Source: Bdellovibrionales bacterium
GTDB lineage: Bacteria > Bdellovibrionota > Bdellovibrionia > Bdellovibrionales > UBA1609
Assembly (NCBI GenBank): GCA_007128005.1
Contig: SKYF01000140.1
Span: 1-40,316 of the forward strand
Direction: 5' to 3'
DNA: 40,316 nt
The notes beneath the pieces were generated by a model. It was not told the DNA's origin. It did no database searches and saw nothing but the letters and a program-made list of their open reading frames with translations. The translations under genes were made by a program, and so were the position numbers. This document shows positions 1-40,316 of this stretch, one piece after another (positions within the stretch are counted from its first letter, which is position 1; every line of letters begins with the position of its first letter).

Positions 1-2
1 AT

Positions 3-278
3 TTGAAGGGGATAGATGAGAGCATGGATAAGGCCTCAGACAGTCAAGAGATCAGTGCCGAGGAGAGGGACGAGGCCGAAGCCGCGATTCGAAGGATGCG
101 CGACAACCTGCGCTCTATCCGACGACTAGAACTCTATGCAGACGCCGATAGCAGTTCAAAAGTCATTTTGAGGAACTTTAGACGAATTGAATACCACCAG
201 GATCTCAGTGAACACTCGCGCCTCAAGGGCAGTATAGACCAAAAGAGATTTATGCTTGAGTACAACAGGAGATTCTAA
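3..278 (+). CDS. Hypothetical charged helical protein, possibly 5'-truncated
   Basis: Function not recognised. The frame is open to the window edge, so the gene may begin upstream. Within the window it could start at TTG 3 or ATG 24, the latter preceded at about 11 nt by AAGGGGA. The 91 residues are strongly charged: an acidic N-terminal half (SAEERDEAEAAIRRMRDN) reads as a long helix or coiled coil, and the C-terminal part is rich in Arg, Lys and Tyr. It has no Cys cluster, signal peptide or membrane segment. It ends in TAA at 276-278 and is followed by a weak hairpin and then the promoter of the TonB-like gene, so it is probably the last gene of an upstream unit. Confidence 0.5.
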   Translation: MKGIDESMDKASDSQEISAEERDEAEAAIRRMRDNLRSIRRLELYADADSSSKVILRNFRRIEYHQDLSEHSRLKGSIDQKRFMLEYNRRF

Positions 279-280
279 AC

Positions 281-307
281 CGCCCCTTCACAGGTGAGGG
301 CGAGATT
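281..307 (+). terminator. Possible weak terminator after the first gene
   Basis: Three bases after the stop codon, CGCCC (281-285) can pair with GGGCG (298-302), enclosing a second short stem TCAC/GTGA. The following ATTTT is only a short T-run. It would separate the first gene from the TonB-like gene, but the stem is interrupted and the call is weak. Confidence 0.3.
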
Positions 308-335
308 TTGACGAGTTTTGTGACTACCCTATAGT
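308..335 (+). promoter_or_regulatory. Sigma-70-type promoter for the TonB-like gene
   Basis: TTGACG (308-313) and TATAGT (330-335) are separated by 16 bases. Each matches the housekeeping consensus at five of six positions. The predicted start of transcription near 342 leaves about 30 nt of leader before the TTG start codon at 371, which has GAGGG 4 nt upstream. Confidence 0.55.
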
Positions 336-370
336 TTTTATATGGCTGCAGAGGATGAGCTGAGGGCTAG

Positions 371-1519
371 TTGCTGGGCTGGCTGGAACGGTTTTTGAAG
401 ACCTTGAGAGCCATGAGACACCATGGACTCGAATTTATTCCAAGTAAAATTGCCGATGGGCTCAGCTTGTCTGTGTTTCTCCACTCGGCAGCTGTGGCAG
501 GGCTGATTGCGCTGCCCTATTTGGACCTGCCGATGTTTTCGGAGGGAGATATTCCCCTGCCGGATACGGATCGCATTGAATTTGTCGCCTATGAGGTCCC
601 CAAGGGCCAGCAGACCAAGACTCCTGTGGTGAAACCTGAGGCCAAACCTCAGATCGCAGTGGCCGCAGTCGAAGAGGCTCGCGTGGCTGCTGAACAGGAA
701 GAGCGTTTGAGGGAGCTCAGGGAGGAAATTGAAGCCGCCCGTATGGCCAAAGCGGAGGCCGAGCGTGCCGCCGAGCTGGACAGAGCCCGATTGGAGGCAG
801 AGGCGACCGAGCAAAGACAGCGGTTCGCAGAGGAGCAAGAGAGGCTGAGGCTGGAGGCCGAGAAACTTTCAGCCCAGCGGGCTGAGGCTGAAGCCAGGGC
901 CCAAGCCGTGGCCGAGGCAGAGAGAGCGGCAGCTGAAGCCACTGCCGCAGCAGAGGCCGAAAGACAGAGGCTGGCTGCCGAACAGGAGCGGCTCCGACAA
1001 GAGGCCGCCGACAGGGCCGCCTCTGCGGCTGCTGCCGCTCAGGCCGAAGCTGCCGCTCAGGCCGAAGCTGCCGCCGCTGCCGCACAGGCCGAAGCTGAGG
1101 CGGCGGCTCGGGCTGAAGCGGCGGCTCGAGCTGAATCCGCAGCCGCTGCTCGTGCGGCCCAACAGCGCCAGCAGGCCCAGTCCAACCTTGCCTATGGTCT
1201 CCCATCTGGAACCCGGTCACATCTGGACTTGGCCCAGCGCCCAGGCAATCGCCCTCCCAGCTACCCCATGATAGCCCGACAGCAGGGCTGGCAGGGCCAA
1301 GTGGTGTTGGCCTATTACGTGACTTCAGAAGGACGAGTGGATCGCCTGCGAGTGGTGAAATCCTCTGGCCACGACATTTTGGACCAAGAGGCTTTGCGGG
1401 CCATCAGTGCCTATCGCTATCACCCAGGACAAGAGGGATGGACAAGCCACCCCGTCAACTTCTCCCTCAGTGGAGAGGCCGAGCCTCTTCCCGCTCGCCT
1501 ACGCACCTCCGCAAACTAG
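371..1519 (+). CDS. TonB/TolA-like energy-transducing protein
   Basis: 382 aa. An N-terminal membrane anchor (about residues 30-51) carries S34-x3-H38, the Ser/His spacing typical of TonB and TolA anchors that contact ExbB/ExbD or TolQ/TolR. Residues about 80-275 form a TolA-like Ala/Glu/Arg coiled coil able to span the periplasm. Residues about 293-370 are a TonB C-terminal domain (PSYPMIARQQGWQG, then VVKSSGHDILDQEAL and YRYHPG). It probably transmits inner-membrane energy to an outer-membrane partner. The TTG start at 371 is preferred because GAGGG lies 4 nt upstream; ATG 413 would remove 14 residues but keep the anchor. The last 155 bp are duplicated at 3065-3187 by the AbiE insertion, so the present C-terminus may have arrived with that element. 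The stop overlaps the antisense toxin gene by 21 bp. Confidence 0.85.
   Translation: MLGWLERFLKTLRAMRHHGLEFIPSKIADGLSLSVFLHSAAVAGLIALPYLDLPMFSEGDIPLPDTDRIEFVAYEVPKGQQTKTPVVKPEAKPQIAVAAVEEARVAAEQEERLRELREEIEAARMAKAEAERAAELDRARLEAEATEQRQRFAEEQERLRLEAEKLSAQRAEAEARAQAVAEAERAAAEATAAAEAERQRLAAEQERLRQEAADRAASAAAAAQAEAAAQAEAAAAAAQAEAEAAARAEAAARAESAAAARAAQQRQQAQSNLAYGLPSGTRSHLDLAQRPGNRPPSYPMIARQQGWQGQVVLAYYVTSEGRVDRLRVVKSSGHDILDQEALRAISAYRYHPGQEGWTSHPVNFSLSGEAEPLPARLRTSAN
1031..1160 (+). repeat. Tandem Ala/Glu-coding repeats in the TonB-like gene
   Basis: Two identical 18-bp units beginning GCTGCCGCTCAGG lie at 1031-1048 and 1049-1066. Degenerate copies (GCCGCACAGGCCGAAGCTG and similar) follow to about 1160. 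They encode repeats of the type AAAQAEA within the coiled coil, a likely site of length variation between strains. Confidence 0.7.
1365..1519 (+). repeat. Direct repeat, upstream copy: tonB 3' end flanking the AbiE module
   Basis: Matches 3065-3187. The first 26 bp are identical (1365-1390 and 3065-3090). The last 93 bp (1427-1519 and 3095-3187) differ at only three positions by direct comparison. The downstream copy has lost 32 net bases between the two blocks. This upstream copy is the intact one in frame with the TonB-like gene. Confidence 0.9.
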
Positions 1520-2356
1520 TATACGATCTATGGCTGCTGTAAAAAGTTCTGTGGACCAGGCACTTAAACGATCCGGGTCCTTAATAAATCGACGGATATC
1601 ACGCTTTGCAGCCTCCACATCAAGGTCCTTTATGACCTCCTTGGCCCAGCCACAAAACTTCTCTGGGGTGAACTCTCCCTGCCAGTGCCCGCTGTCACGA
1701 AGTTTATTTTCAAGATAGGACCAATTGGGTATGGTTCCCTGTCCCACATACCAAAGAAGATCGTACCAGTCTCGACCTTTTACATTGTTTCTGGGCCCCC
1801 GACAAAAGGTCGCATGAAGTTTGCCCGCCATGAGGCTGGGCTTGGTGCAAGTAAGAATAGAAAAAGGCTGAGGCCAAAAAAACTGTTTCGCCTCAGTTTC
1901 AAAACCCGGCACAGCATCCATATCAATTTCTAATTTCACTTTGATCACTGAGTCTCTGTGGGACTTAAATCTGGATTGGACTACAACAAAGCTCATATAG
2001 GAGTCCACCTTCACAAAGGCCGACTGAATGGGGGAATCAATGGACTTTTCTTTTATGGATGCAGAGGTCTCAAAACCAAAAGACTCTAGCTCGGTGACAA
2101 CTGCCTTGAGGTATTTATTCATGTCTAAGAATGAGGTTTTTTTAAGAAGAGTAAAATCCAAGTCCTCAGAAAACCTGTCTAAACCATATAACATCCTCAA
2201 GGCCGTCCCCCCATAAAAGGCCGCTTTTTCAAAGAACTTGGATCGCCAAAGGCCTAGGAGGGCAATTTCTTGTATGACCTCTCGAAGTGCGTTTCGCTCT
2301 TCTTCTATGGATTTGGCCTTGGCCTGTGAGACTCTCATTTTAACGATATCACTCAT
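1499..2356 (-). CDS. abiEii: AbiEii/AbiGii-family nucleotidyltransferase toxin
   Basis: 285 aa. Toxin of an AbiE-type toxin-antitoxin/abortive-infection pair; the family is a DNA polymerase beta-type nucleotidyltransferase fold. Visible motifs are GGTALR (49-54), followed by RFSEDLDF with the Ser-x-Asp-x-Asp signature (S63, D65, D67), then KLEIDMDAV, and the family-typical AGKLHATFCR ... KGRDWYDLLWY. Its ATG overlaps the antitoxin stop by 4 nt, a tight bicistron. The last six codons (LVCGGA) and the stop are read antisense from the 3' end of the TonB-like gene. The stop exists only because base 1501 is A; the homologous base in the downstream copy (3169) is G. The gene is AT-rich compared with its neighbours, which fits acquisition by transfer. 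Phage defence is known for some family members and is not shown here. Confidence 0.9.
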   Translation of the reverse strand: MSDIVKMRVSQAKAKSIEEERNALREVIQEIALLGLWRSKFFEKAAFYGGTALRMLYGLDRFSEDLDFTLLKKTSFLDMNKYLKAVVTELESFGFETSASIKEKSIDSPIQSAFVKVDSYMSFVVVQSRFKSHRDSVIKVKLEIDMDAVPGFETEAKQFFWPQPFSILTCTKPSLMAGKLHATFCRGPRNNVKGRDWYDLLWYVGQGTIPNWSYLENKLRDSGHWQGEFTPEKFCGWAKEVIKDLDVEAAKRDIRRFIKDPDRLSAWSTELFTAAIDRILVCGGA

Positions 2357-2979
2357 TTTTTTTGCTCCTGAATCAATTCAATAAGATAATCGAGAAAGCT
2401 TTTTTTGATCTGGCCTGAGAGCTCAGCCAAGGGCTCAAGTTGCAGTTTCGCAAAGAGCTCCTCATCAAGTCGCATATCCTCAAAAAGATAGCTCTTTAAG
2501 CTCACCTTGGATGAAAACTTGCGTTTGGCCCTATAGAGTCGGTCAAAAAGAGCCTTCTCAGGGCTTGCTATCAAGAAGCTACGCTGATCATCTACGATCT
2601 GCCTACGAACACCGACCCAGTACAAGGATAAAGGAATAACGTCGTAGATAAACCTTCCTACAGGCGTTGAAAACTCTTTTGATTTGCTGTGGGTGACACT
2701 TGTCACCGCTTCCGTTCTTTCGGGGATAAATCCATACCAAGAGAGTGCGGAATCCTCTGAGACATAGGATGGCCCATAGATAAGATTGGCCAAAATGAAC
2801 TCATGAAAGGGCTCGTCGGCCTTAACATAGATTCCCTTCTTGACCCGAATGATCTCTCCACTCTTGATCATGGAGAGTATTTTGTTTCTTGGAAACCGAT
2901 AGGTCTTCAGACGATCACTGAGAATATTGTAATCAAACTCAGGTGTTGGTATTTCTTTTAGAATGTCCCGACTTTTCAA
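2353..2979 (-). CDS. abiEi: AbiEi-family antitoxin / transcriptional repressor
   Basis: 208 aa. An N-terminal winged-helix region (about 15-55, with IKSGEIIRVKKGIYVKAD) is followed by the typical AbiEi antitoxin segment YVSEDSALSWYGFIPERT ... VTHSKSKEF and a region with SPEKALFDRLY. Antitoxins of this family repress their own promoter and neutralise the nucleotidyltransferase toxin. The start is TTG at 2979; no in-frame ATG or GTG lies near it, and only a weak GGATGAAG precedes it. A perfect 13-bp inverted repeat begins 8 bp upstream, as expected for autoregulation. It lies first in the operon with the toxin, overlapping it by ATGA. Confidence 0.88.
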   Translation of the reverse strand: MKSRDILKEIPTPEFDYNILSDRLKTYRFPRNKILSMIKSGEIIRVKKGIYVKADEPFHEFILANLIYGPSYVSEDSALSWYGFIPERTEAVTSVTHSKSKEFSTPVGRFIYDVIPLSLYWVGVRRQIVDDQRSFLIASPEKALFDRLYRAKRKFSSKVSLKSYLFEDMRLDEELFAKLQLEPLAELSGQIKKSFLDYLIELIQEQKK

Positions 2980-2986
2980 ACTTCAT

Positions 2987-3017
2987 CCAGTATGTTGATA
3001 TTTAATCAACATACTGG
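2987..3017. promoter_or_regulatory. Perfect inverted-repeat operator of the abiE operon
   Basis: CCAGTATGTTGAT (2987-2999), a 5-bp spacer, and its exact reverse complement ATCAACATACTGG (3005-3017). It lies directly upstream of the antitoxin start. Known AbiEi proteins bind inverted repeats in their own promoter, so this is the likely binding site. Confidence 0.75.
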
Positions 3018-3037
3018 CATAGAAATTTTAAGTTCAA
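3008..3037 (-). promoter_or_regulatory. Candidate abiE promoter overlapping the operator
   Basis: On the minus strand TTGAAC (3032-3037) and TATGTT (3008-3013) are 18 bases apart. The -10 lies inside the right arm of the inverted repeat, so antitoxin binding would block polymerase. A perfect TTGACA at 3059-3064 lies further upstream but has no good -10 partner. Confidence 0.45.
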
Positions 3038-3041
3038 AAGT

Positions 3042-3064
3042 CCAGTATGTTGATATTTTGTCAA
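3042..3064. promoter_or_regulatory. Second, truncated AbiEi operator at the element edge
   Basis: A third copy of the 13-bp half-site CCAGTATGTTGAT lies at 3042-3054. The right arm is reduced to GTCAAC before running into CTGGCC of the tonB remnant, so the element junction falls within the operator. Confidence 0.5.
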
Positions 3065-3187
3065 CTGGCCACGACATTTTGGACCAAGAGGGCCGGACAA
3101 GATGGATGGACAAGCCACCCCGTCAACTTCTCCCTCAGTGGAGAGGCCGAGCCCCTTCCCGCTCGCCTGCGCACCTCCGCAAACTAG
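3065..3187 (+). pseudogene. Displaced 3' remnant of the TonB-like gene
   Basis: Nearly identical to 1365-1519 but with 32 bases lost between 3090 and 3095, so it is out of frame internally. It has no start and keeps the original TAG (3185-3187). This is probably the original tail of the TonB-like gene, cut off when the AbiE module entered. It is not expected to make a protein. Confidence 0.8.
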
Positions 3188-3234
3188 GAGTTATGGCTCA
3201 CTGCATATCCAAACAGGGCCTGGCACCAAATGGT

Positions 3235-3366
3235 TTACTCGTCGCCGAAGAGTTCCGCCTGGGACTGTGTGGTGCCCTGATTGCGAATCTGGGCCTTGCG
3301 CTTGTTGCCCTTGCCGGCGCGCTTGCGTTTGCGAATGGTCGTGGTCTGTTTTGTTGCCGATGCCAT
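3235..3366 (-). CDS. Small basic protein, 43 aa
   Basis: ATG at 3366 with a strong GGAGG 9 nt upstream; TAA at 3235-3237. The product begins MASATKQTTTIRKRKRAGKG and ends in AELFGDE. It has at least a dozen Lys/Arg residues in the first 30 and a short acidic tail, with no membrane segment or Cys. The composition suggests binding to nucleic acid or to the ribosome; I recognise no family. It lies 32 bp downstream of the outer-membrane protein gene on the same strand and may be cotranscribed. It converges with the TonB-like gene and its remnant. Support comes from the ribosome-binding site and the clean boundaries, not homology. Confidence 0.65.
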   Translation of the reverse strand: MASATKQTTTIRKRKRAGKGNKRKAQIRNQGTTQSQAELFGDE

Positions 3367-3398
3367 AGGGCTACCTCCAAATAAGTGCCCATCCCGTA

Positions 3399-4319
3399 TC
3401 AAAAGGCCAGACGCAAGTCAACGCCATGCACAGTGTCGCCGCTCCTCAAGCGGTTCTGATAGCTGTAATTGAGAAGGAAGCGGGGTCCCATAAAGCCCAG
3501 ACCTGCGGTGAAGAACTCGCGGCCCTGGCTTGGCTCCCAGCGCGAGCCAAGGCGCAGGGCAACAAACTCCCCGACAAGGCTCTCAAGGCCCATAGCGACA
3601 TCCACCTTCCCGCCGGGATTCTGCTCCAGGAGTTTTTCCAGATCCAGGCGCAGACGCAAAAAGTCTGTCATAAGGTACTTCCCCCCCAGACCCATTTTAG
3701 GAAGGAGTCTGAGCTCCTCTGTCACCCTGGAGCTGGCTGGAATGAAGTTGTGAAAGGTCCAGGCCACTCCCAGATGACTTTGGGGCGTGTAGAGAACTCC
3801 CAGAGCCCCATTCCACTGGACCTTTCGACCTGCATCCGCCCATGGCAAAGACTCCACGGCCGAGCTCAGATCCTGTTGCAGCCGGAGGACAGAAAGCCCC
3901 ACAGCCCAATGGGGCCAGACAAACTGGCCCACACTCACCTGCCAAAGCTCCTCCTCAAGCTCTGCCCCTGAAGGCAAGTCTCGACGTCTCTTAAGGTAAC
4001 TGAGAGCTCCTGGCAGGGGCAGTTCAGGGTTCGCATCCAGAACGGAGAAGGCCAGACTTTTGTGGCTCTCCCCTGCAGCCCAATCTCCCGATAACCCAAA
4101 GACCCCCACCTCCACCCGGCTCATATGGGCCAGCACTGCGGGGTTAAAGAACAGGCTCTCCGTGCCCTCAGCCCCTGCTCTGCCCGCTCCCCCAAGGGCC
4201 GCCGCCGTGCTGCCCGCAAAGACCTGAGCCTGGGCGGGCAAATAAGGCCCTAAGGCGAGACAGGCGGAAACTAGGATAAAGCTCAGACTGAGTTGAAGGA
4301 ATTGAAGAGGTTGACCCAT
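3399..4319 (-). CDS. Outer-membrane beta-barrel protein, PorV/UPF0164-like
   Basis: 306 aa. A signal peptide (about 1-32, SFILVSACLALGPYLPAQAQ) is followed by AGSTAAALGGAGRAGAEG and FFNPAVLA, a start typical of FadL/PorV/UPF0164-type barrels in which Gly-rich strands precede an Asn-Pro-Ala motif. The rest alternates polar and hydrophobic residues with many aromatics. The chain ends in LRLAF, a C-terminal Phe of the kind recognised by the BAM machinery. Substrate is unknown. It follows the lipoprotein gene by 49 bp on the same strand and is followed by the 43-aa gene, so the three may form one unit. The exact family is uncertain; an outer-membrane barrel is fairly secure. Confidence 0.7.
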   Translation of the reverse strand: MGQPLQFLQLSLSFILVSACLALGPYLPAQAQVFAGSTAAALGGAGRAGAEGTESLFFNPAVLAHMSRVEVGVFGLSGDWAAGESHKSLAFSVLDANPELPLPGALSYLKRRRDLPSGAELEEELWQVSVGQFVWPHWAVGLSVLRLQQDLSSAVESLPWADAGRKVQWNGALGVLYTPQSHLGVAWTFHNFIPASSRVTEELRLLPKMGLGGKYLMTDFLRLRLDLEKLLEQNPGGKVDVAMGLESLVGEFVALRLGSRWEPSQGREFFTAGLGFMGPRFLLNYSYQNRLRSGDTVHGVDLRLAF

Positions 4320-4368
4320 TGCCCTTAGCTATAGAGGAGCCCCGCATTGAGTGCAAGCCTGGTCTTTC

Positions 4369-5592
4369 TTACTGACGAAGGCAGATGGAGACAAAGTGAG
4401 GGCAGGCATTGGTGTTGCCATTGGGGTCGCATTCGCCGCTGGCGTAGTTGATAGTTTGAATCCTTGAGGGATAACAAGACAAGTTTTCGGATTCCTGCTT
4501 GAGATAGACACAAGGTCTGACACCCGAAGTCCCGAGGTTGATCTCCCAATTGTTCGGAAGCACTGCGCGGACCCTACTAGATATCTCGTGTTCAAAGCTC
4601 TTGGGACATGAAACTAGGTGTTGGTCCTCATGGGGGTTAAGAATGTCCGAAGCGCGGACAATCATAAATCTCAGTTCAGCCGGACAGACCCAGTTTCCTC
4701 CCGTCGGCTGTCCGGTATCTAGATTGAACTCAACCAGACCATCCAACACCCGAGAGGGGGCAGCCACTGCATATTGGTTGCCTGATAAGCCCCTGCCTCT
4801 GATGAAACGCATGTTTCTGAAACCAACCCCATAGATGCTTTGACCAGGAAAAGCGCCGTTGGGCAGCCGAGACTCCGAAGTCTTGGCTGTCACATCGTCT
4901 ATTCCTGCGTGATAATTGAGTGTGAGAACTTTCGGAGTAAAAAAACCCCCGAAATCTACTCCTCCCAGATTTCTTCGAAGTTTCTCTCTCGACTCGGAGC
5001 CTATGTCACCCCATCGTATCCGTCCCTCAAACCTCAGATGCTCTGCAGGTCCCGACCCCTGGAAGAGGTTGAGTCGCTGACCACGCTGCTCCACCAACTG
5101 AGCCGCCAGCTCGGGGTGATCCAATGGGGCGTTGAGAATATTGTCAAAGTCGACTCCCACCCGCGGACTTCTGGGGGTATAGGCCGTCTGCAGTTGAGCG
5201 GCAGTCCTGACCCACAGCTGGGCCTGGGCATCTCCGTTGAGGCTGCTCTGGCGCAGAGAGCGAATTTTGTCCTCTATCTCAAGATAGCGCGTCTCATGCA
5301 AAAACTCCGTGGTCAGCCTCACTCCAGAGCCCGGGCGCAAGGCCCCTGCGTAGAATGTAAAAATGGGGCTGCCATCACCAATATGAGAAGACTGCAGGCC
5401 ATCACAGCTCATATAGGCCAAGGTGTCGATCTGAGCGTCATAGGCAAAGGGCAGGGTCTGAAAGAAGCTATTTAAATGATCTTCGTTGCCCGGCAGGGGT
5501 TGGTCGCAGTTTTGAAAGAGCAACAGAGAGGAAACAATGAGAAGGGCAAAAAAGCCCACAATTTTTTGACTTGTTTTGGGATTGAGTCTCAT
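4369..5592 (-). CDS. Putative lipoprotein with variant lipobox
   Basis: 407 aa, family not recognised. The N-terminus has two Lys, then a hydrophobic run (VGFFALLIVSSLLLFQNC) ending in Cys29. FQNC departs from the usual small residues at -3 and -1 of a lipobox but is placed as one. The mature part is rich in Gly, Asn and aromatic residues and has several later Cys (for example CPAELRF, SCPKSF, RPCVYL, SCYPS, CDPNGNTNACPHF) that could form disulfides in the periplasm. The ATG at 5592 is the first in frame. It is divergent from galU and upstream of the barrel gene, so a cell-envelope role is likely. No enzymatic motif is visible. Confidence 0.65.
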   Translation of the reverse strand: MRLNPKTSQKIVGFFALLIVSSLLLFQNCDQPLPGNEDHLNSFFQTLPFAYDAQIDTLAYMSCDGLQSSHIGDGSPIFTFYAGALRPGSGVRLTTEFLHETRYLEIEDKIRSLRQSSLNGDAQAQLWVRTAAQLQTAYTPRSPRVGVDFDNILNAPLDHPELAAQLVEQRGQRLNLFQGSGPAEHLRFEGRIRWGDIGSESREKLRRNLGGVDFGGFFTPKVLTLNYHAGIDDVTAKTSESRLPNGAFPGQSIYGVGFRNMRFIRGRGLSGNQYAVAAPSRVLDGLVEFNLDTGQPTGGNWVCPAELRFMIVRASDILNPHEDQHLVSCPKSFEHEISSRVRAVLPNNWEINLGTSGVRPCVYLKQESENLSCYPSRIQTINYASGECDPNGNTNACPHFVSICLRQ

Positions 5593-5701
5593 TCTTAAAT
5601 GCTAGCAGAATTTGACGCTAAAGGCTGAACAGATTCTGGCAAATTCTCAATTTGAGACAAAAAAAAGTGAAAAAGTTGCGGCTTTGGGTTTAATTGACCC
5701 T

Positions 5702-7480
5702 ATGACTGAAGCTAAGAGTAAACTCAAAGGCCCCGCCCACTCCATTCGTAAAGCCGTCATCCCCGCCGCTGGACTGGGGACCAGATTCTTACCCGCCAGC
5801 AAGACGGTGCCAAAAGAAATGCTCCCCATCGTCGATAAGCCCGGGCTCCTCTACATTATGGAAGAGATTGCCGGAGCAGGCATTGAGCAGGTGGTGTTGA
5901 TTGCCGGCAGAGGAAAATCTGCCATTGAGGACTTCTTTGACACCTCCTATGAGCTCGAAGACCAATTGGTTCGAGCCGGAAAAGAGGATCTGCTCCAGCG
6001 AATTCATGGAGTGAAGGACATGGTTGAGGTGATCAGCATTCGACAAAAACAGGCCAAAGGGCTGGGGCATGCTGTCCTCTGCGCTGAGCCCGTCGTGGGC
6101 CAGGAGCCCTTTGCTCTGCTGCTCGGAGATGAGCTGATGATCACCGCCAAAAACGAGCCCACGGCCATTGGTCAACTGTGTCAGGCTCATCAGGAGCAGG
6201 GGATGTCCTGTGTGGCTGTCATGGAGGTTCCCTTGGAAGAGACAAGCAAATACGGCATCGTGGCTGCCGAGGAGAGTCCAGGGGGCTTTTTGCGCATCCG
6301 CTCGGTGGTGGAAAAGCCCCGTCCGCAGGAGGCTCCCAGTCGCTTTGCCTTACCTGGACGCTACGTCTTTGAGAGCGGAATCTTTACTCACCTTAAGAGT
6401 GTAGGTGCGGGGGTCAATGGAGAGATTCAGCTCACAGATGGAATGACGGCTCTGGCCCAACAGGAGGGCCTGCTGGCCACCACTCTGAAGGCCCGCCGCT
6501 ATGATGCGGGCGATAGACTCGGCTACCTTCAAGCCAACCTGGAGCTGGCACTTGAACACCCAGAGCTTGGACCTGGCTTTCGCCGCTACCTAAAGGAGTT
6601 TGTCGCCAATAATCGCGCCATGTTTTCCAGCTTTATGTTTGCAGTCTTGATGCCCTTGCTTGTGCTCCTAGGGGCTCTCGGCATAGGGGGTTTTTCATCT
6701 GCGGCCTGGGCCTATATTCCCGAACCCAGTATGATTTTATCCCGAACCGGGCTCAACAACGGCAACGGCTTTTATCAGCTTGAACAGGATGTGATTTTAC
6801 CTACAGAATCAGAGCCCTTTATCCTCAGGGAGCGCTGGACGGTGAGGGACGAACACCAGATGCGCCTTGAAGTTGAAGGCCGTGGCTTTCTACAGGGAAT
6901 TGTGAACATGACCCTGGTCTATGATAGCCACCAGCGACATTTGGTCGATGCCGAGGGACAGGTGAGAAGCTCGCGGCTGTCTGAGGACTGGCACGAGCCC
7001 TTTTTTCACTTTAGGCGCGCCGCCACCCTGCGCTCACTGCTTGCCAATTTAAATATTTTGCCTGCCGAGGATGAGTTGGCTCGGGACTTTGTGCGCCTGT
7101 CTCGCACCGGAGGCGGAGTGACCTACGCCTTTGGAACCCCCACTCCCGTGGGACACTTTCAGCTTCTTCCGGGACTGTGGATTGAGCAGGATCAATTTGT
7201 GATTCGCAAACTGCGCCTTCCCTCCCAAGTTCTCATACAGGCCGACGACTATCAGCGCTTTGAGCGAAGTTTGTGGATGCCACGTCTGAGGACGATCTCC
7301 TGGGCTGCTGGAAGTCGGGAGGCCAAGATTCAGCTCACTGCCGTCAGGGCTCTGCCACAAAACGCCCAAAACCAACAGCTCGTCAACCCTGCACAGCTCA
7401 AGACTCAGGCCAAGGAAGTCACTCCCCTCAGAATGGGCGACTACGAGCTCATTCGGGACTTTTACTCGCGCTTTCGCTGA
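5702..7480 (+). CDS. galU: UTP-glucose-1-phosphate uridylyltransferase fused to an exported domain
   Basis: 592 aa from ATG 5702, twice the usual GalU length. Residues about 14-300 are GalU, making UDP-glucose from UTP and glucose-1-phosphate for envelope polysaccharides: IRKAVIPAAGLGTRFLPAS, then KEMLP, GLGHAVLCAEP, VEKP and GEIQLTDGM. The reading frame continues without a stop into a hydrophobic stretch (307-336, MFSSFMFAVLMPLLVLLG to SSAAWA) resembling a signal peptide or type II anchor, then about 255 residues of unrecognised soluble domain (YIPEPSMILSRTG ... DYELIRDFYSRF). Topology would place GalU inside and the new domain in the periplasm. An internal start at ATG 6620, with AAGGAG about 21 nt upstream, might also make the exported part alone. 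The frame is open back to TTG 5612, but neither start has a clear ribosome-binding site and GalU proteins usually begin close to IRKAVIPAAG. Confidence 0.85.
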   Translation: MTEAKSKLKGPAHSIRKAVIPAAGLGTRFLPASKTVPKEMLPIVDKPGLLYIMEEIAGAGIEQVVLIAGRGKSAIEDFFDTSYELEDQLVRAGKEDLLQRIHGVKDMVEVISIRQKQAKGLGHAVLCAEPVVGQEPFALLLGDELMITAKNEPTAIGQLCQAHQEQGMSCVAVMEVPLEETSKYGIVAAEESPGGFLRIRSVVEKPRPQEAPSRFALPGRYVFESGIFTHLKSVGAGVNGEIQLTDGMTALAQQEGLLATTLKARRYDAGDRLGYLQANLELALEHPELGPGFRRYLKEFVANNRAMFSSFMFAVLMPLLVLLGALGIGGFSSAAWAYIPEPSMILSRTGLNNGNGFYQLEQDVILPTESEPFILRERWTVRDEHQMRLEVEGRGFLQGIVNMTLVYDSHQRHLVDAEGQVRSSRLSEDWHEPFFHFRRAATLRSLLANLNILPAEDELARDFVRLSRTGGGVTYAFGTPTPVGHFQLLPGLWIEQDQFVIRKLRLPSQVLIQADDYQRFERSLWMPRLRTISWAAGSREAKIQLTAVRALPQNAQNQQLVNPAQLKTQAKEVTPLRMGDYELIRDFYSRFR

Positions 7481-7491
7481 CTCGGCTGAAT

Positions 7492-9567
7492 ATGCTGGAT
7501 ATGGAGTCTTCACCCAACCAACTATTTGAAGTGGCCGTCAATGCGCCCCTAAAGGGCTATTTGACCTATTCGGCAAAGGCTGAACTGGAACTTCGACCTG
7601 GACAGGCCGTGACTGTCCCTCTGGGCTCTCGCTCGGCCCAGGGAGTGGTGTTTGCTCAAACCAAAAACCCTGGTGACTTTGAAATCAAGGACATCAAGGA
7701 CTCCTCGAGTGAGTGGCCGCTTTTGCCTGAGACCTTTTTGCGGTGGCTGAAGTGGCTCAGTGATTACTACATCCACCCCATCGGCCAAGTGGCCGCCCTG
7801 GCCTTTCCTCCACTTAAAAAAAAGGGCCAATCCAGCAAGTCCAAAAGACTTCCCCTTTTCCCTGAAACCTCAAAGCAAGTGAACTCCCCTCCCCAACTCA
7901 CAGACGAGCAACTGCTTTGTCTGAAGGGGATAGAGTCCCGCCCTGGCTTTCATGTTCACCTGCTTCACGGAGTGACTGGCTCAGGAAAAACTGAAGTCTA
8001 CTTGCAGCTCTTGCAAAACGTGCTCGCTCAGGATTTGCCTGCCCTGGTGCTAGTGCCTGAAATTTCCCTCACCCCTCAGCTGATTGCCCGCTTCTCAGCC
8101 CGCTTTCCCGATCAAGTCGCCGTCATTCACTCCCACCTCACCGAGAGAGAAAAGACCACGCAGTGGTGGGACATGGTCGAGGGGCGAAAAAAAATTCTTA
8201 TCGGCGCCAGGTCAGCACTGTTCTGCCCCCTGCCCAAATGGGGGATGATCATTATTGACGAAGAGCATGAGCCCAGCTTCAAACAAGATGAGAAGCTGCG
8301 CTACCACGCCCGCGATGCCGCCATCGTCTTGGCCAAACTGCACAACTGCCCTATTGTTTTGGGCTCGGCAACGCCTTCCCTTGAGTCCTGGAAGAACGCC
8401 CTGGAGGGGCGCTACCAGCTCCACCAGATGAGTCGCCGTGTGGCTGAGAGGGAAATGCCTAAAATAGACGTGGTTGACTTAAGGGAAACCCGCCGCCAGC
8501 GTCGCGACCCAGACCATCCACTTCTGCACAGCCCCTCGGCTGCCCAGGAATCTGCCTTGCCCTTTTGGCTGAGTGAGGAGCTCTTCAAAGAGCTTCAAGT
8601 CACTTTACAGAGAGGAGAACAGGCCGCCCTGTTCCTGAACCGCAGGGGAGTGGCCCAAACCACTCAGTGCTCGGCCTGCGGCTTTGTCTACGAGTGCCCC
8701 AACTGTGCCATCTCGCTGACCCTGCACAAACACAGAGACTTGGTCTGTCACTACTGTGACTACACCCAAGCTCTCGGCGAGTCCTGTCCTGCCTGCCCGG
8801 ATGGAGAGGTCAAGGCTCTGGGGGTTGGAACTGAGTTGATTGAGACAGATATCGCAAGCCTTTTCCCCCAAGCTCGCCTAGCCCGAGCCGATCGCGACGA
8901 GATTCAGTCACGAGAGGATCTTGAGGAGCTGATCCGCAGCGTAGAAGAGCGCGAGGTGGATATTCTCATTGGCACGCAAATGATTGCCAAGGGCTTGGAC
9001 TTTCCAGGACTGACTCTGGTGGGCCTGATTCTGGCCGATGTGGGCTTTAACCTGCCGGACTTTCGCTCCAGCGAGCGCAGCTTTCAACTTCTCACTCAAG
9101 TCAGTGGACGCAGTGGACGCCACAGCCTCGAGCGGGGACGGGTTCTTGTTCAGACCTACAACCCCGCCCACTCTAGCCTGCTCCACAGCCTCACCAACGA
9201 CTTTTCGGCCTTTGCCGAGCAAGAGCTCGAGGCTCGTCGGCAACTCGGCTACCCTCCTTTTGGTCGCCTCGCACTGTTGCGTTTGCAGGGCCAAAGCCTA
9301 GCCGCGGTGGAGCAGGCCGCTGAACGTCTGAGCTTTCGGGCCCACAAGCTCAAATCACTGAACGCCAAATATCAAGGCCTGCAACTGCTCGGCCCAGCTC
9401 CGGCTCCTCTGATAAAGTTGCGCAATAAGTTTCGCTATCAAATGCTCCTGAAGGCACAGGATTCCCAGGTGATCCGCGCCTTCCTTCAGCAATTGCTGGA
9501 GCCGCAAAAGTGGCTTCCCTCTGGGACCAAAGTTCAGATTGATATCGACCCCATCAATATGCTCTAA
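7492..9567 (+). CDS. priA: Primosomal protein N' (replication restart helicase PriA)
   Basis: 691 aa. PriA recognises stalled forks and reloads the replisome. The N-terminal DNA-binding domain has FEVAVNAPLKGYLTY and VPLGSRSAQGVVF. Walker A is GVTGSGKT near residue 160, and the DEAH-type box is DEEH near 252. The zinc-binding Cys cluster from about 392 contains CSACGFVYECPNC, CHYCDY and CPACPDGE, followed by helicase motifs ATPSLESW (upstream) and GTQMIAKGLDFP, then QVSGRSGR. Length is slightly below the E. coli protein (732). The start is ATG 7492 or 7501, 11 or 20 nt after the galU fusion stop; longer upstream readings overlap galU and do not resemble PriA. Probably translated with galU. 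Confidence 0.95.
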   Translation: MLDMESSPNQLFEVAVNAPLKGYLTYSAKAELELRPGQAVTVPLGSRSAQGVVFAQTKNPGDFEIKDIKDSSSEWPLLPETFLRWLKWLSDYYIHPIGQVAALAFPPLKKKGQSSKSKRLPLFPETSKQVNSPPQLTDEQLLCLKGIESRPGFHVHLLHGVTGSGKTEVYLQLLQNVLAQDLPALVLVPEISLTPQLIARFSARFPDQVAVIHSHLTEREKTTQWWDMVEGRKKILIGARSALFCPLPKWGMIIIDEEHEPSFKQDEKLRYHARDAAIVLAKLHNCPIVLGSATPSLESWKNALEGRYQLHQMSRRVAEREMPKIDVVDLRETRRQRRDPDHPLLHSPSAAQESALPFWLSEELFKELQVTLQRGEQAALFLNRRGVAQTTQCSACGFVYECPNCAISLTLHKHRDLVCHYCDYTQALGESCPACPDGEVKALGVGTELIETDIASLFPQARLARADRDEIQSREDLEELIRSVEEREVDILIGTQMIAKGLDFPGLTLVGLILADVGFNLPDFRSSERSFQLLTQVSGRSGRHSLERGRVLVQTYNPAHSSLLHSLTNDFSAFAEQELEARRQLGYPPFGRLALLRLQGQSLAAVEQAAERLSFRAHKLKSLNAKYQGLQLLGPAPAPLIKLRNKFRYQMLLKAQDSQVIRAFLQQLLEPQKWLPSGTKVQIDIDPINML

Positions 9568-9590
9568 GCAAGCCCCCTTAAAGCCGATAA
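9565..9590 (+). promoter_or_regulatory. Candidate sigma-28 (FliA)-type promoter
   Basis: GCCGATAA (9583-9590) equals the FliA -10 consensus. TAAG (9565-9568) lies 14 bases upstream, one base closer than the usual -35 spacing, with only three of four -35 core bases matching. It lies just after the priA stop and 10 bp before the next ATG. Statistical support is limited by the weak -35. Confidence 0.35.
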
Positions 9591-9600
9591 ACTACCTACT

Positions 9601-10497
9601 ATGGCCGAGTCTGCAGAATCCACCCCCACCCCATCTGAATCCAATCTCACCTGCCCACGCTGTGGGAGCAGCACCTCCGCCCTAAAGCCTGTAGATACGG
9701 GCACCCGACTGGCCCTTCAGTCAACGGGCATGCAAGAGGGAGAAATTCCTCCGGCTGTCTGTGGAAGCTGCATCAAAGAGCTTGGTGGAAAAATCAGCCA
9801 GGGGATGAAGTTACGGATTGAAAGAGTCAACCGCGATAAGAATCGGGCCATTTTGTGGAAGGGCCGGGTCCAACTGATAAAAGAAGCCCAGGAACATATG
9901 CGCAATCGCCAGTATGCCCAGGCAGCTATTTCCTACGAAAAGTACCTGCGCAGCCTTGAGATCGTGTTCAACAAAAAAAAGGGCGAGCTCTCTCCTGAAG
10001 TCTTTAACAATTCCCGCCGCTCAAAAGAAGTCACTGTCATCAGTTCTGTCCTGTGGGATCTTGTGCGCATCTATGACAACTCGCCCCGTTACACCTCTCG
10101 TATGAAAGAGGCTGCAGACAAACTGGCCCAGTTTCTACCTTTAAGCACCATTCATCAGGAAGTGGCCAAAGCTGCCGAGGGCTTTCTTAAACAGTCCAAA
10201 AACCCCCAGATTGTGAAGGACTTTATGAGGGCCACTAAAATTTCTATCGCCAAGTGCTTTATTGCCTCGGCCGTCTTTGAAGACCCCGAGGCTCCGGAAG
10301 TGCTCATACTGCGCCAGTTTCGCGACCAGAGACTCAAACGCAGCTCGGTGGGGCGCGGCCTTGTGCGACTGTACGAGACCGTCTCTCCCCCCCTGGCTCG
10401 CAGCCTCAGAGGAAACCAGCCCTCACGACAGAGGCTGAGAAAAGGCCTTCGACAGAGCCTGAGCTTTACAGCTGGACAGCTGCGCCGCTGGACCTAG
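9601..10497 (+). CDS. Zinc-ribbon / helical protein with C-terminal CFI-box domain
   Basis: 298 aa. The N-terminus has two CxxC pairs (C18/C21 and C54/C57), a probable zinc ribbon. The middle (about 85-200) is helical and TPR-like (AQEHMRNRQYAQAAISYEKY). The C-terminal part carries KCFIASAVFEDPEAPEV from about residue 218, then LRQFRDQRL, RLYETVSPPLA. This is the CFI-box C-terminal domain found at the end of varied bacterial proteins; its function is not established. No signal peptide is seen, so the protein is probably cytosolic. The start ATG 9601 lies 33 bp after priA and 10 bp after a GCCGATAA sequence. A link to motility or predation genes would be speculative. Confidence 0.75.
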   Translation: MAESAESTPTPSESNLTCPRCGSSTSALKPVDTGTRLALQSTGMQEGEIPPAVCGSCIKELGGKISQGMKLRIERVNRDKNRAILWKGRVQLIKEAQEHMRNRQYAQAAISYEKYLRSLEIVFNKKKGELSPEVFNNSRRSKEVTVISSVLWDLVRIYDNSPRYTSRMKEAADKLAQFLPLSTIHQEVAKAAEGFLKQSKNPQIVKDFMRATKISIAKCFIASAVFEDPEAPEVLILRQFRDQRLKRSSVGRGLVRLYETVSPPLARSLRGNQPSRQRLRKGLRQSLSFTAGQLRRWT

Positions 10498-10561
10498 ACT
10501 CCCTGCGCCGGAGAAGAATCATCTTGATCCCCCTTGAAAAGCCGTTAAAGCATTAAGAACT

Positions 10562-11719
10562 ATGGCAAAAACATCAGATCTCTACGACGTTATTATTATT
10601 GGCGCTGGGCTGACCGGCCTGACACTGGCTGCCAAGTGCCGCCAATTGGGCCTAAAATTTCTTCTGCTTGAGGCCAAGGATATTCCCGGTGGAAGCCTGC
10701 GCCCCAATGTCACTCAGGAGGGGCGGCTGCCCTCATCTTTGGGCTTTATTCCCGACACCCATTTGGCTCGAGAGCGCCTGGCCCATTTGTCAGAGCTCCT
10801 TCAAGACACTCTGGCGGGAGAGGGGCTGGAGGTTCCCCCTCTGACGGTGAAATCGGGTGAATTCAAACCCTTTGTGGGCTTTGCTGACCTGGATATCAAG
10901 TCCGTAGAGCTGTTTTCCCACTTTAATCAAAGCCCAGCTATCCGGCTGGAAAGCATGCCCGATCATTGGGTTGAGCGCCTCTTGGAGTTGGTTGAAAGCC
11001 AGGTGATGACTCGCGCTGAGGTGACCCAATTTGTGCTAGACGCAGCCGAATCCAAGCTGAGTGCTGTGATCATCAATGGCGATAAGACCCTGACTGCCAA
11101 GAGCTTTTTCTTTACGGGGCCTGTGTCTAGTCTTAACGAGCTGTTCGATGCCCGGGACCTCAGCCAAAAAAGCCGCCAGATGTTGGCTAAGGCCAAGAGT
11201 TGGACTGCTCTGAGTCTGCATCTCAAACACTCTGAGAGCTTTGTTCCCCCAGAGGGGCTTGCCCCTGTCGAGCAGAGCAATCTGGTATTTTTATTGGGCA
11301 GTAAAAATGAACCTGAACCGGCCGTGGGTCGTTTTTTTCCCAAAGAGAATACCTCCAGCTGGCTCGGCTTTATTCCCAGTGAATTCGGAGAAGACAGCGA
11401 GTTTGCGGGGGAGGCTCTGCGCCATATAAAAAAGCTGGTCCGCCGGGCCTTTGCTTTGGATGAGGCGGCAATTGTGAGCGAGAAAATCACCTTAAGTGCT
11501 GAAACTCAGGGCCAAATCTCCCTTAAAACCAAATCCCCCAACCAGCTGAATGAAGCCCCCAATCTCTATCTGGCCAGCCCCACTCTGAGTGAGTCCCAGG
11601 GCCTTGAGGCCGCTCTGGATATGGCACTTCAAGCTGGACAGTGGCTGGAGGCAAATCTGGTTGAAACCGAATCCTTGCCCACAAAGGAGCTTCGTGTTAG
11701 GGATCTGGGGCAAGAATAA
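10562..11719 (+). CDS. FAD-dependent amine oxidase/desaturase-like oxidoreductase
   Basis: 385 aa. N-terminal Rossmann dinucleotide-binding motif DVIIIGAGLTGLTLA (G14, G16, G19) followed by LLLEAKDIPGGSLRP, the arrangement seen in amine oxidases, protoporphyrinogen oxidases and phytoene-desaturase-like enzymes. The C-terminal end (LYLASPTLSESQGLEAALDMALQAGQWL) resembles the FAD-contacting helix of that group. The substrate cannot be told; the protein is shorter than a typical HemG/HemY-type oxidase (about 450 aa), with an abbreviated substrate domain. A sequence resembling that before the preceding gene (CCCCCTTGAAAAGCCGTTAA) lies upstream. Separated by 105 bp from rpsB. Confidence 0.7.
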   Translation: MAKTSDLYDVIIIGAGLTGLTLAAKCRQLGLKFLLLEAKDIPGGSLRPNVTQEGRLPSSLGFIPDTHLARERLAHLSELLQDTLAGEGLEVPPLTVKSGEFKPFVGFADLDIKSVELFSHFNQSPAIRLESMPDHWVERLLELVESQVMTRAEVTQFVLDAAESKLSAVIINGDKTLTAKSFFFTGPVSSLNELFDARDLSQKSRQMLAKAKSWTALSLHLKHSESFVPPEGLAPVEQSNLVFLLGSKNEPEPAVGRFFPKENTSSWLGFIPSEFGEDSEFAGEALRHIKKLVRRAFALDEAAIVSEKITLSAETQGQISLKTKSPNQLNEAPNLYLASPTLSESQGLEAALDMALQAGQWLEANLVETESLPTKELRVRDLGQE

Positions 11720-11824
11720 CAATACACACTTCCTGTGAATTTCTGGTCCAAGGCAAAGTGGCACGTTTTGAGTGAAGCCCTGGCAAAATACGGGAAGGCG
11801 GCTTAACCAGAGAGAGGTATATCT

Positions 11825-12805
11825 ATGGCTCAAATCACCATGCGTGATATGTTAGACGCTGGCGTTCACTTCGGTCACCAGACTCAGCGCTGGAACCCCA
11901 AAATGAAACCCTATGTTTACACCGATAGAGGTGGAATCCACATTATTGATCTGCAAAAATCTGTGGTCCACGCCCGCCTGGCTGCTGAGAAGGTCAAGGA
12001 AGTGGCCGCTCAAGGTGGTCGCATGATTTTTGTCGGCACCAAAAAACAAGCTGTTGAGCCCATCAAAGAGGCCGCAACTAAAAGTGGGCAGTTTTACGTT
12101 ACAAAGCGTTGGCTGGGAGGCACACTCACCAACTTCCAGACTGTCAAATCCAGCATTGATCGCCTGAAAAAAATTGATCAGATGCGCGAAAAGGGTGAGC
12201 TTGATTTCCTCTCCAAAAAAGAGCGAGCCGGTCTCGAAAAAGAGTACGGCAAACTCAAAGAGTACTTGGATGGGATTCGCGATATGAAGGACGCCCCCGC
12301 TCTGTTGTTTGTTGTGGATATCACCAAAGAGCATATTGCTGTGGCTGAGGCTCGCCGTTTGGGAATCCCCGTAGTTGGCATTGCTGACACCAACAGCAAC
12401 CCGGAGATCATTGATTTCCCCATCCCCGGCAATGACGATGCCATACGCTCGATTAAGTTGTTCGCAGATATGGTGGCCGAATCCTACTTAGAGGGAGCAA
12501 AACTCTGGGAAGAGAAAGTCCGCTCCATGGAACAGCAGGAGAAAGAGGAGGCCAAGCGCGCAGCTGCTGCCGAAAAAGTGAAAGAAGAGCCCAAAGCTCA
12601 AGTCACAGCTCCAGGCGCTGCAGGCCCTGCCGTCGTCAAAGTCTCTAAGGGGCGTAAACTCGTTGCTGCTGGAACTGCTGACGATGTGGAAATTGCCATG
12701 GAGCTAGAAGGCGGTGCGGAGGAAAGTGCTCCCGAAGATTCCTCTGAGCCTGCGCAGACAGAAACACAGGCAGAAGAGTCCGCATCCCAAACAAAAAAAG
12801 ACTAA
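11825..12805 (+). CDS. rpsB: 30S ribosomal protein S2 with long acidic tail
   Basis: 326 aa compared with about 240 in E. coli. The S2 core is clear: MRDMLDAGVHFGHQTQRWNP, then FVGTKKQAVEPI, KRWLGGTLTNFQTVK and PVVGIADTNSNPEIIDFPIP. From about residue 240 an Ala/Glu/Lys-rich extension of some 85 residues follows, ending in a very acidic segment; its role is unknown. S2 is the last protein to join the 30S platform. ATG 11825 is preceded by GAGAGAGG about 9 nt upstream. It is first in a run of genes including tsf, pyrH and frr, the common bacterial order. Confidence 0.96.
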   Translation: MAQITMRDMLDAGVHFGHQTQRWNPKMKPYVYTDRGGIHIIDLQKSVVHARLAAEKVKEVAAQGGRMIFVGTKKQAVEPIKEAATKSGQFYVTKRWLGGTLTNFQTVKSSIDRLKKIDQMREKGELDFLSKKERAGLEKEYGKLKEYLDGIRDMKDAPALLFVVDITKEHIAVAEARRLGIPVVGIADTNSNPEIIDFPIPGNDDAIRSIKLFADMVAESYLEGAKLWEEKVRSMEQQEKEEAKRAAAAEKVKEEPKAQVTAPGAAGPAVVKVSKGRKLVAAGTADDVEIAMELEGGAEESAPEDSSEPAQTETQAEESASQTKKD

Positions 12806-12845
12806 CAACGCAATGGATACAATGGAATTGAGAGAGGAAAAAGCA

Positions 12846-13496
12846 ATGGCAATCAGTGCAAGTATGGTGAAAGACTTAAGAGAAAAAACTGGCGCAGGAA
12901 TGATGGACTGTAAAAAGGCCTTGGAGGAAAACTCAGGAGACTTTGACAAAGCCGTTGACTGGCTGAGGACCAAGGGCCTGAGCAAGGCCGCTAAGAAGGC
13001 CGGTCGGGTGGCCGCCGAAGGACTTGTCACGTCTTACATCCACGCCGGGGGACGCATTGGCGTGCTTCTCGAAGTGAACTCAGAGACCGATTTTGTCGCT
13101 CGCAATGAGGGCTTTCAAACCTTTGTCCGCGATATCGCCATGCACATTGCAGCCCTTGCCCCTCAATATGTGCGCGTTGACGAGATCCCAGAGGAAGTTC
13201 GCCAGAGAGAGCATGAGGTCCTTAAGGCCAAGGCCCTTGAAGAGGGCAAGAAGGCCGATTTCTTGGATAAGATTTTAGAGGGCCAGCTAAAAAAATGGGC
13301 CTCTGAGATCTGCTTGATGGATCAAAAGTACGTCAAAAACCCCGATGTGAGCATTGAACAGTACCTTCAAGAGACCATTGCCAAAATTGGGGAAAACATC
13401 GTCATCCGGCGTTTCGCCCGCTATGAGCTGGGTGAAGGAATCGAAAAGAAACAGGAGAACTTTGCTGAGGAAGTGGCCGCTCAACTGAAAAATTAA
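12846..13496 (+). CDS. tsf: Elongation factor Ts, short form
   Basis: 216 aa. EF-Ts exchanges GDP for GTP on EF-Tu. The N-terminal UBA-like module and the TDF motif are present: [20 protein letters not shown], then [15 protein letters not shown]. The coiled-coil insertion of the E. coli protein (283 aa) is reduced, so this is the short type. The start is ATG 12846, with GAGAGAGG about 9 nt upstream and fitting the family N-terminus; an ATG at 12813 in the same frame would add 11 residues. The gene begins 40 bp after rpsB and 20 bp before pyrH. Confidence 0.95.
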
Positions 13497-13516
13497 ACCA
13501 CTCATTGAGGTCTGTT

Positions 13517-14236
13517 TTGGCGCAAGGAAAATACAAAAGGGTTCTGCTCAAACTCAGCGGCGAGGCTCTGGCGGGCGAAGGCAAGTCGGGTATCAACACA
13601 TCTGTGCTCGCACAAATTGCCGATGATGTCGCTGAAGCGGTCGCCCTTGGAGTCGAAATGGGTATCGTCATTGGCGGCGGAAATATTTTTCGCGGAGTGG
13701 CGGCCTCGGCCCAAGGCATGGATCGCGCAAGTTCCGATTACATGGGTATGCTCGCCACTTGCATCAATGCCCTGGCCCTGCAGGATGCCTTGGAAAAAAA
13801 AGGTCTCGCCACAAGGGTGCAAAGTGCCATCGAAATGGCCGAGATTGCCGAACCCTATATTCGGCGTAAAGCTATGCGCCACCTTGAAAAAGGTCGAATT
13901 GTGATTTTTGCTGCAGGAACGGGCAACCCCTATTTCACCACAGACACAGCGGCGGCCCTGCGAGCTATGGAGATCAACGCCGATGTCATTTTAAAGGCCA
14001 CAAAGGTGGATGGGGTCTTTGATAAAGACCCCATGAAGCATCCTGAGGCCAATAAGTTTGAACAACTCACCTACATTGAAGTTTTACAAAAGGGGCTTAA
14101 GGTCATGGACTCCACAGCTATTAGCTTATGCATGGACAATGCCCTGCCTATTGTTATCTTTAACCTGACAGAGTCCGGAAATATCGCTCGGGCGATCAGC
14201 GGGGAAAAAATTGGTACAACTGTCTATCAAACATAA
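13517..14236 (+). CDS. pyrH: Uridylate kinase
   Basis: 239 aa. Hexameric amino-acid-kinase-fold enzyme that phosphorylates UMP to UDP, feeding RNA, DNA and UDP-sugar synthesis. Motifs: [43 protein letters not shown] and [12 protein letters not shown]. The TTG at 13517 is chosen because GAGG ends 6 nt upstream; TTG 13505 in the same frame is the alternative and has no site of its own. UDP formed here is upstream of the GalU substrate UTP. Lies between tsf and frr. Confidence 0.95.
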
Positions 14237-14247
14237 GGGGCTTAATT

Positions 14248-14805
14248 ATGTTGGACGATATTAAAAAGACCACTCAAGAGAGTATGGAAAAGGCCTTGGC
14301 GGCTCTGTCCATGGATTTAAAAAAAGTTCGAACAGGCAAAGCTCAGGTCTCAATGCTGGATGGAGTTAAGGTCAATTACTATGGGACTCCAACTCCACTC
14401 AACCAAGTCGCATCTCTGTCCACTCCTGATGCTAAGTCCTTTTTAATTGCCCCTTGGGAGGCCTCAGTTCTTAAGGAGATTGAAGCCTCCTTAGTCAAAA
14501 GTGATATTGGAATGACTCCACAAAATGATGGCAAGGTGATCCGCCTTAAGGTTCCTGAATTGACAGAAGAGCGGCGCAAAGATTTGGTCAAGAGCGTAAA
14601 GAAGATTGTGGAAGAAGCTCGAGTGGCTGTTCGCATGGCGCGAAGAGATGCCAACGACGAGATCAAAAAGGCTCAAAAGGACAAACTCATCAGCGAAGAT
14701 GATCAAAAGAGGCTTTCGGATGAAATCCAGAGCTTAACAGATGACTACATTGCCAAGATGGACAGGCTGGCTGAGGAAAAAGAAAAGGAATTGATGACGG
14801 TCTGA
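14248..14805 (+). CDS. frr: Ribosome recycling factor
   Basis: 185 aa, usual length. With EF-G it splits the post-termination ribosome. Family pattern: an N-terminal long helix (MEKALAALSMDLKKVRTGKA), VNYYGTPTPLNQVASLS, then NDGKVIRLKVPELTEERRKDL and a C-terminal helix KMDRLAEEKEKELM. ATG 14248 has AAGGGG upstream. Its TGA overlaps the uppS ATG by one base (14805). Confidence 0.97.
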   Translation: MLDDIKKTTQESMEKALAALSMDLKKVRTGKAQVSMLDGVKVNYYGTPTPLNQVASLSTPDAKSFLIAPWEASVLKEIEASLVKSDIGMTPQNDGKVIRLKVPELTEERRKDLVKSVKKIVEEARVAVRMARRDANDEIKKAQKDKLISEDDQKRLSDEIQSLTDDYIAKMDRLAEEKEKELMTV

Positions 14806-15530
14806 TGCCCACCCCCAAGCACCTGGCGATTATTATGGATGGAAATGGGCGCTGGGCCAAAGCCCGGGGCCGGGGACGCTTTTATGGGCATATCCGTGGA
14901 GCCCGAGTGGCTCGCAAGATTATCGAGGAGTGTGCCCGCCTTAAGATTTCCTACCTGACTTTGTTTGCCTTTAGCACTGAAAATTGGCTACGCCCCCCAG
15001 AGGAAGTGCAGTTCCTGATGACCCTTTTGCGCCACCGGCTGCGCAGAGAGCGCAAAACTCTGATGGAAAACAATATCCGGGTTCACTGCATCGGAGACCT
15101 TCAGCGCCTGCCCCAAGATCTTCAGCGCGAAATTAAGTCCTGTATTCAAGAGACGGACAAAAATACCGGACTGAACCTGATTTTTGCCCTCAGTTATGGG
15201 GGGCGACAGGAGATCACTCAGGCCGTGAGAGATCTGTGTCAAAGGGTTAAAAATGGTGAACTGGAGCCCTCCGATATCGACGAGGCCCGGCTACAGACCC
15301 AACTCGACTCCTCTTTTGCTCCAGATCCAGATCTGATCATTCGCACCAGCGGAGAGATGCGCCTGTCGAATTTTTACCTGTGGCAGGCAGCCTACAGCGA
15401 GATATTCGTGACACACAAGAACTGGCCCGAATTCACAGCAGAGGATCTTAGGGAGTCTTTGCAGTACTTTGCCCAGAGGGAGCGTCGTTTTGGTCGCACC
15501 GGCGAACAAGTTGCACAAGTCATCACTTAA
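14805..15530 (+). CDS. uppS: Undecaprenyl diphosphate synthase
   Basis: 241 aa. Cis-prenyltransferase making the C55 carrier lipid for peptidoglycan and O-antigen precursors. Motifs: IIMDGNGRWA with catalytic Asp12, GHIRGARVARKIIEEC, FAFSTENWLRPP, SYGGRQEI, and the C-terminal DLIIRTSGEMRLSNF and WQAAYSEIF. The ATG overlaps the frr TGA by one base, so translation is probably coupled. Confidence 0.97.
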   Translation: MPTPKHLAIIMDGNGRWAKARGRGRFYGHIRGARVARKIIEECARLKISYLTLFAFSTENWLRPPEEVQFLMTLLRHRLRRERKTLMENNIRVHCIGDLQRLPQDLQREIKSCIQETDKNTGLNLIFALSYGGRQEITQAVRDLCQRVKNGELEPSDIDEARLQTQLDSSFAPDPDLIIRTSGEMRLSNFYLWQAAYSEIFVTHKNWPEFTAEDLRESLQYFAQRERRFGRTGEQVAQVIT

Positions 15531-16326
15531 GGCCAGAGTGATTTCGGCTCTGCTTGCAGCAGGCCTTATTCTTGCCACTGGATATTGGGGTGGTGCCGCA
15601 GGAGTGAGAGACCTGAGTCTCTTAATGATTTTGGTCGGGGCCTGGGAGTATTCGCGATTGGCCTTCCCAAGCCCAGGCTGCACCGTATTTTTGCGCTGGC
15701 TGTTTTTGTTAGGAAGCCTGACATACCTGGCAGTTTTTGCCCTTTCTCCTCAAGATTCGCTGCTGGCTCTGATCTTAATCCTCTTGTCCTACTTTGCCCT
15801 CAGCATGGCTTTTACCCGCAACCAGCTGTCCATTGACGAAATCCTGCATCTGCTGATGAAGGCCACCACTGGTTTTATCTATGCGGCTGTATTGCCAACT
15901 TTTGCCTTGGGGGTTTTGTCTGCAGACGAGGGCTTGGCCTGGTTTGCCATGCTGCTGCTGATGGTCTTTGGCTGTGACACCTTTGCCTATTTTGGCGGGA
16001 AGGCCTTTGGCAGGACAGCCCTGATGCCTGCCATTTCCCCCAACAAGACCTTAGAGGGGGCCATCTCGGGAATTGGGGGTAGCCTTTTTATTAGCCTTCT
16101 TTTTTGGACCCTCTACTTTCGAGATGCCGGACTTTGGAGCCATATGGGCCTTGGTCTGACCGTGGCCATTTTTGCCCAGTTTGGAGACCTCTTTGCCTCA
16201 CTCCTTAAGCGCGTGGCCCACGTCAAAGACTCTGGAAGGCTCATGCCCGGACACGGAGGCGTTCTGGACCGTTTGGATGGGGTTTATTTCGCAGGGCCCA
16301 TTGTGTATTTGTGGACCTTTTTTTAA
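15490..16326 (+). CDS. cdsA: Phosphatidate cytidylyltransferase
   Basis: About 278 aa, a multi-pass inner-membrane enzyme making CDP-diacylglycerol from CTP and phosphatidic acid. The C-terminal family signature is complete: SLLKRVAHVKDSGRLMPGHG then GVLDRLDG. Several hydrophobic helices precede it, with PNKTLEGAISG before the last group. The start is uncertain: TTG 15490 is chosen because GAGGGAG lies 7 nt upstream; TTG 15469 and TTG 15511 are in the same frame. All overlap the 3' end of uppS (41 nt for the chosen start). Followed 8 bp later by rseP; no dxr gene lies between, unlike in many proteobacteria. Confidence 0.92.
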   Translation: MVAPANKLHKSSLKARVISALLAAGLILATGYWGGAAGVRDLSLLMILVGAWEYSRLAFPSPGCTVFLRWLFLLGSLTYLAVFALSPQDSLLALILILLSYFALSMAFTRNQLSIDEILHLLMKATTGFIYAAVLPTFALGVLSADEGLAWFAMLLLMVFGCDTFAYFGGKAFGRTALMPAISPNKTLEGAISGIGGSLFISLLFWTLYFRDAGLWSHMGLGLTVAIFAQFGDLFASLLKRVAHVKDSGRLMPGHGGVLDRLDGVYFAGPIVYLWTFF

Positions 16327-16334
16327 GATAGGTC

Positions 16335-18053
16335 ATGGATATTATAATTTCTTGGTTACAGCAGGGTCTGTCGGGCATTGTGCCCTTCGTTATTATGATT
16401 GGTCTGCTCGTGTTTGTACACGAGCTGGGGCACTTTCTCGTCGCCAAATACTACAATGTGCGAGTTGAAGTCTTTTCCCTCGGCTTTGGAAAAAAAATCT
16501 TACAGCACAAAAAGGGCGATACCACCTACTGTGTTTCTCTGATCCCCCTTGGCGGCTATGTGAAGATGTACGGGGATGACCCTACGGCCGATGTGCCCGC
16601 TGCAGAGAGGGAGCATGCCTTTTTGCTCAAGCCGGTTGGCCAGCGCATTGCTATCGTGCTGGCGGGCCCTTTGATGAATCTATTCTTTGCTGCCTTTTTG
16701 TTTATGACTATCGCTATGGTGGGAGACCCCGTGATGAGCAATCAGCTGGGTGACGTTGCTCAGGGCAGCCAGGCCTATGAAGCTGGCTTTCGCTCTGGGG
16801 ACCGCATTGTTGCCATCAATGGGGAGGAAAAGTCCTTTTGGCGAGAGGTCGCTAGAAAAATCAGCGACTCTCCCAACCAAGAGCTGCTCTTTCGAGTGGA
16901 GAGGTCTGCCGCTGACTCAGATGCCCCACAAACTCAGGAAGTTCGGGCCACTCCCCGACTGGTTGAAAACGAAAATATTTTGAGCACTCGAGCAAAAGTG
17001 GGACAAATTGAGGGCCTAAACATTGAGTCACTCAGCTCCCTCGTGGGCCTTAAAGATCCTGAAGGTCCTGCGGGTCAGGCGGGGATAAGAACTTTTGATA
17101 TGATCAGTCAAATCGCCGGCCAAGAGGTCGGCTACTGGCGCGAATTGGAGCCGGCCCTCAGACGGGCCCTAGACTCCCACGCTCACAGTGAGTCTGGAAT
17201 GATGTCCTTTCATGTCCGAGCTTACGAGGTTGAAAAGACTCACCCTGAGCGAGAAGTTCTTGTGGATGTGTCCGAGCTGGACCTTGAGCGCCCCTTACTT
17301 GCCCAACTGGGTTTAGAGTCTACGGAGCTCTATATTCTCAGGGTGCGACGAGACTCCCCGGCCGAGCAGGCAGGGCTAAAGCCCGGGGACAAAATTGTCT
17401 CTCTCAACCAGCAAGAGGTGAGCGAGTGGCCCCATGTTGTAAAGGGTGTCTCAGGGTTTAATCCTGAAGAGCAGGAGTATCTTGGTTTCGGGGTGCTTCG
17501 CCAGGGTGAGCGTATTGAGCTTCAAGCTCAACCTGAGCTCACCAATTTGATGAATGCTCAGGGCCAAGATGACCGGCGCTACACGGTGGGCATAGTGCCC
17601 GCGTACATCAACGTGACAGCCCCTCCCGCACTCTTTCGCACCAGAAATCCCATTCAGGCCGCCTCCATAGGGGCCAAGGAATCACTGGTGATGACACAAA
17701 TGGTGGTGATGGGAGTCATCCGGCTGATTCAAGGCGAGGTCTCAACCAAAAATATCGCCGGAGTGATCACCATTGGCCGCTTCGCAAGCCAAACTTTCGA
17801 AATCGGTTTGGCTGCTTTTTTAAAGATGATGGCTATTTTGTCCATCAATTTGTTTATCATTAACCTCCTGCCTATTCCCATTTTAGATGGAGGCCACCTG
17901 ATGTTCTTCTTTATCGAGGCGATAAAGGGTGCCCCCGTCAGTCTTAAAAAAATGGAAGTCGCCCAAACGGTCGGTCTGTTGATCTTGATGGGTCTGTTGA
18001 TTTTTTCTCTATTCAACGACATTACCAATTGGTTTAGTTCGGCTGGCTGGTGA
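16335..18053 (+). CDS. rseP: Site-2 membrane metalloprotease RseP, with apparently three PDZ domains
   Basis: 572 aa, longer than E. coli RseP (450). It cuts transmembrane anti-sigma factors and signal-peptide remnants within the inner membrane. Zinc ligands: HELGH at residues 29-33 in the first helix, and the LDGGH-type motif near 518 (LPIPILDGGH). Three periplasmic segments look like PDZ domains: near 140-170 (AYEAGFRSGDRIVAING), near 240-265 (GPAGQAGIRTFDMISQI) and near 333-362 (SPAEQAGLKPGDKIVSL). E. coli has two. Starts 8 bp after cdsA; its stop overlaps the tsaB ATG. Confidence 0.95.
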   Translation: MDIIISWLQQGLSGIVPFVIMIGLLVFVHELGHFLVAKYYNVRVEVFSLGFGKKILQHKKGDTTYCVSLIPLGGYVKMYGDDPTADVPAAEREHAFLLKPVGQRIAIVLAGPLMNLFFAAFLFMTIAMVGDPVMSNQLGDVAQGSQAYEAGFRSGDRIVAINGEEKSFWREVARKISDSPNQELLFRVERSAADSDAPQTQEVRATPRLVENENILSTRAKVGQIEGLNIESLSSLVGLKDPEGPAGQAGIRTFDMISQIAGQEVGYWRELEPALRRALDSHAHSESGMMSFHVRAYEVEKTHPEREVLVDVSELDLERPLLAQLGLESTELYILRVRRDSPAEQAGLKPGDKIVSLNQQEVSEWPHVVKGVSGFNPEEQEYLGFGVLRQGERIELQAQPELTNLMNAQGQDDRRYTVGIVPAYINVTAPPALFRTRNPIQAASIGAKESLVMTQMVVMGVIRLIQGEVSTKNIAGVITIGRFASQTFEIGLAAFLKMMAILSINLFIINLLPIPILDGGHLMFFFIEAIKGAPVSLKKMEVAQTVGLLILMGLLIFSLFNDITNWFSSAGW

Positions 18054-18799
18054 TGAAGGACCCACTTTGTCTTTTGGCCCTGGACACTAGCTCGCCCCAG
18101 GGTGGCTTGGCCTTAGTCCAGCAGAAGACAGCTGCTGAGGCCTGTTGTTTGTTGGCTGAACGCAGTTGGAATGAATCCAGCTCCCACAGCGATATCATCA
18201 CTCAGGAAGTCGAACTTCTGCTAAAGTCTGCCGGACTGTCAGTGAAGGATCTCACAGCTGTGGCCCTTGGTCTTGGCCCAGGAAGTTTCACGGGCATTCG
18301 CGTAGGGGTCAACTTTGCAAGAAGCCTTGGCTACAGCCTTGATTTGCCTATCATTGGCCTTAATTCTTTAGAGATCTTGGCTTTCAATGGACTGGAGTTC
18401 TTAAAGGCGCAAACAGAGATCCGACATATCCTGTGCCTGACCAATGCCTTTAGAAACAAACTCTACGCAGCCATCTATGGAATAGATATGAAAAATGGGA
18501 CCCACCCTCTGCTGGAAATCCTTTCCCCCCAGGCTGTCAGTCCCAGAGACCTGCCTGCCCTGTTGCCGGAATCTCGCTACCTGTGTTTGGGCAATGGCTT
18601 TGAAGCCTATCAGGAGAGTTTTCCTGCAGATTTGCCACTGAAAATCCTTCGCCGGCCTGAGATCAGTGACTCTCCTCAGGCCTCTGCTTTGGCCCAGTGG
18701 GCTTTGGCTTATGGAAAATCTAGACCTTGGACAGATATAAAACCTCTTTACATACGCGCGTCAGAACCCGAAGAGAAGTTGAAAACCACTGTAAGTTAG
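18053..18799 (+). CDS. tsaB: tRNA t6A37 synthesis protein TsaB
   Basis: 248 aa. Non-catalytic partner of TsaD in making N6-threonylcarbamoyl-adenosine at position 37 of ANN-decoding tRNAs. ASKHA-fold motifs are visible: LLALDTSSPQGGLAL, then the family hallmark LGLGPGSFTGIRVGVNFARS. Starts at ATG 18053, sharing a base with the rseP TGA; GTG 18050 is a less likely alternative. Ends 10 bp before the MinD/ParA gene, so it is probably in the same transcript. Confidence 0.93.
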   Translation: MKDPLCLLALDTSSPQGGLALVQQKTAAEACCLLAERSWNESSSHSDIITQEVELLLKSAGLSVKDLTAVALGLGPGSFTGIRVGVNFARSLGYSLDLPIIGLNSLEILAFNGLEFLKAQTEIRHILCLTNAFRNKLYAAIYGIDMKNGTHPLLEILSPQAVSPRDLPALLPESRYLCLGNGFEAYQESFPADLPLKILRRPEISDSPQASALAQWALAYGKSRPWTDIKPLYIRASEPEEKLKTTVS

Positions 18800-18809
18800 G
18801 GAACTTGAA

Positions 18810-19778
18810 GTGACAAAGACAGAGCAACAATTTGATTTTAGCTATCTGCGCGGACAGCGAGAGCCTCAGTCCGTGTTGATCGCCGTTGGCGGCGGCAAAG
18901 GAGGTGTCGGAAAATCCTTTGTCAGCTCAAGCCTTGCTCTGCTTCTGGCCCACCGCGGATTTGATACAGTTCTTGTAGATTTGGATTTAGGCTCGGCCAA
19001 CCTTCACACCTATCTAGGACAGGGCCCCACTCAAAAGGGCATCAACGAGTATCTTCTGCAGCCTGAACTCAAGTTCCAAGATGTGATCAGTCCCACTCCC
19101 TTCCCCCATTTGCGCTTTGTCAGCGGGGCCTCTGAACAGCTGAATGTATCCACTCTTCAAGAAGGACAAAAGGGGCGGCTGATGTCGGCCCTTTACAACA
19201 CCCCTGCTGACTTTATTGTCCTCGATTTGAGTGCGGGAGCCCATGATACAACCTTGGATTTTTTCCTCATGGCCTCAAGACAGGTGATCGTTATGACGCC
19301 AGAGCCCTCGAGCATGGAAAACGCCTATGGTTTTATGAAGGCCGCCTTTTACCGCAAGCTCAAACGCCATGAAAAACAGCTCCGCCTAGGAGGACTACTT
19401 GGTCAGCTCATGGCTAAAAGGCAGGAGCTTGGAATTCGCACCCCAGCGGATCTCTTACAAATGGTTCTATTGAAGGAGCCTGAACGGGGCTTACAACTAA
19501 AAAAGGTCATGCGGGATTTGAGTTTTGAGATTGTCCTCAACCAGGCTCGGAGCCAAAACGATGCCAACTTAGGCCCCTCTATTAAAACCGTTTGCAATAA
19601 GTACTTTGGGGTCAGTGCCAACCTTCTAGGGAGCCTTGACTATGATAACGCGGTATGGCAGGCGCTAAGAAAGAGGCGGCCCGTCCTTCTGGAGTACCCT
19701 CATAGTCGCCTCTACACTCAGCTGACGACCATCTCTAGACAGTTTGCAAATGTTCCTTTTAAACGCGCGGTTGTGTAA
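18810..19778 (+). CDS. MinD/ParA-family ATPase, FlhG-like
   Basis: 322 aa from GTG 18810. Deviant Walker A GGGKGGVGKS (K30, K35), VLVDLDLGSANLHTYLG (switch I region) and VLDLSAGAHD (Walker B/switch II). This is the MinD/FlhG branch of the SIMIBI ATPases, which dimerise on ATP and position cell structures. The region around 190-245 (KAAFYRKLKRHEKQLRLGG, LLQMVLLKEPERG) is longer than in MinD. No MinC, MinE or flagellar gene lies nearby; the partner is more likely the adjacent J-domain/HTH protein, 30 bp downstream. Whether it acts on flagella, chromosome or another structure cannot be told. Confidence 0.8.
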   Translation: MTKTEQQFDFSYLRGQREPQSVLIAVGGGKGGVGKSFVSSSLALLLAHRGFDTVLVDLDLGSANLHTYLGQGPTQKGINEYLLQPELKFQDVISPTPFPHLRFVSGASEQLNVSTLQEGQKGRLMSALYNTPADFIVLDLSAGAHDTTLDFFLMASRQVIVMTPEPSSMENAYGFMKAAFYRKLKRHEKQLRLGGLLGQLMAKRQELGIRTPADLLQMVLLKEPERGLQLKKVMRDLSFEIVLNQARSQNDANLGPSIKTVCNKYFGVSANLLGSLDYDNAVWQALRKRRPVLLEYPHSRLYTQLTTISRQFANVPFKRAVV

Positions 19779-19808
19779 TACTATAGGGAGTGGTTACGTT
19801 AGGGTGAT

Positions 19809-20465
19809 ATGAAGAACTTAGCAATTCACAGCCAAAGCTACTACGATATCTTGGAGGTGTCGCCTCAGGCTCCCCCTCAAGAGATTCACAGAGCCTATCA
19901 GCGGGCTCGCCTGGCCTATTCGCCAGACAGCCCGGCCCTTTACACCATGTTCACTCCCGAGGAGGCCAAAGAGCTCTTAAGGCTTGTGGAGGAGGCCTAC
20001 ACCGTTTTGGGTCATCCAGAGCGTCGCAAGGCCTATGATGATCAATTGGCCCGGGAGCAAACACTCAATGAATTGCCTGACTTTCCAGAGCCCAGCCCCG
20101 AAATGCTTGAAAGCCAACCCGTTACCCCTCCTAAAAAAGATCTACCCGAAGGCTATGCGCGAACCAGGTTAAGCACCTACTTGGTCGATCCTCAGTTTGA
20201 ACAAGAACTGCGTCAGATCAGGGATTTTAACGGAGCCGTTTTAAAGCGAGTTCGAGAGTACAAGAAAATTTCCCTGGACCAGCTCTGTGATGAGACTCGA
20301 ATTGGACGCCCCTATATGACAGCTCTTGAGGTGGACGATTACGAGGCTCTCCCGGCTGCCGTCTTTACCCGTGGCTTTGTTGTCCAGGTCGCAAGAATTT
20401 TTGGTCTAGATGAGAAAATCGTTGCTGACTCCTATATGAAGAACTTTAAGAAGTACAAGAATTGA
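19809..20465 (+). CDS. J-like domain fused to RodZ-type helix-turn-helix
   Basis: 218 aa. Residues about 10-85 align with a DnaJ J-domain (YYDILEVSPQAPPQEIHRAY, then EEAYTVLGHPERRKAYDD). The HPD tripeptide that triggers Hsp70 is replaced by SPD in YSPDSP (37-42), so classic DnaK stimulation is doubtful. A Pro-rich linker follows, then a HTH of the RodZ/HTH_25 type near 138-205 (LKRVREYKKISLDQLCDETRI, YMTALEVDDYEALPAAVFTRGF). No membrane segment is seen, unlike RodZ. It sits between a MinD/ParA ATPase and rluD, overlapping the latter by 4 nt. It may be a DNA-binding adaptor for the ATPase; this is inference. Confidence 0.75.
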   Translation: MKNLAIHSQSYYDILEVSPQAPPQEIHRAYQRARLAYSPDSPALYTMFTPEEAKELLRLVEEAYTVLGHPERRKAYDDQLAREQTLNELPDFPEPSPEMLESQPVTPPKKDLPEGYARTRLSTYLVDPQFEQELRQIRDFNGAVLKRVREYKKISLDQLCDETRIGRPYMTALEVDDYEALPAAVFTRGFVVQVARIFGLDEKIVADSYMKNFKKYKN

Positions 20466-21424
20466 CCTCAAAGAAAATATTCGTTGAAAACCTCAAAGAG
20501 GGGGAAAGGCTAGACAAGGCCCTGGCCGCTCATCCAGAGATCCCTTCGCGGAGTCGAGCGGCTGAGTTGATAGAGCAAGGCCGTGTCGAGTGGGCTGACT
20601 CTGAGCCGAACACTGCCCTGAAAGCCTCCTACAAGGTCCAAAGCACAGACCGGTTTTATGTTCACCTGCCCACCCCTCAGCCCAGCCAACTTGAGGCCCT
20701 TGAGATGGATTTGGAGATCCTGTTTGAAGACTCCGATATCTTGGTGGTCAACAAACCTGCAGGACTTGTTGTGCACCCGGCTGCTGGCCACTGGTCGGAC
20801 ACCTTGGTCAATGCTCTGATTCACCAAGTGAAGGACCTGTCCATGGGCTTTGCAGAACAGCGGCCAGGAATTGTTCATCGCCTAGACAAGGACACCAGCG
20901 GGGTGCTGGTGGTCGCTAAAAACGACAGGGCTCAGGACAGTCTTGTCAGTCAGTTCAAAAGTCGTAGCATTCATCGCCTTTACTATGCGCTGGTTGTTGG
21001 TGAACCTCGTCCCTCCTCGGGACGAAGAGAATCCCTGCTCACAAGACACCCCACCCAAAGAAAGAAGTTCTGCTCTGGCTCTTCAGGAAAATTGGCCATC
21101 ACCCATTATAAAACCCTAAAGGTGAGTCCACAGGGGGTCAGTTTAATTCAGTGCCAACTGGAGACCGGTCGAACCCATCAAATCCGCATTCATCTGTCCG
21201 AGATGGGTCACCCCATCCTGGGGGACTCTCTCTACGGGGGAGTCCAACGGGCTAAGAGCCTGAAATCCAAACAGCTGCGCCAAGACTTAGCCGACTTCAA
21301 CCGATTGGCCCTTCATGCCGCTGAACTTGGCCTCACTCATCCCAAAACTGGACAGAGGCTGCATTTTTCCTCCCCTTGGCCCTCCGAGGTCCAAAACCTT
21401 TTGACGAGTCTGGGCTTGCCTTAA
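20462..21424 (+). CDS. rluD: 23S rRNA pseudouridine synthase, RluD family
   Basis: 320 aa. An N-terminal S4-like RNA-binding domain (GERLDKALAAHPEIPSRSRA) precedes the RluA/RluD catalytic domain with HRLDKDTSGVLVVAK, whose Asp is catalytic. Further family motifs: NKPAGLVVHPA, ETGRTHQIRIHL and HPILGDSLYG. The start is the TTG within TTGA overlapping the previous TGA, an unusual but plausible coupled start; no ATG or GTG is closer to the S4 domain. RluD versus RluA/RluC cannot be fixed by eye, but the S4 domain favours RluD. Confidence 0.88.
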   Translation: MTSKKIFVENLKEGERLDKALAAHPEIPSRSRAAELIEQGRVEWADSEPNTALKASYKVQSTDRFYVHLPTPQPSQLEALEMDLEILFEDSDILVVNKPAGLVVHPAAGHWSDTLVNALIHQVKDLSMGFAEQRPGIVHRLDKDTSGVLVVAKNDRAQDSLVSQFKSRSIHRLYYALVVGEPRPSSGRRESLLTRHPTQRKKFCSGSSGKLAITHYKTLKVSPQGVSLIQCQLETGRTHQIRIHLSEMGHPILGDSLYGGVQRAKSLKSKQLRQDLADFNRLALHAAELGLTHPKTGQRLHFSSPWPSEVQNLLTSLGLP

Positions 21425-21460
21425 AAACCCAGCTCTATAAAAATAATTTTAGACATAAAA

Positions 21461-21466
21461 TATAAT
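21461..21466 (+). promoter_or_regulatory. -10 element upstream of the exported 159-aa gene
   Basis: A perfect TATAAT lies in an AT-rich stretch between rluD and the next gene, 27 bp before its ATG. The -35 position has only A-rich sequence. Confidence 0.4.
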
Positions 21467-21493
21467 CTCAACCACGACAGGATACTTTACTCA

Positions 21494-21973
21494 ATGAAGA
21501 CAATCTTTCAGCTGAGGAACTTACCACTTGGTTTGTTGGCCATCTTTTGCCTGGCCAGTTTGGCTATCGTTTTGCATCCGGGCCTTCGAGAGCAGGCGCG
21601 AGATCGAATTCTGTCCGAGCCGGAGAGAAGGATTTTGTCTTCGGTCACGGCCGATATTTTGCGAGACGGCCAACTCTATGAGGTCCTCAAAATCAGCTCT
21701 CCGCGGGGGCTGTTTCTGGAAATATATCTGAGGGATGAGAACAACCTTGGCCACTCGCGGCTTCTGGACCAGGTGCGGTTGCCGGACATCCGAGATGGCT
21801 ATTTTGATTTTCGCGGTCAGGCAGTGAACCTGGCCCTAGATGATGTCAATGGAGATGGCCAACTGGAGATCATTGCCCCTACCTTTGATGAGCGCCTCTC
21901 GGCTCACCTCAATATCTTTCGCTACAATAAGGAGTTGGAGGTTTTTGAGCCTCTCCGCCAGGAGGCCCTCTAA
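21494..21973 (+). CDS. Exported or membrane-anchored protein with EF-hand-like loop
   Basis: 159 aa, family not recognised. An N-terminal hydrophobic segment (about 10-28, LPLGLLAIFCLASLAIVL) is a signal anchor or uncleaved signal peptide. The rest is a small soluble domain containing LALDDVNGDGQLEIIAPTF, a DxNxDGxxE calcium-loop sequence of the kind found in FG-GAP/VCBS or dockerin repeats. Only one such loop is present. It follows an independent promoter-like -10 and is probably periplasmic. No clear SD precedes ATG 21494. Confidence 0.55.
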   Translation: MKTIFQLRNLPLGLLAIFCLASLAIVLHPGLREQARDRILSEPERRILSSVTADILRDGQLYEVLKISSPRGLFLEIYLRDENNLGHSRLLDQVRLPDIRDGYFDFRGQAVNLALDDVNGDGQLEIIAPTFDERLSAHLNIFRYNKELEVFEPLRQEAL

Positions 21974-21989
21974 AGCTATTGTCTCGACC

Positions 21990-22018
21990 TTGACTTCTTA
22001 AGTAACGCGTAGTATTAA
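21990..22018 (+). promoter_or_regulatory. Sigma-70-type promoter for the lipoprotein gene
   Basis: TTGACT (21990-21995) and TATTAA (22013-22018) separated by 17 bases. The predicted leader of about 25 nt contains AAGGAG before the GTG start at 22050. Confidence 0.5.
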
Positions 22019-22049
22019 AATGCCTTTAAAAGACTTCTAAGGAGTTGCT

Positions 22050-22754
22050 GTGAAAGTTGTTTCGAATCCCCTACAGAGCCTGGCCCTGCTGTTTTTTTTC
22101 ACCTCTTTTTTGGGCCTTGTGGCCTGCGATCGGGGAGGCACTGTCAACTACCGAGGCCTGCGCTGTGCTCCTGATCACAACCCCATCTCCCTCAATCCAG
22201 CCAGCGACCCCAATGGCTCATCCTTTAGCAAAGTGGAGTTGGAAGCACAAAATGGAGATATCGATCCACAAGATCTACTGCCTGCAGGGAGCTATCTCTT
22301 GCGCTCCGCCGATGTCTTTTATCACGATCAGAACAATCAAATCATGGTTCACTACAGAAATATCACTGACTCTGATTTGGCCTCAGCCTCCTCTTCCAGG
22401 CTTCCGACAGGTCGCTGTGTGAGTGGCTTTAAACCCGGAATGGAGCAGCCCTCTGTGGCCCTTCTGGGTGTCAGAGAGATGGTGTTTACTGAAGACGGGC
22501 AGTTTCTGGACCTGGAGCTCGCAGAATATGGATTCTTAGGCTTGGACGGGGATCTGCAGAGTTTTTTTTCCAGAGTCAGCAATGAGGGCTTTGACCACCC
22601 CTCTCAGCTCTACGACCCCTCCTCCAACCCTGAAGTGAAATACTTCAGGGCCACCGATCGAGGCCAAGAGCCCCACTATGAAATTCGCTCCAAAATCACC
22701 CTGAGCCCAGGGGTTGAAGTTTCCCTTCTGGTTAGATTAGATCTTCAACCTTAG
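22050..22754 (+). CDS. Putative lipoprotein, function unknown
   Basis: 234 aa from GTG 22050, with AAGGAG 5 nt upstream. A signal peptide ends in the good lipobox LVAC (Cys26). The mature protein has acidic and Ser-rich segments and no motif I recognise. It is probably membrane-anchored in the periplasm. The last 4 bases overlap the end of the convergent mltG gene (TTAG shared), so the two transcripts must run into one another. Confidence 0.6.
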   Translation: MKVVSNPLQSLALLFFFTSFLGLVACDRGGTVNYRGLRCAPDHNPISLNPASDPNGSSFSKVELEAQNGDIDPQDLLPAGSYLLRSADVFYHDQNNQIMVHYRNITDSDLASASSSRLPTGRCVSGFKPGMEQPSVALLGVREMVFTEDGQFLDLELAEYGFLGLDGDLQSFFSRVSNEGFDHPSQLYDPSSNPEVKYFRATDRGQEPHYEIRSKITLSPGVEVSLLVRLDLQP

Positions 22755-23848
22755 TTGTCGCCTTCTTCGCCTTCTTCTTCGCCTAAGCTCTCCCGTTGAA
22801 GCCTCTCACTGAGCTCTCGCCAGGACCGCCCCTCGCGAGCCTTAGGGTCAACTTGATAGCGCTGCACGGCCCTTCGATGCTCATCATAGGTTCGAGAAAA
22901 AATGTGGGTGCCGTCGTTCTGACTGACAAAAAACAAATAATCCGTTTCTTGAGGCCTGAGCACAGCCAGTAGCGACTCTCTTCCCGGGTTGGCTACAGGA
23001 CCAAAAGGCAATCCGTTGACTGTATAGGTGTTAAAGCGATTGGGGCGGCGAATATCCACGCGACGAATCCGCCTGGGCATTTCATCAGTTTCGTCAAACA
23101 TCCCATATAAAATGGTCGGATCACTCTGCAGGCGCATGTTTTTATTCAGACGATTGTGAAACACCGATGAAATAATCGGCCTTTCCCAGGGCGCGCCCGT
23201 TTCTTTCTCTATCAGACTTGCAAAAATCACCACCTCATGGCGGCTCATGCCCTTGGCCAGTGCTTCGTCTTGCATGGACTCCCAGACCCGTATAAACCTT
23301 GCAACCATCACCTCCACAATATCCTTCATGCCCATATATCGGGTGACCATGTAAGTCTCGGGAAAGAGATAGCCCTCTAGACTGTAGAGCCTTTCCCCTA
23401 GCAGCCTCTCTACAAAGTCCTGGTCTCTGACGAGATTTAAAAATTCCTGGCGACTGCCAAAGCCCCTAGACTCAAGCTCAATGGCGATATCTAAAATATT
23501 CATCCCCTCTGTCACGGTGAGGGGGTAACCCAGGCTCCGCCCCGAGGCAATGACCTGCAATATCTCCATCGGTCGCATACCCATATTCAAGCTGTACTCG
23601 CCCACTTTGGCCCGACTGTCGTAGCCTGTGAGTCGCCCTAAAATTCTGAGTTTAAAGGCACTTTCCACTAAACCCTCAGCCTCAAGCCTTTCAGCAATAG
23701 CTTTAAAAGATGAGCCCGGAGCGACCTCGAAGATCCTCTCCTGCTGAGCCTGACCGGGCACTCCTAGCCAAAACCTTACCGATACGAGTCCCACTGTCAG
23801 CAGGCCTAAAAAAAACACGACAATAACGGTTATTATTAGATTTCTCAT
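22751..23848 (-). CDS. mltG: Endolytic murein transglycosylase MltG
   Basis: 365 aa, YceG-like. A single N-terminal membrane segment (3-29) anchors the periplasmic domain. A LysM-like region (IFEVAPGSSFKAIAERL) precedes the catalytic domain, with the expected Glu in FASLIEKETGAPWERPIIS and the HNRL, LQSDPT and GLPFGPVANPG motifs. It cleaves nascent glycan strands, setting their length. The acidic tail EEEGEEGDN is unusual. Its ATG overlaps the astD stop by 4 nt, making it the last gene of the arginine-catabolic operon, an unexpected partnership. Confidence 0.95.
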   Translation of the reverse strand: MRNLIITVIVVFFLGLLTVGLVSVRFWLGVPGQAQQERIFEVAPGSSFKAIAERLEAEGLVESAFKLRILGRLTGYDSRAKVGEYSLNMGMRPMEILQVIASGRSLGYPLTVTEGMNILDIAIELESRGFGSRQEFLNLVRDQDFVERLLGERLYSLEGYLFPETYMVTRYMGMKDIVEVMVARFIRVWESMQDEALAKGMSRHEVVIFASLIEKETGAPWERPIISSVFHNRLNKNMRLQSDPTILYGMFDETDEMPRRIRRVDIRRPNRFNTYTVNGLPFGPVANPGRESLLAVLRPQETDYLFFVSQNDGTHIFSRTYDEHRRAVQRYQVDPKAREGRSWRELSERLQRESLGEEEGEEGDN

Positions 23849-25374
23849 TTTTGCGGTGAGTACTCCAAACCAGGAAACGTCTGTTGGGCCAAATACTCGG
23901 GGCTGTCTTCAAGGCTGGCAACAGGAACTGCACAGTATTGTATTGCATAGTGAGCCGAAGGCCGGTCATTGCCAGACTTGCCCATCCCACCAAAAGGCAG
24001 TCGCGAACTCGCTCCATTGGTTGTCCTATTCCAATTGAGCAATCCCACTCGGGCCTCAATGAGGGCTCTCTCATAAAGCGCTCGGTCTCTTGTAAATAGG
24101 GCCATAACCAATCCAAAGCCCGTTGAGTTGTTGATCATAAGGGCCTCATCAAAGTCGCTGACTTTCTGGATGGCCACGTTGGGCCCAAAAATCTCACTCT
24201 TCTGATAGACCGATTGAGGGTTGAATTTGTCCACTAGATTGATGCTGGGAGTGACATAATAGCCATCCTGATCCAAATCCAACACCTTTCCCCGCATCAG
24301 GCTCTCAGCCCCTTCTCGCTTTGCAATCTCCTGGAAGCGAAGATACTTTTCCACGGCCTCAGCGCTGATCAAGGGCCCCATAAAGACATTTTCATCTGAC
24401 CAATGTCCAATGGCGATTTTTTTGGCGGCCTGATAAAATCGATCCGTAAACTGTTCCGCCACCTTCTCATGCACAATCACCTTGCTCGTGCAGGAGCATC
24501 TCTGTCCCGTGGTCAAAAAGGCTCCAATCAAGGTCTCATAAACAGCTTTGTCAAGATCGGCATCTTCCCAAACCACCGTGCAGTTTTTTCCGCCCATCTC
24601 AAGAGCCAGGATCTTCCAATGGTGATGAAGTGTGTCTTGTTGAATCTTGAGTCCAACCTCATAAGATCCAGTAAATAAAATTCCATCTACATAGTGATTG
24701 ACACAAAGCCGCTTTCCTGTTTCTGCCTGACCCTGAAGTAGGTTGAACACTCCTGGAGGAAATTCGGCTTTATGAAACATCTGGGCCATCCACTGGCCCA
24801 CAGCAGGTGTCTTGTCAGAGGGCTTAAAGACGACGGTGTTTCCAGCAATCAAGGCTGGAATGATATGTCCGTTTGCCAAATGACCTGGAAAGTTAAAAGG
24901 CCCTACCACAGCCATGACTCCCCGAGGCTTGTGTCTAATATAGCCATCCACTCCTGGAAGAGCATTTTCTACCTTCTCCTCTTCAATCAACTTCAGAGAG
25001 TGACTGAGGGTGATGTCGATTTTTCCAATCATCGCCTTGGCCTCGGTGCGCGACTCCCAGAGAGGCTTTCCGGTCTCACGAGAAATCAACTCTGCCAGTT
25101 CCTCTGAGTGCGTGGAGTACATCTCTTTGAGCCGCATAAGGTAGGCCCTCCGCCCCTCAACACCTAGTCTTGCCCAAGACAAATAGGCGGCGCGAGCCGA
25201 TAAACAGGCCGAATCAATATGATTGTAACAGTATTGGGCATTGAGCACTCTATCCTTCAAGTCGCCGGGGCTGCCCACCTCCCACTCTCCATCTGGATCA
25301 TTGGCTCGAACAAACTGCCCCTGAAAATAGTCTCCCAAAAACTCAAGACTTTCTCGTCTTTCAAACTGCCCCAT
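23845..25374 (-). CDS. astD: Succinylglutamate-semialdehyde dehydrogenase-like aldehyde dehydrogenase
   Basis: 509 aa. Oxidises N-succinylglutamate semialdehyde to N-succinylglutamate with NAD+ in the AST pathway. ALDH motifs: GPFNFPGHLANGHIIPAL, KPSDKTP, FTGSYEVG (cofactor site), LEMGGKN with the general-base Glu and GQRCSCTSK with the catalytic Cys. ATG 25374 is chosen because AGGAAG lies 7 nt upstream and the N-terminus fits; an ATG 26 codons earlier lies inside astA. Overlaps astA by 14 nt and mltG by 4 nt. AstD is favoured over a generic ALDH because astA precedes it. Confidence 0.85.
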   Translation of the reverse strand: MGQFERRESLEFLGDYFQGQFVRANDPDGEWEVGSPGDLKDRVLNAQYCYNHIDSACLSARAAYLSWARLGVEGRRAYLMRLKEMYSTHSEELAELISRETGKPLWESRTEAKAMIGKIDITLSHSLKLIEEEKVENALPGVDGYIRHKPRGVMAVVGPFNFPGHLANGHIIPALIAGNTVVFKPSDKTPAVGQWMAQMFHKAEFPPGVFNLLQGQAETGKRLCVNHYVDGILFTGSYEVGLKIQQDTLHHHWKILALEMGGKNCTVVWEDADLDKAVYETLIGAFLTTGQRCSCTSKVIVHEKVAEQFTDRFYQAAKKIAIGHWSDENVFMGPLISAEAVEKYLRFQEIAKREGAESLMRGKVLDLDQDGYYVTPSINLVDKFNPQSVYQKSEIFGPNVAIQKVSDFDEALMINNSTGFGLVMALFTRDRALYERALIEARVGLLNWNRTTNGASSRLPFGGMGKSGNDRPSAHYAIQYCAVPVASLEDSPEYLAQQTFPGLEYSPQK

Positions 25375-26455
25375 GATCAACTTCCTTTCTCTTTGTATTT
25401 CTCTGAATGCTTTTTCCTTTGATGGCCAACGGAGAGAAAAATACCTCTTCACCCGGCTCTAGGCCCAAACTTGACCAACTGATCTCTGGCAAATAGAGGT
25501 CATCCCCCGACAGTTTAAACGAGCTGACAATGCAGCGAAAGTCCTCCTCACGACATAAACCCACTAAGGCCGAACCTAAAAAGTCCATCTCTGCCTTGCC
25601 GCTGGCCTGGGACTTTGGCTTGGGAACAAAGTACCTTCCCTGCTTGATCAAGCTCACTTCCTTGGTAGCAACCCCCAAGTGAGGACCTCCGTCAAAGGGA
25701 TCCACTTCGTCTTTATAGCGAAAGCCTAAGCTATTGAGAAGGTGCAAGGCCGCCTGAGTCTCCTCCCCCACTCGGCCCAAAACCAAGCGAGCTTTGGAGT
25801 CCAAGAGACAGAGATATATGTCCTCTTCAGGAAAGAGTGACTTGATAAACTTGTTGTTCTGCTGACTGATGGCATCTGCCTCTTTGTAGGGCATTCCGGT
25901 AAAACGTCTCCCCAGGGCTTCCCAAAACTCGCTCCGGCCTTCATCGGTCAAGGGTGGCGCCATCTCTGCATGCAACTGGTCTTCAAATCTCTCTGTATAC
26001 ATTCCTATGTAGATAAATCTGGCCAGACTAATCAGACGTCCCAGCTTTTCTGGACGGCCACGGTAAGATTTGTCAATGACCAAACCTCCCACTTCTGTGG
26101 GGCCATCGGTGTTTTCATGTAAACGTAAAATTTGGTGAATGAAGCCGACTCCGAGCTCCTTAGAAAACCTCTCTCTCTTGAGCACTTTAAAGCTGAAGTT
26201 GGGTGAGTTTGGAGTTCCACTCTTTGCAATAATGCTGCTAGTCCCCGCCACTCTTTGATCTTCGAGGTCCTCCACCACAAGCAGGTACTCCGCCTCTGCC
26301 CTTGAAAGCTCTCCGGCAAAAGAACTTTGACTGAGCTCAATTTTTTTTGCCAGCAAGGTTTTATCTGCTGGCAAGTTCAGTAAAGTGAACTGTTTGGCCA
26401 AATCAAGAAGATCTCCCAGATCATCACGTCTTGCGGGCCGGACAATAAAGCTCAT
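25361..26455 (-). CDS. astA: Arginine/ornithine N-succinyltransferase
   Basis: 364 aa, about the length of the family. Transfers succinyl from succinyl-CoA to the alpha-amino group of arginine (or ornithine), first step of the AST pathway. Family features: IVRPARRDDLGDLLDLA, LVVEDLEDQRVAGTSSIIA, GGLVIDKSYRG and LHAEMAPPLTDEGRSEFWEA. ATG 26455 overlaps the preceding TGA (ATGA) and has GAGGG about 7 nt upstream; a GTG two codons earlier is less likely. Whether arginine or ornithine is the substrate cannot be told; absence of astB here makes ornithine a possibility. Confidence 0.9.
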   Translation of the reverse strand: MSFIVRPARRDDLGDLLDLAKQFTLLNLPADKTLLAKKIELSQSSFAGELSRAEAEYLLVVEDLEDQRVAGTSSIIAKSGTPNSPNFSFKVLKRERFSKELGVGFIHQILRLHENTDGPTEVGGLVIDKSYRGRPEKLGRLISLARFIYIGMYTERFEDQLHAEMAPPLTDEGRSEFWEALGRRFTGMPYKEADAISQQNNKFIKSLFPEEDIYLCLLDSKARLVLGRVGEETQAALHLLNSLGFRYKDEVDPFDGGPHLGVATKEVSLIKQGRYFVPKPKSQASGKAEMDFLGSALVGLCREEDFRCIVSSFKLSGDDLYLPEISWSSLGLEPGEEVFFSPLAIKGKSIQRNTKRKEVDHGAV

Positions 26456-27810
26456 AAACACACCCTCTGTATAAGCTTGCGATAAAACTCTGTGGCCTGC
26501 ATCAGGCTTGAAATTGAAATGCTCTCGTTGGGTTCGTGAGAATTGCCTGCACTCTTACCGGGCCCGAAGGCCAAACAGGACACCCCCAGCTTATGAAAAA
26601 CGCTGGCCTCACTGGCCGCAGACATCGCCCCCACTTTTGACGGCAAATTCATTTCTCGCAAAATATCCCCACAGAAATTGACAAAAGCCAGCTCTGTGGA
26701 AGTAAAAAAGGGTGGCTTATAGTCGGTCACGCGAAACTTCGCTCCCTGCGAACTGCAGATGCCATTCAGACGCTCCATCCAACTGTCATAGACCTGCTGT
26801 CCCATTGAAGGCAAAATACGACAACTTCCTGTGATCTGAACCTGGTCCTCACTGGTTCTAATAGTACCAACATTCATAGTGGGGTGAGGAGGATTAAAGG
26901 CCTCGTCACAAAAACTTAAAAAATCAAGCTCGAGATTGCGCAACTCCCTGACAATGTGGCAGATCTTTGTTGAAATGGGATCAGCAATGCCGCCTTCCAC
27001 TATATCTATCTCCAGTACAGCAGACGCAGGCACAGTGTTGTAGCTAAGACCACCATCCACATCCATGACCACAAGACTGTCCGGCAGCTGCGCTAAATAG
27101 TCCACCATCTTAAAGATGGCATTGTCACCCATACTGGGCACGCTGCCGTGGGCGGGCTTTCCATGAAAAATGCGGCTCTGACTGGAGCTACTTTCAATTA
27201 AGTCGTGATTGCGTCGGTAATCAATCTCCTGATCCGAAAAGGGCAGGGAGATCTCCACGACGGCCAAGCCCATCCCCTGAGTCATCAGTTGAAAGTCCGT
27301 AGGCTCTCCCACCAAAACCAGATCCGGATCCACTTTCTTGCGGCGAAGGAGCTTGGCAGCCCCCATCATACCCGAATGGGCACCAAAGGTCCCGGCCACC
27401 ACCACAGGCTTTTTCAAGGGCTCATGGGCCAAGCTCTTTAAAGCCTCCATCTTGCATAGAATATCCAACTTTGTATCAGCCGCTCCAAGACCATAGAGCT
27501 CATCGCCATAGATGCTGGCATTAAAGGGGTTGCACTCCGTCTGAGTCCATAGAGCAAAGCTACCTGCATCGGCCGTATCGAGATGGGTTTGCAGGAGAAG
27601 CTCTTTGTGGGAGCCCCTCATCGATTCACAGCTTGGACTGCGAAGGATCACATTGCATTGCTCAATGCCTTTTAAGGTCTCCTGCTGAAGCTCCACCAAC
27701 AGCCCTGCCTCCTGGGCCATCTTAGCCACGGCCTCGGCCACCTCTTTATTGCCGTGCTGGGGTGTGCTTTCAAGTGCGATCAGGCGACGACAGGACTCAA
27801 CAAAATTCAA
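26452..27810 (-). CDS. M20-family (ArgE/DapE-like) protein with altered active site
   Basis: 452 aa. Fold and most metal ligands of the M20 deacylases are present: H76 and D78 in LLLQTHLDTAD, D112 in GLGAADTK, E169 in LVGEPTD and H425 in SAGNSHEPNES. The usual Glu-Glu pair (catalytic base plus metal ligand) in DEEVGxxGA is replaced by A144-H145 in TFGAHSGMMGA. Ordinary hydrolysis is therefore doubtful unless His takes over. It lies between an aminotransferase and astA with 4-nt overlaps, where AstE (desuccinylase) or ArgE would be expected. It may be a non-hydrolysing binding partner, or use other chemistry. DNA around 27363-27392 was read directly and supports Ala-His. Confidence 0.85.
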   Translation of the reverse strand: MNFVESCRRLIALESTPQHGNKEVAEAVAKMAQEAGLLVELQQETLKGIEQCNVILRSPSCESMRGSHKELLLQTHLDTADAGSFALWTQTECNPFNASIYGDELYGLGAADTKLDILCKMEALKSLAHEPLKKPVVVAGTFGAHSGMMGAAKLLRRKKVDPDLVLVGEPTDFQLMTQGMGLAVVEISLPFSDQEIDYRRNHDLIESSSSQSRIFHGKPAHGSVPSMGDNAIFKMVDYLAQLPDSLVVMDVDGGLSYNTVPASAVLEIDIVEGGIADPISTKICHIVRELRNLELDFLSFCDEAFNPPHPTMNVGTIRTSEDQVQITGSCRILPSMGQQVYDSWMERLNGICSSQGAKFRVTDYKPPFFTSTELAFVNFCGDILREMNLPSKVGAMSAASEASVFHKLGVSCLAFGPGKSAGNSHEPNESISISSLMQATEFYRKLIQRVCL

Positions 27811-29186
27811 GTCAACTCCTTCACTGACTGCTCCAGTATACGACCCGCCCTCTCAATGTCTTGCTCGGTGGTCACAGCCGGTAGCAAAAATCTCAGACGG
27901 TAGGGGTCTCTGCCACAGCCAAAGGCCATCAGCCCGTTGGCAAATAATTTTTTTAACAGCTCAAGCTGCTTCTCCTTCGAGCCGTCAAAGGGGGTGACTG
28001 CAACCATCAAACCCAAACCCTCAGCGTCTTGCAAAAGGCCCTTTGTGGGCCCCGACTCATTGAGACGGTTGAGCATGGCTATAAAGTTTTGGTGAATTTT
28101 CTCGATATGGCCACCAGCTCCCATAAAGGAGCCCTCGTCCAAAATTTTTAAGACTTCTAAGCCCGCCGCCAAAGACACCGAAGAGCCCGAGAATGTCCCT
28201 GCTATGAGACCCGGCTTGGGATTGAACTCCTCCGTGTAAAGGGTCACCCCATTCTGCGCAGTTTTTGCCACCGTGCAGACATCAATAAATTCGCCAATGC
28301 CCAGCTTCTCATAGGCAAAGAACTGTCCTGTTCGGCAAAAGGTCTGAACCTCGTCGGCCCAAACTGGAATTTTAGTTTTTTGACAGAGCTCAAGAAGGGG
28401 TAAAAAATACTCCCGAGGAGCCACTTTGTAGCCACCTTCTCCCTGCATGGGTTCAAAGGTAAAGCAACAGATGTCCTTGGGGTTTTGTTCAATGTAAGAG
28501 CGCAGTTTTTCAAGGGCTCGCTGGGCGCTCTGGGGATCCCTTTTATCATAAAAAGGTAGCCTTAAGACTTCGTGATACTCAGGCAAGCCCTCTTTAAAAG
28601 CCGGATTGTCTGTCACCTCTGCCATCATGGTCGAGCGTCCGGCAAAGGCATTGGACATGGCGACAATCTTGCGTGCCGGAGTGACTTTTTGCCGACATAT
28701 CTTGAGAGCGTTTTCATTGGCCATTGTCCCACAGGTTGCCAACCAAGCGTGGCGCAGACGACTGCCCCTTGAGGCCAGCTCCACCATTTTGTTTGTAAAC
28801 TCAATGTATTCGAGATTGGGCTGCAAATTTCCCTGCATGACGATGTCAGACAGAGCCCCGCGAAGTGAAGCTGCCATCACGCGCTCGTCTCCATGACCTA
28901 AAATATGAATTCCTATCCCATTGATAAGATCCATCTTAATTGAGCCATCCTCAAGCTCAACATAGACTCCTTGCCCAGCTCCCGTGCCCACATAGGGGTA
29001 AAAGAGGGGCCTGCCGCGACCACTGTGGACTTGATCCACCAAGTTGTTGAGTCGCCCCACATGGGCCGGTTGCACAGGTCGCACGTTGTCCACCTGACTA
29101 TGATAGGATTTTGCTTTTTCCGCGAGTTCGGTAATCAGTTTGGCAATATCTGCAGAATCTTTCAGTTGATGGCCAGACAGTTTCAT
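27807..29186 (-). CDS. Class III PLP aminotransferase, ornithine/lysine type (AstC-position)
   Basis: 459 aa. Fold-type I features: LINGIGIHILGHGDERV, WADEVQTFCRTGQFFAYEKL with PLP-contacting Asp, and VAKTAQNG, whose Lys is the probable Schiff-base residue. The motif SGAEANE of acetylornithine aminotransferases is changed to CGTMANE, and KALGGG is changed to KTAQNG. The latter is nearer to lysine 6-aminotransferases (KKTQVCG). Most likely it removes the delta- or epsilon-amino group from succinylornithine, ornithine or lysine. AAGGAG lies upstream of ATG 29186. First gene of the operon with the M20 protein, astA, astD and mltG. Confidence 0.75.
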   Translation of the reverse strand: MKLSGHQLKDSADIAKLITELAEKAKSYHSQVDNVRPVQPAHVGRLNNLVDQVHSGRGRPLFYPYVGTGAGQGVYVELEDGSIKMDLINGIGIHILGHGDERVMAASLRGALSDIVMQGNLQPNLEYIEFTNKMVELASRGSRLRHAWLATCGTMANENALKICRQKVTPARKIVAMSNAFAGRSTMMAEVTDNPAFKEGLPEYHEVLRLPFYDKRDPQSAQRALEKLRSYIEQNPKDICCFTFEPMQGEGGYKVAPREYFLPLLELCQKTKIPVWADEVQTFCRTGQFFAYEKLGIGEFIDVCTVAKTAQNGVTLYTEEFNPKPGLIAGTFSGSSVSLAAGLEVLKILDEGSFMGAGGHIEKIHQNFIAMLNRLNESGPTKGLLQDAEGLGLMVAVTPFDGSKEKQLELLKKLFANGLMAFGCGRDPYRLRFLLPAVTTEQDIERAGRILEQSVKELT

Positions 29187-29244
29187 TCATTCAACTCCTT
29201 TTGTGAAGTTCTCACAATCTAACCCACTCGGATCAGACTAGACA

Positions 29245-29260
29245 AGTCGAGCTGTCGACT
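29245..29260. promoter_or_regulatory. Palindrome in the divergent aminotransferase/BatE-like promoter region
   Basis: AGTCGA-GCTG-TCGACT, a 6-bp perfect inverted repeat about midway in the 124-bp gap between the divergent genes. It could be an operator for a regulator of the arginine operon. Short, so chance is possible. Confidence 0.25.
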
Positions 29261-29310
29261 GAATATGAAATGCTAGACAGCAAGGCCCACCTTACATAAA
29301 CTCAACATCT

Positions 29311-30126
29311 ATGGTGCACAGAGTCTGGGGTTTCGTTTTTTTTATCAGTCTCTCTTTGGGTTCTTTAGCCCAGGCCGATAGCCCTCTGAGTGCTTTGCCC
29401 GAGGAACTCTACCAAGCGAGCATTCGTAGCTACCAGTCGGGGGATTTGCATCAGGCCAGAGACCAGTTCAAAAAGTTGGCTCAACAGGATCCCAAAAATA
29501 GGTTTGCTCTCTACAATTGGGGACTCGTTGAGTTCGAGCTCGGCCACAAGGGCTATGCTTTGGCTGCCTGGCGCAGAGCGCTATATATCTCCCCTTTATT
29601 CTCTCCTGCGCGACGAGCTCTCCGCTATGCCCAGGAGCAAATGACAGGGCGGCTTGGGATATCAAGTCCCTCCACTTGGGAGAGCTTCCGCGGGAGGGTC
29701 TTGACCTATTTTAGCTTAGGGGGACTCATGGGCTGGTTTGCCTTGAGCTTGGCTCTAGGTGGGGGACTGTGGTTGCGTTTTTTTAGTCGCTACCAGGAGG
29801 CTGTTGAGCACGAGCTCCCCCTGCCCCGGCTCTCTTTGCCACTTATCTTCGTCGGTGGGTTGGGAGCAGTTCTTGGACTGTTGTTGGCCCTAAAAATCTA
29901 CGATTATCAGACACCCCGAGCCACTTTAGTTTCAGACCGCGTCCCTCTGCTCAGCGCTCCAGTTGCAGAGAGCTCCGATCTACTCCTGCTGAACGAGGGC
30001 ATGGAGGTGCTTGTCCGCCAGTCCCAAGGCGACTGGGCTCAGGTCACCTTCCCGGGCGGGATGACGGGCTGGGTCCATCAAGATCACTTATTTTTGACCT
30101 CTGGACGAGGGCACTTCACTCCGTGA
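29311..30126 (+). CDS. BatE-like TPR/SH3 membrane protein
   Basis: 271 aa. Signal peptide (about 1-22, ending AQADS), then TPR-like helices (about 33-110: YQASIRSYQSGDLHQARDQF, ALYNWGLVEFELGHKGYALA), two membrane helices (about 134-153 and 177-195) and a C-terminal SH3-type domain (about 205-265, with GMEVLVRQSQGDWAQVTFPG). This order is that of BatE, usually in a bat operon with vWA proteins; no BatA-D gene lies in this window. It could organise periplasmic complexes. ATG 29311 has no clear ribosome-binding site. Located 41 bp upstream of bamD. Confidence 0.7.
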   Translation: MVHRVWGFVFFISLSLGSLAQADSPLSALPEELYQASIRSYQSGDLHQARDQFKKLAQQDPKNRFALYNWGLVEFELGHKGYALAAWRRALYISPLFSPARRALRYAQEQMTGRLGISSPSTWESFRGRVLTYFSLGGLMGWFALSLALGGGLWLRFFSRYQEAVEHELPLPRLSLPLIFVGGLGAVLGLLLALKIYDYQTPRATLVSDRVPLLSAPVAESSDLLLLNEGMEVLVRQSQGDWAQVTFPGGMTGWVHQDHLFLTSGRGHFTP

Positions 30127-30131
30127 CAATA

Positions 30132-30161
30132 TTGACTTTTCCAGGGGCCGGCCAGTAGACT
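30132..30161 (+). promoter_or_regulatory. Candidate promoter directly before bamD
   Basis: TTGACT (30132-30137) and TAGACT (30156-30161) are 18 bases apart. The -10 ends only 6 nt before ATG 30168, so transcription would begin at about the start codon and the mRNA would have almost no leader. No SD is visible upstream of bamD. Confidence 0.4.
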
Positions 30162-30167
30162 CCCTCT

Positions 30168-30914
30168 ATGAAAATTTTCAGGTATTTGGCTCTACTGATG
30201 CTCTTCAGCCTGCTTTCAGCCTGCGCTTCCACTCAACGCTTTGACACTTCTACCGCCGAAGGCAGCTTCGCACTTGCTGAAAAATATCAATCCGATGGTC
30301 GCTTTGAGGAAGCCATTAACCAGTTTAACGATGTTCGAAACAGGCACCCCTACAGCCGTTTGGCCGTGGAAGCTCGACTGCGCGTGGCTGATATTCACTT
30401 CGCTAGGAAGAGCTTTGCCGAGGCCCAAGCCGCCTATCAAGTCTTTAAAGAGCTTCACCCCCGCCATCCCCGCATCGATTATGTGACCTTCCAACTGGGC
30501 ATGTCCTACTTCAACCAACTCCCCTCAACCATTGACCGGGATCTGTCACTAGCAAGCCAGGCCATGCTCTTTTTCTCAGAGGTCCAACGCTCCTTTCCTC
30601 AAAGCGAGTATGTGGAACAGGCTAAGGCCAAACACACTGAACTGGAGAAAATGTTGGCTGAAAAAGAGCACTATATCGCTCACTTTTATTTTATACGTCG
30701 ACGCTACCAGAGTGCGCTTGGAAGATTTGAGCGGCTTTGGCGACAACATCAGGACCTGGGCTTTGACTTGAAAGCACTGTATGGAGCTGCCGTGAGTGCA
30801 CACCGGATTCAGGACTATGAAAAGGCAGACTACTACCTGAAAATTTTAAGTCACCAGTTCCCGGAGGCCCCGGAGACCTATCAAGCTCAGCAAGAGCTCG
30901 CCAGACGGAGTTGA
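30168..30914 (+). CDS. bamD: Outer-membrane assembly lipoprotein BamD
   Basis: 248 aa. Signal peptide with lipobox LSAC (Cys19) and TPR repeats of the BamD/YfiO type: ALAEKYQSDGRFEEAINQFN, RYQSALGRFERLWRQ. FNDVRNRHPYSRLAVEARLR is the characteristic second repeat. It is the essential outer-membrane partner of BamA for barrel insertion. Length matches the family. Followed 4 bp later by a TPR gene. Conserved TPR order and lipobox make the call firm, though TPR lipoproteins can look alike. Confidence 0.85.
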   Translation: MKIFRYLALLMLFSLLSACASTQRFDTSTAEGSFALAEKYQSDGRFEEAINQFNDVRNRHPYSRLAVEARLRVADIHFARKSFAEAQAAYQVFKELHPRHPRIDYVTFQLGMSYFNQLPSTIDRDLSLASQAMLFFSEVQRSFPQSEYVEQAKAKHTELEKMLAEKEHYIAHFYFIRRRYQSALGRFERLWRQHQDLGFDLKALYGAAVSAHRIQDYEKADYYLKILSHQFPEAPETYQAQQELARRS

Positions 30915-30918
30915 GTTT

Positions 30919-31665
30919 ATGAAAAACTTGGACGTAGGTCTAAATAATGAACTTCTTGAGAGAGCTCGAGAGCACTTTCGCGATTCTCGTTATTCTGCAG
31001 CTGAGCCCATTTTGAACCAATTGATCCTTCAGAACTTCAAGCACCCAGAGATCTTCCATATGTTGGGAACCATGTACTACGATCAGGGTAAGTTCAACAA
31101 AGCCATTCGCTCCTTCCGCAGAGCCTTGGAAATAGACCCCTCTTTCACCGACGCCAGTGTGGGTCTAAGCATTATCCTCAATGATTTGGGTCGCTATGAA
31201 GAAGGACGTAAGGTCTTTGAAGAAGCCCAGGTTATGCTGAAAAGGAAGTCCTCCCAAGAGGATCCCTACATCAACGAAAAACTCTCCATCAAGCATGACG
31301 AGCTGGGAGAGCTGTACTTTCAGTATAAGCGTTTCCCCGAGGCCCTAGAGCAGTACCAAAGATCTTTAGCACTATCCCAAAGAAAGGCTGAGATCACTAT
31401 GAAGATTGCCGAATGCCATATGCGCATGGGTGACCCTCAGCAGGCCATAGAGGAACTCCGAGATCTGGTCAAAGAGGCCCCCCAGTTTCTCAATGCACAA
31501 ATCAAGCTGGGACAGGCTTTTTATGAGAACGGCGAAATTCCTGAGGCCATTGATCAGTGGGAAGCCGTTCTGGAGCAGGACTCCCAACATCCAGAGGCAA
31601 TAAGGCTACTCAGGCAAGCTCAATCCATCGAAGTGACTTTAATGTCTGAGGGACATCCCTCATGA
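30919..31665 (+). CDS. Tetratricopeptide repeat protein, cytosolic
   Basis: 248 aa with about five TPR units, for example IFHMLGTMYYDQGKFNKAIR, ALEIDPSFTDASVGLSII, ELYFQYKRFPEALEQYQ, ECHMRMGDPQQAIEELRD and LGQAFYENGEIPEAIDQWE. No signal peptide or membrane segment, so it is probably a soluble scaffold. GGAGTTGAG precedes ATG 30919. It begins 4 bp after bamD and 25 bp before hpt. The partner is unknown. Confidence 0.8.
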   Translation: MKNLDVGLNNELLERAREHFRDSRYSAAEPILNQLILQNFKHPEIFHMLGTMYYDQGKFNKAIRSFRRALEIDPSFTDASVGLSIILNDLGRYEEGRKVFEEAQVMLKRKSSQEDPYINEKLSIKHDELGELYFQYKRFPEALEQYQRSLALSQRKAEITMKIAECHMRMGDPQQAIEELRDLVKEAPQFLNAQIKLGQAFYENGEIPEAIDQWEAVLEQDSQHPEAIRLLRQAQSIEVTLMSEGHPS

Positions 31666-31690
31666 CCCTAGAGGAGAGAGGTTAAAACCT

Positions 31691-32206
31691 ATGACACAGT
31701 CTCATGCAGGAATGGTTCCATTTATCACAGCTGAAGAAATTGATGAAATGGTCTCGCAGCTGGCCCAAGAAATTGAACAGGACTACAGGGGCAAGGATTT
31801 GGTGGTCATTTGCCCGCTAAAGGGTTCCGTGCCATTTTTCTCTGACCTAACAAGAAAACTAAGCCTTCCTCAAACCCATGACTTTGTTCACTTGACCTCA
31901 CCAAAAGGGGAGGGGGTGAGAATTCTTCAAGACATAACAGTGAATATCACGGGACAACACGTACTCGTTGTGGAAGAAATCATCGATGCTGGTAGAACCT
32001 TGAGCTTTTTAAAGACTCGAATACTGGCTTCCTCCCCGGCCTCACTCAAGGTGGTTACCCTTTTGGATAAGCCCGCCCGTAGGGAGTTGCCGATCAAACC
32101 CGACTATGTGGGCAGAACTATAGATGATAGGTTTGTGATCGGCTACGGGATGGATCTCGAAGAGATCGGCAGAAACTACCGCGCCATTTACAATTACGCC
32201 CAGTAG
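31691..32206 (+). CDS. hpt: Hypoxanthine phosphoribosyltransferase
   Basis: 171 aa. Salvages hypoxanthine and guanine using PRPP to make IMP and GMP. The PRPP-binding loop VLVVEEIIDAGRTL is present. VICPLKGSVPFFSDL (with the family Lys-Gly), VTLLDKPARRELP and IDDRFVIGYGMDL complete the pattern. GAGAGAGG lies about 9 nt before ATG 31691. Its stop is 3 bp from the stop of the antisense 24-aa gene. Confidence 0.93.
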   Translation: MTQSHAGMVPFITAEEIDEMVSQLAQEIEQDYRGKDLVVICPLKGSVPFFSDLTRKLSLPQTHDFVHLTSPKGEGVRILQDITVNITGQHVLVVEEIIDAGRTLSFLKTRILASSPASLKVVTLLDKPARRELPIKPDYVGRTIDDRFVIGYGMDLEEIGRNYRAIYNYAQ

Positions 32207-32209
32207 GAA

Positions 32210-32284
32210 TCAGTTCACAAGAACATTCACTACAAAGAGAATGACCACAGAATAGACAAAGAGCATTACAAATCCCCCTGACAT
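32210..32284 (-). CDS. Small hydrophobic membrane peptide, 24 aa
   Basis: ATG 32284 is preceded by GAGGAGGGG 5 nt upstream, one of the strongest ribosome-binding sites in the window. The product starts MSGGFVMLFVYSVVIL and ends FVVNVLVN, then TGA; it is nearly all Val, Leu, Ile and Phe and can cross the membrane once. It starts 31 bp after the rimO stop on the same strand and converges with hpt. Too short for similarity; support is the SD, composition and position. It may be a regulatory micropeptide or a subunit of an unknown complex. Confidence 0.6.
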   Translation of the reverse strand: MSGGFVMLFVYSVVILFVVNVLVN

Positions 32285-32315
32285 ACAACCCCTCCTCTGT
32301 TTAATGAGACCTCGA

Positions 32316-33671
32316 TTAACGACCAATGTCAATAATCTCACCAACTAGATCATAGTCGTGGTGGGCTGTGATACGAACCGGAACAATCTGCCCCACATCG
32401 GCCTGCCCGGCATTGATATAGGTGACTCCATCGATGTCTGGAGCTTGCTGAGAGTTTCTTCCCTGGAGAAGGAGCTCGGTCTCTTCACTCAATCCCTCTA
32501 TAAGAACAGGCACAACCTGGCCCACAAGCTCGGCTTGCCTTTCTGCGCTGATCTGGCGCTGCAGCTCCATGAGCTGGTCCTGCCTGCGCTGCTTAGTGGC
32601 CTCATCCACTTGATCTGACATCTGTCCAGCCTTGGTCCCCTCCTCTTGACTGTACATAAAGCAACCCACTCTATCAAAGCGCTGACGAGCCACAAACTCC
32701 AAGAGCTCTTGAAACTGCTCTTCAGTCTCTCCGGGGAAGCCGACGATAAATTGGGTGCGAATGACAGCATTGGGGATTTTTGAGCGGATATTCTCAAGCA
32801 CTGCCTCAACCTCAGCTCTTGTCATACGCCGATTCATCTTTTTTAACATCTCGTTGTTGATGTGCTGCAGGGGCATATCAAAGTACTTCACCAAATTGTC
32901 CCTGCTGCGAATCAACTCCACCAGCTCTGGCGTCACTCCATCAGGATAGAGGTAAAGCACCCGTATCCAGTCGGCACCAGATTCATCTGCAAGAGTTTTA
33001 AGAAGTTCATAAGGAGACTCTGTGGCTGTGGCATCTTTTTTCTTTAGATCCCAGCCAAAATCCGTAAAGTCATGGGAGATCACAATCAGCTCCTTGACTC
33101 CTCCTGCCACCAAGAGCTTGGCTTCACTTAAAATATTTTTAAGTTTTCGGGACTGCAAATTCCCACGAATAAGGGGAATGGCACAAAAGGCGCAGCGTTT
33201 TTTACAGCCCTCAGAGATTTTTAAATAGGCTCTAAATCCAGGTTGGGAGTTCACCCTGGGAGAGGTCTCTTCCTGAAGATAGGTGGGCAAGTGGTAGAAT
33301 TTTTTTTCCTTCGATCCCTCTTTTGAGTCCTTAAGAATGCGGGCAATATTTTGAAACTCTCCAGAACCCACAAAGAGGTCCGCCTCTGGCAGCCCTTCGA
33401 CCAACTCATCTTGATAGCGCTGGGTCAAACAGCCTGCCACAACCAGCTTTTGCAGCTGGCCTGTGCTCTTAAACTCTGCCATTTCCAAAACTTTATCTAT
33501 CGACTCTTTCTTGGACTCCTCAATAAAACCACAGGTATTGACTATCACCGTGTCGGCTTCGTCTGGCTGCTCTACAACCTCATAGCCCTCCTTCATCAGG
33601 GAGCCGAGCATTATCTCCGTGTCGACAAGGTTTTTTGGGCAACCCAAACTGACAAAATGCACTTTGTTCAT
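32316..33671 (-). CDS. rimO: Ribosomal protein S12 methylthiotransferase RimO
   Basis: 451 aa. Adds a methylthio group to an aspartate of ribosomal protein S12. Two iron-sulfur clusters are visible: N-terminal UPF0004 Cys C11, C47 and C81, and radical-SAM C156-x3-C160-x2-C163 (CKKRCAFC). The opening VHFVSLGCPKNLVDTE and CGFIEESKKES distinguish it from the tRNA enzyme MiaB. A C-terminal TRAM domain (VGQVVPVLIEG ... GQIVPVRITAHHDYDLVGEI) completes the family. Lies 7 bp upstream of (in coordinates) and downstream in transcription of the LolA-like gene. Confidence 0.95.
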   Translation of the reverse strand: MNKVHFVSLGCPKNLVDTEIMLGSLMKEGYEVVEQPDEADTVIVNTCGFIEESKKESIDKVLEMAEFKSTGQLQKLVVAGCLTQRYQDELVEGLPEADLFVGSGEFQNIARILKDSKEGSKEKKFYHLPTYLQEETSPRVNSQPGFRAYLKISEGCKKRCAFCAIPLIRGNLQSRKLKNILSEAKLLVAGGVKELIVISHDFTDFGWDLKKKDATATESPYELLKTLADESGADWIRVLYLYPDGVTPELVELIRSRDNLVKYFDMPLQHINNEMLKKMNRRMTRAEVEAVLENIRSKIPNAVIRTQFIVGFPGETEEQFQELLEFVARQRFDRVGCFMYSQEEGTKAGQMSDQVDEATKQRRQDQLMELQRQISAERQAELVGQVVPVLIEGLSEETELLLQGRNSQQAPDIDGVTYINAGQADVGQIVPVRITAHHDYDLVGEIIDIGR

Positions 33672-33677
33672 AGTAAA

Positions 33678-34373
33678 TCAATACTCTGTGACTTCCGCCC
33701 CTTCAGGAGGGACAAATGTAAAAGTACCCTCTTTGATTTTGGCGGAAAACTGAGCCCTTTTAAAGTTATAGCGAGTTTCATTCTCTAAATCGTCTTTGTA
33801 ACTCAACTGAGTCACTAAACGGGATTTGGGATCTATAACAATTTGAATTTCTGAGACATCCATGGGCGCTTTGGGGCGCAGCTGAAAAGATTTAACACCA
33901 CCCTCCAAATCTGACTGCTCAACTAACCTAAACTCCTCCCAAAGCCTTGGACGCTCAAACACTGCTGAGATCAGAGTGGCCGAAGGGCCCAGCTTTCTGG
34001 GGCTAATTTTGGCCACCTGAGTGATGGGTCCTGAAAACCCCTCAATAGTACTGACCATCCAAAGGTAGTCTCCATCATGGATGAGAAGGCTCTGGTCGGG
34101 GGCCCCCATCTCCAGTCTCAACCGCTGCTCACCCAGGGTCAGAGTGCCACTGCTGGTTTGGCTACGCCCAAGAAGTGCCTGGTGAACCTGCTTTTCCACT
34201 TGGATCTGTACAGGCACTTGACTGCGATAGCGATTGAGGACGGCCTCAAGAGGCTTTAAAGCCTTAATCTGAGCCCTGTCCAAGGACTCTTGCTCCTCGC
34301 GCACGCCCCCCCCAGAGATCAATCCTGGCACCAGCCAGACCGCTAAAATAAGCAGGGGCAGAAGGTTTTTCAT
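33678..34373 (-). CDS. LolA-like periplasmic protein
   Basis: 231 aa. A signal peptide (about 1-20, MKNLLPLLILAVWLVPGLIS) is followed by a domain with the LolA/outer-membrane-carrier pattern: LKPLEAVLNRYRSQVPVQIQ, LLIHDGDYLWMVSTIEG, MDVSEIQIVIDPKSRLVTQL and FTFVPPEGAEV at the end. LolA carries lipoproteins through the periplasm. ATG 34373 overlaps the nadD-rsfS stop by 4 nt; a longer reading inside that gene lacks a signal peptide. It may be LolA itself or a paralogue; no lolB or lolCDE gene is near. Confidence 0.75.
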   Translation of the reverse strand: MKNLLPLLILAVWLVPGLISGGGVREEQESLDRAQIKALKPLEAVLNRYRSQVPVQIQVEKQVHQALLGRSQTSSGTLTLGEQRLRLEMGAPDQSLLIHDGDYLWMVSTIEGFSGPITQVAKISPRKLGPSATLISAVFERPRLWEEFRLVEQSDLEGGVKSFQLRPKAPMDVSEIQIVIDPKSRLVTQLSYKDDLENETRYNFKRAQFSAKIKEGTFTFVPPEGAEVTEY

Positions 34374-35413
34374 CGCTGCGTTATAACAGAGCTCTGTGGC
34401 AAAGGCGACTGAAAAGTTAAGGCTTTGACTCCCTTTTGGGCCTGCCATAGCTCCTCGAGCCGATACTCAAGGCGCACAAAATCATAGAACACATGTACGA
34501 TGAGTGAGCCATAATCTATCACCACCCAGCGCCCCTCTTTTTGCCCCTCCACATTCAGGGGCCAGAGCCCGTACTCCTCCTTAACGGCCTTGATCACGGC
34601 CTCTGCCAAGGAGCTTGCATGACGCGTACTCGTTCCAGAACAGACCAGGGTGTATTCGCTCAGTGATTGAGCCTCGCGCAAATCAAAGCCCTGAATATTG
34701 ATCCCGTTTCTGTTCTCAAGCACAGCCATGCAAAATTGCGTGAAGTTCTCAAAGTTATCCACCTTGCTCTGTCCGGCCTGGTAAAGGCCTTTTTCCCGGA
34801 TATAGGCATCTACCTCTGGAGTGACAAACTTGGCCGTGGGCAGGTTTTGCCGGTATCGACGGCGAATCTCTGTGGCAGAGACAGCCACGTCCTGCAACTG
34901 CACAAAGACGATCTTAGAGCCATTGTGCAAAAGGGCCTCCTTGCCATCAAAGACATCCACTTTGTCCTGTAAATCTACCGGCAAATCTTCCAGGCCTTGA
35001 GGAAACTCAAAGTCAGGCCTGCTGGTGACGGCAAGATGAGTGAGCTTGAGAATTTTCTCATAATCCCTCCACTGGGAGAAGTTCACAAATTGATCCATCC
35101 CGATAATTAAAAACAGCTCCTCGTCGGGATAGTCTTGGCGTAGCGACTCAAGCGTGTCCACCGTATAGCTGATCCCACCCCTTCTCACCTCACGGTCATC
35201 CACAGTGATCAAGTAACTTTGAGGTTTTAGGCCCTCTTTTGTCATCTCTAGGCGCTCTGCAGGGGTTGGCCCCTCAGTCATCGGTCGATTGGGTGTTTGA
35301 TGAGCGGGAATACAAATAACCTGACTGAGATTCAGGGCATGTCCAACAGACAGCATACTATTGATATGACCGCGGTGAAGGGGATCAAAGGACCCACCAA
35401 AAATTCCTATCAT
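34370..35413 (-). CDS. nadD: NadD-RsfS fusion: nicotinate-nucleotide adenylyltransferase plus ribosomal silencing factor
   Basis: 347 aa. Residues 1-212 are NadD, making deamido-NAD from nicotinate mononucleotide and ATP: IGIFGGSFDPLHRGH (nucleotidyltransferase HxGH) and ISATEIRRR-type SATEIRRR (179-186). Residues about 216-325 are RsfS/YbeB, which binds L14 and blocks subunit joining: FTQFCMAVLENRNG, TLVCSGTSTRHASSLAEAVI, GRWVVIDYGSLIVHVF. The two are usually separate adjacent genes; here the frame is continuous. ATG 35413 with AAGAGAG upstream is preferred over GTG 35422, which overlaps obgE. The stop overlaps the LolA-like ATG by 4 nt. Fusion may link nucleotide status to ribosome assembly, but this is inference. 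Confidence 0.92.
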   Translation of the reverse strand: MIGIFGGSFDPLHRGHINSMLSVGHALNLSQVICIPAHQTPNRPMTEGPTPAERLEMTKEGLKPQSYLITVDDREVRRGGISYTVDTLESLRQDYPDEELFLIIGMDQFVNFSQWRDYEKILKLTHLAVTSRPDFEFPQGLEDLPVDLQDKVDVFDGKEALLHNGSKIVFVQLQDVAVSATEIRRRYRQNLPTAKFVTPEVDAYIREKGLYQAGQSKVDNFENFTQFCMAVLENRNGINIQGFDLREAQSLSEYTLVCSGTSTRHASSLAEAVIKAVKEEYGLWPLNVEGQKEGRWVVIDYGSLIVHVFYDFVRLEYRLEELWQAQKGVKALTFQSPLPQSSVITQR

Positions 35414-35414
35414 T

Positions 35415-36488
35415 TTACACACTCTCTTCCTGAGGCCCCTGTAAGCCTCGCTCTAGACCAAAGAGCTTTTGGCCCATGGCATGGATCAACTCCTTGATGT
35501 TGGTTCTTGCCACCGCTGAAATAAACAGGGGACTTAGCCCCCGCTCTTGAAAACTCTCTGCAATCTCAGTTTGTCGCTCTTGGTCCATGGCATCCAGTTT
35601 GCTGATAACCACCAGCTGAGGATGTTCCATCAGTGGACGGAAGTCCTCCTGGTCTTGATGGGCCTGATCGTAGAGTTCCAATTCTTTGTTAATCTCATCA
35701 AAAGCCAACAGGGGGTCCTGGGGGGCCATCGGGCTTCCATCAATCAGGTGGATAAAAAGTTGAGTTCTTTCCACATGGCGCAAAAACTGTATCCCAAGCC
35801 CTACCCCTTGGTGAGCCCCAGGAATAAGCCCTGGAATATCTGCCACCACAAAGTTCTTGTCATCGCTGTATTTTACGACCCCGAGATTGGGCACAAGGGT
35901 CGTGAAAGGGTAGTCTGCAATTTTAGGCTTGGCTGCAGAGATCACAGAAATCAAGGTGGACTTTCCGGCATTGGGAAAGCCAATAATGCCCACGTCCGCC
36001 AGTAGTTTCAGCTCAAGGTGAACTTCCCTCTCCTCCCCAGGCAGACCTTTTTGGGCCACGTGAGGAGCTTGATTGACGCTGGATTTATAAAAGGTATTTC
36101 CCTTGCCGCCAAGCCCCCCTTTTAAGAATAGGAAGTCTTCTGGAGCTGCTCCATCTGTGGCCTCGCTGAGATCATGAATCAACACTCCACTGGGATCTCG
36201 GATCAGAGTCCCTGGAGGCACCTCGATCACCAAATCCTCTCCGTTGGAACCGCTGCGATTGGCTCCCTCACCGGGCAAACCATTGCCCGCACGGTAGTGC
36301 TTTTTGTAGCGAAGATCTAAAAGTGATGAGATCTGGGGATTGACTCGAAAGATAACGTCGCCTCCCTTGCCCCCATCTCCCCCATCAGGACCACCCCTAG
36401 GGACACCAGACTCCCTGCGAAAACTCACGCAGCCTGGACCACCATTTCCAGAGGCCACTAGGATTTGAATTTCATCAATAAATTTCAT
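35415..36488 (-). CDS. obgE: GTPase ObgE/CgtA
   Basis: 357 aa. An Obg glycine-rich N-terminal domain (FIDEIQILVASGNGGPGCVS, GGPDGGDGGKGGDVIF) and a G domain with G1 GFPNAGKST, G3 DIPGLIPGAHQGVGLG and G4-type SKLD. No C-terminal OCT domain of the Gram-positive type. It acts in late 50S maturation and stress signalling. ATG 36488 lacks a recognisable SD; an intrinsic terminator for rpmA transcripts ends about 17 bp upstream, so obgE may be partly attenuated. Order with rplU and rpmA is the conserved bacterial one. Confidence 0.95.
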   Translation of the reverse strand: MKFIDEIQILVASGNGGPGCVSFRRESGVPRGGPDGGDGGKGGDVIFRVNPQISSLLDLRYKKHYRAGNGLPGEGANRSGSNGEDLVIEVPPGTLIRDPSGVLIHDLSEATDGAAPEDFLFLKGGLGGKGNTFYKSSVNQAPHVAQKGLPGEEREVHLELKLLADVGIIGFPNAGKSTLISVISAAKPKIADYPFTTLVPNLGVVKYSDDKNFVVADIPGLIPGAHQGVGLGIQFLRHVERTQLFIHLIDGSPMAPQDPLLAFDEINKELELYDQAHQDQEDFRPLMEHPQLVVISKLDAMDQERQTEIAESFQERGLSPLFISAVARTNIKELIHAMGQKLFGLERGLQGPQEESV

Positions 36489-36504
36489 TTAAAAAGAAAC
36501 CAAC

Positions 36505-36533
36505 AAAAAGCGAAAGGCTTACTGACCTTTCGC
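36505..36533 (-). terminator. Rho-independent terminator between rpmA and obgE
   Basis: On the minus strand GCGAAAGG (36533-36526), an 8-nt loop and CCTTTCGC (36517-36510) form a perfect 8-bp stem, followed by TTTTTG and more T-rich sequence. It should stop many rplU-rpmA transcripts just before obgE, or act as an attenuator with read-through. Confidence 0.75.
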
Positions 36534-36563
36534 AAGACCCAATCACAGCCATCAGATATTTAG

Positions 36564-36687
36564 TGACTGGCGATAACCGCCAAAGACAAGGCGCCCGGCT
36601 CAAATCGAACGCAGGCGTACTTGAGCGGTACGTTGGAGTGAGATTTGAGTCGAGCAACGCCGTATTTGGCGGTTTCGCGCCAGTCAC
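36564..36687. mobile_element. MITE-like 124-bp hairpin element at the rpmA stop codon
   Basis: Terminal inverted repeats TGACTGGCG ... CGCCAGTCA are followed inward by matching CCGCCAAA/TTTGGCGG, then partly paired ATTTGAG/CTCAAAT and CGTAC/GTACG around a 7-nt loop at 36621-36627. The whole segment folds into one long imperfect hairpin. It is flanked by a 7-bp direct repeat TATTTAG (36557-36563 and 36688-36694), consistent with a target-site duplication. The right copy includes the rpmA stop codon. No ORF lies within it. It could instead be a structured 3' UTR or REP-type repeat; no second copy exists in this window. Confidence 0.55.
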
Positions 36688-36690
36688 TAT

Positions 36691-36957
36691 TTAGGCGGCT
36701 TGACTGCGGGGATAGACGCTAATTTTAAAACGACTCTTATTCAGCCTTTCAAACTTCACCAAACCCTCAATAAGTGCGTAAATAGTGAAATCACGTCCCA
36801 GCCGAACATTGTTTCCGGCAAAAAACTTTGTGCCACGTTGACGCACCAGAATTGTTCCTGGCTTCACACTCTGACCGCCAAAGCGTTTCACACCCAGTCT
36901 TTTACTCTGACTGTCTCGACCGTTTCTTGTACTCCCTGCCGCTTTTTTCGATGCCAT
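36691..36957 (-). CDS. rpmA: 50S ribosomal protein L27
   Basis: 88 aa, typical length. The N-terminus [21 protein letters not shown] reaches the peptidyl-transferase centre, and [20 protein letters not shown] is characteristic. No N-terminal cleavable extension of the Firmicutes type is present. Its stop codon lies in a direct-repeat copy flanking the hairpin element. 36 bp after rplU on the minus strand. Confidence 0.97.
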
Positions 36958-36993
36958 AGTTTTACCTCAACAAATCCTTCAGTGAATCCTGGT

Positions 36994-37599
36994 TTAACTC
37001 TTCTTTTTAGTCGCAGCTTTTGTCGCTGTTTTCTTTGTGGCCTTCTTGGCTGTGGTCTTCTTAGCTGCTGCCTTCTTCGCTCCAGTCTTTTTCTTAGCGA
37101 CTGCTTTCTTTGCTCCTGCCTTTTTCTTCTTGGCTTGTACAGCTGGTTTTCTGACCGATGTGCGCTCAGCCTTGGGTCCCGCGGCTTTTTTCTTCTCTTT
37201 GCGCAGCTCCTCAGTCTTTTGTTTCTTTTCCAGCTTCTTTTCTGGGTTGAAAACTTGGGCCGCCTCTTGAGCAGTCACAACTTGGCCCTCGGGCGAAGTG
37301 ATGGACTTTACAAACAGTTCCGTAAACATCTGTCTGTGCCCTTGCATTCTGCGATAGCCCTGACGACGCTTCTTTTTAAAGACAATGATTTTAGGTGCCT
37401 TGGCCTGACGGGTGACAACCACTGTCACCTTGGCGTTGTTCAGGGTAGGCTCCCCAACAAAGATTTTCTCACCACCAACAACTAAAATATCTTTGAGATC
37501 CAACTCTGAACCCAGCTCTGCTTCCAACGTCTCAACACGAAGAGTATCTCCTGCCTCAACTCGATACTGTTTTCCACCTGTGCGGATAATCGCGTACAT
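36994..37599 (-). CDS. rplU: 50S ribosomal protein L21 with long Lys/Ala tail
   Basis: 201 aa, about twice the usual 103. Residues 1-103 are L21: MYAIIRTGGKQYRVEAGDTL, VTRQAKAPKIIVFKKKRRQG and YRRMQGHRQMFTELFVKSI. The remaining 100 residues run from an acidic/basic helix to repeated AKK/ATK/AAKK units, like histone H1 tails. It may bind rRNA or DNA. GGAGG lies 7 nt upstream of ATG 37599, and a sigma-70 promoter lies before that. Confidence 0.93.
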   Translation of the reverse strand: MYAIIRTGGKQYRVEAGDTLRVETLEAELGSELDLKDILVVGGEKIFVGEPTLNNAKVTVVVTRQAKAPKIIVFKKKRRQGYRRMQGHRQMFTELFVKSITSPEGQVVTAQEAAQVFNPEKKLEKKQKTEELRKEKKKAAGPKAERTSVRKPAVQAKKKKAGAKKAVAKKKTGAKKAAAKKTTAKKATKKTATKAATKKKS

Positions 37600-37633
37600 T
37601 TCTTAACCTCCGAAGACTCTTGAACAAGGCCAA

Positions 37634-37664
37634 AGTATCTGCCACGGCGCAATAGCAGTGTCAA
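37634..37664 (-). promoter_or_regulatory. Promoter for rplU-rpmA
   Basis: On the minus strand a perfect TTGACA (37664-37659) is followed after 19 bases by GATACT (37639-37634). The spacer is 2 bases over the optimum. The leader of about 28 nt contains CGGAGG before the rplU ATG. Confidence 0.6.
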
Positions 37665-37691
37665 TGATTTGTGCCTACGAAGCAATGCGAT

Positions 37692-37721
37692 AAAAAACCC
37701 GGAAATCCCTGGCAGACGGGC
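37692..37721 (-). terminator. Possible weak terminator after the RNase G gene
   Basis: On the minus strand GCCCG (37721-37717) can pair with CGGGT, ending at 37697 with a loop of about 14, followed by TTTTTT. The short stem makes this weak. Confidence 0.3.
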
Positions 37722-37748
37722 CCTTTCAGCCCATTCTGCTGCTCCGAG

Positions 37749-39290
37749 TTATACTGAATATATTTCAATCTGCTCCAAGTGATAACCTGGCTCCACTTTC
37801 AAAGCCACCGAAACCCCAATCTTTTGCTCGACCAGCTCAAGTGTTTCAGTTTCCTCGGCATAGATCCAATCGGCCACGTCACTGTGACAGTGCACAACCA
37901 AAGACGTCACCGATGCTTTGGCACGGGGCTGCTCCCTCTCGAGAGCCCTAAAGATCTCTGCGGCCACCGTGGATTTGCGTTTAATGTAGCCCTTGCCATC
38001 GCAATAGGGGCAGGGCTGACACAGTGAGGAGACCAGGCTCGGCCGGATGCGCTTTCTGGTCATTTCCACCAGGCCCAACTCTGACATGGCCGTCATGGTG
38101 GTGCGAGCTGAATCGCGCTGAAGCTCCTCAGCCAACAGGTTGGTGACCTTTTCCCGGTGAACTTCTTTTTCCATATCAATAAAATCAATAATGATAATGC
38201 CCCCACAGTTGCGAATGCGCAGCTGATGAGCGATCTCTTTGACGGCCTCCAAGTTGGTCTTCAAAATTGTATCTTCCAGGTCCTTTTTGCCCACATAGCG
38301 ACCCGTGTTCACATCAATCACCACCAGAGCTTCAGCCTCATCGATGACGATATAGCCTCCGGATTTGAGCCAGATCTTTCTGTCCAAGGAGCGCGAGATC
38401 TCCAGATCAATTTCATACAGATCAAATAGAGGCTGACTGTCTGAGTAGAGCTGAATGTTGTTCTTAAACTTGGGCATAAACTGCCCGACAAAACTGACTA
38501 TTTTTTTAAAGGCCTTGGGCTCATCCACCATGACCCGCTCCACACTCTCGTTGAGCATGTCACGCAAAACCCTCAGCTCCACATCCATCTCTGAATGGAC
38601 CAGGCCTGGGCTTTTTTTCTTGTCATAGTTGCGCTCCATGTCCTTCCACAGCCGGTCCAGGTAATCCAGGTCGGCCCTTAGGCTCTCTACACTGGCTCCC
38701 TCACCGGCAGTGCGCACGATGACTCCCCCTTCAGGGGACAAGGACTCCACAGCCAAACGCAGCCTCTCTTTTTCAGACTCGTCCTCAATGCGTCGAGAAA
38801 TCCCCAAGTGCTTTAGAGTGGGCATATAGACAATGTGTCGACCCGCAAGAGAGATGTGGGTGGTGATTCGAGCCCCCTTGGTCCCCAAAGGGTCCTTTGC
38901 CACTTGCACCATAATGTGCTGCCCCTCCTGGAGCAGGTCCTGAATTAGGGGTCGACCTAGGTCCTGTTGGTCTGAATTGGGCTGAGCGGGGTCCAAGAGA
39001 TCGGCTGCATCTGACTTGGCTCCAGACTCGTCTTCAATAAAGAAGTCTTTTCCCGAATCAGCCCCTCCTCGCACATCTCCCACATAGAGAAAGGCCGCGC
39101 GATCCAGACCAATGTCGACAAAGGCGGCCTGCATCCCCGGCAAAACCCTCAGCACTTGGCCACGGTAGACGGAACCTACCAGAGTGGGGGCCGTTTTTCT
39201 CTCCACCTTAAACTCACTGAGGACCTTGTCCTCCACATAGGCCACTCGAGTGAAGTTGGGCCGCACATTGATCAGGATCTCAGCTGACAT
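37749..39290 (-). CDS. rng: Ribonuclease G/E
   Basis: 513 aa, RNase G length without the RNase E C-terminal scaffold. It cuts single-stranded AU-rich RNA and matures 16S rRNA 5' ends. An S1 domain (VGSVYRGQVLRVLPGMQAAF, VDIGLDRAAFLYVGD) has an acidic insertion of about 40 residues near 90-130. The catalytic domain has VIDEAEALVVIDVNTGRYVG and GIIIIDFIDM with the metal Asp. A C-terminal CPYCDGKGY forms the zinc-link. ATG 39290 has GGAGG 10 nt upstream; a TTG three codons earlier is too close to it. It is the first gene of the minus-strand ribosome-linked group, divergent from pilT. Confidence 0.93.
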   Translation of the reverse strand: MSAEILINVRPNFTRVAYVEDKVLSEFKVERKTAPTLVGSVYRGQVLRVLPGMQAAFVDIGLDRAAFLYVGDVRGGADSGKDFFIEDESGAKSDAADLLDPAQPNSDQQDLGRPLIQDLLQEGQHIMVQVAKDPLGTKGARITTHISLAGRHIVYMPTLKHLGISRRIEDESEKERLRLAVESLSPEGGVIVRTAGEGASVESLRADLDYLDRLWKDMERNYDKKKSPGLVHSEMDVELRVLRDMLNESVERVMVDEPKAFKKIVSFVGQFMPKFKNNIQLYSDSQPLFDLYEIDLEISRSLDRKIWLKSGGYIVIDEAEALVVIDVNTGRYVGKKDLEDTILKTNLEAVKEIAHQLRIRNCGGIIIIDFIDMEKEVHREKVTNLLAEELQRDSARTTMTAMSELGLVEMTRKRIRPSLVSSLCQPCPYCDGKGYIKRKSTVAAEIFRALEREQPRAKASVTSLVVHCHSDVADWIYAEETETLELVEQKIGVSVALKVEPGYHLEQIEIYSV

Positions 39291-39496
39291 GAAGAACAAA
39301 CCTCCTCGAGCAAGACAGCTTTCGCAAAAAAGGACTCTAACGAAATTAACTCTGCGCGAAAAGAACTAAAGTCGAGGGCGTGGCGCGTTAGAGCTTCTTG
39401 TCCGGAAGTAGTGAGGAGCCACTCAAGTTCCCCCTGACAGTTGCCGATGAACTTGTTGGATAAAGTATTTATCTCTTTTGAGGAGGTTAGAGATCA

Positions 39497-40316
39497 ATGG
39501 CTGAAATTGATAAGCTGTTTCAAATCATGGTTTCCAAGGGAGCCTCTGACTTGCACTTGTCCGCAGGGGCATCACCCATCCTCCGCCTACATGGACAGAT
39601 GGCTCCTGTGGAGCACCCTCCTCTCAACAACGATGCCGTTCAGGCTCTGGTGTTTGAGATCCTCACCGACAAACAAAAAAAACTGTTCATAGAAAACTGG
39701 GAACTGGACTGCAGCTACTACCTAGAAGGTGTGGCTCGTTTTCGCGTCAACGTCTTTATGCAGAGACGAGGCCTGGGTGCGGTCTTCAGGGTGATTCCCG
39801 AAGACATCAAAACCGCCCAGGAGTTGGGGCTCCCACAAAATGTTGTGGACCTGATCAAAGTCCCTCGTGGGCTGATTTTGGTCACGGGCCCCACGGGCTC
39901 CGGAAAGTCGACCACTCTGGCCGCACTGATTCACACTATCAACTGTGAAAAAAGAGAGCATATTATAACCATTGAAGACCCCATTGAATTCGTGCACCAA
40001 AACCGCCAGTCTCTGATCAACCAGCGCGAAGTCTCCTCTCACACCAAGTCCTTTGCCAGCGCCCTGAAGGCCGCTCTTCGGGAAGACCCCGACATTATTC
40101 TTGTGGGTGAGATGAGAGACCTAGAGACTATTCACTTGGCCATGAGCGCTGCCGAGACCGGACACTTGGTCTTTGGAACCCTGCACACCAACAGCGCAGC
40201 AAAGACTGTGGATCGTATCATAGATGTCTTCCCCGACTCCCAACAGGCCCAGGTGCGCACCATGCTGGCAGAAAGCCTTCGCGGGGTTGTCGCCCAGACG
40301 CTCTTTCCCCGTGCTG
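39497..40316 (+). CDS. pilT: Twitching motility ATPase PilT (3'-truncated by the window)
   Basis: 273 codons present; the frame is open to the window end (full PilT is about 350 aa). Hexameric AAA+ type motor that retracts type IV pili. N-terminal MVSKGASDLHLSAGASPILR is typical of PilT. Walker A is GPTGSGKST near residue 131, then IEDPIEFVH (Asp box), ALREDPDIILVGEMRDLETI (Walker B) and GTLHTNSAAKTVDRIID (His box). GAGGAGG is 11 nt before ATG 39497. No pilB or pilC is in view; this may be a PilT or PilU-type paralogue, but the sequence fits PilT best. Confidence 0.92.
   Translation, partial: MAEIDKLFQIMVSKGASDLHLSAGASPILRLHGQMAPVEHPPLNNDAVQALVFEILTDKQKKLFIENWELDCSYYLEGVARFRVNVFMQRRGLGAVFRVIPEDIKTAQELGLPQNVVDLIKVPRGLILVTGPTGSGKSTTLAALIHTINCEKREHIITIEDPIEFVHQNRQSLINQREVSSHTKSFASALKAALREDPDIILVGEMRDLETIHLAMSAAETGHLVFGTLHTNSAAKTVDRIIDVFPDSQQAQVRTMLAESLRGVVAQTLFPRA

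Follow-up and report, generated by a model that had tools for sequence, protein, structure and literature searches.

A gene for a 24-residue hydrophobic microprotein conserved in the order Bdellovibrionales

Is an open reading frame (ORF) of 24 codons, standing between rimO and hpt in a Bdellovibrionales genome, a gene, and what would its product do? The question was raised by a preliminary description of a stretch of 40,316 nt (hereafter the window, meaning the whole stretch), in which the product was likened to small regulators of membrane complexes. The ORF is a genuine gene, kept across the Bdellovibrio group; it lies beyond chance because it is conserved, and this conservation is the decisive evidence.

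The ORF in the window

The ORF occupies the position first reported for it, lies on the minus strand with a 24-residue product, and stands between two genes whose Pfam domains agree with their names:

32210-32284 (32213-32284 without the stop codon), minus strand: coding sequence of the 24-aa microprotein, MSGGFVMLFVYSVVILFVVNVLVN; ATG at 32284-32282, stop TGA at 32212-32210; supported by homologues and coding selection
32316-33671, minus strand: rimO (ribosomal protein S12 methylthiotransferase), the next gene upstream on that strand; UPF0004, Radical_SAM and TRAM domains
31691-32206, plus strand: hpt-type phosphoribosyltransferase, convergent neighbour across a 3-nt gap; Pribosyltran domain

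The ORF begins 31 nt from the end of rimO, and no larger ORF lies on its own strand between it and hpt. The earlier picture of a hydrophobic peptide gene, alone between rimO and a convergent hpt, is confirmed by these coordinates and by a GRAVY of 2.12, the mean for residues 5-23 being 2.85. Both strands of the window were scanned for ORFs of this class (18-40 aa, an uncharged hydrophobic 17-mer, and an anti-Shine-Dalgarno (anti-SD) duplex of -8 kcal/mol or better). The single match was the 24-aa ORF, which its internal ATG caused to be listed twice; under the same criteria, first-order random windows (30 in all) gave a mean of 0.03 matches and a maximum of 1.

Elsewhere in the window, a 350-aa ORF (34370-35422, minus strand) has a cytidylyltransferase-like domain at 7-189 and an RsfS ribosome-silencing domain at 231-326. 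We read it as a NadD-RsfS fusion, NadD being our own reading of the cytidylyltransferase-like domain. Also on the minus strand, at 36994-37599, ribosomal protein L21 (domain 1-100) has a C-terminal tail of approximately 100 residues rich in Lys and Ala.

Distribution, gene order and coding selection

A search for rimO matched all 39 genomes searched (paralogues included) and returned 30 loci, of which 20 had a hydrophobic ORF of 23-27 aa downstream of rimO and on its strand, 18 of them clearly alignable. An 18-sequence profile matched 103 of the 140 genomes of the order at a lax cut-off (E ≤ 1). A 43-sequence profile, applied to the phylum (368 genomes) at E ≤ 0.1, found matches in 125: 106 from the order, 2 belonging to a sister family within the class, and 17 from elsewhere. 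Two of these 17 out-of-class matches pass 1e-3 and were rejected as chance, one lying inside a longer frame and the other antisense to a 936-codon frame. Counted by hand from the matches of the 43-sequence profile, homologues at E ≤ 1e-3 are present in 100 of the 140 order genomes that had been searched with the 18-sequence profile. Convincing matches number one per genome and, within the phylum searched, the family was found only in the class Bdellovibrionia. Bdellovibrio bacteriovorus HD100 (taken to be genome G041, to which a published HD100 primer has an exact match) carries the peptide MPKHLVFLYAFCVVILFVVNVVVS at 108514-108585 on the plus strand (108514-108588 with the stop codon).

GTDB contigs were also scanned with an Hpt alignment. 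The best 80 named loci bear titles that are mostly those of Bdellovibrionales metagenome assemblies, and include B. bacteriovorus kdesi and Bdellovibrio sp. qaytius. Of these best 80 loci, 52 have the peptide at a score above 15 and 4 more a diverged version of it in the corresponding position; in 5 of the remaining loci, the sequence ends less than 100 nt from hpt.

The neighbourhood of the gene varies. In many members of the family comprising Bdellovibrio and its allies (f8), it adjoins hpt and not rimO. We assembled 75 distinct genes (matches of at least 20 bits reaching model position 24, with identical DNA collapsed), whose neighbours within 250 nt, in the sequences as fetched, are hpt alone in 34 cases, rimO alone in 21, both in 15 and neither in 5. 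The link to rimO is positional only: those 34 genes have hpt without rimO within that distance. Orientation was analysed for 55 of 56 peptide loci (L165 was left out): 49 copies are convergent with hpt, 25 of these across a gap of at most 60 nt, and 6 are codirectional behind it. The arrangement rimO - peptide - hpt is likely ancestral, because two members of the sister family, G269 and G271, share it; in G271, a 186-codon ORF also lies between rimO and hpt. Ahead of hpt in the window and on its strand stand a TPR and SH3 protein, a BamD/YfiO-like lipoprotein and a TPR protein (29311-31665, plus strand), and the order bamD-TPR-hpt was seen again in many loci inspected.

The peptide gene is ancestral, yet dispensable in some lineages, because it is absent from genomes that retain its neighbours. 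Four genomes (G004, G033, G038 and G025) retain both hpt and rimO at this place but, by the criteria applied, no ORF of this kind; in G067, hpt is likewise present and the ORF absent. Inspection of the hpt loci in 11 non-carriers and in G021 showed no such ORF near hpt in any of the 11, the loci of G003 and G022 offering little sequence beyond hpt, and a diverged form of the peptide in G021. Some other genomes of the same family as the window genome are without the gene. In G016 and G018, small-genome members of that family, a convergent lolA directly adjoins hpt, the peptide and rimO both being gone from between them (L187, L190); G016 has a 44%-identical RimO-like gene elsewhere in its genome. 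At the rimO-hpt junction of G033 (L018/L183), where the peptide is missing, a long perfect inverted repeat with a 4-nt loop was observed.

Loss of the frame or of its ribosome site in close relatives, which the preliminary description had named as grounds for refutation, was not observed: both are kept in the sole same-genus genome compared (G001, locus L002). The two copies differ by 15 nucleotide changes, 12 of them at third codon positions, with 2 amino-acid changes (pS 0.69, pN 0.058), a number so low that 0 of 100000 random placements reach it. Among the 75 distinct genes, which leave out the diverged copies L024/L165, L025/L134, L115 and L143 and retain two frames containing a stop within the 72 bases taken, pN is below pS in 2773 of 2775 pairs, and the other two sense frames contain stops in 72 and 33 genes, respectively. 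Judged by this pattern of substitution, selection acts on the peptide itself.

Conservation is concentrated on a few residues. Phenylalanine at position 17 is invariant (75/75), position 20 is N in 73 genes and Q in the other two, and position 13 is V or A throughout. Mean entropy is 0.65 at positions 9, 10, 13, 17 and 20, which were chosen post hoc with the data already seen, versus 1.81 for the rest of positions 5-24. V10, V13, F17 and N20, which together with F9 are the best conserved, share one helical face at 100 degrees per residue; the periodicity of conservation peaks at 100 degrees and is not significant (permutation P 0.165; 0.21 in a second test, 0.11 when detrended).

No significant match was obtained in Pfam, NCBIfam, PADLOC, Rfam, PDB or PHROGs, the best PHROGs match (E 0.052) coming from one member. 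Two weak matches to PsbI in PDB (E 0.24 and 0.27) were disregarded. Three further origins were considered and rejected: a known RNA element, as three loci scanned gave no Rfam match; a phage origin, as no relative was confirmed among viral contigs; and fusion to a larger protein, as the 202-codon open frame in L136 was read as accidental. We found no description of the peptide in the open-licence literature, including that on Bdellovibrio small proteins.

Ribosome site and candidate promoter

Upstream of the start codon, three elements are recognized in the window:

32291-32296, minus strand: Shine-Dalgarno core AGGAGG, 6 nt ahead of the ATG; duplex energy -12.5 kcal/mol
32327-32332, minus strand: candidate -35 box TTGACA, within the last rimO codons; TTGAC is common to 57/75 homologues
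32304-32309, minus strand: candidate -10 box TCTCAT, 17 nt past the -35 box; its position fits the aligned promoters, with 4/6 consensus bases, weak when taken alone

The strong and well-spaced ribosome-binding site that had been reported is borne out by the first of these, whose core lies within GAGGAGGGG (32297-32289, minus strand); the sequence directly ahead of the ORF is AGAGGAGGGGTTGT. Over the 75 homologues, the median energy of the best anti-SD duplex is -8.4 kcal/mol, and 70 reach -5 or better, versus 11.8% of random start codons, a figure slightly flattered by the choice of each homologue's start, partly by duplex energy, among at most four in-frame candidates. Start codons are ATG in 52 homologues, GTG in 19 and TTG in 4.

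The shared TTGAC lies at most 130 nt upstream of the homologues that have it, and 54 promoters aligned on this motif have T...AT at the -10 distance. The candidate promoter of the window was missed by the consensus promoter scan, which requires A at position 2 of the -10 box. TTGAC is absent from all nine copies codirectional behind hpt, as expected if the hpt transcript is shared, and from 9 of the 66 other copies, all of them convergent and adjoining hpt.

Further sequence is shared around the motif. The form TTGAC-N7-GTYA is found in 17 of the 54 aligned promoters, that of the window included, and in 16 of the 43 outside the group with GGTC in the spacer, the background among TTGAC sites of the loci as a whole being 3.1%. 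GGTC occurs in the spacer of 11 of the 54, namely ten promoters of Bdellovibrio type and that of the window. The Bdellovibrio element TTGAC-NN-AGGTCYTAA occurs in its exact form once per genome, only at the peptide gene, in 9 of 11 genomes; the remaining two have it at the peptide gene with one mismatch. A regulon sharing this element was considered and rejected, as the exact form stands at the peptide only and one-mismatch sites elsewhere are no commoner than in the reversed control. Inverted repeats overlap peptide promoters (L177 5464-5505; L011, L021, L171), with TTGAC-N7-GTCA(A) in several families, and the Bdellovibrio spacer has the inverted repeat GGTC-CTAA-GAC(C). These repeats are a candidate operator for some regulator.

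At the RNA level, the fold around the ORF is no better than that of shuffled sequences (z 0.61), and the terminator scan found no terminator-like site in the gap between the ORF and hpt in the window. None of the eight attack-phase sRNAs listed in a table of PMC3627812 lies near 108 kb of HD100. The peptide locus was also compared with the HD100 sRNA located between bd0103 and bd0108, which, according to PMC3818213, rises in bd0108 mutants and has the coordinates 96455-96716. This identity was rejected, as the published primer for the sRNA has its exact match in G041 at 96555, which is 12 kb away from the peptide gene (108514), and the equation of a small ORF near the peptide with bd0108 was rejected along with it.

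The product and its possible partners

Two traits of small membrane proteins are found here: an ORF of less than 50 aa with selection at the protein level, and one hydrophobic helix of approximately 20 residues, judged by composition. We infer that the product is a single-pass inner-membrane microprotein. Its orientation is probably N-in, with the C-terminus at the periplasmic face, because K or R occurs within residues 1-6 in 46 of the 75 homologues and other charges are few (later K/R in 3, any D/E in 2); the window copy, free of charged side chains, offers no such cue.

The reading that we prefer, with a probability of about 0.5, is that the microprotein docks, as an accessory subunit, on a larger inner-membrane protein. 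The stand-alone gene, kept by descent in the class Bdellovibrionia, would be transcribed with a short leader from a probable sigma70-type promoter of its own, overlapping the 3' end of rimO in the case of the window, and the very strong ribosome site would probably make the product abundant. The peptide would insert as one helix, post-translationally by analogy with YohP; the face formed by F9, V10, V13, F17 and N20 would dock on the larger protein, and the peptide would act as a small subunit stabilizing or tuning the complex, as CydX, KdpF and AcrZ do for theirs.

Several known small membrane proteins invite comparison. CcoQ, CcoS and CcoM are single-helix small subunits of the cbb3 oxidase, AcrZ, MgtS and YohP are small membrane proteins of Escherichia coli, and DinQ, TisB and Ibs are type I toxins with a very short hydrophobic helix, toxins of this type being typically patchy and multicopy. 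An Asn within a transmembrane helix favours helix-helix association. With AcrZ, MgtS and YohP, the peptide shares a short single helix and a gene that need not adjoin that of the partner, but no sequence similarity to them was detected and its family was found, within the phylum searched, only in Bdellovibrionia. In the respective papers, CydX is described as a 37-aa subunit of cytochrome bd (PMC4325964), KdpF as a subunit of KdpFABC of about 30 aa (PMC3618439), CcoQ and CcoS as small membrane proteins of the cbb3 oxidase (PMC10903887), and YohP as an E. coli protein of 27 aa (PMC7549839). The peptide resembles CydX as a very short single-helix inner-membrane microprotein of a kind often overlooked by gene finders; however, it has no match to the CydX family of Pfam at E ≤ 10 and lies outside any oxidase operon. 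Its likeness to KdpF resides in the size, the single helix and the lack of catalytic residues, whereas no sequence match was found.

Partners were surveyed in 23 carriers and 12 non-carriers of the peptide, each at least 92% complete. CydA was found in one of these 35 genomes, a carrier, and is absent from the other 34, including that of the window. KdpA was found in five (4 of 23 carriers, one of them with a fragment containing a stop, and 1 of 12 non-carriers) and is absent from 30, again including the window genome. The roles of CydX and KdpF, the two best known among the testable systems of this kind, are excluded, since most carriers surveyed, among them the window genome, do not encode the enzyme concerned. 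The fragment is that of HD100, which has no other kdpA match: at C1 1694884-1695780, the match spans family positions 2-300 only and contains an in-frame TAG, so that the gene looks broken. No oxidase, flagellar or MotA/ExbB family tracks the peptide strictly over the 35 genomes, all of which have MotA/ExbB. Of the early suggestion of a regulator of a membrane complex, what stands is a real, conserved gene for a short peptide; the roles of CydX or KdpF type fall, and no strict partner emerged among the families tested.

The main rival to an accessory subunit is a self-assembling membrane peptide, in which N20 and F17 would drive homo-oligomers altering permeability or potential, making it a stress or dormancy effector like DinQ, TisB or YohP. 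The very short, nearly all-hydrophobic helix, with a near-invariant polar residue (N20) inside it, would suit such a role, and hpt transcripts could run antisense into the gene, given the tight gap of 25 of the 49 convergent copies and the lack of a terminator-like site in the window gap. We nevertheless consider it unlikely. Unlike the patchy, multicopy type I toxins, the gene has a single convincing copy per genome, in 100 of the 140 order genomes, and has kept its place across the order; it has a strong ribosome site, and the fold around the ORF is not exceptionally stable. Moreover, PADLOC gave no match, and the sole toxin-named match in PHROGs has an E of 0.21 and concerns 1 of 43 members.

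Returning to the accessory subunit, one may picture it as class-specific: an extra helix in a membrane complex, seen only in Bdellovibrionia, with a dedicated promoter and a private operator, possibly within the energized envelope machinery of these flagellated predators. This picture is speculative, and our confidence in it is low.

A place in a terminal oxidase, either resembling CcoQ, CcoS or CcoM in the cbb3 type or as a small subunit of the aa3 type, is improbable. COX1 is present in all 35 genomes. A long COX1 frame (704-774 codons), which we read as a cbb3-type CcoN-O fusion, occurs in 20 of 23 carriers versus 4 of 12 non-carriers, and a shorter, aa3-like COX1 in 34 of 35 genomes, the split between the two being judged from frame lengths and scores. 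These counts would favour such a place, as would the single helix common to the peptide and the small cbb3 subunits. However, three carriers (G005, G020 and G271) are without the long form and one (G065) is without the aa3-like form, while the association is confounded by a single branch, that of one small-genome family. In addition, neither an oxidase gene beside the peptide nor an operon link was seen in the loci inspected, Pfam gave no match to an oxidase small-subunit family, and the peptide is without a charged soluble tail.

Quite improbable is a part in the flagellum or in other energized envelope machinery specific to Bdellovibrionia, to which the distribution of FlhA would point, as all 23 carriers have it against 5 of the 12 non-carriers. 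FlhA and the peptide are both missing from seven genomes, but these come from a single family and are small (1.2-2.4 Mb), so one loss event may account for the association. Furthermore, five flagellated genomes are without the peptide, and no flagellar gene was seen nearby.

It is very improbable that the transcript or the act of translation matters, through convergent overlap with hpt or leader-type control, and that the peptide is irrelevant. The very tight tail-to-tail spacing in many genomes and the private element in the Bdellovibrio promoter would agree with such a role, but selection operates at the amino-acid level, the gene persists codirectionally behind hpt and also far from it, and in the window no larger ORF follows the peptide on its strand before hpt. 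Finally, a chance ORF, which a length of only 24 codons might suggest, has next to no probability, being already refuted by conservation and contradicted by coding selection, by a ribosome site in 70 of 75 homologues and by the random windows.

The family is order-wide and absent from the libraries searched, and it enlarges the short list of membrane microproteins known to be conserved in bacteria. Place, ribosome site and codon pattern, used in combination, sufficed to trace a gene with 72 coding bases across an order. One member belongs to B. bacteriovorus HD100, a well-studied and genetically tractable model predator, and the invariant residues within the 24-residue helix make the question of its partner directly testable.
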